Source: Bacteroidota bacterium (GTDB lineage: Bacteria; Bacteroidota; Ignavibacteria; Ignavibacteriales; Ignavibacteriaceae). From it: a stretch of 64,000 nt of DNA. Below, piece by piece: positions 1 to 64,000 of this stretch. Position numbers and translations under genes: made by a program. Location of the stretch: positions 62,001 to 126,000 of the forward strand of contig JAKALM010000009.1 of the NCBI GenBank assembly GCA_021824145.1, written 5' to 3'. The number at the start of each line of letters is the position of its first letter. Position 1 is the first letter of the stretch. The notes below the pieces were generated by a model, which was not told the DNA's origin, did no database searches, and saw nothing but the letters and a program-made list of their open reading frames with translations.

Positions 1-1561
1 TATTAGTTTTTCAAATGCTATTTTTACTGATTTGAGCAATGATAATTATCCGGATATTGCTGCTTTTAATGTTCTTAATAACTCTTTAATATTTTTTTAT
101 AACGATGGGACAGGACAATTCAGAAAAGTCCGTTCAATCAAATTTGACCAGCCAATTCATCTTCTTTATTCAACTGATTTAAATCTTGACAGCTATAATG
201 ATTTAATCTTTTCAGAAGGTAAATCGATAAAAATTATTTACGGCGATTCAGCATCATCCTATTCCATTACAAATAAAATAAATACTAAATATAAACCGGA
301 CCAAATTATAACCGGAGATTTTAATCGCGATGGCAAAATGGATATCGCATATTCAAATTCTGAATCTGGAACACTTTCAATATTTTTTGGCAAAGATACA
401 TATAGCTTTTATCCAGAAATTATTTATTCTAAAAAAGATGGGATTCAAAACATTATTCCATATTACAGTAAATTTCTTAATGGAATTGCAGCCATAAATT
501 TTAATGGTTATGTATTTACAGTTACTAATCTTCCGCCATTTTTAGATAACGCAAATATCTCTCTTGGTGGACAACCATCGGCTCTTTCTTTCTTTGATGA
601 TGGAAATAACGGAATTTTTGATATTTGTTATATCGATAATTTTACTCATTCGTTAGATTTAATTGTTCGCAATATCTCTGGAATTCCAAACACTTTTTAT
701 TCATATCCGGTTAACGAAAATCATTCCCAAATAATTGTTGATAATACTCTTCCAAGAATTAAAACATTCTTCTGTTATTCATATGGCAAAAGATTAATTG
801 ATATTTTAAAGGTTGATTTTGCACAAAACAAGATTGAAAGAAATGCAGTTTACGCCCCGGGTGCAATTGAAGATTTAAAAATAAAACATTCAAACAACAA
901 TTTTAGCAATATATATCTCACTTATTCAGACGGCAAAAACGTTGGATTATGTTTAATGGAATATAGAGATTACAAATATTCTGTTAGTAATTATCCGGTT
1001 AATACTGTTGCTTATTGTTCTAATATTTTAAAAAGTAACGAAATAGGGATGACATATTGGTCGAAAGAAAATAATTATGAAAAACTAACTAAAATAATTT
1101 TATCTGGTGGTACCACTTCATCTAATTTAATATATAATTCAAAAATTGATAGTGTGAATTCTATATTTTCTTTTACTGGTGATCTTTTCAATAACGATAA
1201 TGATGCAACCATAAGTTTATTGCAAACTAATAACAATAAATACTTAACCATTACTAACGATAAAAAAACATTTATAATCAAACATGCTGAAATTCCAAAT
1301 TATTTAACTTTTACTAATCCGAACCAATTATTTTTTGGAGAAATAAGACCAAATGGATTAAAAAAATTATATGTTTACTTTCCGAATAAGAAATTCATTA
1401 GCACAATTGATTTCATAAATAAAGGAAGAGATATTATTATACCAAAATTAATTAATGTGGAAGATATTGATAGCTTTTTCATTAAAAAGATGAGTTCACG
1501 AAATTATCATTTAGTTTATACTAATAAATCAAATGGCTGCATAACTATTAAACAACTTTAA
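1..1561 (+). CDS. VCBS/FG-GAP repeat surface protein (5' partial)
   Basis: The frame is open to the left window edge: codons from base 2 read ISFSNAIFTD directly into the frame, so the TTG at 32 is not a real start and the gene begins outside the window. Repeated acidic segments of the type DLNLDSYNDLIF and GDFNRDGKMDIAYS are the calcium-binding VCBS/FG-GAP motif found in beta-propeller extracellular proteins. About 510 residues are visible; the C-terminal half is rich in Asn, Ser and aromatic residues and has diverged from the repeat. No sorting domain is evident at the C-terminus. The stop lies one base before the metalloprotease gene at 1563, so both probably belong to one transcript leading into the ccm genes. 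The repeat class is fairly certain; ligand and role are unknown. Confidence 0.75.
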   Translation, partial: ISFSNAIFTDLSNDNYPDIAAFNVLNNSLIFFYNDGTGQFRKVRSIKFDQPIHLLYSTDLNLDSYNDLIFSEGKSIKIIYGDSASSYSITNKINTKYKPDQIITGDFNRDGKMDIAYSNSESGTLSIFFGKDTYSFYPEIIYSKKDGIQNIIPYYSKFLNGIAAINFNGYVFTVTNLPPFLDNANISLGGQPSALSFFDDGNNGIFDICYIDNFTHSLDLIVRNISGIPNTFYSYPVNENHSQIIVDNTLPRIKTFFCYSYGKRLIDILKVDFAQNKIERNAVYAPGAIEDLKIKHSNNNFSNIYLTYSDGKNVGLCLMEYRDYKYSVSNYPVNTVAYCSNILKSNEIGMTYWSKENNYEKLTKIILSGGTTSSNLIYNSKIDSVNSIFSFTGDLFNNDNDATISLLQTNNNKYLTITNDKKTFIIKHAEIPNYLTFTNPNQLFFGEIRPNGLKKLYVYFPNKKFISTIDFINKGRDIIIPKLINVEDIDSFFIKKMSSRNYHLVYTNKSNGCITIKQL

Positions 1562-1562
1562 T

Positions 1563-3224
1563 ATGAAAAAAATTTTTGTTTTACTACTGTTATCAATAAT
1601 TTATTTTCAAACCCAAGCACAGGAACTTAATCGCACTCAGCTTGACTCATTATACAATTTGTATGTAAGTATACGAACTTCATCTAATGAACAAAGACAT
1701 GGAATTCAATCTATAGATACTACTCATATTAAATGTGCTTTTGGCATTGTAAGTTATATTAAATTTAATTTTGATAGATTTTTGCCAGCACAGAAATCAA
1801 TATTAAAAGTTTTATTTGATCGCCCAACAACTGATACAAGCATTGTAAGCCCAAATGGTTTTTTCAGAATTCATTATAATATTAGCGGGCCGGCTGCACC
1901 AAAATATAGTATAGATTCGTTGGCGATTGCATTGGATTCGGCGTATAATTTTGAAGTTAATTATTTGGGCTATCCTCCTCCACCATCAGATAACGGAGCT
2001 GGAGGCGATAACAAATACGATATTTATGTAATCAACTTAGGAAATACTTATGGCGATACACAGCCTGAAACAGAAACATATTCTGGTAGCGGATGTTATA
2101 CTTCTTATATGGAAATAAATAACGATTTTACTGGATTTTATACAACAGGAATAAATGCTGCAAGAGTAACGGTTGCACATGAATTTCACCATTCAATTCA
2201 AATAGGAGATTACATTTACAGATATGACACAGATGGTTTCTTTTATGAGCTTACGTCTACATCAATGGAACATTTTGTCTATCCATCTATTCATGATTAT
2301 TATGAATACTTACCTTTTTATTTTAACGATCCGCAAAATTGTTTTGGGCAAAATGGAGGATATCAGGAATATGCCCTCGCAATTTGGAATATATTTCTTC
2401 AAGAAAATTATGGTTATGGTATTATTAAACAACAATGGCAGTTAATGCCTCAAATGAGAGCGCTCCAAGCTATTTCAAATTCATTTATTAATTATCAAAC
2501 TTCTTTCGGAGAACAATTAAATAAGTTTGGTGTTTGGACATTTTTTACTAATTATAGAAGTATTCCAGGACAATATTTCCAAGATGCATTGCATTATCCT
2601 GTAATTCAACCAATTACAACAATTAATTTTAATCCTCCATCAAAAACATTGCAGCTAAATACAGCTCCGGTTTCAAATACTTTTATCCAATTTGTTAATC
2701 CAACTAATTTAGATACATTATCTACATTAGTAACCAACGCAGATATTTCAAAAGGCATTGATAGCGTTGATACATTTGTACCTTTTAATTACAGTTTATT
2801 TAACTCACCTCAATCTGGAAGTATTAAATTGACAAATGATTATTTTGAAAGCTTCAGTGCGGATAAACCTGCATTTTGGTTAACAGCATCTGTTCTAAAT
2901 AACCAAGTTTTAACACAAGGCAACTATGTAACCGAAAATATTGATTATGCATTTCCCTCGCCTTTTAATTATAAAAATAATGCTTTCGTTTATATCCCTG
3001 CTAATCCTGATAAATTTGGTTACGCAGATGTTAATATTTTTTCAGCATCAATGAAATTGGTCTATTCATCACATCAAAAAGTAAGCTATATTTACGGTCA
3101 AAAAGTTATTAGATGGGATGGTTTAGATAATAATAGTAACAAACTTTCATCAGGAGTTTATATTTTTGTTGTTAAGTCGGGCGATTCAATTTCTAAAGGA
3201 AAACTGGTAATATTTAATGAGTAA
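1563..3224 (+). CDS. Secreted HExxH zinc metalloprotease, MXAN_6640-like, with C-terminal sorting domain
   Basis: The 553-residue protein starts with a signal peptide (MKKIFVLLLLSIIYFQTQAQ). The zinc motif VAHEFHH places H206, E207 and H210 as metal and catalytic residues. The following segment FFYELTSTSMEH offers E229 (19 residues on) as the third ligand, the gluzincin arrangement. Length and pattern resemble the family annotated as MXAN_6640-type putative metalloprotease (recognised from memory). The last ~80 residues (IRWDGLDNNSNKLSSGVYIF, then a basic tail) resemble FlgD-like/T9SS sorting domains, implying export across the outer membrane. It follows the VCBS gene by one base, and its stop overlaps the ccmA start by 8 nt (ATGAGTAA), suggesting translational coupling. 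Substrate is unknown. Confidence 0.75.
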   Translation: MKKIFVLLLLSIIYFQTQAQELNRTQLDSLYNLYVSIRTSSNEQRHGIQSIDTTHIKCAFGIVSYIKFNFDRFLPAQKSILKVLFDRPTTDTSIVSPNGFFRIHYNISGPAAPKYSIDSLAIALDSAYNFEVNYLGYPPPPSDNGAGGDNKYDIYVINLGNTYGDTQPETETYSGSGCYTSYMEINNDFTGFYTTGINAARVTVAHEFHHSIQIGDYIYRYDTDGFFYELTSTSMEHFVYPSIHDYYEYLPFYFNDPQNCFGQNGGYQEYALAIWNIFLQENYGYGIIKQQWQLMPQMRALQAISNSFINYQTSFGEQLNKFGVWTFFTNYRSIPGQYFQDALHYPVIQPITTINFNPPSKTLQLNTAPVSNTFIQFVNPTNLDTLSTLVTNADISKGIDSVDTFVPFNYSLFNSPQSGSIKLTNDYFESFSADKPAFWLTASVLNNQVLTQGNYVTENIDYAFPSPFNYKNNAFVYIPANPDKFGYADVNIFSASMKLVYSSHQKVSYIYGQKVIRWDGLDNNSNKLSSGVYIFVVKSGDSISKGKLVIFNE

Positions 3225-3855
3225 TTTTTCAATCAAAGCGGTAGATTTAAGTAAATATTTTGGAAGAAGACTTATCTTCAAAAATTTGAATTTCGAATTT
3301 GAAAATTGTGGTATTATGGGAATTTCTGGTGCAAATGGTTCCGGCAAATCTACCCTTGTTAAAATTATTGCAGGCATAATCTCGCCTTCAAGTGGTAAAA
3401 TCATCCACAGTAATGGTGAAAGCGAAATTATTTATGAAAAGCTTCATAATTATATTGGATTTGTATCACCATATTTAGTATTATACGAAGAATTTTCAGC
3501 ATGGGAAAATCTTGAATATTTTGCTGAGATTAGAGACGTAAAATTTAATAGAGAAAAAATAGAATATTTGCTTAATAAACTCCTTCTTTTTGATAGAAAA
3601 GGAGACATGGTTAAAACCTACTCTTCGGGAATGAAACAGCGTTTAAAATTCATTTTTGCTTTAATGCATTCGCCAATGTTTGTTATTCTTGATGAGCCCA
3701 CCTCAAATTTGGATTCAGCTGGAAAAGATGCAGTTTTTCAAATTATTGAAGAAGAGAGTAAATCTAGCATTGTAATTATTGCATCAAATGAAGAATCTGA
3801 CTTAAAGCTTTGTTCAAAAGAAATTAAACTTGAAGATTTTAAGAATTCTAAATAA
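3217..3855 (+). CDS. ccmA: Heme exporter ATP-binding protein CcmA
   Basis: The 212-residue ABC ATPase has Walker A GANGSGKST (38-46), an ABC signature SSGMKQR (136-142) and Walker B FVILDE (155-160) followed by PTSNLD. On sequence alone it could be a generic short ABC ATPase, but the order ccmA-B-C-D-E-F that follows identifies it as CcmA. CcmA with CcmB powers release of holo-CcmE from the CcmC complex in cytochrome c maturation System I. The start overlaps the protease gene by 8 nt. The ABC signature is SSGMK rather than LSGGQ, as is common in CcmA. A 182-bp AT-rich gap separates it from ccmB. Confidence 0.88.
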   Translation: MSNFSIKAVDLSKYFGRRLIFKNLNFEFENCGIMGISGANGSGKSTLVKIIAGIISPSSGKIIHSNGESEIIYEKLHNYIGFVSPYLVLYEEFSAWENLEYFAEIRDVKFNREKIEYLLNKLLLFDRKGDMVKTYSSGMKQRLKFIFALMHSPMFVILDEPTSNLDSAGKDAVFQIIEEESKSSIVIIASNEESDLKLCSKEIKLEDFKNSK

Positions 3856-4037
3856 TCTTACGGCATATTTATTGCTATTTATTAAGCGATAAATGAAATT
3901 ATTTATCAGATTTATTCTAAAATAAACTTCCTTATTCCACTAATTCTTAAATTTTAGATATAAATTTTATTTAATAAAAATTCAATTGATTAGTTGCTTA
4001 AATATTAAAATAAAATATTCCCAATCATGAGAATTAA

Positions 4038-4703
4038 ATGAACACAAAAGCTTACGCATTATATAAAAAAGATTTATACTCTGAATTGAGGACTAGATAT
4101 GCTATTAACGCATTAGTAATGTTTATAATTGTTGCAATTAGCGTTATTCTTTTTTCAATTGGTAATGAAAAAATCTCACAAAATTTAACCAGCGGATTAT
4201 TTTGGGTTGTAATTTTCTTTTCTGCAATGTCTGGCTTAGCAAGAGCATTTGTTTCTGAAGAAGAACGAGGTACAAGCCTAACATTACATTTAATAGCAGC
4301 GCCTTCTACAATATTTTCCGGCAAACTTCTATTTAATTTGATTTTAGTCTTCTGCATGAACATAATTATTGCAATTCTTTATGCCGCTTTATTTGATTCA
4401 TTTGTCATTAATAATTTTGCCTTATTTGTTGTGTCATTTATTTTAGGAAATATTGGGATTGCTGCTTCATCCACAATTATAGCCGCAATAATTTCAAAAG
4501 CTGGCGCTAAAGGTACTTTGTATCCTGTGCTATCTTTTCCAATTTTACTGCCTTTAATATTAACTGTTGTTCAGTTAACTTTGTTGTCAAATCAAGGCGC
4601 AAATTTTGGAGATGCTAAATTTGAATTAGCAATTGTGTTCTGTTACGATGTCATAATGCTCACAGGCTCATATTTATTGTTCGATTTTGTGTGGAAAGAT
4701 TAG
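4038..4703 (+). CDS. ccmB: Heme exporter membrane protein CcmB
   Basis: A 221-residue integral membrane protein with about six hydrophobic segments and the CcmB-type N-terminal half: a cytoplasmic KKDLYSELRTRYAIN stretch, then VSEEERGTSLTLHLIAAP. It is the membrane partner of the CcmA ATPase. Length matches the CcmB family. It is preceded by 182 bp without a gene; this gap may hold an internal promoter, but no convincing promoter elements are visible. ccmC follows 31 bp downstream. Assignment rests on family appearance plus position between ccmA and ccmC. Confidence 0.9.
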   Translation: MNTKAYALYKKDLYSELRTRYAINALVMFIIVAISVILFSIGNEKISQNLTSGLFWVVIFFSAMSGLARAFVSEEERGTSLTLHLIAAPSTIFSGKLLFNLILVFCMNIIIAILYAALFDSFVINNFALFVVSFILGNIGIAASSTIIAAIISKAGAKGTLYPVLSFPILLPLILTVVQLTLLSNQGANFGDAKFELAIVFCYDVIMLTGSYLLFDFVWKD

Positions 4704-4734
4704 TAATTTAAATAAATTTTAAGGTTTACAAATT

Positions 4735-5457
4735 ATGTTTTGGAAGATCAGTCTTTTTATAATTTTGGCTTTTGTATCAATTGCAGGAATTGCTTTTCCA
4801 ATAGTCCCGGTTCCACATACTTGGTATGAATTTCCTTTAATCCCAGGACTCAAAGAAAATGCAAAAATTATATTTTTTCATGTTCCAACAGCTTGGCTTT
4901 CATCAATTGCATTTTTAATGTCAACCTTGTACAGCATTAAATATTTGAGGAAAAAAAATCTTGATGATGATGCAAAATCATATGCAGCAGCTCAGCTTGG
5001 AATTATTTTTTGCATCCTTGCAACAATTACTGGAGCGGTTTGGGCAAAGTTTGCGTGGGGCTCTTACTGGAGCTGGGATCCAAGACAAACAAGTATTTTT
5101 GCTCTTTTATTAATTTATGGAGCCTGGTTTGCTTTAAGGTCGTCTATAGAATCCGAAGAAAAACGTGCAACTTTATCGGCAGTATATTCAATTATAGCTT
5201 TTTTAACTGTTCCATTTTTTGTCTTTATAATGCCAAGGATTATGATTGGTTTGCATCCTGGTGCAGAAAGTATTGAAGGAGGAAAAGTTGTTCAAACTGC
5301 CAGCCCAGTTGTTAACTTTAAAATGAACGGAAATATGTTAGCAATATTTTTCTTATCCTTAATTGGTTTTACAATTCTTTATTTTTGGATGTGGACGATT
5401 GGTTATAAATCTATTTTAATAAAAGAAAAAATTAATAAACAATCTATTCAGGAGTAA
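4735..5457 (+). CDS. ccmC: Heme transporter/chaperone partner CcmC
   Basis: The 240-residue membrane protein has the tryptophan-rich WWD heme-handling motif WGSYWSWDPRQTS beginning at W108. It also has the two flanking conserved histidines expected as axial ligands, H49 in HVPTAW and H174 in LHPGAES. In System I, CcmC loads heme onto CcmE on the outer face of the inner membrane. Six membrane segments are apparent. AGGAG near its stop (5450-5454) serves as ribosome binding site for the next small gene, so ccmC and ccmD are tightly packed (2 bp apart). Confidence 0.94.
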   Translation: MFWKISLFIILAFVSIAGIAFPIVPVPHTWYEFPLIPGLKENAKIIFFHVPTAWLSSIAFLMSTLYSIKYLRKKNLDDDAKSYAAAQLGIIFCILATITGAVWAKFAWGSYWSWDPRQTSIFALLLIYGAWFALRSSIESEEKRATLSAVYSIIAFLTVPFFVFIMPRIMIGLHPGAESIEGGKVVQTASPVVNFKMNGNMLAIFFLSLIGFTILYFWMWTIGYKSILIKEKINKQSIQE

Positions 5458-5459
5458 CC

Positions 5460-5618
5460 TTGCAAGATTTATATCAGTTCTTAGATAAAAATGCAATTTA
5501 TATTGTAATGATAATTGTTCTTATCGTTTGGACAGGCGTTTTCTTATACCTATTCAACATAGATAAGAGAATTAAGAATGTTGAAAAAGAAATGAACGGA
5601 GATAAAAATGAAAAATAA
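5460..5618 (+). CDS. ccmD: CcmD-like small membrane protein, TTG start
   Basis: A 52-codon frame beginning MQDLYQFLDKNAIYIVMIIV: one transmembrane helix (about residues 12-33) followed by a charged cytoplasmic tail (NIDKRIKNVEKEMNGDKNEK), the typical CcmD layout. The start is TTG at 5460, with AGGAG at 5450-5454 giving 5-nt spacing. Its TAA at 5616-5618 overlaps the first 11 nt of ccmE. CcmD is known to tether holo-CcmE to CcmABC for release. The gene is short and easily missed, but position, topology and RBS all agree. No upstream ATG in this frame fits. Confidence 0.85.
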   Translation: MQDLYQFLDKNAIYIVMIIVLIVWTGVFLYLFNIDKRIKNVEKEMNGDKNEK

Positions 5619-6006
5619 ATATTTATTTGGTGGATTTATCATTGTACTATTTTTAGGTTTTATGGTTTATCTATTTACGCAAAGCAATATTAAATACGAA
5701 AGTAACTTTGACAAAGTTATGAAAGAAGAAAAAATTGTTAGAGCTACAGGCAGTTGGGTTAGAGAAAAAAATTATGTTTTGGATACACAAAACCGAGTCT
5801 TCTCCTTTTATATGGCTGATGAAAATGGACATGAAATGAAAGTTGTTTATAATGGATCAATGCCAAACAATTTTGAATCGGCAAAAAGTGTTGTAGTTAC
5901 AGGTGAATATAAAGATGGTTTCTTCCACGCTAGCAGCATTCTAACCAAATGCCCAAGTAAATATGAAGGACAAAGTACACAAGATGTAAAAACATCAAAT
6001 TTATGA
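5608..6006 (+). CDS. ccmE: Heme chaperone CcmE, CxxxY-type variant
   Basis: The 132-residue protein has an N-terminal membrane anchor (about 5-23) and an OB-fold body with the CcmE pattern: VRATGSW, then VVYNGSMPNNF, VVVTGEY and FFHASSILTKC. In Gram-negative model CcmE the heme is bound covalently to a histidine in a HxxxY motif. Here the site reads CPSKY, giving C115 and Y119. The CxxxY form is known from archaea and some sulfate reducers and is associated with Ccm systems lacking CcmH (System I*). The start overlaps the end of ccmD. ccmF begins 78 bp downstream. Confidence 0.92.
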   Translation: MKNKYLFGGFIIVLFLGFMVYLFTQSNIKYESNFDKVMKEEKIVRATGSWVREKNYVLDTQNRVFSFYMADENGHEMKVVYNGSMPNNFESAKSVVVTGEYKDGFFHASSILTKCPSKYEGQSTQDVKTSNL

Positions 6007-6084
6007 TTATTGATTTTTGTAATAACTAAAACATATTCAAAAAATATACACTGATTGTGTTAATATTGATTTTAAGAGGAAATT

Positions 6085-8484
6085 ATGATTGGTAGTTTGA
6101 TTTTAACTTTGGCTTTGGCTAGCAGTATTGTAGCTATGGTAATGTATTATATGAGTTACCGAGGCTATAATAATGCATTGTATTATGGAAGAATAGCTTA
6201 CCATGTTATGGCTATGCTTGTAATTGTTGCAGCAGCTATGCTGGAATACCTTTTACTTACGCATCAATACAGTTTCAAATATGTTTATGAATATAGCAGC
6301 AATGAACTTTCTACTGGCATTTTGATGGCATCTTTTTGGGGCGGGCAAGAAGGAAGTTTTATGCTTTGGCTGTTTTTAACAACAATTATTGGATTAATAC
6401 TTCAATCTTATACATCCAAACGAGGAGACCTTGAACATCGCGTAATGGCGGTTTTTACTTTAGCAACATCTTTTATTTTATTAATGGTTTCTCCACTATT
6501 TAAAAATCCATTTGTTTATTTATGGTCTGAGCCAATATTTATTGGAATAAAAAGCATAAATCCAAGCCTTGCCCATTTACCTTTTTTACAATCTTTTCTT
6601 TTCAGTGATTCTTCTTCTAATCAAGAATTTGTAAAAGTAAATTCTGATTTGGTTAGATTACTTTCAACAAATGGAATTTCAATTAAGCAACTTGTTATTA
6701 ATGGGCGAGGATTAAATCCTCAATTAACAAACTTCTGGATGCAAATACATCCGCCAATTTTATTTACTGGTTTTTCAATGTCTACTGTTCCTTTCTGTTT
6801 TGCAATGGCCGCAATGATGAAAAACGATTACAAAGATTGGGTCAAGCAATCTTTTCCATGGCTGCTTGCAGCATCAGGAATCTTGGGACTGGGAATTATG
6901 CTTGGCGGTTATTGGGCTTATGAAATGCTTGGCTGGGGCGGTTATTGGGCTTGGGACCCAGTAGAAAATTCAAGCTTAATCCCTTGGCTTGTTGGTGTTG
7001 CAGGAATTCATACGTTGCTTGTGCAGAAAAAAAGTCAAAATAAAGGTGAAGGTATTGGAAAATTTGCTAAAACAAATTTAATTCTAATGCTTTTGATGTA
7101 CATACTTGTTGTTTATAGTACATTCCTTACTAGAAGTGGCGTTCTTGGAGATGCGTCTGTTCATTCTTTTGTTGATCCAGGAACTATTGTTTATTTATTT
7201 TTAATAATATTCGTTGGGACATTTGTTGTTTTGGGCTTTGGAACTCTTATTTATAGATGGAAATATTTATCACTTCATACTAAGTCTGATGAAGGCATAT
7301 TATCAAGAGAACTATCATTATTCACAGCAGCAATTGTTCTTTGTACTTCTGCAGCAATAATTTTAGTTGGAACTTCTGCTCCAATTTTCGGTCATTCTGT
7401 TGACGCTAAATTTTACAGCTCCATGCACATTCCAATTGCTATAATTATTGGTTTACTAAATGGTCTGAGTTTGTTATTAAAATGGAGAACTACAAAAAAA
7501 GAAGACTTAATTAAAAGGTCTGTATTCTCTATTTCTGCCTCTGTTATTGTTACTGTTCTTATAGTTCTTTTTGGCGGAATGACAGATGTTCTTATGATGA
7601 TTTTAACTTTAACTACAACGTTTGCGTTAATTGTTAATTTAGAAATTGCTATAAAAATTATTAAGGGCAACAAAAAAATGCTTGGCGCTTATGTTGCTCA
7701 TATTGGAATTGCAGTATTTTTACTTGGTGTAATTTCTTCTTCTGTTTACAGCCGAGAAAAAGATATTGACCTTGTAAAAAATGTTCCTCAAGATGCATTT
7801 GGTTATAAAATGGTTTTTACAGGCTATCAATCTATTGATAACAACACTAAATATGCTTTTAATATTAAATGCACTAATGGTAAAAAAGATTTTGTTGTAA
7901 GTCCAGTAATGTATATTAGTGATTATAATAATGGCCTAATGAGGGAACCAGCAATTTTTAATATGCTTACAAAAGACTTTTATATTTCACCATTAGGTTA
8001 TGATGACGGTTCACAGAATCAAACTCAAGGTCAGGAAATATCATTAGGTGTTGGAGACAAAACTAATTTTGACGGCGCTGTAATTACATATAAAAATTTT
8101 ATTGCACCAAAAGATATGAGCGTAATGATGAGTGGAGGTGATTTCCAACTAGGTGCTGAGCTATCAATTGAGAAAAATGGGAAAACATACAACGAACAAG
8201 CTTTAATGAAAAAGGATGGCCGTGATATCCAGTTTATTCCAATTGAGATTAAAGACGCAAATTTAAAAATACAACTTCAAAAAATTGACCCATCAACTCA
8301 AAAAGCTAATTTAATTTTTGCTAAAATTACTGGGGATAACTCTTCCGCATCCACTCCAAAGGAAGTATTAACAATTCAAGCAAGCACTAAACCGTTTATA
8401 AATTTAGTTTGGACTGGAACGTTGATAATGGTTTTTGGTTTCTTTATATCTGTTTCACGAAGGCTTAAAGAATCATTCTTATAA
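6085..8484 (+). CDS. ccmF: Cytochrome c heme lyase subunit CcmF
   Basis: The 799-residue multi-spanning membrane protein carries the WWD motif WGGYWAWDPVENSS at about 284-297 and the conserved IHPPILFTGF (H222), both expected of CcmF/NrfE. It also has the FLTRSGVLGDASVHSF segment typical of CcmF. CcmF reduces and transfers heme from holo-CcmE to apocytochrome. It is longer than the usual ~650 residues: there is an extra stretch at about 145-215 before the IHPP motif and a long periplasmic part near 550-765. GAGG precedes the ATG. No ccmG, ccmH or ccmI follows; the operon ends at the hairpin at 8488-8518. Confidence 0.93.
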   Translation: MIGSLILTLALASSIVAMVMYYMSYRGYNNALYYGRIAYHVMAMLVIVAAAMLEYLLLTHQYSFKYVYEYSSNELSTGILMASFWGGQEGSFMLWLFLTTIIGLILQSYTSKRGDLEHRVMAVFTLATSFILLMVSPLFKNPFVYLWSEPIFIGIKSINPSLAHLPFLQSFLFSDSSSNQEFVKVNSDLVRLLSTNGISIKQLVINGRGLNPQLTNFWMQIHPPILFTGFSMSTVPFCFAMAAMMKNDYKDWVKQSFPWLLAASGILGLGIMLGGYWAYEMLGWGGYWAWDPVENSSLIPWLVGVAGIHTLLVQKKSQNKGEGIGKFAKTNLILMLLMYILVVYSTFLTRSGVLGDASVHSFVDPGTIVYLFLIIFVGTFVVLGFGTLIYRWKYLSLHTKSDEGILSRELSLFTAAIVLCTSAAIILVGTSAPIFGHSVDAKFYSSMHIPIAIIIGLLNGLSLLLKWRTTKKEDLIKRSVFSISASVIVTVLIVLFGGMTDVLMMILTLTTTFALIVNLEIAIKIIKGNKKMLGAYVAHIGIAVFLLGVISSSVYSREKDIDLVKNVPQDAFGYKMVFTGYQSIDNNTKYAFNIKCTNGKKDFVVSPVMYISDYNNGLMREPAIFNMLTKDFYISPLGYDDGSQNQTQGQEISLGVGDKTNFDGAVITYKNFIAPKDMSVMMSGGDFQLGAELSIEKNGKTYNEQALMKKDGRDIQFIPIEIKDANLKIQLQKIDPSTQKANLIFAKITGDNSSASTPKEVLTIQASTKPFINLVWTGTLIMVFGFFISVSRRLKESFL

Positions 8485-8487
8485 AAT

Positions 8488-8518
8488 AAAAAGGCGATTA
8501 AATTTAATCGCCTTTTTT
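8488..8518. terminator. Bidirectional rho-independent terminator
   Basis: A perfect inverted repeat of 15 + 15 bases is centred at 8502/8503, with GGCGATT/AATCGCC forming the GC-bearing stem and A/T runs on both sides. It lies 4 bp after the ccmF stop and about 35 bp beyond the end of the convergent barrel gene. It therefore probably ends transcription from both directions. Confidence 0.9.
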
Positions 8519-8553
8519 GTATTAATAAATTCTAAATAAAGTAATAAGCAATA

Positions 8554-9189
8554 TTAATATTGGAATCCTAAAGTAATTGAAAAACCAGATGGATTGATAC
8601 TAAAAGAATATCCACCTGTGTTATCGTTTTTCTTCGATGCAAAATAATATCTCGGTTCAATAAAAATTTTACCAATTAATATTCTTCCAAAGATAGAAAA
8701 GAAAACATTTCCACCACTTTTAGAATCAGAGTTATTTGTCAAACCTCCAAACAAGCCACCAGTGCTTCCAGAATATGAAACGCTATAAAAATATAGATAA
8801 TATCCCCCACCTAAGCCAGCATAAATTTTTGTGTCTGCGTCAGAAATTTCTGCTAGTTTATAACCAAAATTAACATGAAGCGGAATTAGAAAAATTAACT
8901 GGTCTGATATGTTAGGTTTAGGGTCAGAAAAAATATCAATCGTTTTTTTCTGGTAGAGATCGATGTCACCGCTTAAGAAAAAATTATATTTTTTGAATTC
9001 AGTAATACCATCAACGCCTAAAATTAAACCATTATTAAGTCCATTGCCAGGGTTATAAAAACCAAATTTACCACTGTAATATTGATTTAAATTCGAATCA
9101 TTAACGCCAGATTTTTCATTTGAAGTTTGAGCTAAAATAGCAAACGAAAAAACAATTAGATATGAGAAAGTAAGTGTCCATTTAGTCAT
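8554..9189 (-). CDS. Outer-membrane beta-barrel protein, unknown role
   Basis: The 211-residue protein has a signal peptide (MTKWTLTFSYLIVFSFAILAQ). The body shows alternating hydrophobic and polar strands with Gly and aromatic residues, ending in GFSITLGFQY, the terminal-aromatic strand typical of small outer-membrane barrels. The ATG is preceded by AAGGG. It is transcribed toward ccmF and shares the terminator there. It follows the TPR gene on the same strand after about 105 bp. The family is not recognised beyond an OMP_b-brl-like fold. Confidence 0.6.
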   Translation of the reverse strand: MTKWTLTFSYLIVFSFAILAQTSNEKSGVNDSNLNQYYSGKFGFYNPGNGLNNGLILGVDGITEFKKYNFFLSGDIDLYQKKTIDIFSDPKPNISDQLIFLIPLHVNFGYKLAEISDADTKIYAGLGGGYYLYFYSVSYSGSTGGLFGGLTNNSDSKSGGNVFFSIFGRILIGKIFIEPRYYFASKKNDNTGGYSFSINPSGFSITLGFQY

Positions 9190-9294
9190 AGTTATACCCT
9201 TATATTTTTTTGTTTAGTATAATATAATGATATCATTTTGTTAAATGGTTGTACAAATCACAATTTACTAAACAAAAAATTAAATAGAAGGTAC

Positions 9295-10911
9295 TTATAA
9301 AACTTTTTGTTTTGCTTTTTCAAGGATTGGATTTATTTGGTCTTTATAAGCCGGATTTAGACTTATTACAGTTTGACAATCTTTTATTGTCTGTTTGAAA
9401 TCCCAAATTTCAAAATTTACAAGAGCGCGCAGAAAATAAGCTTCAACATAATTGGGATTTATTTTAATAGCTGTTGAAAGATCATGTTCAGCTTCTTTGG
9501 GCATTTCTAATTTCCTATAAGCTTTTGCTCTCAGAAAATATAACTCGGGATTTTTAGGATTAAGTTTTATTGCTTTTGAAAAATCAAGTGATGCCGCATA
9601 ATCATCACCCTTCCCTGTTTTAAGCTGTCCTCTAAAAACATAAGCATCTATAAATTCAGGATTTTGAAGTGCGAGTGTAATGTCTGCAAGTGCACCATAA
9701 TTATCTTTTAATTGATCTTTTATTTTTGCTCTATAGAAATAAGCTTCAAACGATTTTGGATTAATTTCAATTGCTTTATTAAAATCCTTTTGAGCATCAT
9801 AAATTTTCTTTTGATTAAATTTTAAAATTCCTCTTTGTTTATAAGCTATTTCTAAATTTGGATCTATTTCTAAAATTTTATCAAGATATTTCAGACTTTG
9901 TTCAAAATTATTTCTTTCTTCCTCCAATTCTGAAAGTAAGAAATAAATTTCGATATCATTTGGCGATAATTCAGATGCAGTTAAAAAATCATGCGACGCG
10001 CCTTCAAAATCCATTAGTATTTTTTTTATTTTTCCTAACTGCTTAAATGCTTCACTATTATCAGGATCTAACTCAATTACTTTAGAAAAATCTTGAAGCG
10101 CACCATCGGGATCATCAATTTTAAATTTTGCTTTTGCTTTAAAAATATATGCATTTAAAAACTTATCATCATAATTAATTGCAGTATTAAAAGAATTAAT
10201 TGCTTCGCTATACTTTTGGGTTTCATAAAACAATAAACCAAGATTGAAATGTGCATCTTTAAGTGACGGCTCGATTTCAATAGCAGTTTGAAAATCTTTT
10301 AATGCCTGTTCCAAATCTTGCATTTTTAACTTTGCTAGTCCTCGTCCGTTAAATGCTTCAGCAAACAAAGGATTAATTTCAATTGCAGAATTAAAATCTA
10401 AAATTGCCATTTTATAATCTAAAATATTTATCTTCTCAAATCCTCTTTTAGTGAAATAATTTGGATTAGTTGGATTTAAATTGATTGCTTTGTCATAATC
10501 TATAATTGCATCCAAGGAGATATTTTGCATAGATTTTATTTTCGCACGTTCGATATAACCTTCAGGATCGTTTCCGTTTTTTGATATGTATGAATTGAAA
10601 TAATCTATTGCTTTGGGAAAATTTTTTAAATTTTCTTCTATAATTCCCAGATAATATAAAATTTTGCTAGAATAATTTGGATTTAAATTAAGTGAGTACT
10701 CAAAATCAATTTTTGCACCTTCGTAATCATATAATAATAATTTGGATAATCCGCGCCATGAATATGCTTGAAAACATTGATTATTTAATTCTATTAAGGC
10801 TGTAAAATCATTAATAGCTCCCTGATAATCTCTAAGATTATACTTTTCTTTTCCGCTGTTTATCAAATTTTCTTCATCTTTTTTTGAAAAGATATTTTTA
10901 AGAAGACCCAT
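9295..10911 (-). CDS. Tetratricopeptide repeat protein
   Basis: The 538-residue protein consists almost entirely of consecutive 34-residue TPR units, about 15 in all. They have recurrent signatures such as A..DF.KAIELNP and Y..RG..K. No signal peptide or membrane segment is seen, so it is probably cytoplasmic. The first ~20 residues (MGLLKNIFSKKDEENL) are basic and outside the repeats. TPR arrays mediate protein-protein contact; partners cannot be read from the sequence. It is divergent from the TonB receptor gene at 11284. Confidence 0.85.
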   Translation of the reverse strand: MGLLKNIFSKKDEENLINSGKEKYNLRDYQGAINDFTALIELNNQCFQAYSWRGLSKLLLYDYEGAKIDFEYSLNLNPNYSSKILYYLGIIEENLKNFPKAIDYFNSYISKNGNDPEGYIERAKIKSMQNISLDAIIDYDKAINLNPTNPNYFTKRGFEKINILDYKMAILDFNSAIEINPLFAEAFNGRGLAKLKMQDLEQALKDFQTAIEIEPSLKDAHFNLGLLFYETQKYSEAINSFNTAINYDDKFLNAYIFKAKAKFKIDDPDGALQDFSKVIELDPDNSEAFKQLGKIKKILMDFEGASHDFLTASELSPNDIEIYFLLSELEEERNNFEQSLKYLDKILEIDPNLEIAYKQRGILKFNQKKIYDAQKDFNKAIEINPKSFEAYFYRAKIKDQLKDNYGALADITLALQNPEFIDAYVFRGQLKTGKGDDYAASLDFSKAIKLNPKNPELYFLRAKAYRKLEMPKEAEHDLSTAIKINPNYVEAYFLRALVNFEIWDFKQTIKDCQTVISLNPAYKDQINPILEKAKQKVL

Positions 10912-11283
10912 TGTAAAGCCTAAATAAATTATGATTCAATTTTTTATTCCATAAAACACCCCTCAAATCAATAATTAATATTCGAATAATTTTTAAATAA
11001 TTTTATCTTTTTATGGTTAACGAAACATAATGTCAGCTAAAATTAAAAATATATTTATAATAGCTATTAGTCCAAATTCTTAGCTTAAACAAATAATGAT
11101 GCCGGCAATCTAAATTGTTTTGAATAAGTGATAAAAAGAACAAAAATCAAAATATTAAACCATTCATCAAATTCATTTTCCGTTTATCAGTTTGCGAAAA
11201 ACCTTTTAAACTCAACGTTTTTGCAATCTGTCCAAAAACCAGATAACAATTAATTCAAACATTTTGATTTTATTGGAGAGTAC
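10912..11283. promoter_or_regulatory. Divergent intergenic region, no gene seen
   Basis: These 372 bp of very AT-rich sequence lie between the TPR gene (minus) and the TonB receptor gene (plus), and must hold both promoters. The only clear element is GGAGAG at 11275-11280, the ribosome binding site of the receptor gene. No RNA gene or palindrome of note is visible. Confidence 0.5.
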
Positions 11284-13743
11284 ATGAAACTATTTTTAAT
11301 TGCAGCAGTAATAATGATAAACATTATTTCAGTAGGACAGACGTATAAAAGGGGTGATGAAAATTCAAATAGTACCGGAATTATTAAGGGAAAAGTTATC
11401 GATGCTTCTACAAAAAAACCTATTGATTATGCAAATATATCTTTATTCAATAAAAAAGATTCATCAATTGTAAATGGCGCAGTTTCAGATGCAGAAGGCA
11501 ATTTTTTAATTAAAAATATCAGCCCAGGGATTTATTATTCAAAAATTTCTTTCATAGGTTATAAAACTGATGTGATAAAATCAATAAATCTTTCTGCATC
11601 AAATAAAATAATTTCCTTGGGCACAATTAGTTTAACTTCAACTTCTGTAAGGTTAGGTGCCGTTGTGGTTAAAGCTGATAAAGATATGGTTGTAACAAAT
11701 TTGGACAAACAAGTTGTTAATGTTGAAAAGGATTTATCCAGCGCCGGCGGAACTGCTTTAGATGTAATGCAGAATATTCCAGCATTGACTGTGGATATTG
11801 ACGGCAATATTAGTTTGCGTGGAAATAGTAACGTAACAATTTTAGTAGACGGAAAACCTACCGGATTAGCTGGCTTAAATAGCAGTGATGTATTAACTTC
11901 AATTCCTGCAAGCTCTATAAAATCTGTAGAATTGGTAACAAATCCATCTGCTAAATATGATCCTGATGGCACAGCAGGAATCATCAATATTGTTTTAAAG
12001 AAAAAATCTAATCTAGGATTCAACGGCGTTTTCAATTTGAATGCAGGTACTGGCAATAAATATACCGGCGGTACTAATTTTAATTATAGAACTGGTGATT
12101 TAAACTTTTTTGGTGATATAGCAGGAAGAATATTTGATTTCAATCGAACAGGAATTTCAAATCGAACAAACTTCTATTCCGGAAATACTTCTTACCTAAA
12201 TCAAAATTCTAACTCACAAAATAATTTTAATATGGCTAATATTAATTTAGGTTCAGAATATCTTTTCGATGATTACAATACTCTTTCTCTTTCAGCTCAA
12301 TATCGAAATTTTCATGTTAATAATTCCGGAGATATTTATAATTATTTATTGAATGATCAATCGTCTCTTCAAAATTATTTTACAGACTTAAACACTGGTA
12401 ATAGAAGTGTAAAAGCTATGAATTATTCTTTAGATTATAAGAGAGAATATGAAGAGAAAGGAAAAGAGTTCACAGCTGATCTTATGTATACCGGCATTGG
12501 AATGAACAGCACAAGCGGAACTAATTATAATTATTATTTAGTTGATGGAAACCAATCCTCAATTCCACCATCGTTAATTAACAATACCAGCAACAACACT
12601 CATAAAATGTTTATCATTAAATCAGATTTTATTCAACCAATTAATAAAAACAACAGAATTGAATTAGGTTATAAAAGCTCAATAAGTGATTTAGGAATGG
12701 ATTACAATTTCTATAACTTTGATCCATCAAGCAATGTATGGATAAATAATAATCTTCGCAGCAATAACTTTGATTATAAAGAACAAATTCATGCTCTCTA
12801 TGGAATTTATACCGGTTCAATAAATGACTTTAAATTCCAAGGCGGCGTAAGAAGTGAATACGCTATTACTAACTCTAAATTACTGAATGAAGGAATTTCT
12901 TATAAAGATAATTATCTAAGTTTTTATCCTTCAGTTTTTCTTGCATATGATTTCACTCCTTTACAGGAATTCAAAATAAGTTATAGCAGAAGAGTTGACA
13001 GACCACGCCCTTGGGAGTTAAATCCATTTACAAATTATTCGGATTCCTTAAATCTTTCTTATGGAAATCCAGATCTTCAACCCGAGTATACAAATTCTTA
13101 CGAGATGGGATACAGCACAATATTTTTTGATTTCAATATTTATGCTTCACTATTCTTAAAGCAAACTAATGGAATGATTACCGAAATTAGTAACCTTGCA
13201 AATAATGGGATAACTGAAACAACATATGAAAATATCTCAAGCCAAAAAAATTATGGAACTGAATTTTTAGTAAACGGAAAGCTTTTTCCATGGTGGAGTA
13301 TAAATGCGAATGCATCATATTTCAGATCAGATATTAACGATCCGGTTTTAGTAACAGGAAATAGCAATTATAGTTATAGCTGGACAGGTAGAATAAATTC
13401 TACTTGGTCTTTAGATAAAACCTTATCGTTACAAATTTCTTCAACTTATAACTCACCTGTTGTCAGACCTCAAGGCAGAAGCGATGCAATATACTTTACA
13501 GATGTTGCAATAAAAAAAGATTTCATGAATGGAAATTTATCGGTGAATTTAAGACTTAGCGATATTTTCAACACTAGAAAATATAGCTCAGTTACTTATG
13601 GCAATGGTTTTACTTTATTTAATACTGGACAGCGGGATTCAAGAATATTATTCTTAGGACTTACTTATAATATCAACAATTATAAACAATCAAAGGATAG
13701 AGTAAAAGATATAAATGTTGATGATGAAATGAATGCAGATTAG
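11284..13743 (+). CDS. TonB-dependent receptor-like outer-membrane protein (OMP_b-brl_3 type)
   Basis: The 819-residue protein has a signal peptide (about 1-20) and a CarboxypepD_reg domain (about 35-120, with GKVIDASTKKPIDYANIS). The plug region (about 130-240) includes LRGNSNVTILVDGKP and SAKYDPDGTAGIINIVLKKK. A long C-terminal barrel contains SYSRRVDRPRPWELNPF and LSYGNPDLQPEYTNS, hallmarks of the barrel type named OMP_b-brl_3. It probably imports or transports a ligand across the outer membrane; no SusD-like partner is adjacent. The start has GGAGAG 3 nt upstream. The ligand is unknown. Confidence 0.85.
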   Translation: MKLFLIAAVIMINIISVGQTYKRGDENSNSTGIIKGKVIDASTKKPIDYANISLFNKKDSSIVNGAVSDAEGNFLIKNISPGIYYSKISFIGYKTDVIKSINLSASNKIISLGTISLTSTSVRLGAVVVKADKDMVVTNLDKQVVNVEKDLSSAGGTALDVMQNIPALTVDIDGNISLRGNSNVTILVDGKPTGLAGLNSSDVLTSIPASSIKSVELVTNPSAKYDPDGTAGIINIVLKKKSNLGFNGVFNLNAGTGNKYTGGTNFNYRTGDLNFFGDIAGRIFDFNRTGISNRTNFYSGNTSYLNQNSNSQNNFNMANINLGSEYLFDDYNTLSLSAQYRNFHVNNSGDIYNYLLNDQSSLQNYFTDLNTGNRSVKAMNYSLDYKREYEEKGKEFTADLMYTGIGMNSTSGTNYNYYLVDGNQSSIPPSLINNTSNNTHKMFIIKSDFIQPINKNNRIELGYKSSISDLGMDYNFYNFDPSSNVWINNNLRSNNFDYKEQIHALYGIYTGSINDFKFQGGVRSEYAITNSKLLNEGISYKDNYLSFYPSVFLAYDFTPLQEFKISYSRRVDRPRPWELNPFTNYSDSLNLSYGNPDLQPEYTNSYEMGYSTIFFDFNIYASLFLKQTNGMITEISNLANNGITETTYENISSQKNYGTEFLVNGKLFPWWSINANASYFRSDINDPVLVTGNSNYSYSWTGRINSTWSLDKTLSLQISSTYNSPVVRPQGRSDAIYFTDVAIKKDFMNGNLSVNLRLSDIFNTRKYSSVTYGNGFTLFNTGQRDSRILFLGLTYNINNYKQSKDRVKDINVDDEMNAD

Positions 13744-13772
13744 TTCTCTCTTACCTCTAAACGCATAGCAGA

Positions 13773-13801
13773 GGGGGACGAAACTCACCGTCCCCCTTCA
13801 T
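13773..13801 (+). terminator. Rho-independent terminator after the TonB receptor gene
   Basis: GGGGGACG (13773-13780) pairs with CGTCCCCC (13789-13796) around an 8-base loop, followed by a T-rich stretch (TTCATTATTTTAT). It is strikingly GC-rich for this AT-rich region and lies 30 bp beyond the stop at 13743. Confidence 0.8.
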
Positions 13802-13895
13802 TATTTTATCATGCTTATCAATTTCTATTTAAATATTGTTTGAATCTAAATTATGCTGTAATTTCGTATATCTCAAATCAATATTTCAAAACCGA

Positions 13896-15074
13896 ATGAA
13901 AAAAATATTTAAACTTAAATTTCTTGGTATTACAATAACTGTTTTTGTAATAATATGGCTGTTAACTTTCATTCCAATAAATCTCGGCTTCTTCAATCCG
14001 TTAAAAAATGCTCTTTATGACTTTGATGTAAATGATATTGTGTTCTCAAAGTTAAGTCCAGAAAAATCTGCCGATACAAACATTGTAATTGTAAATATTG
14101 GATATTTAAATCGACCACAGCTTGCTGAATTGATTACAAAAATTAAAAGTTATAAACCAAAGGTAGTAGGATTAGATATCTTATTTCGCGAGAACAAAGA
14201 ACCCATAGGAGATTCCCTATTATCCGAAGCAATTAAATTAGATGATAATACAGTTATAGTTAATAAACTTTCTGGTTATGACGAAGAAAAACAAATTTAT
14301 GATACTTTAACAACATCAATTAATAAATTCAAAAATTTTTCTTATTCCGGTTTCGCTAATTTTCCAAGTAAAGCAGGTTCAAATCTAACTACTATCAGAT
14401 TATTTAAACCAGAAGCAAAATTTAAAGATAGCACAATTGATGCATTTTCAACTGAAATTGTAAAATTGTTTGATAAAAAAAGTTACGATAAACTTATTAA
14501 GAGAAATAAAAATTTTGAAACTATTAACTATCGTGGGAATGCAGATAAATTCTATTATGTCGACGGGACTAATATTGATAACTTAGATAATTTAGATTTC
14601 TTAAAGGACAAAATTGTTCTTTTGGGATTTTTAGGTGAATATCCTTCACAAAAAATTTTAGAAGATATTTTTTATACACCATTAAATGAAAATTATGCAG
14701 GGAAAACCTATCCGGATATGTATGGTGTGGTAATCCACGCTAATATTATTTCGATGATTTTAAATAAATCATACATTAACACTTTACCAACTTGGATCGA
14801 AGTTTTGTTAGCAATGATAATATGCTATTTGAACATTGCCTTACTTAAATTCATTAAAATGAAAAATATTGATTGGTTAAGCATTATTAGTTTGGCAACA
14901 AAAACTTTAGAGTTTATTATTTTACTTTTTATCGATTTAGAAATATTTATAAATTTCCAATTAAAATTAAGTATTACATTGATGCTTGCTTCAATTGTTC
15001 TTATATCAGATAGCGAAGCAATTTATGACATAATTATGGAAAAAATACAAAAGTTTAAACTAAAGAGAGCTTAA
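13896..15074 (+). CDS. CHASE2 domain membrane sensor protein without output domain
   Basis: From the ATG at 13896 the protein is 392 residues (MKKIFKLKFLG). A TTG 60 bp upstream is in frame but poorly placed. One N-terminal membrane helix (about 8-28) is followed by an extracytoplasmic CHASE2-like domain (about 30-300, with LYDFDVND, NIVIVNIG, YKPKVVGLDILF and a late YGVVIHANIISMIL). Three C-terminal membrane helices complete the usual CHASE2 topology. Most CHASE2 proteins continue into a cyclase, kinase or phosphodiesterase domain; this one ends about 20 residues after the last helix. The FecR-like gene starts one base after the stop, so the two are clearly co-expressed. Confidence 0.75.
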   Translation: MKKIFKLKFLGITITVFVIIWLLTFIPINLGFFNPLKNALYDFDVNDIVFSKLSPEKSADTNIVIVNIGYLNRPQLAELITKIKSYKPKVVGLDILFRENKEPIGDSLLSEAIKLDDNTVIVNKLSGYDEEKQIYDTLTTSINKFKNFSYSGFANFPSKAGSNLTTIRLFKPEAKFKDSTIDAFSTEIVKLFDKKSYDKLIKRNKNFETINYRGNADKFYYVDGTNIDNLDNLDFLKDKIVLLGFLGEYPSQKILEDIFYTPLNENYAGKTYPDMYGVVIHANIISMILNKSYINTLPTWIEVLLAMIICYLNIALLKFIKMKNIDWLSIISLATKTLEFIILLFIDLEIFINFQLKLSITLMLASIVLISDSEAIYDIIMEKIQKFKLKRA

Positions 15075-15075
15075 T

Positions 15076-15996
15076 ATGAAAAAATTATTTTTATTAATAA
15101 CAATTATTTTCTTATACAATTTAAGTTATTGCCAAGAAATAAAATTCATTGCTTTAACTGCTAAGGGAAAAATCACTTTAACTAGAGGGACAAAAATATT
15201 AACTGTGAAACCAGGAGAGAAAATTTATGACAATGATAAAATAAGACTAAACAAAAACACCTACTTAGATTTAGTATATAAAGACGGCAGAACTTTAGAA
15301 TTAAAGAAAGTTGGGACCTATGATTATAAAAATTTGGTCTCAATATTAAATTCAAATAAAAGTTCAACAACAAAAAAGTTTACAAAATATGTTTTAGCAC
15401 AATTTGTACAATCAGTTGATGATATTGGTAATATGAAAGTTACTGGTTCTGTTGAAAGGTTAATTAAATTCCCTATTGATTATTGCACTCCCTCGAATAC
15501 AGACATTTATGAAGATATAGCAACATTTAGCTGGTACCCTACGTTGAAAAAATCATACATTTTTTCAATTGTAGATAATGCTGGTAAAGTAATTTTTTCA
15601 AAGCAATTAAATGATACTTCAATTTCAATAAATTTTAAAAAAAATAAACTAACTCGTGGAGATAATTATAAATGGTTTTTAACTGAAGCTGGAAAGAATA
15701 AATCTCTAACTGACACTTCTCATTTTTACTGGTTACCGCAATCAAAAGCCACATTGATAAAAGACTCAGTTAATATTTTAATGAAAGATTTTAGAAACAT
15801 TGACAATTCTCTTAAACAAACTTTGTTAGCTTCGTTTTATAATAACCACAAACTTTATATTGATATGTTGGCTGCTTATGAAAAAGCCATTCATTATTCA
15901 CCTAAGGACATAACTTATAAAAAATTATACATCCAAGCGTTAAATAATGTTGGACTAAAAAGGAAAGCCGAAGCATTGTTTAAGCAATTGAATTAA
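15076..15996 (+). CDS. FecR-like domain protein, exported
   Basis: The 306-residue protein has a signal peptide (MKKLFLLITIIFLYNLSYCQ). A FecR-like beta domain follows at about 28-85: KGKITLTRGTKILTVKPGEK, then YLDLVYKDGRTLELKKVG. The middle part resembles an extracellular beta fold (FSWYPTLKKSYIFSIVDNAG), and the C-terminus has one or two TPR-like helical hairpins (YEKAIHYSPKDITYKK). FecR-domain proteins are often encoded next to CHASE2 proteins and are thought to sense periplasmic conditions together. The gene starts one base after the CHASE2 stop. Confidence 0.7.
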   Translation: MKKLFLLITIIFLYNLSYCQEIKFIALTAKGKITLTRGTKILTVKPGEKIYDNDKIRLNKNTYLDLVYKDGRTLELKKVGTYDYKNLVSILNSNKSSTTKKFTKYVLAQFVQSVDDIGNMKVTGSVERLIKFPIDYCTPSNTDIYEDIATFSWYPTLKKSYIFSIVDNAGKVIFSKQLNDTSISINFKKNKLTRGDNYKWFLTEAGKNKSLTDTSHFYWLPQSKATLIKDSVNILMKDFRNIDNSLKQTLLASFYNNHKLYIDMLAAYEKAIHYSPKDITYKKLYIQALNNVGLKRKAEALFKQLN

Positions 15997-16051
15997 TATT
16001 TAAATATTAAATAAGAATTTTAAATTGTATTGATGAAAGCAAAAATGATTT

Positions 16052-16399
16052 ATGATTGAAGATAATATAAAAATTTTTAGAGCGCTTTCGGATCTTGATC
16101 GGCTAAGAATATTAAAAGCACTTCAATTAAAAGTTTTATGTGAATGCGAAATTAAAGAATTGTTAGGATTAACAAAATCGACGATATCAAAACATCTTGG
16201 CATTCTTAAAGAGTCTGGTTTTGTTTTAGAGCAAAAAAATGGTAAATGGTTTGACTATACTATAAATCCGAAACCCAAAGATGCAAGGATTTCAACAATT
16301 CTTGCAACAATAGATTATTGGATAGCAGACGAAAAAATTATAATTAGTGATAAATTGAAAATAAAAACTTTAGACAGAAAGAATATCTGCTGCAATTAA
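16052..16399 (+). CDS. ArsR/SmtB-family metal(loid)-responsive repressor
   Basis: The 115-residue winged-helix protein has the ArsR pattern: FRALSDLDRLRILKAL, then the metal-site helix KVLCECEIKELLGL and the recognition helix TKSTISKHLGILKESG. The C30-E31-C32 pair matches the ELCVCDL-type As(III)/Sb(III) site of ArsR, and a C-terminal CC pair (C113, C114) could add thiol ligands. No arsenite pump, arsenate reductase or other ars gene is visible nearby, so its target lies elsewhere or the gene is autoregulated. Its last 4 bp overlap the end of the convergent CBM9-like gene. Confidence 0.88.
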   Translation: MIEDNIKIFRALSDLDRLRILKALQLKVLCECEIKELLGLTKSTISKHLGILKESGFVLEQKNGKWFDYTINPKPKDARISTILATIDYWIADEKIIISDKLKIKTLDRKNICCN

Positions 16400-17517
16400 T
16401 TTTTTTTATTAAGCATTTTATTTTGCAATGATTGTTCTATCCAAACACGGCCGTCATTTCTGATTAAAACTGTTTCTGAATTGTCAAGAGATTTCAACTG
16501 GGCTTCAAAATAATCTGATGTGCATTCAACATTAGCCGGCATTTTGAAGCCTTTAATATCTTCTTCTTTAATCCCAATTTTTTTTAAGTCAGTAGTAAAA
16601 GTTCCAATTGAATCAAAATAATTTCTTTCTTTATAATAAATTTGTCTTAAATACCATTTTGCTGCTTCTTCTTTTCTTACAACAAAAGAATCAATTTTAT
16701 TACCAACTGAATCAGTCGAAAATTGAATATAACCCCACATCTCAGGATAATGCATGTTAACAATACCCTGCGGCGACCAAACCCAGTTATCTTCAGGATA
16801 AGGTTTATCAGTTTTAGGATTTATAATTTTCATGTACATTCCATTTTTAACTTCAGTCTTCCATTCCACACGCGAAAAATTAATTCTCCATTGATCTTTA
16901 ATTTTAGGAGGAACAGAGACTTGCGTTATTTCCTTAAAAGCATCCCATGGAAATGCAACCTCAACTGTCCAGCCTTCATCTTTATCGCCGGGTTTATTAA
17001 GTGTTCCGTTAATCTTAACCGAAGATTTCAATCCATGAATATCCTAATCATTTACAGCAGCGTTCCAAGTATCACGGTATGGTTTTATAAGAAGTAAATC
17101 CCAAACAGTATTTAATGCATTCATTTCAAACTCTGAATATCGATGAGTATCACCATCAGGATCAATGAAAATTTCAAAGTCGTTATCATAAAAAATTGCA
17201 GTATCCCGTTGCCTTAGCGTTGCCCAAATGTCTGGTTCTTGTATTTCGGCAGCGATGTAAAGATAGCTGCTGTCCCAAAGCATTTTAACGCGCGTACGAA
17301 ATCTTGGTACTGGTTTGGAATAGCCTTCTATATCTACAAAGTCATTTGTCCATTCTGCTTTTTTCCAGGCAGTTTCAATCAATCGGCCATCTATAATTAA
17401 AGGTTTATTTGTGTAATAACAGATATATTTTTGCGGAGAAAATTTTATTTGCGGAATAGATAGTTGTTGAGCAAAACAAACTGAATTTACGAGAAAAAGT
17501 AAAAGTATTTTTTTCAT
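16396..17517 (-). pseudogene. CBM9-like carbohydrate-binding protein interrupted by an in-frame TAG
   Basis: A signal peptide (MKKILLLFLVNSVCFAQ, ATG at 17517) begins a frame of 157 codons ending at TAG 17046-17044. The same frame continues without shift for a further 216 codons to 16396. The pieces join as ...WNAAVND-stop-DIHGLKSS.... In relatives of this CBM9-like family the residue before D-I-x-G-L is usually Trp (from memory), so TGG to TAG is the simplest explanation. Features on both sides (PLIIDGRLIETAWKKAEW before; GWTVEVAFPWDAF and WRINFSRVEW after) are intact. Either a recent pseudogene, a sequencing error, or readthrough. It is last in the minus-strand glycan cluster. Confidence 0.8.
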
Positions 17518-17582
17518 AATTTTTAAATATTGATTTAATAGCAATAAACTTTGAAATTCATTTGAGAATTATTAAAAATATT

Positions 17583-20567
17583 CTAATTTTTAATTGATAT
17601 TTCATCAATAAACAACCAAGCTTTGCCGCCGGCTGAAACGTGCCATAGCGGACAAACGCCAACATTCTTTGCATAAATTTTTATATACCTTGTTTGAGTA
17701 TCTTCCAACTTCTTTTCAAAATCTTTAATACCTGCAGCGCTATTTTTTTCATCTGGAATATTTTGCACTTCATAAACTTTTGTAAAATTCTCACCATCTG
17801 AAGATATATAATAATCTATTTCCAACGGATAGAAGATCCATGAACCAGTATTTTGTAAAAATGACGCTTGGATTGACGAAACTTTTTCTATTTTTCCTAA
17901 GTCGATTACGGCATCCAAATCATTTCCTTCATATCCTTGCCAAGCATCAGAGTGAAAATTCATTGTCCCTTTTATTCCATCAATCAAACCTAGCGCTCCC
18001 CCGCCAGTATATGATGAGCTGTATTTTGTGTAAAGCTTTATACTTCTTCCTTCAGGAATTTTATTAAAATTTGATATAACAACTTTACTGTATAATCCAT
18101 TTTTATAACAAACAGATTTAAGAGTTGAAGTTTTTGAAATTTTAATCGGCTGCATATATAAATTATTTTTTACAGAAGGATTTGTCCCGTCGATCGTATA
18201 ATAAATTTTAGTTGAATTATCTGTCGATGCTAAACCAACAAAAGTTGAATCTTTAAAAACTCTTTCACCCGAAATAAGATATGGAACCTGCTCAAACGGA
18301 ACATCGATTGAAGATTTTGGTCTAGATGTTGAATCAGATCCCCATTTACTTGGATTTGAACTCATGTAAAAAACAATTTTAGCTCCATTTAATATATCTG
18401 ATTGTTTGAAAAATGTTTTACTATAATTTTTACCATTTAAAGTTGCAGACTGAATATAATAATTAGGATTTCCCGATGAGCTTAATAAATTTTTTGCTTG
18501 AATGACAAATTTCTTTCTATCTTTGACTTTTATTATAACCTTATCAAACATAGGTGTGCCAATTTCATATTCATCTTTTCCAGGGCAAACCGGATAAAAG
18601 CCCATTGCGCTTAATACATACCATGCAGACATCTGTCCACAATCATCATTTCCACAAAGCCCATCAGTACTATCCGTATATAGTTTTGTAACAATTTGAT
18701 GAACCCTTTTCTGAGTTTTCCATGGTTCGCCAGAATAATTATAAAGATAAACCATATGATGACTCGGTTCATTTCCCTGGGCATATTGCCCAATCATTCC
18801 GGTAATATCAGATTGAAATCTTCCGGTAGTTTTTGGATTTGCATTAAATACTTCGTCTAGCACTGAATCAAACTTTGCATCTCCACCCATTAATTTTATC
18901 AATCCATTAACATCTTGTGGAACAAAAAAACTGTACTGCCAAGCATTCGCTTCGGTATAATTTCCGCTCACAGAATATGGGTCAAAAGGTTCAATCCATT
19001 TTCCATTCTTCTTTGCCCTCATTAATAAAGTAGATGGATCAATCAAGTTGGAATAAAACTTCGCTCTATCTATAAAATATTTATAATCTTTTTCCTTACC
19101 TAATGCTTTTGCCATTTTTGCAATGCACCAATCGTCATAAGAATATTCAAGAGTTTTTGAGACGCTTTCATTTTCAAGATCCGCAGGAATATAACCCATC
19201 TCTTTATAATATTTGAGTCCGTTGTCATTCTGCATTGCACTCTTCTTCATCGCATCAAAAGCTTCTTCAACATTGAAGTCTCTAATACCTTTAAAGTAAG
19301 CATCTACTATAACCGGTATGGAATGATAACCAATCATTGTTCCAGTTTCATTTGAAGCAAGCTCCCAAACTGGCAGCAATCCGCTCTCTTTATATTTTTC
19401 TATTAAGGAACGAATCATGTCCAAATCTTTCTTCGGTTCAATAATTGTAAGCAATGGATGCTCTGCGCGGAAGGTATCCCACAATGAAAACACTGTGTAC
19501 ATATCATGGTCTTTCATGGTATGAACTTTTCCATCCATTCCGTAATATCTACCATCAACATCGGAAAAAATATTTGGAGTAATTAAAGCATGATACAACG
19601 CAGTGTAGAAAGTTATTTTATTGTCTTTATTTTTTGACTCAACAATAATTGAAGATAAAGCTTTATTCCATTCTTTATCGGCTTGGTTTTCCACAAGATC
19701 AAAATTCCATCCGGGAATTTCCGCTTCAAGATTTTTTCTTGCTCCTTCAATGCTGACTGATGAAATTCCAACTTTTATCAGAATTTTTTCGCCTGATTCA
19801 GTACTATATCTTACAAAAGCTTTTAAATTTGTTCCTGTTGCGAAAGATTTGCCTTCTACCAAATTGCTGTCATCTGAAATACCGAATGAGTTAAATGGTT
19901 TAGAAAACTCTGCATAAAAATAGACACAACGTTTTTTTGCCCAGCCGGTCGTCTGTCTGTAACCTTTTATAATTCTATTGTTTATTATTTTAATTTCGGC
20001 AGCAGTAGTTTTATTTTGGATTCCATGATCGAGATCTAAAATGATATTTGCTTCATTTGTTTTAGGAAAGGTATATCTTTGAAGTCCAACTCTGCATGTT
20101 GCAGTCAATTCAACTTTAATTTTATAATCTTTAAGAATAACAGAATAATAGCCTGGTTTTGATGTTTCATCTTTATGGCTGAATCTTGAACGATATCCTG
20201 ATCTAGGTTTGTCAATAGAGCCGGGTTCTGTTTTCACTACTCCAGTAGTTGGCATAAATAAAATATCACCATAATCTCCGATACCAGTTCCGCTAAGATG
20301 AGTATGACTGAAGCCCATTATACTGCTATCTGAGTAATTATAACCTGAGCACCAATCCCAGCCTTCAGTGCGTGTATCGGGACTTAGTTGAATCATTCCG
20401 TGAGGTAGAGTTACTCCAGGAAATGTATGTCCGTGCCCTCCGGTGCCAATGAAAGGATTTACAAAATCAGTCAACTTACTTTGCGCCAAAACTTTATTTT
20501 CAACAATAACAACTGTACAAAGGCAAATGAGACTTAAAGATAAAAATTTTTTCATATTAATCTTCAT
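17583..20567 (-). CDS. GH92 family alpha-mannosidase with C-terminal discoidin-like domain
   Basis: The 994-residue exported protein has the GH92 hallmarks DFVNPFIGTGGHGHTFPG near the start, MGFSHTHLSGTG, FSLWDTFRAEHPL and GNDDCGQMSAWYVLSAMGFY (N640-D642). GH92 enzymes are calcium-dependent exo-alpha-mannosidases acting on N-glycans or mannan. After the catalytic part come a chitobiase/FN3-like segment (IYYTIDGTNPSVKNNLYMQP) and a C-terminal F5/8 type C-like domain (SDAWQGYEGNDLDAVIDLG). The ATG overlaps the upstream hydrolase stop by 4 nt (ATGA), so the two are translationally coupled. An alternative start is Met5. Confidence 0.93.
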   Translation of the reverse strand: MKINMKKFLSLSLICLCTVVIVENKVLAQSKLTDFVNPFIGTGGHGHTFPGVTLPHGMIQLSPDTRTEGWDWCSGYNYSDSSIMGFSHTHLSGTGIGDYGDILFMPTTGVVKTEPGSIDKPRSGYRSRFSHKDETSKPGYYSVILKDYKIKVELTATCRVGLQRYTFPKTNEANIILDLDHGIQNKTTAAEIKIINNRIIKGYRQTTGWAKKRCVYFYAEFSKPFNSFGISDDSNLVEGKSFATGTNLKAFVRYSTESGEKILIKVGISSVSIEGARKNLEAEIPGWNFDLVENQADKEWNKALSSIIVESKNKDNKITFYTALYHALITPNIFSDVDGRYYGMDGKVHTMKDHDMYTVFSLWDTFRAEHPLLTIIEPKKDLDMIRSLIEKYKESGLLPVWELASNETGTMIGYHSIPVIVDAYFKGIRDFNVEEAFDAMKKSAMQNDNGLKYYKEMGYIPADLENESVSKTLEYSYDDWCIAKMAKALGKEKDYKYFIDRAKFYSNLIDPSTLLMRAKKNGKWIEPFDPYSVSGNYTEANAWQYSFFVPQDVNGLIKLMGGDAKFDSVLDEVFNANPKTTGRFQSDITGMIGQYAQGNEPSHHMVYLYNYSGEPWKTQKRVHQIVTKLYTDSTDGLCGNDDCGQMSAWYVLSAMGFYPVCPGKDEYEIGTPMFDKVIIKVKDRKKFVIQAKNLLSSSGNPNYYIQSATLNGKNYSKTFFKQSDILNGAKIVFYMSSNPSKWGSDSTSRPKSSIDVPFEQVPYLISGERVFKDSTFVGLASTDNSTKIYYTIDGTNPSVKNNLYMQPIKISKTSTLKSVCYKNGLYSKVVISNFNKIPEGRSIKLYTKYSSSYTGGGALGLIDGIKGTMNFHSDAWQGYEGNDLDAVIDLGKIEKVSSIQASFLQNTGSWIFYPLEIDYYISSDGENFTKVYEVQNIPDEKNSAAGIKDFEKKLEDTQTRYIKIYAKNVGVCPLWHVSAGGKAWLFIDEISIKN

Positions 20568-23071
20568 TGTTCAACAAAATCTCCATTCTTTAAACTCCAG
20601 TCATTACCGAAATAACCAGTAAATTTTACGCCGGCACTGTCTGACTTTAGAATATCTGAATTATAAATTACAACATCTGGAAAACTTTCATATTGATCAA
20701 AATAAGGCGCTAGATTTGCAAGCTGCATTCCTCTTAAACCCGTCCCCGAAATAACTCCAACGCTTGCAACATTGCTATCGATTCTTGGTCTAATCATCAA
20801 GCAAGTATAATCATTTCCTTTAAGCACTTTATTTCCAATGGTTATTTTATCATTATCAACTTGAATTGGAGAATCTTTGAGAAGTTTATTCCAAGCTGAA
20901 TTTGTTTGTGCATTACCAAAAAGTATCACACTTCTATCTTTGTATTTCTCAAGCGTGAATTCATCATCAGGTATTATCTCAATTGCACTATTTCCTTGGT
21001 ACCAAACTTTCTCTGCATCGCATCTTACTTTTTCCAAAGCCCATTTATTTTCTGCTTTATCTCCATGGGTACCATAAACAAAAAGAACATCATGATTAAA
21101 CGCTTCTCTAAAGTTGCCGCAACGATCTGGATATTTATCATTGATATTAATTGCGTTTATCTGTTTCCATTTACCATCAACTAATTTCAAATATATCTTT
21201 CCATTTGCATGAATATTTATGTTTGAAACAAATTGTCCATCTATTAAAACCGTAATAGATTTATCGGATTCTAACATTGAAGGATCAATAGAAAAAGTTT
21301 CGATGTTGCTTGTAGTACCAATAAATTCTCTTTTACCAGGTTCAAGAGAAATTTTGATTCTGCTTAATTTTTGTTGCTCAATTTGATTTATAATTTCCAC
21401 CCAATAATCTTTTGAAGAAATAGCGGGATTGGCAGTAATAAAATCAATATTATCTACCATGCTATTATTAGCAACTGCATGATGAGAGAAGAAGTCAAAA
21501 AGAGGTGCCCAGTCGACGCAATCTGCGCCAGGTTCATCTGAAACATCCCACCAGTGTCCGGCGCCTGGTTCGACATAATAGATGAAATCTTTATGAAATT
21601 TAGATAAAACTTTCACCATTGATTCGGCTTGTTCAGGTGGAACATTATCATCAGCGGAACCTTGAAGAATATAAATTCCATTGGGTTTTAAATTTGTAGC
21701 AAACGCATAAGTGTCGCTTTGCTTCATCGAACGAACCAGCATTTTTGTTACGTCAGTAGAATCTTTTAAAGAATTTATTCGATATGACCAATAGCTTATC
21801 CAACCGGCGCTTGGACCGATTGCACCAAACAAATCAGGATAATTTACCCCCAAATGCCATACGCCATGTCCACCCATTGAATGTCCGGTTAAATAAATTC
21901 TATTTTCATCTGGATTAAATTCTTTCTTCGCAATATTTAAAACTTCAAGCGCATCCATTCGTCCCCAATTTTCCCAATCATAACCATAAGGGCGCCGGTT
22001 GGTTGGACATACAATATATCCCCAGTCTTTATGATAATATGCATTAGCTTGATTGATCGCTTCAACACCTGCGCCGTGCAAGCTAAGGAAAAGAGCAGGT
22101 TTGTTTTTTAAATTTATTGGTGGATTAACTGCATAGTATTGAACACTGCCATCTATTTTGCTGATAAATGTTTCTTTATGAGTTTCGTTAGAATTTACTA
22201 CATTTAATTCAATTGATGATGAAGAAATAACATCATCATTTCCATTTGGACTTATTTTTTTTACAAGCTGAATATTTAGCTTTATCTTTCTAGTGTTTTT
22301 CTGTACTGGAAGTTTTATTCTAAAAGCAACTTTATAAATTGAAAGCGGAACAATATCATTTACCGGATAATAATTCGGAGTAGAATTCTTAGACCAAGTT
22401 TTTGCGTACAATCCTTTATAAAAATTTTCTGTGGCATTTAGAAATGGAACCGCACCAAAAGTGTCAACTTCTTTATTAACAATTAAATCCGGAATTGTTA
22501 AATCTTTATCGTCAATAAGTAATCCATTTTCTCTCGTATTAAGTATCGCTTTAAAGTATCCTCTTCTAATCAAAAAAAGGAAATCATTAATACCTTTATG
22601 CAATTTGACAGGAACCAATGAGTAATCAAATCTCGGCGCCCAGCTTTCAAATGTATCTTGATCACGATATGGATTTCCAGAACGCTCAATCCCATTAATA
22701 TATACTTTACTCTGCCCCATTCCTTCCAGAATTGCAACTTGATCCTTGTTGGAATTATAACTGAAATAAATATATGCGTATGTAAGAGAATCATTTCTAA
22801 TCCAACCGGTTGAGTCGGTTTCAATTTTTTTCCACGTTCCTATTATTTTATCATTTGATTTTATTTGTTCATTTGCCGACGGAGCTTTCCATACGCCTGT
22901 AACAAGTGAAGCAGAAATTACATCTGGAGATATTATTCCTTTGCTAATATCATTATTTAATTTGATTACCAAACCATCTTTAAATAAAACCGAATCCATG
23001 GATTGGCAGTTTGATTTGAATGAGAATAAAAATAGTATTATTATTAAAAAAATAATCTGTACTCTAAACAT
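20564..23071 (-). CDS. Secreted alpha/beta hydrolase (S9/esterase type)
   Basis: The 835-residue protein has a signal peptide and an N-terminal beta-rich region (to about 310). An alpha/beta-hydrolase domain follows: oxyanion segment LFLSLHGAG, nucleophile S398 in GHSMGGHG, acid D474 or D475 in GSADDNV, and H506 in GAGHWWD. The C-terminal ~300 residues continue with beta-rich sequence. It could be a carbohydrate esterase or a prolyl-oligopeptidase-like peptidase; the neighbouring GH92 and GH2 genes favour action on glycans or glycopeptides. It has an AAGGA site before the ATG and is divergent from the GH2 gene. Confidence 0.8.
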   Translation of the reverse strand: MFRVQIIFLIIILFLFSFKSNCQSMDSVLFKDGLVIKLNNDISKGIISPDVISASLVTGVWKAPSANEQIKSNDKIIGTWKKIETDSTGWIRNDSLTYAYIYFSYNSNKDQVAILEGMGQSKVYINGIERSGNPYRDQDTFESWAPRFDYSLVPVKLHKGINDFLFLIRRGYFKAILNTRENGLLIDDKDLTIPDLIVNKEVDTFGAVPFLNATENFYKGLYAKTWSKNSTPNYYPVNDIVPLSIYKVAFRIKLPVQKNTRKIKLNIQLVKKISPNGNDDVISSSSIELNVVNSNETHKETFISKIDGSVQYYAVNPPINLKNKPALFLSLHGAGVEAINQANAYYHKDWGYIVCPTNRRPYGYDWENWGRMDALEVLNIAKKEFNPDENRIYLTGHSMGGHGVWHLGVNYPDLFGAIGPSAGWISYWSYRINSLKDSTDVTKMLVRSMKQSDTYAFATNLKPNGIYILQGSADDNVPPEQAESMVKVLSKFHKDFIYYVEPGAGHWWDVSDEPGADCVDWAPLFDFFSHHAVANNSMVDNIDFITANPAISSKDYWVEIINQIEQQKLSRIKISLEPGKREFIGTTSNIETFSIDPSMLESDKSITVLIDGQFVSNINIHANGKIYLKLVDGKWKQINAININDKYPDRCGNFREAFNHDVLFVYGTHGDKAENKWALEKVRCDAEKVWYQGNSAIEIIPDDEFTLEKYKDRSVILFGNAQTNSAWNKLLKDSPIQVDNDKITIGNKVLKGNDYTCLMIRPRIDSNVASVGVISGTGLRGMQLANLAPYFDQYESFPDVVIYNSDILKSDSAGVKFTGYFGNDWSLKNGDFVEQ

Positions 23072-23288
23072 ATCCTTCTCCGTTCTAAGAATTTGTTTAC
23101 GATAAAATTTAGTGGTTCAACTTTGAACTCATCTTCAAAAAGTTCGAAATTTATTTTTTATTAAAATAAACATATCTAAAATCGAATAAAAAAAGTTATA
23201 ATTTTTTTCTGTTCTAATCTTGCAATGAATAATATTATTTCTAATTTCATTGTTAAAAAATGAAGAAACATTAAAAAAAGGTGATTTT

Positions 23289-25817
23289 ATGAAAATAAAA
23301 TATGTATTACTCAAAATGATTACAAAGAAAGTTTTCTTATTCATTATTATACTTTCTTCATTTCAAATTATATCAAACTTAAGTTTTGCTTCAATGCCGA
23401 TTAAGCAAAGCATAACAAATAAGATAATCAATCCCTTACAATTCAAATCAGAAGAAAAATTTCTTCTTGATTATAACTGGAAATTTCATCTGGGAAATTC
23501 AGCTTCGCCTGAAAAAGATTTTGGATTTGGATTAGATGAATTATTTGCCAAAGCGGGAGAAGCCAGTGGCCCAGCAAATTCAAATTTTAATGACAGTACA
23601 TGGAGAACTATAAATCTTCCACACGACTGGGCAGTTGAATTAAACTTTGTTTATGAAAATAATGATGCCATTAAAGACCATGGCTACAAACCTCTTGGAA
23701 GACAGTTTCCGGAAACTTCCATCGGTTGGTATAGAAAATCTTTTACAATTCCTGAATCATCTAAGGGTAAAATATTTTCCATAAAATTTGATGGTGTATT
23801 CCGCGATTGTATGGTTTGGTTAAATGGATTATTCTTGGGAAGAAATTTAAGTGGATACAACGAATTCTCTTTTGATGTTTCTGATTATATAAAATTCGGA
23901 CAAAAAAATTTTCTTGTTGTAAGAGTTAATGCTACTCAATCGGAAGGATGGTTCTATGAAGGTGCGGGAATTTATCGGCATGTTTGGCTGCTGGAATATT
24001 CACCGCTTCATATTCCATTGTACGGAACTTACGTAAACACCAAAGTTTCCAGAAACACAGCGGTTGTTAATATCGAAACTCAGATCTTCAATCAAAGTGA
24101 AAGAAAAAACAGCGGTAAACTTTATTCATTTATTTTGGATGAAAAAGGAAATGAGGTAGCTTCAACAGAATCTACTTTTGCAGAGGTTAAAAGTTATGAG
24201 AAAATAAATTTTAAGCAAAAAATTCAAATCAAAAATCCTCATCTCTGGTCGCTGGAAGATCCATATCTTTACAAAGTTGTTCAGGTGATTAAGAATGGAG
24301 ATAATTTTGTAGACCGGAAAGAAACTACTTTTGGAATTCGTACAATTAGATTTGATAAAGACAGCGGTTTCTTTCTTAATGGAACGAGAATAGAATTGAA
24401 AGGCACTTGCAATCATCAGGATCATGCAGGTGTTGGTTCTGCATTGCCAGATGGACTCCAATACTTTAGAATTAAAAAGCTGAAAGAGTTTGGCTGCAAT
24501 GCAATAAGAACTAGCCATAATCCACCAACGCCAGAATTGCTTGAAGCTTGCGACAAACTTGGTATGCTTGTTATGGATGAAAACCGTTATATGGGAAATA
24601 CATATGAAATAAAATCACTATTTAAAAATCTAATTCTTCGAGATCGAAATCATCCTTCTGTTATTATCTGGTCGCTTGGCAATGAAGAATGGAAAATACA
24701 AAACAACAACATTGGAAAAGGTATTGCTGAATCATTTATGAGAATTATAAAGAAGTTTGATCCTTCCAGACTTTGCACATATGCTGCAAATAATGGAGGA
24801 CATTTTGATGGAATCAATAGCGTTATTCAGGTAAGAGGATTTAATTATTACATTGGCGATATTGATAAATATAGAAAAGAACATCCTAATCAGCCGATAT
24901 TAGGATCCGAACAAGCTAGCACACTTTGTACTCGAGGAATTTATGTTAATGATACTGTGAATTGTTATATGAGCGATTATGATTTGAATGAGCCCGGTTG
25001 GGGCAATACAGCAGAATCCTGGTGGAAGTTTTTTGATGCAAGAAAATGGCTTGCCGGCGGGTTTGTCTGGACCGGCTTTGACTACCGAGGCGAGCCCACA
25101 CCCTATAACTGGCCATGCATAAATTCGCATTTCGGTATTCTTGATGTTTGCGGTTTTCCAAAAAATATTTTTTACTATTACAAATCATGGTGGACAAATG
25201 AAGATGTCCTTCATATCTTTCCTCACTGGAACTGGAAGGGAAAAGAAGGTAAACCAATTGATGTATGGTGTTTCAGCAACTGTGACAGCGTTGAACTTTT
25301 CCTTAACGGCAAAAATCTTGGCACAAAAAAGATGGAAAAGGATTCTCACTTAGAGTGGAAAATACCTTATGAGCCAGGTACTCTTGAAGCTCTCGGCTGG
25401 AGGAATGGGAAACTTATTCACGATAAAGTTGAGACAACCGGAGAACCATCTTCAATCAAATTAACTCCAGACCGTTCAACAATAAATTCAGATGGAGAAG
25501 ACGTTTCAGTTATTACAGTTTCTGTTTTGGATTCAAAAGGAAGAGAAGTTCCAACAGCAAATAATTTAATCCATTTTGAAATTAAAGGTGCAGGAAAAAT
25601 TATTGGTGTAGGAAACGGTAATCCGAGCAGTCATGAAAAAGACAAATATATAAATTGTGGTTATCAGCGGAAATTATTTAACGGGAAATGCTCTATAATT
25701 ATTTTATCCGATCGTAAACCAGGAGAAATAATTTTAAAAGCTACTTCTGATGGATTAAGAACGACCGAAACTAAGATTGATACTCAAAATTCATCTTCTT
25801 TACTACCTATAATGTAA
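23289..25817 (+). CDS. GH2 family glycoside hydrolase (beta-galactosidase type) with DUF4982
   Basis: The ATG at 23289 follows AAAGGTG; an in-frame TTG 39 bp earlier is less likely. The 842-residue protein has a signal sequence, the GH2 jelly-roll domain (about 60-210, WRTINLPHDWAVE), an Ig-like domain, and a TIM barrel with FNGTRIELKGTCNHQDH-like sequence (actual text FLNGTRIELKGTCNHQDH). The acid/base is the first Glu of SLGNEEW (residue 466), and the likely nucleophile is Glu541 in LGSEQAST. C-terminal DUF4982 and a GH2 C5-like domain follow. Secreted relatives are beta-galactosidases, with beta-mannosidase or glucuronidase also possible. It is divergent from the hydrolase/GH92/CBM9 genes. 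Confidence 0.9.
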   Translation: MKIKYVLLKMITKKVFLFIIILSSFQIISNLSFASMPIKQSITNKIINPLQFKSEEKFLLDYNWKFHLGNSASPEKDFGFGLDELFAKAGEASGPANSNFNDSTWRTINLPHDWAVELNFVYENNDAIKDHGYKPLGRQFPETSIGWYRKSFTIPESSKGKIFSIKFDGVFRDCMVWLNGLFLGRNLSGYNEFSFDVSDYIKFGQKNFLVVRVNATQSEGWFYEGAGIYRHVWLLEYSPLHIPLYGTYVNTKVSRNTAVVNIETQIFNQSERKNSGKLYSFILDEKGNEVASTESTFAEVKSYEKINFKQKIQIKNPHLWSLEDPYLYKVVQVIKNGDNFVDRKETTFGIRTIRFDKDSGFFLNGTRIELKGTCNHQDHAGVGSALPDGLQYFRIKKLKEFGCNAIRTSHNPPTPELLEACDKLGMLVMDENRYMGNTYEIKSLFKNLILRDRNHPSVIIWSLGNEEWKIQNNNIGKGIAESFMRIIKKFDPSRLCTYAANNGGHFDGINSVIQVRGFNYYIGDIDKYRKEHPNQPILGSEQASTLCTRGIYVNDTVNCYMSDYDLNEPGWGNTAESWWKFFDARKWLAGGFVWTGFDYRGEPTPYNWPCINSHFGILDVCGFPKNIFYYYKSWWTNEDVLHIFPHWNWKGKEGKPIDVWCFSNCDSVELFLNGKNLGTKKMEKDSHLEWKIPYEPGTLEALGWRNGKLIHDKVETTGEPSSIKLTPDRSTINSDGEDVSVITVSVLDSKGREVPTANNLIHFEIKGAGKIIGVGNGNPSSHEKDKYINCGYQRKLFNGKCSIIILSDRKPGEIILKATSDGLRTTETKIDTQNSSSLLPIM

Positions 25818-25887
25818 AATAATTATTGTTGGTGGGAAGTATGAATTTATTTTTTGCGAAGAATTAGCTTTATAATCTCAAAAAAAA

Positions 25888-25915
25888 ATGCGAACTATTT
25901 TTCAATAGTTCGCAT
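25888..25915 (-). terminator. Terminator hairpin downstream of tRNA-Asn
   Basis: ATGCGAACTATT (25888-25899) pairs with AATAGTTCGCAT (25904-25915) around a 4-base loop. Read on the minus strand, the hairpin is followed by about nine T residues, so it terminates the tRNA transcript. On the plus strand the T stretch is weaker (ATCTTTTGTTTTT), but it may also end the GH2 transcript. Confidence 0.85.
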
Positions 25916-25927
25916 ATCTTTTGTTTT

Positions 25928-26002
25928 TGGCTCCGCGAGCAGGGCTCGAACCTGCAACCCTTCGGTTAACAGCCGAATGCTCCACCATTGAGCTATCGCG
26001 GA
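25928..26002 (-). tRNA. tRNA-Asn (anticodon GTT), CCA encoded
   Basis: Read on the minus strand, the acceptor stem TCCGCGA pairs with TCGCGGA, followed by discriminator G and an encoded CCA. The anticodon arm is TTCGG-CTGTTAA-CCGAA, giving anticodon GTT. The T arm contains GGTTCGA. The length is 75 nt including CCA. A terminator lies 12 bp downstream. Confidence 0.95.
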
Positions 26003-26117
26003 ATAATTTTTTTATCTTTTTTAAGAAATTATTATTTAAAAAATAACTCTAAAAGAGAGATCAAAAATAAAGACAAATGCTAAATTTGTCAAGATTAATT
26101 ATGATCTAAAAATTTAA

Positions 26118-26811
26118 TTTTTTTGGATTAAAATTCATCCTTTCAATGTAATTGGTGTTTTGAATCCAAAAGGTCAAACAGCAATGGGAAATGGCCAGAA
26201 TTATATTATTATTGCACCATTTACTATCCAAACAAAAATGTTAAGATGGACATGTGTGAACGTAATTCTAGTATCAGCAAAATCTTCGGCTGCTATTAAA
26301 GATGCCGAACAGCAAATTACTGAAACGCTGAGGTCAAGAAATCATCTGCAATCATGATAACTTAATGATTTTACAGTAAGAACTCAAACAGATATTGCTA
26401 ACGCAGCAGAATCTACTTTAAGAATTTTAACAATTCTTTTAGCAAGTATTGCTCTGTTTCATTAATTGTTGTTGGAATGGGAATAATGGACATAATGCTT
26501 GTCCCAGCAACAGAGAGAACTAGAGAAATTGGTATTATAAGATCTATTGGATCAAGAAAAAAAATATATTATTTCAATTTTTAATTGAAGTAATTATGAT
26601 TAGTCTTTTAAGAGGATTAATTGGAGTAATTTTAGGCATAATAACATCTTATCTAATTTCTTCAATAGCAAATTGGACTACGTTAATTTTACACAAATCC
26701 ATAATTTTGTCATTCGGCTTTTTTCAGGTGCTGTAGGAATTTTTTTTTGGATTTTATCCTGCAAGAAAAGTTGCTCTACTAAATCCTATAGAGGCATTAA
26801 GATTTGAATAA
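26118..26811 (+). pseudogene. Decayed MacB-type ABC transporter permease remnant
   Basis: Three frames together spell the C-terminal half of a MacB/FtsX permease: IHPFNVIGVLNPKGQ, CVNVILVSAKS, NDFTVRTQTDIANAAESTLR, GIMDIMLVPATERTREIGII and YPARKVALLNPIEALRFE. The frame is broken by two adjacent stops (TGA TAA at 26355-26360). There are also single-base indels at T-runs near 26457, 26573, 26717 and 26745. The N-terminal half, including the first membrane helix, is missing, and neither a MacA nor an ATPase gene is nearby. This is a dead remnant rather than an expressed gene. Confidence 0.85.
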
Positions 26812-26839
26812 AATAATGCCGTTAACTTTATAATTTATT

Positions 26840-27868
26840 TTAATAAGCGAAACCTAAAGATATATAATGCACATTGCCAAATAATCCAAAAGGTTCCATT
26901 GCATAATCAACACGAATCGGGATATTAGAAACGTTGGCTTTAACACCAATGCCGGCAGTCCAGCTCCTTTCATCATAATTAACTAAATATCCAAAACGTG
27001 CTGTAAACATATCGAAGAAATGATATTCTGCACCAAACTTTACTCTTTCTCTATAATCTCTTGGATGGTTAGATTCAAAACTTAAAATAATTGAACGTGC
27101 AGTTTCGTTATCAAAAATAAATTTAAGTGGCTGAACAGTTGCACTAAAGCTTATAGAAAATGGAAGTGGAAAATTTTCACTTTCATATGCAAGTGATCTT
27201 GAAACATTATAGATTGTTGCGCCGAAAGTAATTCCATTATATTGAAAGTCATAAAATGTTCCAACGTCAGCAGCGATTGTGCCAAGTACATATTTCTTTT
27301 CTTGCAAAGATTTTAAAAGATTAGGATCACCTAAAGAATCTCCAGCGGTTGCAATCCATGCGCTGCCTAAATCTTGTCGTGCATATTTTACATGTACTCC
27401 ATATGAAAATCGTTCACTTACTTTTTGCGAGAAAGCAACGCCAACAGCAATCGCTGTAGGAGAAAATGTTCCAGTTTCTATATATCCTTGATCATTTGCG
27501 GCACGCATTGTTTGATAAAAAGTTCCATAGTCCATTGCTAAAATGCTTAAACCTAAAACACCAAAGTCACCAATATGAATAGAAGCTCCAATAGCATTAT
27601 AATTAATGTCTGCAATACCTTGAGTTCTATTTAAACTTATATCAATATTGTTTGGTACTTCTCCAAGTAATGCGGGGTTCCAAAAAATAGCATTTGAATT
27701 AAAAGTAGTTGTAACTCCAACTCCCCCTCTACCCATAACTTCTGCCGATACAGGATTTTCTAAAAATCTAAAACCAACTTGTGCTCGTTTAACCTGAGCA
27801 TTTATTAAACTTACAAATGATAAACTTAATAGAAAACCTATAATTAAAAACTTTGTAATAATTTTCAT
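26840..27868 (-). CDS. PorV/PorQ-family outer-membrane protein
   Basis: The ATG at 27868 has a strong GGAGG 5 nt upstream and starts a signal peptide (MKIITKFLIIGFLLSLSFVS...NAQ). The 342-residue protein has the PorV/PorQ opening: VGFRFLENPVSAEVMGRGG, then SNAIFWNPALLGEVPNN. Barrel strands end in GNVHYISLGFAY. PorV acts as the shuttle for T9SS substrates at the outer membrane; PorQ-like paralogues have wider roles. It is third in a minus-strand trio after the TonB receptor and a large exported protein, 59 bp after the latter. Confidence 0.85.
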   Translation of the reverse strand: MKIITKFLIIGFLLSLSFVSLINAQVKRAQVGFRFLENPVSAEVMGRGGVGVTTTFNSNAIFWNPALLGEVPNNIDISLNRTQGIADINYNAIGASIHIGDFGVLGLSILAMDYGTFYQTMRAANDQGYIETGTFSPTAIAVGVAFSQKVSERFSYGVHVKYARQDLGSAWIATAGDSLGDPNLLKSLQEKKYVLGTIAADVGTFYDFQYNGITFGATIYNVSRSLAYESENFPLPFSISFSATVQPLKFIFDNETARSIILSFESNHPRDYRERVKFGAEYHFFDMFTARFGYLVNYDERSWTAGIGVKANVSNIPIRVDYAMEPFGLFGNVHYISLGFAY

Positions 27869-27927
27869 CAAAACCTCCATTAAAACCAAAAATGGCAAAT
27901 GTGTATAATCATTTTATTTCTTTCTTA

Positions 27928-30060
27928 TCAGCGAACAAGAATGAATTTGACAAAATCATTTGGCAATGCTCTTCCATCCAAATCTTGGCATTCTGTAACT
28001 GCAAGAATATAAATTCCGCTGCTAACATATTGATTTTCATCAGTCCGCTGGTTCCATTCTTCATCTGCGGTACCTATGTGAACAATTGTTTTCACTAAGT
28101 CTCCAGTTTCAGTAAAAATTCTTAAAGTGCATTTATATGGCAAATTAAAGAAAGATATTTTATCAGGAGTTCCGGAAGAAAGTCCACTGCCAGCAGCAAC
28201 TGTAGCGGGATTTGGTACAACACGAACTTGTTTAGATGTATTTAATCCAGCTTTGTATGGAACTGCTGGATATCCAGTTCTGTTTTCCAACCAGTTGCTT
28301 TCCAATTGCTCACCTGGATAAATTCCATCATTTTGGGAACCATTGTTTACAGCAGAAACTGCATAATAATAATCAACTCCTCTTGTTACATTTTTATCAA
28401 CAAAAGTTGTTTGATTTCTATCTGTAGTTTCATAAACTAACTGCCACCTTGCACCACTGTTCTGGTCTAACGGATCGTTTACTAAATATGCACCTTGCTT
28501 TCTATAAACTCGCCAAGCATACCAATCATCGACACCAGTAATTGTATTTTTAAAATATGAAGGATCTGGATACGACCATTGAACTGTATTAAGATCAGGT
28601 CCAGAAGTAACTTCAATGTCTGGAACTGGTGGAGGAGTTGGAACCGATAAACCTTTACTTATTCTATTCCAAGCCCAATTAGCCCTATCCATAGTTTTCC
28701 AAAGTGAATCTTTCCCAGCGTTTAATATAGCACTATCTTTAGCTCCGTCAGAAATAGTTTTGCTTAGCCAAAGTCTTCCTAAAGAATCACATGCATTCCA
28801 ACCTAATCCGCCAACTCCAACTGCATAAACGAATGTTAAAGAATCAATTCTATTCGATTTAATATCTTTTGTAAGCGTATAAGGACCAACTGTAATAAAA
28901 CGCATTGGTCCTTTTAAAGGTTTAGTTTGAAATCCTGCTGTAATAGGATCTAGCGGAAATCTTCCTCCGTAATCAGCATAATCACCACGATACATATACT
29001 TTACATCAATTCTGTGTTTACCCCATAAATCTGCTTCAATTCCCGCATGTGGAATAGCATAAGGCTGGCTAAGATCGTCTGATCTATCTGAATAAGATTT
29101 ATCTGCATGCAGCAAACTAAATCCGCACACTTGCGGTGAATGGATAAAACCTGTTGTTCTATCAGGATCACCAGCATCATCCGTTGAACCATTTGAGTAT
29201 GCACTTGCACCTGGGAAAGCTGTATCCCAATAGTATGCAACATATAAAGAATCTCTTAATCCATTTGACAATAATTCAGATTTTCTTTTAAACCAACTGT
29301 CCAAATCATCTTGACCTTCATACATAAAAGCATTTGTCACTGCCTTCTCACCCGCTTTTGATGGGCCAAAACTAAAGGAAATAGGCCACCAAAATTTTAT
29401 TGTTTGATCTGGAATTGTATCTTTTGAAGTTGCAGTTCTAGGTAGCTGCAATTCACCAGTAAATTTATGAGTAGCTTTCCAAATAAAATAATTTGCATGA
29501 TTTGGATTTGAAAAAGCATAAACTTCTACATGGCTGCGAATTCCATATTGAGGTTGAACATCTTCAAACGATATTATTTCATCAGCAGGAATATTTTTAT
29601 TTACATACCATTGATAAGGAGGGTCTAATCTAAGCCCATCAACAGTAATATGAGGAGGTCGATATCTTCTCACTTCATAGGCCCAATCAGTTAAACCAAA
29701 ATTTGTTTCTGTTTCAGCTCCAAATCCTGGAATAAAGAAAAATTGTTTTTTCCCGTACTGATCTGTAATTCCAATACTGTCATCAATAGAGATAGGATTA
29801 AAAATCTGGTACAGCATATTTGATTGATACCAGTCTTCAGGCCAATAAAATATTTCTGTATTTTGGCGGTCATTTCCTGTAAGATCCCAACTGAATTGCG
29901 ATTGAAGCCCGCCATCTCCCATCATTTTATTCATACTCATATTAATATGACCAACATTTAAAAGCATTGGCGGCGGATTATAATTTCTATCCTGCGAATA
30001 ATTAATTGTTGTAAATAGCAGTACAATTGGAATTAAATTATTAATTATATTTTTTATCAT
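27928..30060 (-). CDS. Large exported protein with FN3-like and FlgD/T9SS-like C-terminal domain
   Basis: The 710-residue protein has a signal peptide (MIKNIINNLIPIVLLFTTINYSQ). Most of it is not a family I recognise; it is rich in Trp, Tyr and Asp. From about 490 there is an FN3-like segment (VTSGPDLNTVQWSYPDPSYF to YYYAVSAVNNGSQND). The end (VRVVPNPATVAAGS to YVSSGIYILAVTECQ) is the FlgD Ig-like/T9SS sorting fold, though the final strand FVKFILVR is short. It lies 21 bp after the TonB receptor gene with an AAGGA site, and 59 bp before the PorV-like gene. It may be a surface ligand-binding partner of the receptor. Confidence 0.65.
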   Translation of the reverse strand: MIKNIINNLIPIVLLFTTINYSQDRNYNPPPMLLNVGHINMSMNKMMGDGGLQSQFSWDLTGNDRQNTEIFYWPEDWYQSNMLYQIFNPISIDDSIGITDQYGKKQFFFIPGFGAETETNFGLTDWAYEVRRYRPPHITVDGLRLDPPYQWYVNKNIPADEIISFEDVQPQYGIRSHVEVYAFSNPNHANYFIWKATHKFTGELQLPRTATSKDTIPDQTIKFWWPISFSFGPSKAGEKAVTNAFMYEGQDDLDSWFKRKSELLSNGLRDSLYVAYYWDTAFPGASAYSNGSTDDAGDPDRTTGFIHSPQVCGFSLLHADKSYSDRSDDLSQPYAIPHAGIEADLWGKHRIDVKYMYRGDYADYGGRFPLDPITAGFQTKPLKGPMRFITVGPYTLTKDIKSNRIDSLTFVYAVGVGGLGWNACDSLGRLWLSKTISDGAKDSAILNAGKDSLWKTMDRANWAWNRISKGLSVPTPPPVPDIEVTSGPDLNTVQWSYPDPSYFKNTITGVDDWYAWRVYRKQGAYLVNDPLDQNSGARWQLVYETTDRNQTTFVDKNVTRGVDYYYAVSAVNNGSQNDGIYPGEQLESNWLENRTGYPAVPYKAGLNTSKQVRVVPNPATVAAGSGLSSGTPDKISFFNLPYKCTLRIFTETGDLVKTIVHIGTADEEWNQRTDENQYVSSGIYILAVTECQDLDGRALPNDFVKFILVR

Positions 30061-30081
30061 TTTTTATCCTTAATCAAAAAT

Positions 30082-33000
30082 TTAAAAATCTAATCTTAAG
30101 CCAATTATGTATCTTCTTGGGTTTAGAAATATTGGTGCTTCCCACCAGCCAACTTTAATATGATTATCAGAGGACTTATATTGCCCCCATTCATCACTTC
30201 CACCTTTATCCGGAGTTTTTAAAGAATTTTTATAATCGCTGTATTGTTGTAAAGTCATATTATTTGTATTCAGCCATTTATTATTCGTTAAGTTTTGTAT
30301 GGTAAGTACAAATTCCAAATTTCCGAATGGTGTATTAATAGCTTTTGAAGCACGCATATCAATATTCCAATAATTTACAATGTCAATCCAATTTTGAAGT
30401 TTAGGATCAGATTCTTCAGGATTTAATAATATAGAACCTCCGCTGTGCCATTCAAATAAGAAGTTTGCATAAAGTGCACCAAAAATATTATGACCAAGAA
30501 TTTGCGGCCCAAAATCCTTAGGTGTATGCAAGTTCAAATTTATATTTGCCCTTGGAATTGCTTGGTCTCTATTTATGACAGGCTGCCTTAATTCATTATC
30601 CCTAGATATTAAAGGATTTTCATAAACTGCAGCAAGACCGAAATGCCCAATATTTTGAATCATATAATCATACATTGCATTAAAAGTAAAAAACCTTCCA
30701 ACATTTCTTTCTAACCTTACCTCAATACCTCTTGTATCACTATAACCATCGGGGACATATTCTGTAACAATATTGTCTCCATAATAATTTACATAAGTTC
30801 TATCAAGCGGTTGATTTTTTTGATCTTTATAATATGCAGTTATATTTATTAGGAAATCAGATAGGAACAATTGTTCATAACCAAACTCATAAGAAATTGT
30901 TTCACCCATTTCAAGTCCTGGGGTAGGAACAGCAACTGAGCCTTGGCTGACATTCATTCCATATAAAAATGAAACTTGAGGTGCTTGATAAAAATGACCA
31001 TAGTTAAAATACATCTTACTGCTCTCAGTAATGGGGAAAGAGACGCCTAATCGCGGTGAGATGTAAGTTTGAATATCGTTTGCTGTTCTTGGCCATCCGG
31101 GGGGATTGTTAAGCATGTTTCTATAAATTAACCATCTATCATATTGATTTGCCGTTCCCGGTAAGAATGGATAAACATAACTATACAAAGCAGCATATGC
31201 TGGATTTAACGGAAAACCGACCTGAAATCCCTGTTTCATTGGATCTAGCATATCCAATCTTATACCAGCATTTAATACCATTCCTTCAAATTCTAATTTG
31301 TCTTGTACGTAAGCACCGGCAATTAAAGGAGTAGCTTTAAAATACTGCCAAGTATCTGGTGTATAAGCCAAATAAGCCTGCAGCCAAGTTCCAGAATAAA
31401 CAAATATATTTTGTAAAGTTGCCGAAAAACCAGCTTCAATTTGATGATGACGACCTAATTGTGCGGTTAAATCTCCTTTTAATCGATATACATATGAATA
31501 TGATGAATCAACACGCTGAAGACCGCCATACATGATATATTGGCCTAAAACATCTGAACCAAAATTTGTTGATGCATTTGGGCTGCCATAATCCGGAACA
31601 TTGTAAGTATAATATTTTTTTGCTGCTGTGCTGTAAAAAGTAACATATTGTGAATGATTACTAGTATCCATTGCAAATGGAGAAAGATTTTGATCTGTAT
31701 ATCCAGATTGAAAATCAATTGTATAAAAAGCATTATCAGAAATTGTTTGTGTTAATTTGGCACCACCAACTATATACCGTTGAGTAAAATATTGCAACCT
31801 GCTTCGGTTAAACATTTGAAATTCGCTGCTTCCACCAAGCATATTTGCTTGACGTGCAATTGCTTCTGTTGTATTATTTAAATAACTGAAGCTTTGAGAA
31901 TTCCCCACTAACGCTCCGCCAAAACTTGTAGTTGCGTTTCCGCCAATTGAATTTACTGTTGCATAAAGGCCATTTAATGACAACCTCATATTATTTGGTA
32001 AAGTAGTAGTCAACTTTAATTGTGCATTCCAATCAACATAGTTATTTCTGGGACCAATTGGAAAAGCGAACTGTGAATTCTCGTATTTGAATCCTAAGAG
32101 AAAAGTTGTATTCTTTGCATAATCGCCAAAGAAAGGAATAAAATTACCAGGCAGCGGACCTGTAATACTTCCTTCAACATACATATCTGGAACATTTGCA
32201 AAGTTGTACATTGGATGCTGTAATTTCCAAAGCTCTAGCTTTTGTGTTGAATCTAAGGCAATGGGGCCAGTCGTTCGATTAGTCCATCCTTTAAATCCTT
32301 GAAACTCTGCTGGTACAGTAGAATCTCCTTTAGGAACCCCGTGCATTGCATATTGTCCAGCATAAACTTTGTATTCCCAAGAGTCGGCACTCCATGGATT
32401 AACTCCAAAAAATCTTTTTTGTCCCGATGGAGCCATATCTATGCTTAAGGAATAAGTATATCTTTCTCTTTGTCCATCTTTAGTAACAACATTTAATAAA
32501 CCAGACTGCATACCACCATATTTAGCTTCAAACCCGCCTGTTAACAATTGAACTTCTTTAATAGTAGTAGTATTTAAAGCTAAATAAGAATTATCAGTTC
32601 TCGGATCTCTTAAAGATATTCCATCCAGTCTTACATCTGTTTGGCGAATAGAACCTCCGCGAACACTTAACCCATTTCCTTCTGTACTGCTGACTACCTG
32701 AACTCCTTTTAGAGTACCAAGAAATTCATCTAATCTTGTAACAGGCATTTCCGTAAGACGGGATGGTTCAATAATTTCCTGTGTGGCGGATACGTCTTGT
32801 TTGATAATTTCTCTCTTTGCAGTAACAATAACTTGGTTAACTTGAATTGATGATTGAGTCAATTCAAAATTTAAATTTATAGTTCTGTCAATATCTACTT
32901 TAACCATTGTTTGAGTTACGGATGCATATCCAACCATACTCGCCCTTACAGCATAAACCCCTGGCTGAACATCGAGAATAAAATAATAGCCGTCAACATT

Positions 33001-33225
33001 TGTAACTGCCCCCATTGGACGATCTAAGGGAATTTCTCTTCCATCAGATAAAAATGTAGAGGTGATTACAACATTAACTGATGGCAATGGTTCGCGGGTT
33101 TGGCTATCTATTACTCTACCGGTTATTTTACCATTTGCAGCAAATGAAACTCTCCCACAAAAGATTATAAAAGTCATTATTATTATAAAGGAAGAGTACT
33201 CTTTAAGTTTGTATAAATTTTTCAT
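30082..33225 (-). CDS. TonB-dependent receptor with CarboxypepD_reg-like domain
   Basis: The 1047-residue outer-membrane protein has a signal peptide, then a CarboxypepD_reg domain (about 31-130, GRVIDSQTREPLPSVNVVI). The plug domain (about 150-260) has LSVRGGSIRQTDVRLDGIS and EAKYGGMQSGLLNVVTKDG. A large barrel follows, with SKMYFNYGHFYQAPQ, SYEFGYEQLFLSDFL and a terminal strand IIGLRLDF. This type is common in Ignavibacteria and related phyla as the first gene of receptor/secreted protein/PorV-like clusters (recalled, not searched). AGGG precedes the ATG. The transported substrate is unknown. Confidence 0.88.
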   Translation of the reverse strand: MKNLYKLKEYSSFIIIMTFIIFCGRVSFAANGKITGRVIDSQTREPLPSVNVVITSTFLSDGREIPLDRPMGAVTNVDGYYFILDVQPGVYAVRASMVGYASVTQTMVKVDIDRTINLNFELTQSSIQVNQVIVTAKREIIKQDVSATQEIIEPSRLTEMPVTRLDEFLGTLKGVQVVSSTEGNGLSVRGGSIRQTDVRLDGISLRDPRTDNSYLALNTTTIKEVQLLTGGFEAKYGGMQSGLLNVVTKDGQRERYTYSLSIDMAPSGQKRFFGVNPWSADSWEYKVYAGQYAMHGVPKGDSTVPAEFQGFKGWTNRTTGPIALDSTQKLELWKLQHPMYNFANVPDMYVEGSITGPLPGNFIPFFGDYAKNTTFLLGFKYENSQFAFPIGPRNNYVDWNAQLKLTTTLPNNMRLSLNGLYATVNSIGGNATTSFGGALVGNSQSFSYLNNTTEAIARQANMLGGSSEFQMFNRSRLQYFTQRYIVGGAKLTQTISDNAFYTIDFQSGYTDQNLSPFAMDTSNHSQYVTFYSTAAKKYYTYNVPDYGSPNASTNFGSDVLGQYIMYGGLQRVDSSYSYVYRLKGDLTAQLGRHHQIEAGFSATLQNIFVYSGTWLQAYLAYTPDTWQYFKATPLIAGAYVQDKLEFEGMVLNAGIRLDMLDPMKQGFQVGFPLNPAYAALYSYVYPFLPGTANQYDRWLIYRNMLNNPPGWPRTANDIQTYISPRLGVSFPITESSKMYFNYGHFYQAPQVSFLYGMNVSQGSVAVPTPGLEMGETISYEFGYEQLFLSDFLINITAYYKDQKNQPLDRTYVNYYGDNIVTEYVPDGYSDTRGIEVRLERNVGRFFTFNAMYDYMIQNIGHFGLAAVYENPLISRDNELRQPVINRDQAIPRANINLNLHTPKDFGPQILGHNIFGALYANFLFEWHSGGSILLNPEESDPKLQNWIDIVNYWNIDMRASKAINTPFGNLEFVLTIQNLTNNKWLNTNNMTLQQYSDYKNSLKTPDKGGSDEWGQYKSSDNHIKVGWWEAPIFLNPRRYIIGLRLDF

Positions 33226-33506
33226 ATGTAACCCTATTATTAGGTAGTAATTCTACAGTAATAATTATTTTTTGTTTTTATTCTTTAACTTCTATTCTTA
33301 ATGACTTAATTTTTAGTATCTGTTTTTTATTATTTGATTAAGGAATTAAAAACAAATAATTTTTATTGTAGAAAAAGCTATTGAGAACGTATATGTTAAG
33401 CAAGATATTATTTCAGTAAAAAAATTTCTTGCTTTTAGAATTAATATTTATTAAGATAAATTTTCGATATGCTTAATTACAATAAATTTAAAGGAAGGGT
33501 ATAAGA

Positions 33507-34460
33507 TTGGCAATAATTGCAATAGACCTGATGAGCACAAATTTGACAGTTGCTGCATTGGGAAAAACAGGGAAGATACTAGAAATGGAAACAGCAAGCA
33601 TTAAAGGATTAAAAGGAAATGAAGTCAGTATAGTTATTCAAAAAAACATTAAAAAGATTTTAAATAATTTTAAAAATAAACCGATCGAAATAAAATCAGC
33701 AGGTCTATCTGTCCCAGGAATTTATTTTTCCAAAACAGGAACCGCTTGGGCACCAAATATTCCTGGATGGGAAAACTATCCAATCAAACAAGAGTTATTT
33801 GAAGTTCTAATTGAACAAAACATTTATTTAAAAATAGCTAGCAAAAGAACTTGCGATATATTAGGTGAGATGTGGTTGGGTGCTGCTAAAGGCTCTAAAA
33901 ATGCAGTCTATTTATCCATCGGCAGCGGAATAGGCGCAGGTGTATTAATCGATGGAAAAATCCTTCATGGATTTAATGACGGTGTTGGTGCTGTAGGTTG
34001 GCTTGCTTTAGAAAAGCCTTTTAGAGAAGTTTATAAATCGAAAGGCTGTTTTGAATATCTAGCTTCTGGATCTGGGATAGTAAATATGTCTATAGAATTA
34101 ATTTCTAAAAGCAAAAATTATAAAGGCTCGTTAATAAAGAAAAGTATCGAATTACTTACTGCAATTGACGTTATAGAAGCATATAAGCTAAAAGATCCAA
34201 TTGCAGTAAAAGTAATTCAGCAGTGTATTGAATATTGGGGAATGGCAACAGCAAATTTAATTAGTTCCTTTAATCCAGAAATAATCATATTCGGAGGTCC
34301 TTTGTTTGGGCCTGGATTAATATTCTTAGATGATATAAAATCTGAAGCAAGAAAATGGTCGCAGCCGATATTCATCGAAAAAGTAAAATTTCTTGGGTCA
34401 AAACTTGGTGCTAACGCAGGTTTGTTTGGTGCTGGCCATTTAGCCATGAAAAAATTTTGA
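33507..34460 (+). CDS. ROK-fold protein lacking catalytic and zinc-site residues
   Basis: TTG start at 33507 with AAGGAAGGG upstream. The 317-residue protein keeps the ROK architecture: SAGLSVPGIYF, PNIPGWENYPI, LSIGSGIGAGVLIDG and ILHGFNDGVGAVGW. Key residues are missing, however. The N-terminal phosphate loop reads DLMSTNLTVA instead of DxGGTK. The catalytic Asn-Asp of NDANAAALGE aligns with S112-K113 (IASKRTCDILGE). The zinc-site GH becomes G164-W165, and the CxCGxxGCxE cluster is reduced to KGCFEY (C181). It is therefore unlikely to be a sugar kinase. It has no N-terminal helix-turn-helix, so it is not a typical ROK repressor. Role unknown. Confidence 0.8.
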   Translation: MAIIAIDLMSTNLTVAALGKTGKILEMETASIKGLKGNEVSIVIQKNIKKILNNFKNKPIEIKSAGLSVPGIYFSKTGTAWAPNIPGWENYPIKQELFEVLIEQNIYLKIASKRTCDILGEMWLGAAKGSKNAVYLSIGSGIGAGVLIDGKILHGFNDGVGAVGWLALEKPFREVYKSKGCFEYLASGSGIVNMSIELISKSKNYKGSLIKKSIELLTAIDVIEAYKLKDPIAVKVIQQCIEYWGMATANLISSFNPEIIIFGGPLFGPGLIFLDDIKSEARKWSQPIFIEKVKFLGSKLGANAGLFGAGHLAMKKF

Positions 34461-34540
34461 AATAAAATCTTCTTTAAAATTTTTATTATAATTTATTGTT
34501 AAAAATACAATAATTTTTTCCTACCCCTCAACAACAAAAG

Positions 34541-34560
34541 AATGACATAAGTGTGTCATT
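34541..34560. promoter_or_regulatory. Palindrome upstream of T9SS-exported protein gene
   Basis: AATGACA (34541-34547) and TGTCATT (34554-34560) form a perfect 7-bp inverted repeat with 6-base spacing, 115 bp upstream of the next start and about 80 bp after the ROK stop. No T-run follows, so it is more like an operator than a terminator. A chance occurrence cannot be excluded. Confidence 0.35.
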
Positions 34561-34674
34561 GATAGAACTCATTTCAACACTTAATTTCTATACCAATTCA
34601 ATAGAAATATAATATTTTTTTTACTTCACATTAAAAACAAAAATAAAGATCTAATTTTTTAAAATGGAGGATCT

Positions 34675-37600
34675 ATGTTTAAACGAATACCCTTTGTTGT
34701 AATATTTCTTTCTATTTTATTGTTTGAAAATTCACTTGTGTATTCACAAGAGAAAAATATTCAACGGCAAGCATTAAAACATTCGATAATAAAAGAAATA
34801 AATTCTTCGAATGGTTCTTCAAATTTTGTAGTACCGCTTAACACTAAAACTGGTTTTAAAACTACAGTTTATACTTTTGGAGATATCACAATTTTTTCCT
34901 ACTTCGATAACACTAGCGTAACAATTTATGATCAATCAAATTCGGTTAAAGGAACAGCAACGCTTTCTGCAGATACTCTTTATACTTTGCATTTAAGCAG
35001 TGGCATCTATAGAATTGAAGGAAATAAATCTTATACTGTTCTAATAGGCGACGCAATGTCATCTACAGTCCAAGGATATTTTGCTGTTGATGAAGGCGGA
35101 AGAGGTGTGTCTACAAAATTAAACACTTGGATGATGAGCAGTTTTAGTTCTTACGACGATTTCATAATTTTTTCTTACAACGATAATACTGGGTTTACTG
35201 TAAGAAATCTTGAAACTGGAAACTTGATATTCGCTGGTACATTAAATAAAGGGCAACATTATTCATTTAGAGAAGCAGGATCCGTTCCATTTTCTACACC
35301 TCTTCAAGTAACAGGAACACAGCCAATTTCTGCTCTTTCATATACCGATCAGGATTATTATGTACCATCAGCTAATGGTACATTTACAGGGACTCTATTT
35401 TATGGCTATTCTGCATATAATGGCTCTTGGCCAAACACTATAACAATTACTTCATATGCAGATAACAATAATATTCAAGTAATTAATACAGCAACTGGCC
35501 AAACTATAGAAACTGCAACCTTGCAAAAAGGTCAAGTTTATACAAAAGAAATTTATGATGCCACTTTTTGGACAGTTACCTCCACCTATTCTGTATCAGC
35601 TGCAAATATTCCTTATAAATATTTTTCCTATGGATATTACTATTTAACAAGATCAGTTGATGAAACTGGTAAAGGTTTTGGAAAATTATTTTACGTGCCA
35701 ACAATAGGAAGCCGAATTGATGTTTTTTCATTTGATCCTTCAAACAATGTTACAATAACTCAATTAGGACTATATGATCAATTCCCATATTCAAGCCCAA
35801 CTCAAGTTTGGACAGGCACTTTAAATGAAGGCGAAGATTATAATTTCAATTCTCTTAGCGGAAGCTACGTCTATAAGATTGAAGCATCTGGATATGTATC
35901 TGTTGTACAAAGTAATGGGGGTGCTGGTGCTGATTTTATGCCTTTAGCATATTCATTAGATTACCCTGACCTTACAATTTCTTCAAACGATATTGTCTTT
36001 AGTAAAGCAGACAGTTTGTTAGTTGCCGGAGATAAAATCAATATTCAGGTAACTGTACATAACTATGGAAGTGTTGCTGCAAATAATATTAATTGTGTTG
36101 CTTACGAAGGAGATCCAGATGCTGGTGGAAGTGCCCCTCCGGTTGGCAATGGAACTATTACCAATATACCAGTAAATGGCAGTGGAACTTTTACATTTAG
36201 TTATACTGTCCCCACAAATCCTCAGTTTAGAACAATTGTTGTTAAGGTCGATCCCAATAACCAAATAACAGAATCAAATAAATCTAATAATAAAGCACAA
36301 AAATCATTAAAACCAAATAATGACTTACTACCACCTCTTGCAGTTACAGTTACTGCACCGTCAAGTTTACAGTTAGTTAATGGGCATCTTAGTCCCAACC
36401 CGTTTACAGCAAGATTTGATATTTTCAATACTGGAACTATAACATCAGACAATGTAATTGTAACATTAGAATTACAAAATGGATTAACTTTATCTAGTGG
36501 AAGTTTAGTGGTTAATTTAGGTTCAATTAGTGGTAATTCAACAAAATATGTTGAATATAATATATCAGCAAATCCAAACATTTCCGGATTTAATTTCTAC
36601 AAAGCCACAGTTACTTCATCAAATGCAACTCCTAAAATTGTTAGCAGAGCAATTAATATTCCTGATGCAATATCTCCAGCAAAACCAATTAATTTTACTG
36701 GAAACGTTGTAAATGGTTCTACTGCAAATTTTTCATGGAGTGCAAATACAGAAACTGATCTGGTTGGTTATTATTTATATTACAGTTCGGATGGAACTAA
36801 TTGGAATGGCACAGGTGCAGCTGAAGGAAATTCACCAATATTAGTTTTAAATGCAAATTCTTTTTCAATTACTGGTTTGCCAATTTCAAATCCTAATGGA
36901 ACACCGTATTGGTTTAAATTAAGAGCATTTGATTCCTCAAATAATTTAAGTGATGAAACAAATGTAGTTAACCTTCAGTTAACGTCAGGTCAAACTTCAA
37001 CTCAAACTTTGTTTTATGGCGATTCACCTTTCATTTATACAATAACGAATGGAACTGGATATGTTACCGGACCAAATAGTTACACAGACTTGGGTAAATA
37101 TCAAAGATTCGATATTAGTGGACAAAAGACTTTAAAAGAAGTTAGATTTTATTACGGTACAAAACAAGTTAATGGAACTGCAGATAACTTTAATATCGTA
37201 GTAAGAAATGTAAATGCTTTAGGTGCACCAGGTAATCTTTTATTCAATCTTGTAACAAACACCGATCAAATTGACGATTCAAAGCCTTCTGTAAAATATA
37301 ACACTTATACTATTTCGCCTCAATTGAATTTAGCAAATTCATTCTTTGTTGGTGCCGAATGGGATTCAACAATTAATGATAGCTTTGCAATAATTTGCGA
37401 TTCAAGCGGAGAAGGAAATGGAGCAAAACGTGCTTGGGAAAAATGGAACGATGGTACTTTTCACGATATAGAAACTTCATGGCAAGGCTTAGATATTGAT
37501 ATTTGGATTACTGCAGTATTTACTTCTGCTACTGGTACTGAAGAGGAAGTATTATTACCAACAAATTTCAGTTTGTCACAAAACTATCCAAATCCATTTA

Positions 37601-37848
37601 ATCCTAGCACTACTATTAAATACACTATACCTAAAACATCATACGTAATTCTAAAAGTTTATGATATACTGGGTAATGAAGTAAATACTTTGGTTAAAGA
37701 AAATAAATCTGCCGGTGTATATTCTGTTAAGTTTGATGGGCACAATCTTTCAAGCGGAACATATTTTTATCGTATACAGGTTTTTGATTCTCATAATTTA
37801 TCAAGCGGATCTTATTCTGAAACCAAAAAATTTGTTCTATTAAAATAG
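34675..37848 (+). CDS. Large T9SS-exported protein: four ~92-residue repeats, CARDB, FN3, type A sorting domain
   Basis: The 1057-residue protein starts after GGAGG (4-nt spacing) with a signal peptide. Residues ~65-425 hold four copies of a beta unit whose SY/SF-xDN core begins at S75, S167, S260 and S352 (period 92-93). Each is followed about 20 residues later by a T-L-x-x-G-x-x-Y motif, in three copies as GTLNKGQHY, ATLQKGQVY and GTLNEGEDY. A CARDB domain (about 432-545), an FN3 domain (about 668-770) and a further beta domain follow. The T9SS type A sorting domain (about 962-1057) has SLSQNYPNPFNPSTT. It is probably a surface or secreted adhesive or binding protein. Confidence 0.85.
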   Translation: MFKRIPFVVIFLSILLFENSLVYSQEKNIQRQALKHSIIKEINSSNGSSNFVVPLNTKTGFKTTVYTFGDITIFSYFDNTSVTIYDQSNSVKGTATLSADTLYTLHLSSGIYRIEGNKSYTVLIGDAMSSTVQGYFAVDEGGRGVSTKLNTWMMSSFSSYDDFIIFSYNDNTGFTVRNLETGNLIFAGTLNKGQHYSFREAGSVPFSTPLQVTGTQPISALSYTDQDYYVPSANGTFTGTLFYGYSAYNGSWPNTITITSYADNNNIQVINTATGQTIETATLQKGQVYTKEIYDATFWTVTSTYSVSAANIPYKYFSYGYYYLTRSVDETGKGFGKLFYVPTIGSRIDVFSFDPSNNVTITQLGLYDQFPYSSPTQVWTGTLNEGEDYNFNSLSGSYVYKIEASGYVSVVQSNGGAGADFMPLAYSLDYPDLTISSNDIVFSKADSLLVAGDKINIQVTVHNYGSVAANNINCVAYEGDPDAGGSAPPVGNGTITNIPVNGSGTFTFSYTVPTNPQFRTIVVKVDPNNQITESNKSNNKAQKSLKPNNDLLPPLAVTVTAPSSLQLVNGHLSPNPFTARFDIFNTGTITSDNVIVTLELQNGLTLSSGSLVVNLGSISGNSTKYVEYNISANPNISGFNFYKATVTSSNATPKIVSRAINIPDAISPAKPINFTGNVVNGSTANFSWSANTETDLVGYYLYYSSDGTNWNGTGAAEGNSPILVLNANSFSITGLPISNPNGTPYWFKLRAFDSSNNLSDETNVVNLQLTSGQTSTQTLFYGDSPFIYTITNGTGYVTGPNSYTDLGKYQRFDISGQKTLKEVRFYYGTKQVNGTADNFNIVVRNVNALGAPGNLLFNLVTNTDQIDDSKPSVKYNTYTISPQLNLANSFFVGAEWDSTINDSFAIICDSSGEGNGAKRAWEKWNDGTFHDIETSWQGLDIDIWITAVFTSATGTEEEVLLPTNFSLSQNYPNPFNPSTTIKYTIPKTSYVILKVYDILGNEVNTLVKENKSAGVYSVKFDGHNLSSGTYFYRIQVFDSHNLSSGSYSETKKFVLLK

Positions 37849-37881
37849 TTTTTCGAAAGCCCTTAACGCTTTCACTTTACC

Positions 37882-37911
37882 AAAAGCCGCTATTCATTGG
37901 CGGCTTTTTTT
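37882..37911 (+). terminator. Rho-independent terminator after T9SS-exported protein gene
   Basis: AAAAGCCGC (37882-37890) pairs with GCGGCTTTT (37900-37908) around a 9-base loop and runs into a T tract ending at 37911. It lies 34 bp after the stop at 37848 and separates that gene from leuS. Confidence 0.92.
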
Positions 37912-38011
37912 ATCTTGATACAATGTCATCACATATAATTAATTATAAATTTGAATTGCTTTTTAATTTCGATAAATTTGTCAATATTTTTAATTCAAAT
38001 TATGTAATAAA

Positions 38012-40480
38012 ATGCGATATCCTTTTACGGAAATAGAATCCAAATGGCAGAAATACTGGGACGAAAACCAGGTTTATAAAACTGATCTTAACAAAATTGA
38101 TAAAAAACTTTATCATTTAAACATGTTTATTTATCCTTCTGGTGCAAAACTGCATTGCGGGCACTGGTATAATTACGGACCTTCAGATACTTGGGCACGA
38201 TATAAAAAATTAAAAGGCTATAATGTCTTTGAGCCGATGGGATATGATGCATTTGGCTTGCCAGCAGAAAATTATGCTATCAAAACTGGCATTCATCCTT
38301 ATGACAGTACAATGAAGAATATTGAAGATATCCGAATTCAGCTTAAAAATATTGGCTGCATGTATGATTGGGATGCTGAACTGATGACGTGCGTTCCTGA
38401 ATATTACAAATGGAATCAATGGTTATTTTTACAGCTTTATAAAAAAGGATTGGCATATCGAAAAAATGCACCTGTCAATTGGTGTCCAAAAGATCAAACA
38501 GTTTTAGCAAACGAGCAAGTTCAAGCAGACGGAACGTGTGAAAGATGCGGCACTCTTGTTATTCAAAAAAATCTCACTCAATGGTTTTTTAAAATAACTG
38601 ACTATGCCGAAGAGCTTCTTCAAGGGTTAGATACAATTAATTGGCCTGAAAAAACTAAATTGATGCAAAGAAATTGGATTGGAAGAAGCATTGGAACTGA
38701 AGTTAAATTTAAAGTTGACGGCTGTGAAGAAGTAATTACAGTTTTTACAACTCGTCCCGATACTTTATTTGGAGTTACTTACATTGTTATTGCTCCCGAA
38801 CATCCTTTAGTTGATAAATTGACTAATCCAGAATTTAAAAATGGAGTTTTGAATTATAGAGATTCAATAAAATCTTTAACAGAAATTGAAAGAACTTCAA
38901 CGATAAAAGAAAAAACAGGAGTTCCAATTGGAGCTTTTGCAATCAATCCTGTTAATGGTGAAAAAGTTCCAATTTGGATTGCAGATTATGCATTACTTAC
39001 TTATGGAACAGGTTGCGTTATGGCTGTTCCGGGGCATGATGAAAGAGATTTTGAATTTGCAACTAAGTTTAACCTGCCGATTCGGAAAGTAATTTTAGAA
39101 CCAGGCTCGAAAGAAAGTGATGAATTAAAATTTGCGTTCACAGAAGTTGGAAAGATGATTAATTCTGGTGAATTTTCAGGATTAAATTCTGATGATGGAA
39201 TTGAAAAAATTAGTAATTACTTAGAAAGCAAAAATCTTGGTAAGAAAAAAGTAAATTATCGTCTTCGTGATTGGTTAATATCAAGACAGAGATATTGGGG
39301 AACTCCAATTCCAATTATTCATTGCCCAAAATGCGGCGAAGTTCCGGTTGAAGAAAAAAATCTTCCTGTGGAATTACCTTATGATGTTGAGTTCAAACCA
39401 GGCGGTGAATCACCATTAACCACTAATAAAAATTTTTATGATGTAAAATGCCCAAAATGCGGAAGCAATGCTCATCGCGATCCTGATACGATGGATACTT
39501 TTGTTGATTCATCGTGGTATTATTTTAGATTTCTCAATCCAAAATTCGATAATTATATTTTTGATACTTCCTTATCTGATAATTGGGTTCCGGTTGATAT
39601 GTATGTTGGCGGTGCCGAACATGCAACCATGCACCTTTTGTATGCAAGGTTTATTCACAAGTTTTTGCGGGATCTCGGACTAACAAAATCCGACGAACCA
39701 TTCTTAAATTTAGTTCATCAAGGCACAATAACTAACCAAGGCGCTAAGATGTCTAAATCAAAAGGAAACGTTGTAAATCCAGATGAGTTCACTTCAAAAT
39801 TCGGTAGTGATGTTTTTCGTCTTTATCTAATGTTTATGGGTCCATACGAAATGGGCGGAGATTGGAGTGATAAAGGAATTGCTGGCACTGATAGATTTGT
39901 TCAGCGGACATACGAGCTATTCACTCGTTTCCCGAATTTATTAAACAAAGTTAAATCAAAAAACATTTATAATATTGATTCATTAAAAGAAGAAGAAAAA
40001 GTTGTATACAGAAAAACAAATCAGACAATTAAAAAATTTGATGAAGAAGTTAATAACTTCAGATTCAATACTGCAATTGCTGCATTAATGGAACTTCTTA
40101 ATGAATTAGTAAAATCGATAGAAAAATGCTCTTCTGAGATTCAATCTTTTTCTTTAGAAAGATTTGGTATTCTGCTTGCACCTGTCGCGCCGCATCTTGC
40201 AGAGGAATGTCTTCAAATAATTGGGAAGACTGATTCCGTTTTCAAAAATCCTACATGGTACGAACCGGATTCTTTTGCATTGATAGAAGATAAAGTTAAT
40301 ATCGCAGTTCAAATAAATGGAAAACTTAGAGCAACCATCGAAATGCCGATGAATAGTGAACAGGATGCTGTTAAACAATCTGTTTTTAGTGATGAAAAAG
40401 TTGTAAAATATATTGATGGTAAAACTGTAGTTAAAGAAATTTTTGTTAAAAATAAAATTTATAATATTGTTGTTAAATAA
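38012..40480 (+). CDS. leuS: Leucyl-tRNA synthetase
   Basis: The 822-residue class I synthetase has the HIGH-type motif LHCGH (47-51, within YPSGAKLHCGHWYNY) and the KMSKS motif at 579-583 (GAKMSKSKGN). The CP1 editing domain lies between them, with TTRPDTLFGVTY and AVPGHDERDFEFA. A zinc-ribbon-like CPKCG pair occurs at about 443 and 482. It charges tRNA-Leu with leucine and hydrolyses mischarged products. The length fits bacterial LeuRS. serS starts 28 bp downstream and is probably co-transcribed. Confidence 0.97.
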   Translation: MRYPFTEIESKWQKYWDENQVYKTDLNKIDKKLYHLNMFIYPSGAKLHCGHWYNYGPSDTWARYKKLKGYNVFEPMGYDAFGLPAENYAIKTGIHPYDSTMKNIEDIRIQLKNIGCMYDWDAELMTCVPEYYKWNQWLFLQLYKKGLAYRKNAPVNWCPKDQTVLANEQVQADGTCERCGTLVIQKNLTQWFFKITDYAEELLQGLDTINWPEKTKLMQRNWIGRSIGTEVKFKVDGCEEVITVFTTRPDTLFGVTYIVIAPEHPLVDKLTNPEFKNGVLNYRDSIKSLTEIERTSTIKEKTGVPIGAFAINPVNGEKVPIWIADYALLTYGTGCVMAVPGHDERDFEFATKFNLPIRKVILEPGSKESDELKFAFTEVGKMINSGEFSGLNSDDGIEKISNYLESKNLGKKKVNYRLRDWLISRQRYWGTPIPIIHCPKCGEVPVEEKNLPVELPYDVEFKPGGESPLTTNKNFYDVKCPKCGSNAHRDPDTMDTFVDSSWYYFRFLNPKFDNYIFDTSLSDNWVPVDMYVGGAEHATMHLLYARFIHKFLRDLGLTKSDEPFLNLVHQGTITNQGAKMSKSKGNVVNPDEFTSKFGSDVFRLYLMFMGPYEMGGDWSDKGIAGTDRFVQRTYELFTRFPNLLNKVKSKNIYNIDSLKEEEKVVYRKTNQTIKKFDEEVNNFRFNTAIAALMELLNELVKSIEKCSSEIQSFSLERFGILLAPVAPHLAEECLQIIGKTDSVFKNPTWYEPDSFALIEDKVNIAVQINGKLRATIEMPMNSEQDAVKQSVFSDEKVVKYIDGKTVVKEIFVKNKIYNIVVK

Positions 40481-40508
40481 AATTATTGAGTTTTGAAGAA
40501 AGAAATTT

Positions 40509-41786
40509 ATGCTCGACCTAAAATTTATTCGTGAAAATCCTGAGATCGTTAAACAAGGTTTGCTGAATAAAAATTCAGCCAACGTAGTTGATGATGTATT
40601 ATCGATTGATGAAGAGCGCCGTACTTTAATTTTAAAGACCGATGAACTTAAAGCAAAACGTAATCAAGCCTCTGCACAAATTCCTTTAATGAAAAAAGCA
40701 GGGCAAGATACTCAGCCGGTATTGGCTGAAATGAAATCAGTTTCTGATCAAATTACAATGCTTGATGGTCAACTGCGTGAAATAGAAAATAAATTGGAAG
40801 TTATACTTAGGCATACGCCAAATATTGCTCACTCTTCTGTTCCAGTAGGTAAGTCATCAGAAGAAAATGTGGAAGCGAGAAGGTGGCTTCCAGAAGGATT
40901 TTCATTTGAGAATGAATTTAAAGTACTTGATCATATAGAACTTGGAAAAAAGAATAAGATTTTAGATTTTGAAAGAGGGACAAAAATTTCTGGCTCTGGA
41001 TTTCCTCTTTATACCGGCAAAGGCGCAACTCTTGAACGTGCGTTAATAAATTACATGCTCGATTTCCACTTACAGCAGCATGGCTACACTGAAATTATGC
41101 CGCCGGTTTTGGTAAATCGTCAATCGATGGAAGGAACCGGACAAATACCCAAAATGGAAGAGGATATGTATTTTATCGAAAAAGATGGTTTGTATCCAAT
41201 TCCAACTGCAGAAGTACCAATTACAAATATTCATCGTGAAGAAATTTTAAATGAAAAAGATTTGCCAATAAAATATGTTGGTTATTCTCCATGCTTTAGG
41301 CGCGAAGCCGGCTCGTATGGCAAGGAATCCAAAGGATTTTTACGTGTTCATCAGTTCAACAAAGTTGAAATGGTAAAATTTGTAAAACCGGAAAAATCGT
41401 ATGATGAACTAGAAAAACTTGTTGTTGATGCCGAAGATATTCTTCAAGCTTTAAAAATTCCATACAGAATTTTATTACTTTGTACAGGTGATTTGAGTTT
41501 TTCTGCAGCTAAATGTTATGATATTGAAACTTGGTCGCCGGCAGAAAACCGCTGGCTTGAAGCTTCATCTTGCAGCAACTTTGAAGCTTTTCAGGCAAGA
41601 CGAGCAAATATTCGTTTTAGAAATGAAACAACAAAAAAGCCGGAGTTTGTTCATACATTAAACGGTTCTGGTTTAGCAACTAGCCGTTTGATGGTTTCTA
41701 TTCTGGAAAACTATCAAACACCAGAAGGAAAAATTATTGTTCCCAAAGTTTTACAGAAGTACACTGGTTTCGAAATCATAGATTAA
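40509..41786 (+). CDS. serS: Seryl-tRNA synthetase
   Basis: The 425-residue protein has the SerRS N-terminal antiparallel coiled-coil arm (about 28-105, ELKAKRNQASAQIPLMKKAG). The class II core follows: motif 2 CFRREAGSYGKESKG (R264, R265) and motif 3 LNGSGLATSRLMVSILENYQ (about 385-405). It attaches serine to tRNA-Ser and tRNA-Sec. Length and organisation are normal. It follows leuS by 28 bp. Confidence 0.97.
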   Translation: MLDLKFIRENPEIVKQGLLNKNSANVVDDVLSIDEERRTLILKTDELKAKRNQASAQIPLMKKAGQDTQPVLAEMKSVSDQITMLDGQLREIENKLEVILRHTPNIAHSSVPVGKSSEENVEARRWLPEGFSFENEFKVLDHIELGKKNKILDFERGTKISGSGFPLYTGKGATLERALINYMLDFHLQQHGYTEIMPPVLVNRQSMEGTGQIPKMEEDMYFIEKDGLYPIPTAEVPITNIHREEILNEKDLPIKYVGYSPCFRREAGSYGKESKGFLRVHQFNKVEMVKFVKPEKSYDELEKLVVDAEDILQALKIPYRILLLCTGDLSFSAAKCYDIETWSPAENRWLEASSCSNFEAFQARRANIRFRNETTKKPEFVHTLNGSGLATSRLMVSILENYQTPEGKIIVPKVLQKYTGFEIID

Positions 41787-41868
41787 AATATTCTTCTTGC
41801 GGATATTATTTTCTTACCTTATTATTTATATTAAGTTATTAATAGAGGTAAGCTTAATTTAAATTTAT

Positions 41869-43617
41869 ATGAAAAATCTACTCACGTTAAAAAAATATTT
41901 TATAAGATATAAGAAAAAATTGCTTTTGGGCATTGTATTTATGATTCTATCCGATGCCACAGCAGTTTATGCAATCTTTCTTACAAAAGATGCAATTAAT
42001 GCTCTCAAACCAAATGTAATTATTTCAACAATAATTTATTACGCACTTTTAATTGTATTAGCTACTTTAATTTCTGGAATATTCCGGTTTTTTATCCGGC
42101 AAACAATTATCGTTGCTTCAAGAGAAATTGAATACGATTTAAGAGAAGATTTTTGGAACCACATTCAAAAACTTCCTCTTAGATTTTTTCAGAATAATTC
42201 AACTGGCAATATAATGGCTCACGCAACAAACGATATAAATGCTGTGAGAACATTTTTAGGGCCGGCTATAATGTACTCTACCGACACATCAATAAATTTA
42301 ATTATAACGCTTGCAATAATGATTTCGATTAGCCCAAGTTTAACTTTGTATTCATTATTGCCGCTTCCCTTTTTATCTATAATTGTTTATAAGATCGGAA
42401 AATTGATTCACGAAAAATTTATTCTAATTCAGGAAAGATTTTCTGAGCTTACAACAAAAGCACAAGAAAATTATTCGGGTATTCGTGTAATTAAATCTTA
42501 TGTTCGTGAAGAAAATGAAATTAAAGAATTTGAAAGTTTGAGTAAAGGCTATCTCAATCGGAATATGGACATGATAAAGATTCAAGCTTTTATGCAGCCT
42601 TCGTTATTTTTTATTTCTGGTTTGTCTGCAATCATTGTTATATGGTTAGGCGGAATAAAAATTATTAATGGAAGTTTAAATCTAGGCGACATTGCAGCAT
42701 TCTTAATGTACATAGGAAATCTAACTTGGCCAATGATAGCATTTGGCTGGGTTACAAATATGGTTCAGCAAGGCGAAGCAAGCATGAAAAGACTGAACAA
42801 AATTCTTTCGGAGAATTACGAAATAAATGATAATGAAAATACTGATTATTCTATCAACGAGATAAAAGGCAAAATTGAATTTAAGAATTTATCATTTAGA
42901 TATAATGATAATCTCCCATATGTTCTAAAAGATATTAATTTAACAATTCCAGAAGGATCAACAATTGCCATTATGGGTTATACCGGAGAAGGCAAAACAA
43001 CGTTTATAAATCTAATTCCTAGATTGTATGATTGTACTGATGGAGAAATTTTAATTGATGGAAAGAATGTTAAATCAATTCCATTAAAAATCTTAAGAAC
43101 GAATATTGGTTTAGTTCAACAGGAATCGTTTTTATTTTCCGATTCAATTTATAATAATATTTCTTACGGATTACGAGAAATTGATAAAAATAAAGTAGAA
43201 GAAGTAGCACAAATCGCAGCTTTTCATAAAGATGTTGAAACCTTTCCAAACGGATATGAGACGATGATGGGCGAAAGAGGAATTACGCTTTCTGGTGGGC
43301 AAAAACAACGCGCAAGCTTAGCACGTGCTTTGGCTATTGATCCGAAAATATTAATTCTTGATGATTCATTCTCTGCCGTTGATACAAACACGGAAGAAGA
43401 AATTTTACGAAACCTTAAAAAATTTATGAAAGGAAGAACCAGCTTAATTATAAGCCACAGAATTTCTACAGTAAAAGATGCTGACAAAATAATTGTTCTT
43501 TCAAAAGGAATTATTGCTGAACAAGGCTCTCATGATGAACTTGTTTCGCTTGGAGGAATTTATGCAGATTTGCATTATAAACAGCTTCTAGAAAAAGAAT
43601 TGGAAGAATTAAATTAG
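41869..43617 (+). CDS. ABC half-exporter with degenerate catalytic site
   Basis: The 582-residue protein has an exporter-type membrane domain of six helices (about 15-310) fused to an ATPase. Walker A is GYTGEGKTT (370-378), the signature is canonical LSGGQ (474-478), Walker B is ILILDD (494-499) and the H-loop His is H530. The usual catalytic Glu after Walker B is Asp (D499). In heterodimeric exporters such as TM287/288, this Asp marks the subunit with the degenerate ATP site. The second half-exporter at 44687 has the complementary defect, so the two probably pair. Substrate (lipid, drug or peptide) is unknown. Confidence 0.88.
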   Translation: MKNLLTLKKYFIRYKKKLLLGIVFMILSDATAVYAIFLTKDAINALKPNVIISTIIYYALLIVLATLISGIFRFFIRQTIIVASREIEYDLREDFWNHIQKLPLRFFQNNSTGNIMAHATNDINAVRTFLGPAIMYSTDTSINLIITLAIMISISPSLTLYSLLPLPFLSIIVYKIGKLIHEKFILIQERFSELTTKAQENYSGIRVIKSYVREENEIKEFESLSKGYLNRNMDMIKIQAFMQPSLFFISGLSAIIVIWLGGIKIINGSLNLGDIAAFLMYIGNLTWPMIAFGWVTNMVQQGEASMKRLNKILSENYEINDNENTDYSINEIKGKIEFKNLSFRYNDNLPYVLKDINLTIPEGSTIAIMGYTGEGKTTFINLIPRLYDCTDGEILIDGKNVKSIPLKILRTNIGLVQQESFLFSDSIYNNISYGLREIDKNKVEEVAQIAAFHKDVETFPNGYETMMGERGITLSGGQKQRASLARALAIDPKILILDDSFSAVDTNTEEEILRNLKKFMKGRTSLIISHRISTVKDADKIIVLSKGIIAEQGSHDELVSLGGIYADLHYKQLLEKELEELN

Positions 43618-43625
43618 AGGATGTA

Positions 43626-44636
43626 ATGTCAAAAACATCAATCGCTTTTTTCGAAATTACAAACGCTGAAAAAAAATATTTGAAAAAAAAGTTTGATAAG
43701 AATTTTGAATTGTTTTTTTATGAAGAAGAATTAAATGAAATCAATTCTCATTTAGTTTCAAATGTAAATGTAATTTCTCCTTTCATTTATTCAAATATTA
43801 ATTCTAAAGTTCTTGATAAAGCTAAGAAATTAAAATTAATTGCAACTCGAAGTACTGGATTTAACCATATTGATATTAAGAAAGCAGAAAAGATAAAAGT
43901 TTCTGTTGCTAATGTTCCTTATTACGGCGAAAATACTGTTGCTGAACATACTTTTGCATTGATATTAGCTCTTTCAAGAAATATTCATAAAGCTTACGTA
44001 AGAACAACTAGAAATGATTTTGCGCTTCAAGGCTTGCAAGGCTTTGATCTCAAAGGTAAAACACTTGGAGTAATAGGTGCTGGAAGCATTGGTGTTCATG
44101 TAATTAGGATTGCAAAAGGTTTTGGAATGAAAGTAATTGCTTTTGATCCTAATCCAAACCACATCTTAACTGACATGCTCGATTTTAATTACGTTTCGCT
44201 TGAAAAACTTTTAAAAAATTCAGACATAATTAGTATGCACTGCCCCTATAACCAGCATACACATCATTTATTAAATATGAGCAACATTAATATTGTTAAA
44301 AAAGGAGCTTTATTTATTAATACGGCAAGAAGCGGCGTAATTGAACCTCAAGCTTTGTACTACGCAATTGATAATAACATCTTTAGTGGCGCGGGACTCG
44401 ATGTCTTCGAAGGTGAAGATTTGGTAAAAGAAGAAAATCAGATGCTTACTAAAAATGTTTCCGTTGAACATCTTGAGGTGTTACTTAAAAGGAATATTTT
44501 ATTGAGAAGAGAAAATGTAATTTTAACACCGCACATGGCTTTTGATTCTGTTGAAGCTGTTGAAAGAATTATGGACACAACTGTGGAAAATATTTTTAAT
44601 TTCCTTGAAGAAAAAGATTATCATAAAGTAATTTAA
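43626..44636 (+). CDS. D-2-hydroxyacid dehydrogenase (LdhA-like)
   Basis: The 336-residue NAD-dependent enzyme has the Rossmann motif GAGSIG (151-156) with acidic D174 after beta-2. The catalytic triad is R235 (NTARSG), E262 (DVFEGE) and H303 (TPHMAFDS). It most resembles D-lactate dehydrogenase-like members of the family, converting a 2-keto acid to the D-2-hydroxy acid. It begins 8 bp after the first ABC half-exporter with GAGG upstream, and 50 bp separate it from the second half-exporter. The exact substrate cannot be read from sequence. Confidence 0.88.
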   Translation: MSKTSIAFFEITNAEKKYLKKKFDKNFELFFYEEELNEINSHLVSNVNVISPFIYSNINSKVLDKAKKLKLIATRSTGFNHIDIKKAEKIKVSVANVPYYGENTVAEHTFALILALSRNIHKAYVRTTRNDFALQGLQGFDLKGKTLGVIGAGSIGVHVIRIAKGFGMKVIAFDPNPNHILTDMLDFNYVSLEKLLKNSDIISMHCPYNQHTHHLLNMSNINIVKKGALFINTARSGVIEPQALYYAIDNNIFSGAGLDVFEGEDLVKEENQMLTKNVSVEHLEVLLKRNILLRRENVILTPHMAFDSVEAVERIMDTTVENIFNFLEEKDYHKVI

Positions 44637-44686
44637 TTACCATCAACTTAAAATGAACTCTAATTTGAACTCGAACCTATATTATT

Positions 44687-46480
44687 ATGGCTAATGATTA
44701 TACAACCGAAGATGAAGTATTAGGTAAAGCATACGACTCGAAATTAATGCAGCGGCTGCTTCAGTATATCAAACCATATAAGAAGTACGTTATCTCTGCA
44801 ATTTTACTTAATATTATTGTAGCTTCCCTTGGCCCCTTAAGACCATATCTGATGAAAATTGCAATTGATAAATTTATTGCTCACCATGATTTTCATGGTT
44901 TATTCGTTATCAGCATGATGCTGTTAGCTTCACTGCTTTTTCAATCGGTAATCCAATATTTTCTTACTTATTACACGCAATATCTTGGACAAAAGACCAT
45001 ATTTGATTTGAGGAAACAAATATTTACTCATACTCAAAAGCTTTCTCTTAAGTATTTCGATAAAACTCCAATTGGAAGAATTGTAACAAGAGTTACGAAT
45101 GATATTGAATCATTAAATGATCTTTTTTCATCCGGAATAATAATGGTATTCAGCGATATTTTTATAATCTTATGGATTCTTGGTTTTATGTTTTTCATGG
45201 ATGTAAAACTTTCACTTGTTACATTGTCTGTTCTACCAGTCCTAATTTATGGCACTTTTCTTTTTAGAAGAAAGGTAAGGGAATCATATAGAAACGTAAG
45301 ATTACATCTTGCAAGATTAAATGCATTCATGCAAGAGCATGTTACGGGAATGAATGTAGTTCAAATATTTCATAAAGAAATTGATGAGCTAAAAAGATTT
45401 TTAGGAATCAATAAAGATTACCGTGAAGCTAATATTCGATCAAATTTTTATTACGCAATATTTTATCCCGGTGTTGAATTAATAAGTGCGATTGCAACCT
45501 GCTTGATCATCTGGTACGGTGGTGGCGAATTTATAAGAGGCGGGCTTCCGGTTGGAGTTTTAGTTGCTTTTATTCTTTATACTGATATGTTTTTTAGGCC
45601 TATAAGAGATCTATCTGAAAAGTACAATATTCTTCAAACCGCTATGGCTTCTTCCGAGAGAATTTTCAAATTGCTTGATAATAAGACTTTTGTTAGAAAC
45701 CCTGAAAATCCAATCAAATTAAATTCTGTAAAAGGTGAAATAGAATTTAAAAATGTGTGGTTTGCTTATAATTCTGATGAATATATACTTAAAGATGTTT
45801 CATTTAAAATTAATCCTGGTGAAACAGTAGCAATTGTTGGCCACACAGGTGCTGGCAAAACAAGCATAATTAATATTCTTTCTAGATTTTACGATATTGA
45901 TAAAGGCGCAATATTAGTCGATGGAAAAGACATCAGCACTGTAGATAAAAGAGATTTACGAAAGTATATTTCAATTGTACTTCAAGATGTTTTTCTTTTC
46001 TCAGGTACAATTCAATCCAACATCAGCATGAATAACGACGATATTCCGTTTGAAAAAATTATGGAAGCTGCAAAAATTGTAGGTGCTGAGAAATTTATTG
46101 ATGCTCTCCCAGGCAAATTCAATGAAGAAGTAAAAGAACGTGGCGCAACATTAAGTGTTGGACAAAAACAATTAATCTCTTTTGCTAGAGCGCTTGCTTA
46201 CGATCCCAAAATTTTAGTGTTAGATGAAGCTACTTCTAGTATTGATACAGAAACCGAAATATTAATTCAGAAAGCTATTGAAAAATTACTGATAGGCAGA
46301 ACTGCGATAGTAATTGCTCATCGATTATCTACAATTCAAAATTCAAATAAGATAATTGTAATGCACAAAGGTGAGGTAAGAGAAACCGGAACTCATCAAG
46401 AACTTTTAGCAAAAAAAGGAATTTACTATAGGCTTTATCAGCTCCAATACAAAGATCAAGAAGTTATTAAAACAAATTAA
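44687..46480 (+). CDS. ABC half-exporter with altered signature motif
   Basis: The 597-residue membrane-ATPase fusion has six helices in residues ~30-310. Walker A is GHTGAGKTS (385-393) and Walker B is ILVLDE with catalytic E514. H545 is in the H-loop. The ABC signature is LSVGQ (489-493) instead of LSGGQ. Together with the Asp-for-Glu partner at 41869, this predicts one consensus and one degenerate ATP site, as in heterodimeric multidrug-type exporters. The start has little Shine-Dalgarno sequence, so translation may depend on the upstream dehydrogenase gene. Confidence 0.88.
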   Translation: MANDYTTEDEVLGKAYDSKLMQRLLQYIKPYKKYVISAILLNIIVASLGPLRPYLMKIAIDKFIAHHDFHGLFVISMMLLASLLFQSVIQYFLTYYTQYLGQKTIFDLRKQIFTHTQKLSLKYFDKTPIGRIVTRVTNDIESLNDLFSSGIIMVFSDIFIILWILGFMFFMDVKLSLVTLSVLPVLIYGTFLFRRKVRESYRNVRLHLARLNAFMQEHVTGMNVVQIFHKEIDELKRFLGINKDYREANIRSNFYYAIFYPGVELISAIATCLIIWYGGGEFIRGGLPVGVLVAFILYTDMFFRPIRDLSEKYNILQTAMASSERIFKLLDNKTFVRNPENPIKLNSVKGEIEFKNVWFAYNSDEYILKDVSFKINPGETVAIVGHTGAGKTSIINILSRFYDIDKGAILVDGKDISTVDKRDLRKYISIVLQDVFLFSGTIQSNISMNNDDIPFEKIMEAAKIVGAEKFIDALPGKFNEEVKERGATLSVGQKQLISFARALAYDPKILVLDEATSSIDTETEILIQKAIEKLLIGRTAIVIAHRLSTIQNSNKIIVMHKGEVRETGTHQELLAKKGIYYRLYQLQYKDQEVIKTN

Positions 46481-46574
46481 ATCTTTCTGTAAATTTTTGA
46501 TCATTTAAAATTGAACTTTCTTTTTGCTGTTTGAAATTCTATTTAATATTTTATAAACAAAAAAGGAGTCAACC

Positions 46575-47618
46575 ATGCCACAAGTACGGTTTATGACTTT
46601 AGCCCGACACATAATCGAGGGCGAAAAAAAACACCCGGAAGCAACCGGTGAACTTTCAAAACTTCTTTCCGATCTTTCCTTAGCAGCAAAAGTAATTTCG
46701 CTTGAAGTAAACAAAGCTGGGCTTGTTGACATTCTGGGATTTACTGGAGACAACAATGTTCATGGTGAAAAAGTGAAAAAGCTTGATATGTTTGCACATG
46801 ATATGATTACACGAGCAATGGACCATGGCGGACACCTCTGTGTTATGGCATCCGAAGAAGAAGAAGATATAATCCATATTCCTTCACGTTATAAGGTAGG
46901 CAAATATGTTCTTCTTTTTGATCCCCTTGATGGATCCTCAAATATTGATGCAAATATTTCTATTGGAACAATTTTTTCTATTTATAGAAGAATAACGCCA
47001 GACGGAAAACCTGGCCAACTTGAAGATTGCTTGCAGCAAGGACTTAATCAAGTAGCTGCCGGTTATATTGTTTATGGTTCAAGCACTATTTTTGTCTATA
47101 CTGCCGGAGAAGGTGTTCATGGCTTTACTCTTGATCCATCTTTCGGTGAGTTTCTTCTTTCTCACGAAAATATTAGAATCCCTAAAAAGTCTACCATTTA
47201 TTCAATCAATGAAGGTAATTATTTGTATTGGCATCCTGGATTAAAAAAGTATATTAAATATCTTCAAGAAGAAGATGCAAAAACCGGAAGGCCATATTCA
47301 ACTCGGTATGTTGGTTCAATGGTTGCAGATATTCATCGAAATCTTTTGTACGGCGGAATATTTATGTACCCGGCCGACCATCGCCATCCAAATGGTAAAT
47401 TAAGGTTGATGTATGAATGTAATCCAATGTCATTTATTATTGAAGCTGCTGGCGGGCGCTCAACAAATGGGAAACAAAGAATTTTGGAAATTCAGCCTAA
47501 AAAACTTCATGAAAAAACGCCAATATTTATTGGCAGCGAAGAAGACGTACTAAAGGTTGAAGAATTTATGGCAAAAGAAGAAGTAAGCAACGAAATTTAT
47601 TTAAGCAGCATAACTTGA
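46575..47618 (+). CDS. fbp: Fructose-1,6-bisphosphatase, class 1
   Basis: The 347-residue enzyme has the FBPase metal-binding motif [12 protein letters not shown] (D116, D119) preceded by ASEEEE (92-97). It also has the substrate segment NEGNYLYW and [19 protein letters not shown]. It removes the 1-phosphate of fructose 1,6-bisphosphate in gluconeogenesis. GGAG lies just upstream of the ATG. A strong terminator follows at 47634. It stands alone, but fits with pckA later in the window. Confidence 0.96.
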
Positions 47619-47633
47619 TGGTAAATAATTTAC

Positions 47634-47683
47634 TGTTTAATTGTTAAATCGTATTGGGCGATTTAACAATTAAACAATTTTTA
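47634..47683 (+). terminator. Long-stem rho-independent terminator after fbp
   Basis: An 18-bp perfect stem, TGTTTAATTGTTAAATCG (47634-47651) with its complement (47659-47676), encloses the 7-base loop TATTGGG and continues into a T-run. It lies 15 bp after the fbp stop. The convergent small gene ends at 47714, so the hairpin may serve both directions. Confidence 0.85.
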
Positions 47684-47713
47684 AATTTTAAAAATTGAAA
47701 TATAAAAAGAAGT

Positions 47714-47986
47714 CTATTTCCCTTTTTTTATGTTCGCAATTTCTGAGGAAATTTTTTTTGCAAGTTCTTCTATAGAAATTCCCTTAATTTTAACTTTAGC
47801 ATTTTTAAGCGTTACTAATGGTTCGTCGCCTTCGCCAATTACATATTTATAAAGTGAAAATCCCAATCTATTCCGATCATTTACTATTGGTAAAAAATCG
47901 CTAAGATTTTCAACAATTTTATATACACTTCTTTCAATAGAATCTTCCGGAAATTTCTTAACTCCCGGAGGTGTTGATGATGACAT
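47714..47986 (-). CDS. Unknown 90-residue protein
   Basis: The ATG at 47986 is favoured by AAGGGA 6 nt upstream (47993-47998); an in-frame GTG lies 24 bp earlier. The protein begins MSSSTPPGVKKFPEDSIE, has a moderately hydrophobic middle (IVENLSDFLPIVNDRNRLGF), and ends in a basic helix (IEELAKKISSEIANIKKGK). No signal peptide or membrane segment is seen. The family is not recognised. Codon use looks like its neighbours. It is convergent with fbp and divergent from the GT9 gene. Confidence 0.65.
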   Translation of the reverse strand: MSSSTPPGVKKFPEDSIERSVYKIVENLSDFLPIVNDRNRLGFSLYKYVIGEGDEPLVTLKNAKVKIKGISIEELAKKISSEIANIKKGK

Positions 47987-48114
47987 TGTAATTCCCTTAA
48001 ATTTTCTCACAAAAATACTTTAGAAGCTCGAAATCTGCAACTTTTAAGTGGAAGTAATAAATTGAAATAAGTAAATTAGTTCAACATTTATTAGAATTTT
48101 AGGCACAGAATTTT

Positions 48115-49104
48115 TTGAACTTAGCAAAAGTTAGAAATCTTCTTATAATTAGACTTAGTTCTTTAGGTGATATTCTTTTGACCACTCCCCTTGTGCGTTC
48201 AATTAAAAAAAAATATCCTGAGATAAAGATCGATTTTATTCTTAAAAAAGAATACAAAGAAGTTTTGGAATTCAATCCGTATATTTCAAAAGTATTAGAA
48301 TATCCGGCTAACAGAAATGAGAAGAAATTATTTCTTAATCAATTTAAAGAAAATCAACATGATTTTATCATCGATCTTCAGAACAATTTCAGATCTGCCG
48401 AAATTCGGAAAATTTTAGGTCATCCTTTTGTAAAGTTCAACAAAAAATCTATTGATAAATTTTTATTAGTAAAATTCAAAATAAACAGATTAAGAAATTC
48501 AAGCCAGATTCCTATAAGATATGCAGAAACTTTAGATAATTTAAAATTAGATGATGATGGTTTAGATTTTTTTCTCCCGAACAAAATTACACCTGAATTA
48601 AACAACAATGAAAATATAATCGGCTTTGCACCGGGTTCTAAACACTTTACAAAAATGTGGCCAAAGGAATATTTCATTGAATTAGGCAATCAATTAAAAA
48701 ACGAAGGATTTAAAATTGCTCTTTTCGGCGGCGGAAATGATATTCGGACTTGTCATGAAATTTCAAATAATATTCCAAATTGCATTAATCAATGCGGACA
48801 AAATAATCTTTATAAAACTGCCATTAATATGAAACAATGTTCTGCAATTGTGTGTAATGACTCTGGTTTAATGCATGTTGCAAGTGCACTTAAAATCCCA
48901 TTATTAGCATTGTTCGGTTCTACAGTAAAAGAATTTGGATTTTCTCCTTATAAAAGTAAAAATATTGTTTATGAAAATAATAAACTTGAATGCCGCCCAT
49001 GCACTCATATCGGAAGAGATAAATGTCCTAAAAAACATTTTAAATGTATGCTCGAATTAACCCCGCAAATAGCTTTAGAAAAATTAAAACTTCTTTTGAA
49101 TTAA
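48115..49104 (+). CDS. Glycosyltransferase family 9 (ADP-heptose:LPS heptosyltransferase-like)
   Basis: The 329-residue GT9 protein starts with TTG (MNLAKVRNLLIIRLSSLGDI). Family motifs are RLSSLGDILLTTP near the N-terminus, FAPGSKHFTKMWPKEYF, and CNDSGLMHVASALKIPLLALFG. It likely adds heptose to the lipopolysaccharide core using ADP-heptose, though other GT9 donors are possible. No ATG lies near the start in frame. The WaaA gene begins 2 bp after its stop, so the pair is co-transcribed. Confidence 0.88.
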   Translation: MNLAKVRNLLIIRLSSLGDILLTTPLVRSIKKKYPEIKIDFILKKEYKEVLEFNPYISKVLEYPANRNEKKLFLNQFKENQHDFIIDLQNNFRSAEIRKILGHPFVKFNKKSIDKFLLVKFKINRLRNSSQIPIRYAETLDNLKLDDDGLDFFLPNKITPELNNNENIIGFAPGSKHFTKMWPKEYFIELGNQLKNEGFKIALFGGGNDIRTCHEISNNIPNCINQCGQNNLYKTAINMKQCSAIVCNDSGLMHVASALKIPLLALFGSTVKEFGFSPYKSKNIVYENNKLECRPCTHIGRDKCPKKHFKCMLELTPQIALEKLKLLLN

Positions 49105-49106
49105 AA

Positions 49107-50384
49107 ATGAAAAAAATCTGGTTTATTATTTATAATTCTTTTGTAATTCCTTGTTTATATATTTTAATACATGCGGCAAAATTCTTCAACAAAAAAGTTA
49201 TGAGCGGAGTAAAAGGAAGAAAAAGAATTTTTGAAGAATTAATTCTAAATGCTGCCTCACTTGACAAAACAAAAAAATTAATTTGGTTTCATTCTTCATC
49301 ACTTGGTGAATTTGAACAGGCAAAACCTATTATTGAAGAATTACGAAAAGATAAAAATATTAATATTCTGGTCACTTTTTTTTCACCTTCTGGATACGAA
49401 AACTCTCGAAAATATCCGAACGCGGATTTAATATCTTATATCCCTTTTGATACTTATTCAAATGCAAAAAGATTTATACAAATAGTGCATCCAAACCTTG
49501 CAATAATGATGCGATATGATTATTGGCCCAACATGGTTTGGGCAATGAAAGATTTGGATGTGCCTTGTTTTATTGTTGATGCCACTATGAAAAGTAATTC
49601 CATGAGAAAAGCTCCGGTGATAAAAAATTTCCATAAAATTTTATATAGTGATATAACAAAAATTTTAACAGTATCAGAAAATGATTCAAACGGATTTAAG
49701 ATTTTTGGCTGCACTGATAACCAACTGAATATTGTAGGCGATACACGATTTGATAGAGTTTTTCAAAGAAGTTTAATTGCAAAATCAAGAAATCTTATAA
49801 AGGATGAATTACTTAAAAATAAAAAAATTTTTGTTGCCGGAAGTACTTGGGAAGCTGATGAAGAAATTATTTTACCAGCATTTATTACACTTTCAATATA
49901 TGATAAGGATGTAATATTTATTATAGCTCCACACGAACCAACACTAATTCATCTGGAAAAAATCGAAAATGAATTTAACGGCAAACTTAAAACAATTCGA
50001 TTTTCATTTTTAAATAATTATAACAATGAAAGAGTTATTATTATTGATTCGATTGGCATTTTACTAACTCTTTATACTTATGCTAACGCCGCTTATATCG
50101 GTGGAAGTTTTAAGCAAGGAATTCATAACGTACTTGAAGCTGCTGTTTATGGTATACCTGTTATTTTTGGTCCCAAAATTGAAAATTCACAAGAAACACA
50201 GCAGCTTCTCAAACTAGGAGGAGGAATTCTCGTTAGAAGCAGACAAGAAGCTTACCGGCAAATAAGAAAAATTTTTAGTGATAATGATTATCGAGAATCA
50301 AAAGGAAAAATTTCTGCTGAATATGTTCAAAAAAATTTAGGTGCAACTGAAAAAATCATTAGTGAAATCAAAAAAATCATTTAA
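49107..50384 (+). CDS. waaA: 3-deoxy-D-manno-octulosonic acid transferase (WaaA/KdtA)
   Basis: The ATG at 49107, 2 bp after the GT9 stop, starts a 425-residue protein (MKKIWFIIYNSF) with an N-terminal membrane anchor. An in-frame ATG at 49044 would overlap GT9 by 61 bp and is less likely. WaaA motifs are HSSSLGEFEQAKP (catalytic E68 expected), MRYDYWPNMV and AGSTWEADEEIILPAF. Late in the protein is YIGGSFKQGIHNVLEAAVYG. It transfers Kdo from CMP-Kdo to lipid A precursor. Confidence 0.92.
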   Translation: MKKIWFIIYNSFVIPCLYILIHAAKFFNKKVMSGVKGRKRIFEELILNAASLDKTKKLIWFHSSSLGEFEQAKPIIEELRKDKNINILVTFFSPSGYENSRKYPNADLISYIPFDTYSNAKRFIQIVHPNLAIMMRYDYWPNMVWAMKDLDVPCFIVDATMKSNSMRKAPVIKNFHKILYSDITKILTVSENDSNGFKIFGCTDNQLNIVGDTRFDRVFQRSLIAKSRNLIKDELLKNKKIFVAGSTWEADEEIILPAFITLSIYDKDVIFIIAPHEPTLIHLEKIENEFNGKLKTIRFSFLNNYNNERVIIIDSIGILLTLYTYANAAYIGGSFKQGIHNVLEAAVYGIPVIFGPKIENSQETQQLLKLGGGILVRSRQEAYRQIRKIFSDNDYRESKGKISAEYVQKNLGATEKIISEIKKII

Positions 50385-50480
50385 CTTTTTGCAAATCTTA
50401 GTTTAACTATTCGGCTTTTAAATTATTTAGATAATGTTTTTTAATTACCTAACTCTTTCAGCATAAAAATAATTCAATAT

Positions 50481-51467
50481 TTATTTCCAAATCATTACTT
50501 CGAATTTTCCACTTGAAGTTGCAACTCCACGAAACATTCCAGTAGTATTAAATGGCATTGCATAATTCCCTTTTTTATCAACAGCAATCAATCCGCCATC
50601 ATTTGGTTGAAGCTGCTTATAAATTATATCATCAGCTGCTTGTTTAAGAGACATCTTTTTATATTCCATTAAAGCGGAAACATTAAATGCTACAATATGC
50701 TTAATGAATTTTTCTCCCCATCCAGTGCACGAGACAGCACAAGTCTTATTATTTGCATATGTTCCATCTCCAATCAATGGGGAATCTCCAATTCTTCCCG
50801 GCATTTTATTAGTCATTCCTCCAGTAGAAGTTCCTGCAGCAAGATTTCCATATTCATCAAGCGCAACACAGCCGACTGTTCCGTGTTTTCCTTCTTCAAG
50901 TTTCTTTTTATAGTCTTGCCACTGCTTATATCTTTCGGGAGTATCAAAATATTCTGGAGGAACTAACTTTAGTCCCATTTTTTGAGCAAATCTTTCAGCA
51001 CCATCATAAGCAAGTAATACATGCGGAGATTTTTCCATTACAATTCTTGCTAATGAAATTGGATGAGGAACATGTTGAACGCCGGCGACTGCCCCACATG
51101 AAAGATCGCGACCATCCATAATTGCGGCATCCATTTCATGCGTTCCTTCTGATGTATAAACTGCTCCAATGCCTGCATTAAACTTTGGATCGGTTTCAAA
51201 ATAATTTATTACTTTTTCAACAGCGTCTAAACTTGTACCTCCATTAGCTAAAATATCTTTTCCAATTTGAAGTGCATGAGATAAGGATTCTAAATAAGAT
51301 TTTTTAACTGAATCCGGAAGTGATTTACTAATTGTACCTGCACCGCCATGAATTACAATTGTATACTTATTGGTTCTGTTCCGAATTGTATCAATTTGTG
51401 TTTGAGTAAAAATTTGAATTGGAAATAAAACTATAAATAAGAAAACATAATTAATAATACTTTTCAT
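50481..51467 (-). CDS. Isoaspartyl peptidase/L-asparaginase (Ntn-hydrolase), exported
   Basis: The 328-residue protein has a signal peptide (MKSIINYVFLFIVLFPIQIFTQ) and type-2 asparaginase motifs: IVIHGGAGT (38-45), NAGIGAVYTSEG and the autocleavage site HGTVGCVALD with T197 as nucleophile after self-processing. TSTGGMTNKMPGRIGDSP and GDGTYA follow. It releases Asp from beta-aspartyl peptides or Asn. The signal peptide implies periplasmic location. AAGGAG precedes the ATG. It is 28 bp after the Nudix gene on the same strand. Confidence 0.92.
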   Translation of the reverse strand: MKSIINYVFLFIVLFPIQIFTQTQIDTIRNRTNKYTIVIHGGAGTISKSLPDSVKKSYLESLSHALQIGKDILANGGTSLDAVEKVINYFETDPKFNAGIGAVYTSEGTHEMDAAIMDGRDLSCGAVAGVQHVPHPISLARIVMEKSPHVLLAYDGAERFAQKMGLKLVPPEYFDTPERYKQWQDYKKKLEEGKHGTVGCVALDEYGNLAAGTSTGGMTNKMPGRIGDSPLIGDGTYANNKTCAVSCTGWGEKFIKHIVAFNVSALMEYKKMSLKQAADDIIYKQLQPNDGGLIAVDKKGNYAMPFNTTGMFRGVATSSGKFEVMIWK

Positions 51468-51495
51468 TTTGTATTCTCCTTGAACCTCTAATTTC

Positions 51496-51966
51496 TTAGA
51501 AAGTTTTTAAATATTTTTCCAGTTTAGAAATAAATTCTCTTTGGGTTTCTGTTATTTTCTTCTTTGCTTCATCCAAAGAAAAAAATTCTCCTTTATCAAT
51601 TTCTGGAAATTTTTTTCTAACTCCTGAATGCGGCGGCCATTCAATTTCAAATGTGTTGCTGCTTAAATGAACATGATTTTCATTATCAGTTTTAAATGCC
51701 CATGCATAAACTGTTTTTCCGTTTTTTTGTTTTACGGAACTAAGTGGAATAAATTCTCCATGCGGAATAATACCGGTTTCTTCTTGAAATTCTCTAATTG
51801 CAGTATTTAATAATTCTTCATTTGGTTCAGTTAAACCTTTTGGTATTCCCCAAAAACCATCATCTTTTTTCGTAAAATAAGGACCTCCGGGATGCACAAG
51901 AAAGACTTTTAGTTCGTTATTTTTATAAGAATACATAAGCAATCCAGCACTAACTTCACCAGCCAT
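51496..51966 (-). CDS. Nudix hydrolase
   Basis: The ATG at 51966 follows GGAAAGG; an in-frame TTG 21 bp upstream lacks support. The 156-residue protein has the complete Nudix box starting at GLTEPNEELLNTAIREFQEE and ending TGI, with the REFQEE metal-binding Glu residues. The N-terminal AGLLMYSYKNNELKVFLVHP is the usual Nudix first strand pair. It hydrolyses a nucleoside diphosphate linked to another moiety; which one cannot be determined. It leads into the isoaspartyl peptidase gene. Confidence 0.9.
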   Translation of the reverse strand: MAGEVSAGLLMYSYKNNELKVFLVHPGGPYFTKKDDGFWGIPKGLTEPNEELLNTAIREFQEETGIIPHGEFIPLSSVKQKNGKTVYAWAFKTDNENHVHLSSNTFEIEWPPHSGVRKKFPEIDKGEFFSLDEAKKKITETQREFISKLEKYLKTF

Positions 51967-52037
51967 TATCTTGCCTTTCCAAATCAATTAACTTTATAAA
52001 TGAAATGTTTATTTCTAAAAAGCAAATTGATTTAATT

Positions 52038-52358
52038 TTATTTTCCAGAAAATATTCGCAAGCCGATTATACCAACTATAATTAAAAAAATAAAACCAAT
52101 TCTAATTAATTCTTTTGATTCTCCAAATAGAATAATTCCTAAAATGGCAGTACCAACTGCGCCTATTCCAGTCCAAACTGCATAAGCTGATCCTACTGGC
52201 AATGTTTTGATTGAAACAGAAAGCAAATAAACACTTATTGCCATTGTTATAATTACAAAAATACTTGGATAAAGTTTCGTAAATCCATTTGAATACTTCA
52301 TCCCAACCGCCCAAGCAGATTCAAACAAACCTGCAATAATTAAAATTATCCAATCCAT
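52038..52358 (-). CDS. SMR-family guanidinium exporter (Gdx/SugE type)
   Basis: The 106-residue, four-helix protein matches the Gdx (SugE) branch of the small multidrug resistance family. Conserved residues E13, W16, S42, Y59 and W62 all match those of guanidinium exporters (recalled from Gdx-Clo), as do the segments ESAWAVGMKYSNGF and YAVWTGIGAVGTAILG. It exchanges guanidinium for protons as an antiparallel dimer. No guanidine riboswitch is visible: only 21 bp separate it from the upstream Mpo1-like gene. Confidence 0.9.
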   Translation of the reverse strand: MDWIILIIAGLFESAWAVGMKYSNGFTKLYPSIFVIITMAISVYLLSVSIKTLPVGSAYAVWTGIGAVGTAILGIILFGESKELIRIGFIFLIIVGIIGLRIFSGK

Positions 52359-52379
52359 AATAATAATTAGTTTATGATT

Positions 52380-52685
52380 TTAAATTTTAACTTTCCCAAT
52401 TAAGATATCTTTAAGCATTACAAAATCTCCAGCAAGACTAAAAAAAGGATATTTAAATGTTGCCGGTTTGTTTTTTTCAAAAAAGAAATGGCCAATCCAA
52501 GCAAAACCATACCCAATTATTGGCAAAAGGATCAGATAAATCCACCTTGAACTGAAAAATATATAAAGTAAAACTAGTATTAAAAAAGAAGTGCCAATAA
52601 AATGCAATCTTCGGCAAACTTTATTGCTATGTTCAGAAAGGTAAAATGGATAAAATTCATTAAAAGAAACATATTTCTTTTCCAT
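52380..52685 (-). CDS. Mpo1-like/DUF962 membrane protein
   Basis: The 101-residue protein has the DUF962/Mpo1 pattern: YLSEHSNKVCRRLHFIGT (H19, H28), two to three membrane segments, then WIGHFFFEKNKPATF (H66, E70) and YPFFSLAGDFVML. In yeast, Mpo1 is an Fe(II)-dependent dioxygenase for alpha-oxidation of 2-hydroxy fatty acids, and the conserved histidines are the metal ligands. The bacterial role is less clear. It precedes the Gdx gene by 21 bp on the same strand. Confidence 0.85.
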   Translation of the reverse strand: MEKKYVSFNEFYPFYLSEHSNKVCRRLHFIGTSFLILVLLYIFFSSRWIYLILLPIIGYGFAWIGHFFFEKNKPATFKYPFFSLAGDFVMLKDILIGKVKI

Positions 52686-52795
52686 AAAATGGATCCTTTC
52701 AAATTTAATTTTTCTTAAAATGATATCCGCATTAGGTTTATAAGTACAAATTAATAAAAAGTTGTATGATTTTTTATATTATATTTTTCAACAAA

Positions 52796-54241
52796 TTAAA
52801 ATTGTTTAATCAATTGCTTATATTTTTCTTTCAAAATTTCTAAAGCAAGATCAATTTCATTCAAGTGTGTTCTAAAGGAAACCACAGCAATTCGAAGAGT
52901 AAATTTTCCATTTAACAAAGTTGATGAAAGAAATACCCGCCCATCTTTATGAATTTCTTCAATCATCTTTTTGTTGAACTCATTTGGATTAAAGTTTGGA
53001 GGAATAAATCTAAAAGTAACTAAAGATAAATTCGGATAAACACCTAGTTCAATATTTTCAAAATCTTTCAGCTTTTCATAAGCATAACGTGCAAGCTGAA
53101 TTTTTTCTTCAAGGGCGGCTTTAAATGGATCAACGCCAAGAAGCTTTAATGGAAGCCAAAGCCTTAATCCGCGAAAATGTTTTGAAAGCTCCGGAGAAAG
53201 ATCTGCCGGAGAAAGCTCTTCATTTTTTTCAAGTGCATCTTGCATGTATCCAGCTTGATAATGATGGGCTTTGTATAAAACTTCTTTATCTTTAATCAGA
53301 ACTGCTCCAGAACCATATGGAAGGAAAAGACTCTTATGTGGATCCATAATCATAGAATCAGACTTCTCCATTCCATTTAAAATCTCTTTACCAGTTTCAC
53401 TTAACACGAAGAATGCACCATAAGCTCCATCAATATGATGCCACAATCCATTTCTTGAAGCAACACCACCAATATCTGATAACGGGTCCACTGCGCCAAC
53501 ATCAGTTGTACCAGCAGAAGAAACAATAAGCCAGGGTTTTAATTTCGAAGCTTTATCATTTTTAATGGATTTTTCTAATTCATCAACATTCATTTTATAA
53601 TTTGAATCCATAGGTACAAAATGTTTTATGCAATCTTTCAAACCGGCAATTCTTAAAGCTTTTTCAATTGAATGATGCGCTTGACTTGTTAAATACACAA
53701 CAGATTTCTCAATATGCTTTGGTTTTAAATTGAATGCTTCCCTTGCTGTAACAATTCCCATTAAATTTGAAATACTTCCGCCAGAAGTTAAATTTCCTCC
53801 AAAAGTTTTTGGATAGCCAATAATTTCTGCCATCCAGTTTAGAAGATAATTTTCCATTTTTACTGCACCTGGAGAAGCAAAATAAACACCTGCATACCGA
53901 TTAGTAACTGCTGCTAAATAATCTCCTAAAGCAGAATGGAAAATTCCTCCGCCAGGTATATATCCAAGATGTCCACCAGATGCAGGATTAATTCCCGGTG
54001 TATCAACATTATTTTTTAAAAAGGAAAGGACTTCGTCATAGTTAATGGGTGTAGAAGAAATTGGTAAATCAAAAATTTTGTTTATATCATCTTTTGGAAA
54101 ATTATAAGTAGGAATATTAGCAATCGAATCTAGAAAATTTTCGGAATATTGTACTGTTTTTTTTATAAATATATCTCTATCAGTTTTCGAAGGCTCAAGT
54201 AATCTAGAAATGCTTTCTAATTGCTTTAATTTTTCAATCAT
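52796..54241 (-). CDS. Group II PLP-dependent amino-acid decarboxylase
   Basis: The 481-residue protein has the group II decarboxylase hallmarks: NPASGGHLGYIPGGGIFHSA, H190 in SQAHHSIEKA (stacks on the cofactor), D271 in HHIDGAYGAF, and the PLP lysine K303 in DPHKSLFLPYGSG. It resembles aromatic-L-amino-acid decarboxylases; glutamate, tyrosine or aspartate decarboxylation cannot be separated on sequence alone. No Shine-Dalgarno sequence is obvious. The gene stands alone between two intergenic regions. Confidence 0.88.
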   Translation of the reverse strand: MIEKLKQLESISRLLEPSKTDRDIFIKKTVQYSENFLDSIANIPTYNFPKDDINKIFDLPISSTPINYDEVLSFLKNNVDTPGINPASGGHLGYIPGGGIFHSALGDYLAAVTNRYAGVYFASPGAVKMENYLLNWMAEIIGYPKTFGGNLTSGGSISNLMGIVTAREAFNLKPKHIEKSVVYLTSQAHHSIEKALRIAGLKDCIKHFVPMDSNYKMNVDELEKSIKNDKASKLKPWLIVSSAGTTDVGAVDPLSDIGGVASRNGLWHHIDGAYGAFFVLSETGKEILNGMEKSDSMIMDPHKSLFLPYGSGAVLIKDKEVLYKAHHYQAGYMQDALEKNEELSPADLSPELSKHFRGLRLWLPLKLLGVDPFKAALEEKIQLARYAYEKLKDFENIELGVYPNLSLVTFRFIPPNFNPNEFNKKMIEEIHKDGRVFLSSTLLNGKFTLRIAVVSFRTHLNEIDLALEILKEKYKQLIKQF

Positions 54242-54356
54242 ATAATGGTAAATAAGTTTATAATAAACTTGGTGAAGCTAAAAAAAGATATGAATATATA
54301 AAAGTAAAAAATGATTTAGGAAAATTAAATTCAAATTTAAGTTGCTTATATTAAAT

Positions 54357-54394
54357 AAAAAAAGCGTGTTAACTTTTATATGAAAACACGCTTT
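54357..54394 (-). terminator. Terminator downstream of pckA
   Basis: AAAGCGTGTT (54361-54370) pairs with AACACGCTTT (54385-54394). Read on the minus strand the hairpin runs into seven T residues (54357-54363 complement). It lies 26 bp beyond the pckA stop. Confidence 0.85.
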
Positions 54395-54420
54395 ATAATT
54401 ATACTAAATTATATGAAATA

Positions 54421-56076
54421 CTAGATAAGAGATAATCGTTTTGGACCGGCATTTATTACTTCTTGCGAAGAACCTTTTTCAAATAATTTAAAGTTCTCTA
54501 TAAACCTTGCTGCAAGTGCATCGTATTTTTTCCAGTATTCATCTTTATTTCCCCAAGAACTTGAAGGATCAAGAACATCCTGAGGAACATCTGGACAAGT
54601 TACCGGGACATCGAATCCAAATAATTTGTCTTTTCTGTATTCAACATTATCAAGCTTTCCATCGAGCGCAGCATTAAGCAAATTTCTTGTATGTCTAATA
54701 CTAATTCTTTTACCAACTCCAAATCTTCCGCCAACCCAGCCAGTATTTACCAACCAACATTGGGCTTTATGTTTCAACATTCTTTCTTTAAGCAAAGCAG
54801 CATATTCAAAAGGATGGCGAACCATAAATGGCGCACCAAAGCAAGCACTAAATGTTATTTGAGGCTCGATTCCAAGCCCAATTTCGGTTCCAGCAATTTT
54901 TGAGGTATAACCGCTAATAAAATGGTACTGAGCTTGTTCAGGATTTAATCTTGCAATTGGTGGAAGAACTCCAGAGGCATCGCAAGTTAGAAAAATAATA
55001 TTCTTCGGATGATTACGAACATAACCTTCTGGAACTATATTCGGGATGAATTCTAATGGATAAGAGGCGCGAGTGTTTTCTGTAATAGAATCATCATTTA
55101 AATCAATTCTTCTTGTAATTGGATCGTAAACAACATTTTCTAAAATTGTTCCGAAGCGTTTTGTAGTTTCATAAATTTCTGGTTCACTTTCGGCAGAAAG
55201 TCGAATTACTTTTGCATAACATCCACCTTCAAAGTTGAATACGCCATATGGACTCCAGCCGTGCTCATCATCGCCAATTAATTTACGTTTAGGATCAGCA
55301 GAAAGAGTAGTTTTCCCCGTTCCGCTTAAACCGAAAAATAAAGCGACATCACCACTCTTGCCAACATTTGCAGAGCAATGCATTGGTAGAACATCTTTAA
55401 ATGTCAGCAAGAAATTCAAAACCGTAAAAATTGATTTTTTTATTTCACCAGCGTAAAGTGAGTTTGCAATTATTGCTGTTCTTGAATCAAAATTTAAGAT
55501 GATTCCGGTTTCAGTTCTTGTTCCATCAATTTTGGGATCAACTTTAAACCCCGGTACTGCAATAACTGTAAATTCAGGAATAAATTTTTTCAGTTCATCC
55601 GGATTAGAAGTAGTTAAAAACATGTTGCGAACAAATAAACTGTGCCAAGCTTTTTCTGTAATAATTCTAATCGGCATTCTGTATTCCGGGTCAGCACCAA
55701 CATAACAATCTTGAACAAAAAATTCTTCACCTTGTGCATAAGCTTCTAAGCGCTGCATAAGTGAATTAAATTTTTCCAAACTAAATGGTCGGTTATGAAC
55801 TCCCCACCAAACATTTTCTTCAGTTGATTCTTCCTTAACAACAAATTTATCTGCAGCAGCACGAGCGGTATGTTTCCCGGTCTTAACAATAAAAGGACCG
55901 CCTTCAGACATATGTCCTTCATTACGAAAAATTGCTTCTTCATAAAGCGAAGATTCTGAAAGATTCCAGTAGACTCTGTCAAGATAATTAAATCCGTGGT
56001 TTGACAATCCGTAATCAGAAGCCAGTTCTTTGGCTTCTTTACTTGCCGGCGTATTGAATTCTAAATATTTGCTCAT
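54421..56076 (-). CDS. pckA: Phosphoenolpyruvate carboxykinase (ATP)
   Basis: The ATG at 56076 overlaps the aminotransferase stop by 4 nt (ATGA); a TTG 6 bp earlier is in frame but unnecessary. The 551-residue enzyme has the P-loop GLSGTGKT (249-256), metal motif LIGDDEHGW, MHCSANVG and TNNP-like regions of the ATP-dependent family. It converts oxaloacetate plus ATP to PEP and CO2. Coupling with the aminotransferase, which can make oxaloacetate from aspartate, suggests one metabolic unit. A terminator follows. Confidence 0.96.
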   Translation of the reverse strand: MSKYLEFNTPASKEAKELASDYGLSNHGFNYLDRVYWNLSESSLYEEAIFRNEGHMSEGGPFIVKTGKHTARAAADKFVVKEESTEENVWWGVHNRPFSLEKFNSLMQRLEAYAQGEEFFVQDCYVGADPEYRMPIRIITEKAWHSLFVRNMFLTTSNPDELKKFIPEFTVIAVPGFKVDPKIDGTRTETGIILNFDSRTAIIANSLYAGEIKKSIFTVLNFLLTFKDVLPMHCSANVGKSGDVALFFGLSGTGKTTLSADPKRKLIGDDEHGWSPYGVFNFEGGCYAKVIRLSAESEPEIYETTKRFGTILENVVYDPITRRIDLNDDSITENTRASYPLEFIPNIVPEGYVRNHPKNIIFLTCDASGVLPPIARLNPEQAQYHFISGYTSKIAGTEIGLGIEPQITFSACFGAPFMVRHPFEYAALLKERMLKHKAQCWLVNTGWVGGRFGVGKRISIRHTRNLLNAALDGKLDNVEYRKDKLFGFDVPVTCPDVPQDVLDPSSSWGNKDEYWKKYDALAARFIENFKLFEKGSSQEVINAGPKRLSLI

Positions 56077-57290
56077 GACCAATCCCTCACTAACTTGCGG
56101 TCACCAATATATAATTCATTTGGTGAGTTTGGATCGAGCGCCCATTTCATTCTTTCAATTCCTTCAGTGATTTCTTTTATAGTTCCGCAATAACTTAATC
56201 TTAAATGACCTTCTAATCCAAATTCAGCACCAGGAACTGTAAGAACCATAACTTTGTCAATCAAAAATTCAGAAAGTTTATTAGAATTTTTTTGATAAGC
56301 ACTAAAGTCTGCAAAGCAATAAAACGTTCCATCTGGTTTTGTTACTTTCACTCCTTCAAAAGAATTTAACAGATCGATCATTACATTGCGGTTATTTTCC
56401 AAAGTTACTCGTAAGCTTTCAACGCCTGATTGAATTCCGTTCAATGCCCCAACAGCAGCCTTTTGAAGCAATATAGATGGACCGGAAGTTTGATGCCCTT
56501 GTATATTAGACATTGCTTCAATAATTTTTTTATTTGCCACTGCCCAGCCAATTCTGAAACCTGTCATTGCATATTGTTTAGAAACTCCATTGATAAGAAT
56601 AATCTTAGAATTTTCTGATAAATCTTTTGCATATTCATAACAATTTATAGGTTTTCTTCCATCAAAAATTAAACGATGATAAATATCATCCATAATTAAA
56701 TAAAGATCTTTCTTCTCGCAAAAATTTACAACATCAGAAATAAATTCTTCAGAATACATTGCGCCGGTTGGATTATTTGGGCTGTTTATAATTACTGCTT
56801 TTGTATAAGAGCCAACACGCTGTTCAATGTCCTGTATTCTTGGATAAAAACTTCCATCTTCAGGTAAAGCAGGTACTCCAATTGCGCCGCAAAGTTTTGC
56901 CATTTCAGGATAGCTAACCCAATATGGTGCAGGATAAACAACTTCTTCTTGTGGATTTAATATTGCTTGAAGAGCTACCATTATTGCTTGCTTTGCACCG
57001 CCTGAAGCTATAACATTTTCCGGAGCTACTTTACGATTATAAAATTCTTCCGTGTAACGGATGATTGCTTTTTTCAAAGCAGGAATGCCGTCTGCTGGTG
57101 CATATCTTATCTCTCCGGTATTTAAATGTGCAGCTGTAGATAAAATTGCATCCATCGGAACTTTACTTTTTGGTTCGCCGCCACCAAGGTGAATTACTGG
57201 TTCTCCTTTTTCCCTTAATATTGCTGCTTTCTCATTTAATTTAAGGGTTGGTGAGGCGCTGATTGATCGGGCTATTTGACTTAGACTCAT
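56073..57290 (-). CDS. Class I/II aminotransferase (aspartate aminotransferase-like)
   Basis: The 405-residue fold-type I PLP enzyme has SGGAKQAIM, INSPNNPTGAMYSEEF (N173), IMDDIYHRL (D201) and the PLP lysine K238 in NGVSKQYAMTGFRIGW. It belongs to the subgroup containing bacterial aspartate and prephenate aminotransferases. GAGG precedes the ATG. Its TGA overlaps the pckA ATG, so translation of the two is coupled. This favours Asp to oxaloacetate feeding PckA, an inference from context. Confidence 0.9.
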   Translation of the reverse strand: MSLSQIARSISASPTLKLNEKAAILREKGEPVIHLGGGEPKSKVPMDAILSTAAHLNTGEIRYAPADGIPALKKAIIRYTEEFYNRKVAPENVIASGGAKQAIMVALQAILNPQEEVVYPAPYWVSYPEMAKLCGAIGVPALPEDGSFYPRIQDIEQRVGSYTKAVIINSPNNPTGAMYSEEFISDVVNFCEKKDLYLIMDDIYHRLIFDGRKPINCYEYAKDLSENSKIILINGVSKQYAMTGFRIGWAVANKKIIEAMSNIQGHQTSGPSILLQKAAVGALNGIQSGVESLRVTLENNRNVMIDLLNSFEGVKVTKPDGTFYCFADFSAYQKNSNKLSEFLIDKVMVLTVPGAEFGLEGHLRLSYCGTIKEITEGIERMKWALDPNSPNELYIGDRKLVRDWS

Positions 57291-57601
57291 AATGAATGCC
57301 TCAATTTATAATGTCATTTGATTGAAATATTTACACATGCAAAATATTCGACAAATATTTTATTATCAAGGTTCTTTAAAAATATTCCAAAAAAATTTTG
57401 AATATTTTTTGAATTCTCTGAATAATTAAGTAAATAATTAACATAAAACTGAACAATTATTAAAATAAATAAATCTTGCCTAATATTTTTTCTCCTCCAA
57501 ACTTTTAAAATTTTATTTAAACCAGTTATAAATAAAAAAACTTTTCATGCTGCTCAAATTAAAAGCAACTTGAAAAGTTTTTAAGAAAAATAAATTACAA
57601 T
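57291..57601. other. Intergenic region holding a terminator
   Basis: These 311 bp of AT-rich sequence lie between the M16 peptidase end and the aminotransferase start, both on the minus strand. Besides the inverted repeat at 57536-57582 and the aminotransferase ribosome binding site near the 57290 start, nothing is recognised. The aminotransferase promoter should lie here. Confidence 0.6.
57536..57582 (-). terminator. Terminator downstream of M16 peptidase gene
   Basis: AAAAACTTTTCA (57536-57547) and TGAAAAGTTTTT (57571-57582) form a perfect 12-bp stem, with a smaller TGCT/AGCA pairing inside. On the minus strand the hairpin is followed by a T-rich tail. It lies 20 bp beyond the stop at 57602. 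Confidence 0.8.
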
Positions 57602-60340
57602 TTATTGTGGGTTTGGTCCTTCGCTTACTTGAACAAAACCTTTCGGTCTTACCCATTTTGCAAAAGCATTTTTAACATCATTAGAAGTAAGCTTTAAATA
57701 TATTTTTGCAGCAACAAAGGGTTCATCCAATGGTAAATCTTCAACTGAACGTGAAAGCAATCCCAATGCAATACTATTTAAGCTCGATTCAGAAAGAGGT
57801 ATCTCTCTCATAAGCATTGATTTTGCTTGTTCTAGCTCGTAAGGAGTTACAACTTTTTCTTGCATCTGTTTTAAATCTCGAACAATGATAGTTTTTGCTT
57901 TTGATACATTTTGAGGATCGCAGCCATAATTCACTTCATAAGTTGAACGTGTTTTTCCAATGTTAAACGAAGAAGATACGTAATATACTAAACCAGCGTT
58001 TTCCCTTAAATCTTTATAAAATCTTGTTGCATAAAAAGCACCGCCTAATATGTGATTACCAAGTTGAAGTGCATAATAGTCTGGATTTGATCTTGTTAAA
58101 CCAAGTGTCTCTGCTAGTGTTACTTTATCCTGCACACGACTTTTATTTGGAACAGCAGAAATTGAGGGTTTATTTTCAGGTACTGATGGAAGCTCTGTTT
58201 CAGGCTTAGGACCTTCACTTTTCCAATCTGCAAAATATTTTTCAATAACTTCTTTCGCCTTTTCTGGTGTTACATTTCCAATAACAACAATTGTTGTAAG
58301 ATCTGGTCGATAAACTTTTGAATAATAATTCTGAACATCTTTCAGACTTAAAGAATTTACTGTTTCTGGTGTTGTCTCTCTTTGCACAGGATCATTTGGA
58401 GGATAAAGCGCAGCATCTAATGCCTTTCCGGTCAAATAATCCGGGCTTTTAAGTTCTCCTGCAACGGTTGCTGCAGTTTGTTGCTTAATTATGTTAAATG
58501 CATGTTCCGGTAATCCTGGATTAAGTTCATTATCAGCTAAAAGTTTTACGCCTTCTTCAAAATGATTTGATAGGACATGCAAAGAAAAACTTGTGCCTGC
58601 ATTTTCATCAGCTCCAATATTGTCAAGAGCTTTTTGAAATGATATGCGATCGAGTGTTTTGGAACCATATGAAAACAATTGGCCCAAAACACTCGCCACA
58701 CCTTCCTGCCCTCTAGGTGTTTGCAAATCCGAATTACTTTTTATACTACCGTAAACACTTATTGTATTACTAATATTTTCATTTTGAACAATTAATTTCA
58801 ATCCGTTCGGCAAAACGGTAATTGTTGGTTTAACAACCGAAGTGGGAACTGTTAACCTGCTTAATGCTTTTTCTGCCCAAACCGGCAGTTTAACTGCTTT
58901 TGGATTTTTCGGCGCAAATGATTCTTGTCCGCCAAAACCTTTTTGCGAAATTGGCTTGCCTGATGATTGAGGAGTTAATATCGCATAGATTGCATGGCTG
59001 GGGTCAAGAAATTTTCTTGCAACTCGATTTACATCTTCAACTGTTACTTTTTCTAAAGCATCAATGTCTTCCTGAGGAGATTGTTTACCTTCTGATGCCA
59101 AAGCTTCTGACCAAACCGAAGCAAGCCCAGATACAGAATTTTTTTGAAATTCGAAATCTGAAAGTTCATGTTTCTTTTCTGCTTCAACTAAATCGTCAGA
59201 AAAACCTTTTTTAATATTATCACTAAGAATTGACTGAACTTCATTAATCAATGATTTTGAATCGGCACCTTTGGGAAATACTGCTAATCCAAATCCTAGC
59301 CCCGCTTTAGGAAGATCACTGTATTGAAAACCTGCATATAATGCCTTCCCTTCTGGAACTAATTTTGAAAATAGATCGCCGCGCTGATTACTCAAAACAT
59401 CAGAAAGAATTTGTGCGGCTGCATAATCAGGACTATCACTTCCAGGCATGCGAAATGTTATTATTGCCAAGCCATAAGGCAAATCAGTCGGAAGATTTAA
59501 AGTATCTGGTGTAATTGGTTCAAGATTTACTTCTGGCCTGTTTGGCAATTCCCTCGAAGGAATATTTTCAAATAAATTTTTTACTTCATCTAGAGCTTTT
59601 TGAGGCTGAACATCTCCAACAATAACTAGAATTGCGTTATTTGGTGCATACCACGAGTTATGAAAATTTTTCAACATAGCTCCAGTAGTTTTATCAAATG
59701 AAGGACGAGTTCCTAATGCATCGTGTTCGTAGGGTGTGCCTTTAAATAATGCAGATAATAATTTTGAATAAAAAACATATTGTGGATTGGAAAGATCTTG
59801 TGCAACTTCTTGTTCAATCGCCCCGCGTTCATTCTTCCAAAGAGAATCTGTGGATAGAACATCCTTCATTCGAATTGCTTCAATATGCAGTGCAACGTCT
59901 AAATCTTCTGAAGGTACTGTGAAAAAATATTGTGTAATATTTTGTCTTGTGTCAGCATTGAAATCTCCACCCATAGCTGCAGTAATGTCAGCCAATTGAT
60001 CAGCAGAAAGCTCTTTGCTTCCTCTAAACATCATATGCTCAAGTGCATGAGCAGTTCCTGGAAATCCTGCTGGAGCTTCATCAGAACCGACTAAATAATT
60101 TATTTCGGTTGTTACGACAGGTGCCAAAGCATTGCGCACAATTACAACACGCAATCCGTTTTTTAGTGTAGCACGAATAATATCATCATTATTGTTTGAT
60201 TTATTATTAACAGTATTGAATCCTGAAAACAAACAACCTATAAATAATATAAATAAAACACTACGAGTTTTTGTAATCGTATGAATATTTTTTGAGGTTG
60301 ACAGTTTTGTATGGATTGTTTTTTTCAATCTTGTTTTCAC
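57602..60340 (-). CDS. M16 family zinc peptidase, two-domain
   Basis: GTG start at 60340 with AAGGA upstream. The 912-residue protein has the inverted zinc motif HALEH (H98, E101, H102) and the downstream ligand E178 in ERGAIEQEV. A second, non-catalytic M16 half follows (about 500-900), with LPNGLKLIVQNE and the conserved YYSKVYRPDLTTIVVIGNVT. The N-terminus is basic for about 26 residues and then hydrophobic (VLFILFIGCLFSGF), so it is exported or membrane-anchored; the Cys is not in a good lipobox. It degrades peptides or small proteins. Confidence 0.92.
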   Translation of the reverse strand: MKTRLKKTIHTKLSTSKNIHTITKTRSVLFILFIGCLFSGFNTVNNKSNNNDDIIRATLKNGLRVVIVRNALAPVVTTEINYLVGSDEAPAGFPGTAHALEHMMFRGSKELSADQLADITAAMGGDFNADTRQNITQYFFTVPSEDLDVALHIEAIRMKDVLSTDSLWKNERGAIEQEVAQDLSNPQYVFYSKLLSALFKGTPYEHDALGTRPSFDKTTGAMLKNFHNSWYAPNNAILVIVGDVQPQKALDEVKNLFENIPSRELPNRPEVNLEPITPDTLNLPTDLPYGLAIITFRMPGSDSPDYAAAQILSDVLSNQRGDLFSKLVPEGKALYAGFQYSDLPKAGLGFGLAVFPKGADSKSLINEVQSILSDNIKKGFSDDLVEAEKKHELSDFEFQKNSVSGLASVWSEALASEGKQSPQEDIDALEKVTVEDVNRVARKFLDPSHAIYAILTPQSSGKPISQKGFGGQESFAPKNPKAVKLPVWAEKALSRLTVPTSVVKPTITVLPNGLKLIVQNENISNTISVYGSIKSNSDLQTPRGQEGVASVLGQLFSYGSKTLDRISFQKALDNIGADENAGTSFSLHVLSNHFEEGVKLLADNELNPGLPEHAFNIIKQQTAATVAGELKSPDYLTGKALDAALYPPNDPVQRETTPETVNSLSLKDVQNYYSKVYRPDLTTIVVIGNVTPEKAKEVIEKYFADWKSEGPKPETELPSVPENKPSISAVPNKSRVQDKVTLAETLGLTRSNPDYYALQLGNHILGGAFYATRFYKDLRENAGLVYYVSSSFNIGKTRSTYEVNYGCDPQNVSKAKTIIVRDLKQMQEKVVTPYELEQAKSMLMREIPLSESSLNSIALGLLSRSVEDLPLDEPFVAAKIYLKLTSNDVKNAFAKWVRPKGFVQVSEGPNPQ

Positions 60341-60507
60341 TACTTAATCCTTAATGATTAGTAAAAAGAATTGTTGGACAGATGTAATATTTGAAGTTTC
60401 AACTAAAATTTCTAAATATAAATTTCAATAGTAATTTTACTTAATATTAAAATTTATAGAGTTGCATTTCATCACAGGTAATAATTTTGATGAGTTTAAT
60501 GAAGGAA

Positions 60508-63288
60508 TTAATCTAAGAACTCTTTAAGATATTTTCCCGTCCAAGAATTTGGATTTTGAACAATTTTTTCTGGAGTTCCTGTAGCAACTATCTCGCCGCC
60601 TTTTTCTCCAGCATCTGGACCTAAATCAATTACATAATCAGCGCTTTTGATAATTTCCAAATTATGTTCAATTATAACAACGGAATTATTTCTTTCAATT
60701 AGCAAATTAAAACAATTAATAAGTTTTGAAATATCATTAAAATGAAGTCCGGTTGTCGGTTCATCAAAAATAAATAATGTATGCTGCCTTTCTCTTTGAG
60801 CAGTTAAATGAGCAGCTAATTTGATTCTTTGCGCTTCACCTCCCGATAGTGTATTTGATGGTTGTCCAAGTTTCAAATAACCTAAACCAACGAGAGAAAG
60901 CAATTCCATACTTTTAATTATTTTATCGTTCTTCTGGAAAAAGTCAACGGCTTCATCAACAGTCATATTGAGAACATCAATTAAATTTTTTCCGCGGTAA
61001 TTAATTTCTCTAATTTCTTTTTTGAATCTTGTGCCGTTACAGTCATCGCACTCAAGGTATAAATCCGCTAGGAACTGCATTTCAACTTTTATAAAACCAT
61101 CACCCTGACAAGTTTCACATCTTCCGCCAGGAACGTTGAACGAAAAATATCCAGGCTTATATCCTCTTGCTCTGGCTTGATGTGTTGATGCAAAAAGTTC
61201 TCTAATATGTTCATAAGCTTTTACATAACTTATCGGGTTTGATCTTGGAGTTTTACCGATTGGGGATTGATCTACAATTTCAATTTCATCAATAAACTCA
61301 ATTCCTTTAATATCTTTATACATTCCAACCTTAGCTGGTGCTTTGCCAAGTTGTTTTGCAATTCCTCCATATAAAACATCATGTATCAAAGTACTTTTTC
61401 CTGAGCCACTGACTCCAGTAATTACAACAAATTTATTTAGCGGAATTTCAACATCAATGTTTTTTAGATTATTTTCCCTCGCTCCAAAAATTTGTATAGA
61501 TTTTGTTTTTTTAGTATTTCTTTTAGTTGGAATTGGTATTTCTAATTTGCCTGAAAGATATTGTCCTGTAATTGAATTTTTATCCTTTAAAATATCTTCA
61601 ACAGTTCCCATTGCAATAATTTCTCCACCTTGGGTTCCTGCATTTGGTCCCATGTCTACTATTAAATCAGCAGATTGAATCATATCAGGATCATGTTCAA
61701 CTACCAATACTGTATTTCCAATATCTCTAAGATTTCTTAATAAATTAATAAGTTTAGAATTATCTCTTGGATGCAGACCAATGCTTGGTTCATCCAAAAC
61801 ATAAAGGGTTCCAACTAATGAAGATCCAAGTGAAGTTGCTAAATTAATTCTTTGTGTTTCGCCGCCGGAAAGTGTACTGCTTAAACGATCAAGAGTCAAA
61901 TAGCCAATACCAACATCATTTAAAAAAGTTAGTCTCTTTATAATCTCTTTTAGAATTCTTTCGCCAACTAAATTATCATATTCAGATAATTCAAGGTTTT
62001 TAAAAAAATTTAGCGATTGTTCTATTGGAATTTTTACAACATCATAAATTGATTTTCCTTCAATTTTAACCTGCAAGGCTTCTCTTCTTAACCTTGAACC
62101 TTTGCAGGCAGAACAAGTTGTATATCCTCTATACCGACTTAACAAAACTCTAATGTGCATTTTATAAGTTTTTGTTTCTAGCTTCTCAAAAAATTTATCA
62201 ATTCCGATATAGTCGGCGAATCCATTTCTAATTAATGTTACTTGCTCTGGATTAAGATTATTAAAAGGAACATTTATCGGAATATTAAATTGCTTAGCGC
62301 TTCTAATTAAGTCTCTCAAGTGTGTACCGTATTTTGCTGAACGGAATGGTGCAATTGCCCCTTCCATAATACTTAAATTTGGATTAGGTACAACTAAATT
62401 CATATCAACGCCGATGGTTTTACTAAAGCCTTGGCAAACCGGACAAGCGCCAAATGGATTATTAAATGAAAAAAATCTTGGCTCGGGTTCTTCGTATTTA
62501 ATTCCGCAGCATTCGTAGTATTTATTAAATTCTTTTTCTTCGCCATTATCAGCATTAATTAAGACTAATCTGTTTTCACCTTCTTTGAATGTTACTTCAA
62601 TTGCGTCGGAAAGTCTTTCCCTAACTTTACCTTTTTGTATTTTGAAGCGATCAATAACAACACTGATTTTATCTTTTTTCCCCGGAAGTTTTTCATCTGT
62701 ATTTAGATCGAATAATTTATTTTTAAAATAAATTCTAAAAAATCCTCTTTTCTTTAGAAGATCTATTTCTTCTTTTATAGTGTGTCCTTCATGCATATGA
62801 AGCGGAAATGCTAAATAAAATTTGGTTTCTTCTGGCTGTTCTTCCAGCCAATCTGAAACAGTTCCAGTTGTTGCTTTTTTAACTTCTTTACCGCATTCAA
62901 AGCAAATTGTTTTTCCGATTCTTGCGTAAAGCAATCTAAGATAATCATAAACTTCAGTAGTGGTACCGACAGTTGATCTTGTATTTTTAGCGCCGGTTTT
63001 TTGTTCAATTGCAACTGCCGGACTAATACCTTGAATAAAATCTACATCAGGTTTGTTCATTCTTTCAAGAAATTGTCTAGCATAAGCAGATAAACTTTCA
63101 ACATATCTTCGCTGGCCTTCCGCATAAATTGTATCAAACACAAGAGAAGATTTTCCGCTGCCGCTTACTCCGGTAAATACTACTAATTTATTTCGCGGAA
63201 GCTCGAAGCTTAAATTTTTTAAATTATGCTCACGAGCTCCTTTTATTATTATCTTTTTTTCTTTTTGAAAATTTTTAATATCTGCCAT
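60508..63288 (-). CDS. uvrA: UvrABC excinuclease subunit A
   Basis: The ATG at 63288 is preferred to the adjacent TTG at 63291. The 926-residue protein contains two ABC modules: Walker A GVSGSGKSSLVFDTIYAEGQ near the N-terminus and GVSGSGKSTLIHDVLYGG in the second half, with signatures LSGGETQRI and LSGGEAQRI. Zinc-binding Cys clusters occur in both (ACPVCQGF with CSACKGSR; CETCQGDG with CDDCNGTR). It recognises DNA lesions with UvrB. Its length is normal, and no uvrB or uvrC lies nearby. Confidence 0.97.
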   Translation of the reverse strand: MADIKNFQKEKKIIIKGAREHNLKNLSFELPRNKLVVFTGVSGSGKSSLVFDTIYAEGQRRYVESLSAYARQFLERMNKPDVDFIQGISPAVAIEQKTGAKNTRSTVGTTTEVYDYLRLLYARIGKTICFECGKEVKKATTGTVSDWLEEQPEETKFYLAFPLHMHEGHTIKEEIDLLKKRGFFRIYFKNKLFDLNTDEKLPGKKDKISVVIDRFKIQKGKVRERLSDAIEVTFKEGENRLVLINADNGEEKEFNKYYECCGIKYEEPEPRFFSFNNPFGACPVCQGFSKTIGVDMNLVVPNPNLSIMEGAIAPFRSAKYGTHLRDLIRSAKQFNIPINVPFNNLNPEQVTLIRNGFADYIGIDKFFEKLETKTYKMHIRVLLSRYRGYTTCSACKGSRLRREALQVKIEGKSIYDVVKIPIEQSLNFFKNLELSEYDNLVGERILKEIIKRLTFLNDVGIGYLTLDRLSSTLSGGETQRINLATSLGSSLVGTLYVLDEPSIGLHPRDNSKLINLLRNLRDIGNTVLVVEHDPDMIQSADLIVDMGPNAGTQGGEIIAMGTVEDILKDKNSITGQYLSGKLEIPIPTKRNTKKTKSIQIFGARENNLKNIDVEIPLNKFVVITGVSGSGKSTLIHDVLYGGIAKQLGKAPAKVGMYKDIKGIEFIDEIEIVDQSPIGKTPRSNPISYVKAYEHIRELFASTHQARARGYKPGYFSFNVPGGRCETCQGDGFIKVEMQFLADLYLECDDCNGTRFKKEIREINYRGKNLIDVLNMTVDEAVDFFQKNDKIIKSMELLSLVGLGYLKLGQPSNTLSGGEAQRIKLAAHLTAQRERQHTLFIFDEPTTGLHFNDISKLINCFNLLIERNNSVVIIEHNLEIIKSADYVIDLGPDAGEKGGEIVATGTPEKIVQNPNSWTGKYLKEFLD

Positions 63289-63437
63289 CAAGAAAAATGC
63301 TCTTTAATTTTACATTTATATAATATACAAAAGTATATCTTTATTAAGAGTTTAAAAAATTATTCACTTATTGAAGACCATTGGAAGGAATAAAAATTAT
63401 TAATTCAGCTGCTTATTAATTTCAATAAAATCAAAAT

Positions 63438-64000
63438 TTATTTTGTTTCGCTTTTTAATTTCTTCAAAGTTTCAATTTGATCATTCAGAATTTTTATTTT
63501 TTTATCCAGTTCTTGAAGTTTCGAATTGATATTATCCTCATATTCAGCTTTGTCCCAGTATCCTCGATTTTCAAAATAACTTTTGAATAACCAATTATGT
63601 TTTAATGCTTCCATATTTTCAGCAAGTCTTGATGCGCTGATTTTAGCATCTTCACTTGTTTTCTGAATATTTGATAAAATTGAAGAAACTGCAGTATCAT
63701 ATTTACCGCTGACAATTAATGAACCCAAAACACCTCTTCCACGATTTACATTTACAATAATTGTATCAACATTGGCAACAACTGAATTAACATTCTTTAC
63801 TACACTGCCCACTCCAATCCCCAGCGTATCAAAAACACCAATTATTCTTCCTAATTCATCTGTAATATTTTTTAAACTTTGATCGGCTTGTTTTGTTAAG
63901 CTGGACGCATTGTCATACAATGTTTCATCGTTTAAAAGTTTTCCAATTGAACCTTCGCCGCGATTAACTTTTCCGATAATTTCAGAAAGATCTTTCGTCA
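63438..64000 (-). CDS. MlaD/MCE-family lipid transport protein, C-terminal part (partial)
   Basis: The frame is open to the right window edge; upstream codons read KDLSEIIGKVNRGEGSIGKLL before the apparent start at 63920, so the gene begins outside the window. Repeated RGxGxLGxL-type segments (NRGEGSIGKLLNDETLYDN, NRGRGVLGSLIVSGKYD) and the helical tail are typical of the region after the MCE domain in MlaD-like proteins. The end is a coiled coil (LQELDKKIKILNDQIETLKK). Such proteins carry phospholipids between membranes. The MCE domain itself is not in view. Confidence 0.8.
   Translation of the reverse strand, partial: TKDLSEIIGKVNRGEGSIGKLLNDETLYDNASSLTKQADQSLKNITDELGRIIGVFDTLGIGVGSVVKNVNSVVANVDTIIVNVNRGRGVLGSLIVSGKYDTAVSSILSNIQKTSEDAKISASRLAENMEALKHNWLFKSYFENRGYWDKAEYEDNINSKLQELDKKIKILNDQIETLKKLKSETK

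Follow-up and report, generated by a model that had tools for sequence, protein, structure and literature searches.

In the ROK repressors NagC, Mlc and Lmo0178, which carry an N-terminal HTH domain, the ROK fold serves regulation rather than catalysis. Four ROK signatures, namely DxGxT, a catalytic Asp, ExGH and CxCGxxGCx(E/D), are set out in the available part of PMC5458393, where the Asn-Asp pair of F. nucleatum NanK (5nck) is numbered Asn106-Asp107. For P. shigelloides NagK, the available part of PMC10031466 places the D105N and D6 mutants below detection, gives kcat values of 12.5 and 18.4 per second for T10V and T132V as against 202 per second for the unaltered enzyme, and reports a KM for GlcNAc of >50 mM for E154Q. 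ROK proteins dimerise through the large domain (PMC2742894, PMC5458393, each as available in part), and in human GNE the stretch that follows the ExGH His is described as lying at the dimer interface (PMC2742894).

The ROK protein described here (A) is encoded in a window of 64,000 nucleotides, the whole stretch of DNA analysed, from a Bacteroidota bacterium; its sister paralogue is termed B, and the window's own genome G000 (3.48 Mb, 95% complete), in which five ROK proteins were found at E 1e-3. The features of the locus are collected in Table 1. Read from the window letters, the open reading frame of A holds no internal stop over 317 residues, and AAAGGAAGGG lies 7 nt upstream of its TTG start, bearing out the original prediction of a complete gene with a good ribosome binding site; the start is supported because orthologues, the window's own included, begin at the same place (TTG in nine, ATG in four, GTG in two). 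The predicted ROK fold is likewise borne out, both by Pfam model PF00480, which matches residues 4-315 at 114.5 bits (cut-off 22.9), and by the AlphaFold model (pLDDT 85.9, with residues 155-171 below 50), in which A has the two-domain ROK fold with a Z of 33.8 to 2qm1. The N-terminal HTH domain of ROK repressors such as NagC and Mlc, whose absence had also been predicted, is lacking by both the open frame and the NagC model: the open frame around the 317-aa ORF amounts to 322 aa and therefore has no room for such a domain, and the NagC model scores 85.8 bits against a cut-off of 650 and covers profile positions 81-375 only. None of the four ROK signatures is intact in the window's A, which reads DLMST at the first, K113 at the catalytic Asp, AVGW at ExGH and, of the zinc motif CxCGxxGCxE, retains GCFE alone; S112-K113 takes the place of the catalytic [N/S]D pair, as seen from its alignment with the Asn-Asp of 5nck.

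Table 1. Features of the A locus, in positions of the window.
Feature	Coordinates	Strand	Basis
c6, PorV-family protein	26840..27898	-	NF033709, 164.9 bits, cut-off 90
c5, 710 aa, without Pfam match, conserved after c3	27928..30060	-	neighbourhood comparison, Pfam
TonB-dependent receptor c3, divergent neighbour of A	30082..33225	-	named by eye from sequence
Divergent A-c3 intergenic region, 281 bp	33226..33506	.	TTCTTGCTTTTAGAA stretch common to three same-genus genomes aligned
Shine-Dalgarno-like AGGAAGGG, then a 7-nt spacer up to the TTG of A	33492..33506	+	sequence read
ROK pseudokinase A, 317 aa, TTG start	33507..34460	+	same losses in 15 A sequences, own included
Degenerate phosphate-1 loop D7-N12, DLMSTN vs DLGGTK	33525..33542	+	alignment
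K113 codon at catalytic Asp position	33843..33845	+	alignment
S140 codon at phosphate-2 Thr position (Thr in 25/25 B)	33924..33926	+	alignment
A162-V-G-W165 replacing ExGH; pattern common to paralogue B	33990..34001	+	alignment
P265 codon at third Gly of adenosine GGG motif (Gly in 25/25 B)	34299..34301	+	alignment

The case for A as a pseudokinase rests on its orthologues. Searches covered 80 genomes of the family, queried with A, and then 164 order genomes, queried with a B profile, the latter giving A in 15 genomes and B in 17, with every A genome among the 17. A without B was not found among these 164 genomes, so that A co-occurs with an intact paralogue in 15/15, as a prozyme would; B without A occurs in G051 (99% complete) and G064 (81%). 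Samples of the class (391 genomes) and phylum (395) added eight genomes (G195, G204, G242, G302, G319, G406, G554 and G717) with one match apiece, all B by motif, and A's absence is softer there than in the order since at most five candidates were scored per genome. The window's A is 45-52% identical to the eight B sequences compared with it. Among the 32 order sequences, A and B were told apart by the GGTK motif, without use of the Asp; on this division both the GGTK loop and the catalytic Asp are present in 25/25 B and missing in 15/15 A, position 113 being Lys in ten and Asn in five. The search for orthologues with the same substitutions, suggested with the original prediction, thus upheld the loss of both the catalytic Asp and the N-terminal phosphate loop, and because all fifteen share them the losses are not attributable to chance. 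In a tree built on whole sequences with nine canonical ROK rows, A forms one clade (support 98/100), and A and B together separate from the canonical rows (100/99); long branches meet between those rows and A+B, and the A clade sits inside A+B. B requires two changes on this tree, and in 48% of bootstrap trees a single branch separates B from the rest; A may be nested in B or sister to it, either arrangement fitting the tree. The A clade spans three families of the order, with all 15 ORFs full-length. Sequence L038, on the same contig as G162:C35 (equal length, 65614), was left out of the counts and represents G162 in alignments A1 and A3; the B of G135 was skipped by the ORF caller under its overlap rule and was located from the profile search of the order. 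G161 additionally carries a ROK-like ORF of 281 aa (L092:582-1424) that clusters with A and B at at least 30% identity.

Estimates of dN/dS (NG86), which are rough since dS exceeded 1, were 0.020, 0.066 and 0.050 for A in the three closest pairs (0.101, 0.051 and 0.109 for B) and 0.139 for A and 0.128 for B in a fourth, more distant pair, two further pairs giving no value; NG86 dS was above 1, and hence saturated, in 8 of 12 comparisons and not computable in the other 4, and YN00 gave none in 8 of the 12. By these estimates the close A pairs are under strong purifying selection, not in decay. Orthologues retaining the Asp, which would have pointed to random decay, number 0/15, and the losses shared by all members of a clade with 98/100 support, together with the low ratios in the closest pairs, favour the retained non-kinase function originally proposed. 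That A is a conserved ROK pseudokinase with such a function is well supported by the sequences compared.

Besides the losses common to A and B, A has losses of its own, and it is these that bear on its activity. Seventy columns are invariant in the 25 B sequences, of which eight have been abandoned by most A: 9, 10 and 12 (phosphate-1), 113 (base), 140 (phosphate-2 Thr), 265 (adenosine GGG), 146 and 171. ATP and catalytic motifs account for 6 of these 8 as against 13 of the 70 (hypergeometric P 3e-4, for motifs chosen with knowledge of the alignment). At DxGxT, Gly9 and Gly10 are replaced in 15/15 A, Asp7 being kept in 14 and Thr11 in 10; the phosphate-1 Gly-Gly and Lys are gone in 15/15 and the phosphate-2 Thr in 14/15. 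By motif, positions 113 and 140 of A correspond to D105 and T132 of NagK. No new conserved acid has appeared near the base position in the 15 A sequences (position 117 is Asp in 7/15), and we consider it very probable that A carries out no phosphotransfer. The presence of D7, by motif a metal ligand, in 14/15 and of T11 in 10/15 nevertheless speaks against a complete loss of nucleotide handling, and most of GxGIGxG is retained as well. A also has fixed residues of its own that are absent or rare in B, with S10 in 15/15 and T14, T115, S137 and V160 each in at least 14/15.

On the sugar side, A and B are alike. The Glu position of ExGH is Ala in 13 and Ser in 2 of the A sequences and the His position Trp in all 15, and ExGH is equally gone from 25/25 B, with Ala or Ser at Glu and Trp at His. 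In the zinc motif, A keeps Gly180 and Glu183, has Cys181 in 7/15 and lacks the first two Cys, which are missing also from the B rows compared. The zinc-site His and Cys losses had been counted in the original prediction among the signs of a pseudokinase; the losses are real, and we ruled them out as such a sign, for B, which has Asp and GGTK in 25/25, also lacks ExGH, and the zinc cysteines are missing from the B rows compared. They predate or accompany the A-B split and therefore say nothing on A's activity. Since both paralogues lack the ExGH Glu, GlcNAc binding is assured for neither, and since B keeps the ATP loop and base without ExGH and the zinc motif, its substrate recognition must differ from that of known NagK. 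Kinase B appears intact and active-looking by its motifs. The B clade (L045:9402-10349 and homologues) is itself a group with GGTK and Asp present, Trp at the ExGH His in 25/25 and Ala or Ser at the Glu. W165 and E183, pocket residues of the B type, are retained in 15/15 A, and because they are kept as nucleotide-site residues are lost, it is plausible that A senses sugar. P171 is kept in 6/15 A, and the stretch after the former ExGH His has diverged in A.

Several relatives share a locus in which A, B, an MFS permease gene and a SIS_2 protein gene are divergent from c3, c5, a PorV-family gene and a GH9 gene; DUF5009, NagA and GH18 genes belong to it in some relatives only. A is divergent from c3 in 11/15 A genomes, the c3 ORF being only partial in G133, and lies away from it in G159, G160, G161 and G163, adjoining a SIS gene in the first two. 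In seven (G060, G069, G072, G113, G133, G161 and G163) A immediately precedes B, both in one orientation; in the other eight, G000 among them, the two genes lie on separate contigs or at a distance of 11-104 kb, and six of these (G000, G017, G021, G134, G135 and G162) still have A next to c3. In G000, B is on another contig with MFS and SIS genes and a member of the GH9 cluster. The NagA of G113 scores 312 bits (cut-off 226) and the SIS protein of G060 scores 227 bits with PRK02947 (cut-off 135); the DUF5009 protein falls below the NagX model (27.6 bits, cut-off 480). Taken by its gene content, A's locus is probably an amino-sugar (GlcNAc/chito-oligosaccharide) utilisation locus. Chitin was dropped as the substrate of G000, whose genome as a whole gave no GH18 match at E 1e-3, despite two NagA over cut-off and the GH9-cluster gene near B. 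GH18-like genes do occur in the c3 locus of several relatives, and a chitinase of G000 may be absent or unassembled. On one contig of G302, for which one match was obtained with 5 of 12 candidates scored, c3, GH18, c5, PorV-family, GH9, DUF5009, B and MFS genes are found and A is not among them, and A therefore looks like an added part.

Some further observations concern the surroundings of these genes. The c3, c5 and PorV-family genes (26840-33225 in the window) form a conserved triad in many relatives, and additional, diverged copies of c5 (27%) and of the PorV-family gene (33-34%) occur close by in L107 and L108. In G051, which has B and no A, MFS genes of one cluster flank B on both sides (L048:8316-11675). 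Elsewhere in the window, on the minus strand at 16396-17544, adjacent ORFs of 166 and 211 aa look like two parts of a single gene for a sugar-binding protein, broken by a frameshift, and adjoin GH92-like and GH2-like genes (named by eye).

Our favoured reading, tentatively, is that A binds sugar and acts as a regulatory partner, kinase B being the likeliest target. In its favour are the presence of B in every A genome, the A-B tandem in seven of them and the correlation of A and B distances. A would be a duplicate of B, a ROK kinase without the zinc site, that arose within the probable amino-sugar locus, lost the catalytic base and most of the nucleotide phosphate grips, and retained the fold together with the unusual residues that B has on its sugar side. 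Incoming sugar would be bound by A, and A would pair with B via the large domain, the ROK dimer contact, setting the activity of kinase B as a prozyme-like heteromer. In its full form the model describes a hetero-oligomeric sugar kinase, a ROK 'prozyme' of bacteria, in which the dead subunit would sense the sugar and switch its live counterpart; in this possibility we place rather less confidence. Sugar binding, the heteromer, the substrate and the activity of B are parts of this model that we infer. Against B as the partner stand the separation of A and B in 8/15 genomes and the occurrence of B without A; as B lacks A in G051 (99% complete) and G302, B-type kinases need no A in general. The alignment would count against it too, in that the stretch corresponding to the GNE dimer interface has diverged in A, Asp7 and Thr11 would be needless in a nucleotide-free protein, and the ExGH Glu and His are gone in both.

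The distances between genomes do not settle the partner. A and B distances correlate at r 0.73 (Mantel P 0.0005), as compared, over all 15, with 0.66 for MFS, 0.55 for SIS, 0.42 for c3 (one copy being used for G160 and G162, which hold two) and 0.36 each for c5 and PorV-family. Without G113 and G133 the values are 0.69 for MFS, 0.64 for SIS and 0.58 for B, the correlation with MFS being 0.69 and 0.84 with outliers removed. Distance matrices were accordingly rejected as proof of an A-B complex, the correlation without outliers not being specific to B, and these data give no preference to B over the MFS permease. By these distances A evolves alongside the cytoplasmic sugar module, not alongside the receptor that is often its neighbour. 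The TonB receptor was rejected as a partner on this weaker correlation and on distribution: c3 was found at E 1e-200 in 14/164 order genomes, each with A, and at E 1e-150 in 31/391 class-sample genomes, only 10 of which have A, so that c3 does not need A.

These distances lend substance to the strongest alternative, a possible but doubtful one, that A is a cytoplasmic sugar sensor acting on a partner other than kinase B, for example by inhibiting or licensing the MFS permease, or through a transcription factor that serves the divergent TonB operon. Unphosphorylated EIIA inhibits or licenses permeases, and a divergent slot beside a TonB receptor gene is a common place for a regulator. A holds that slot in 11/15 genomes, even in the six with B elsewhere, and its distances follow those of MFS, whose gene comes after B in 15/15, about as well as those of B. 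Its lack of an HTH domain weighs against this alternative, as do the weaker c3 correlation and the four genomes in which A is not beside c3; moreover, a search for operators in ten A-c3 spacers and in seven regions preceding B gave no palindrome shared between genera.

It is unlikely that A has weak or different catalysis, whether as a kinase with another base, an ATPase or a phosphatase. The retained Asp7, most of GxGIGxG and the complete fold would suit such an activity, against which stand Lys or Asn at the base position in 15/15, the loss of the phosphate-1 Gly-Gly and Lys in 15/15 and of the phosphate-2 Thr in 14/15, the lack of a new acid nearby and the finding, in the part of PMC10031466 available, that with D105N the activity of a ROK kinase falls below detection. 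That A is a ROK transcription factor binding DNA alone is very improbable: the fold common with ROK repressors (1z05 Z 30.2, Lmo0178 Z 29.4) and the divergent position would fit, but there is no space upstream for an HTH domain, the first strand of the AlphaFold model beginning at residue 2. A decaying relic without function, for which the lost motifs and the free variation of positions 9, 12, 140 and 265 might speak, is scarcely credible given 15/15 full-length ORFs in a single clade over three families, the low dN/dS (0.02-0.07) of the three closest pairs and residues invariant in A itself.

An HTH-less ROK pseudokinase retained for long next to its intact sister offers a natural experiment on the path from sugar kinase to regulator, and with A and B regulation by a dead subunit could be tested cleanly in bacteria. 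If true, a ROK prozyme would add a third role to the two of the ROK fold, as kinase and as HTH repressor. B, for its part, flags a ROK clade with the ATP loop and base but without ExGH and the zinc motif. Both the ROK fold and pairs with a dead paralogue are known. Their combination here, in which a ROK pseudokinase lacking an HTH domain accompanies an intact paralogue, did not appear among the matches listed in the open-licence literature, nor did any paper on a ROK pseudokinase, which does not in itself show absence from print.

Among solved structures, the best match to A is E. faecalis glucokinase 2qm1 (Z 33.8, rmsd 2.5 over 305 aligned residues, 26% identity), and P. shigelloides NagK 7p7w has the same fold over the whole length (Z 28.5, rmsd 2.9, 289 aligned); in contrast to these ROK kinases, A lacks the catalytic Asp, the GGTK loop, the phosphate-2 Thr, ExGH and the zinc motif. 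F. nucleatum NanK (5nck, Z 31.0) and Listeria 4htl (Z 30.2) are, like A, without the zinc cysteines in the available account of PMC5458393; unlike A, the former retains DxGxT, Asp and ExGH and the latter Asn-Asp and Glu, Tyr taking the place of the His (PMC5458393). The repressors NagC, Mlc and Lmo0178 match A in fold, and A differs from them in having no HTH domain. In the trypanosomatid prozymes of AdoMetDC and deoxyhypusine synthase, as described in the available parts of PMC5201418 and PMC3663545, a dead paralogue stands beside a live one as A would; those enzymes are other than ROK, and the A-B heteromer is a prediction here. The Shewanella Nag pathway, in what is available of PMC2996990, resembles parts of the A/B locus in its NagP, NagX, NagK and NagB-II.
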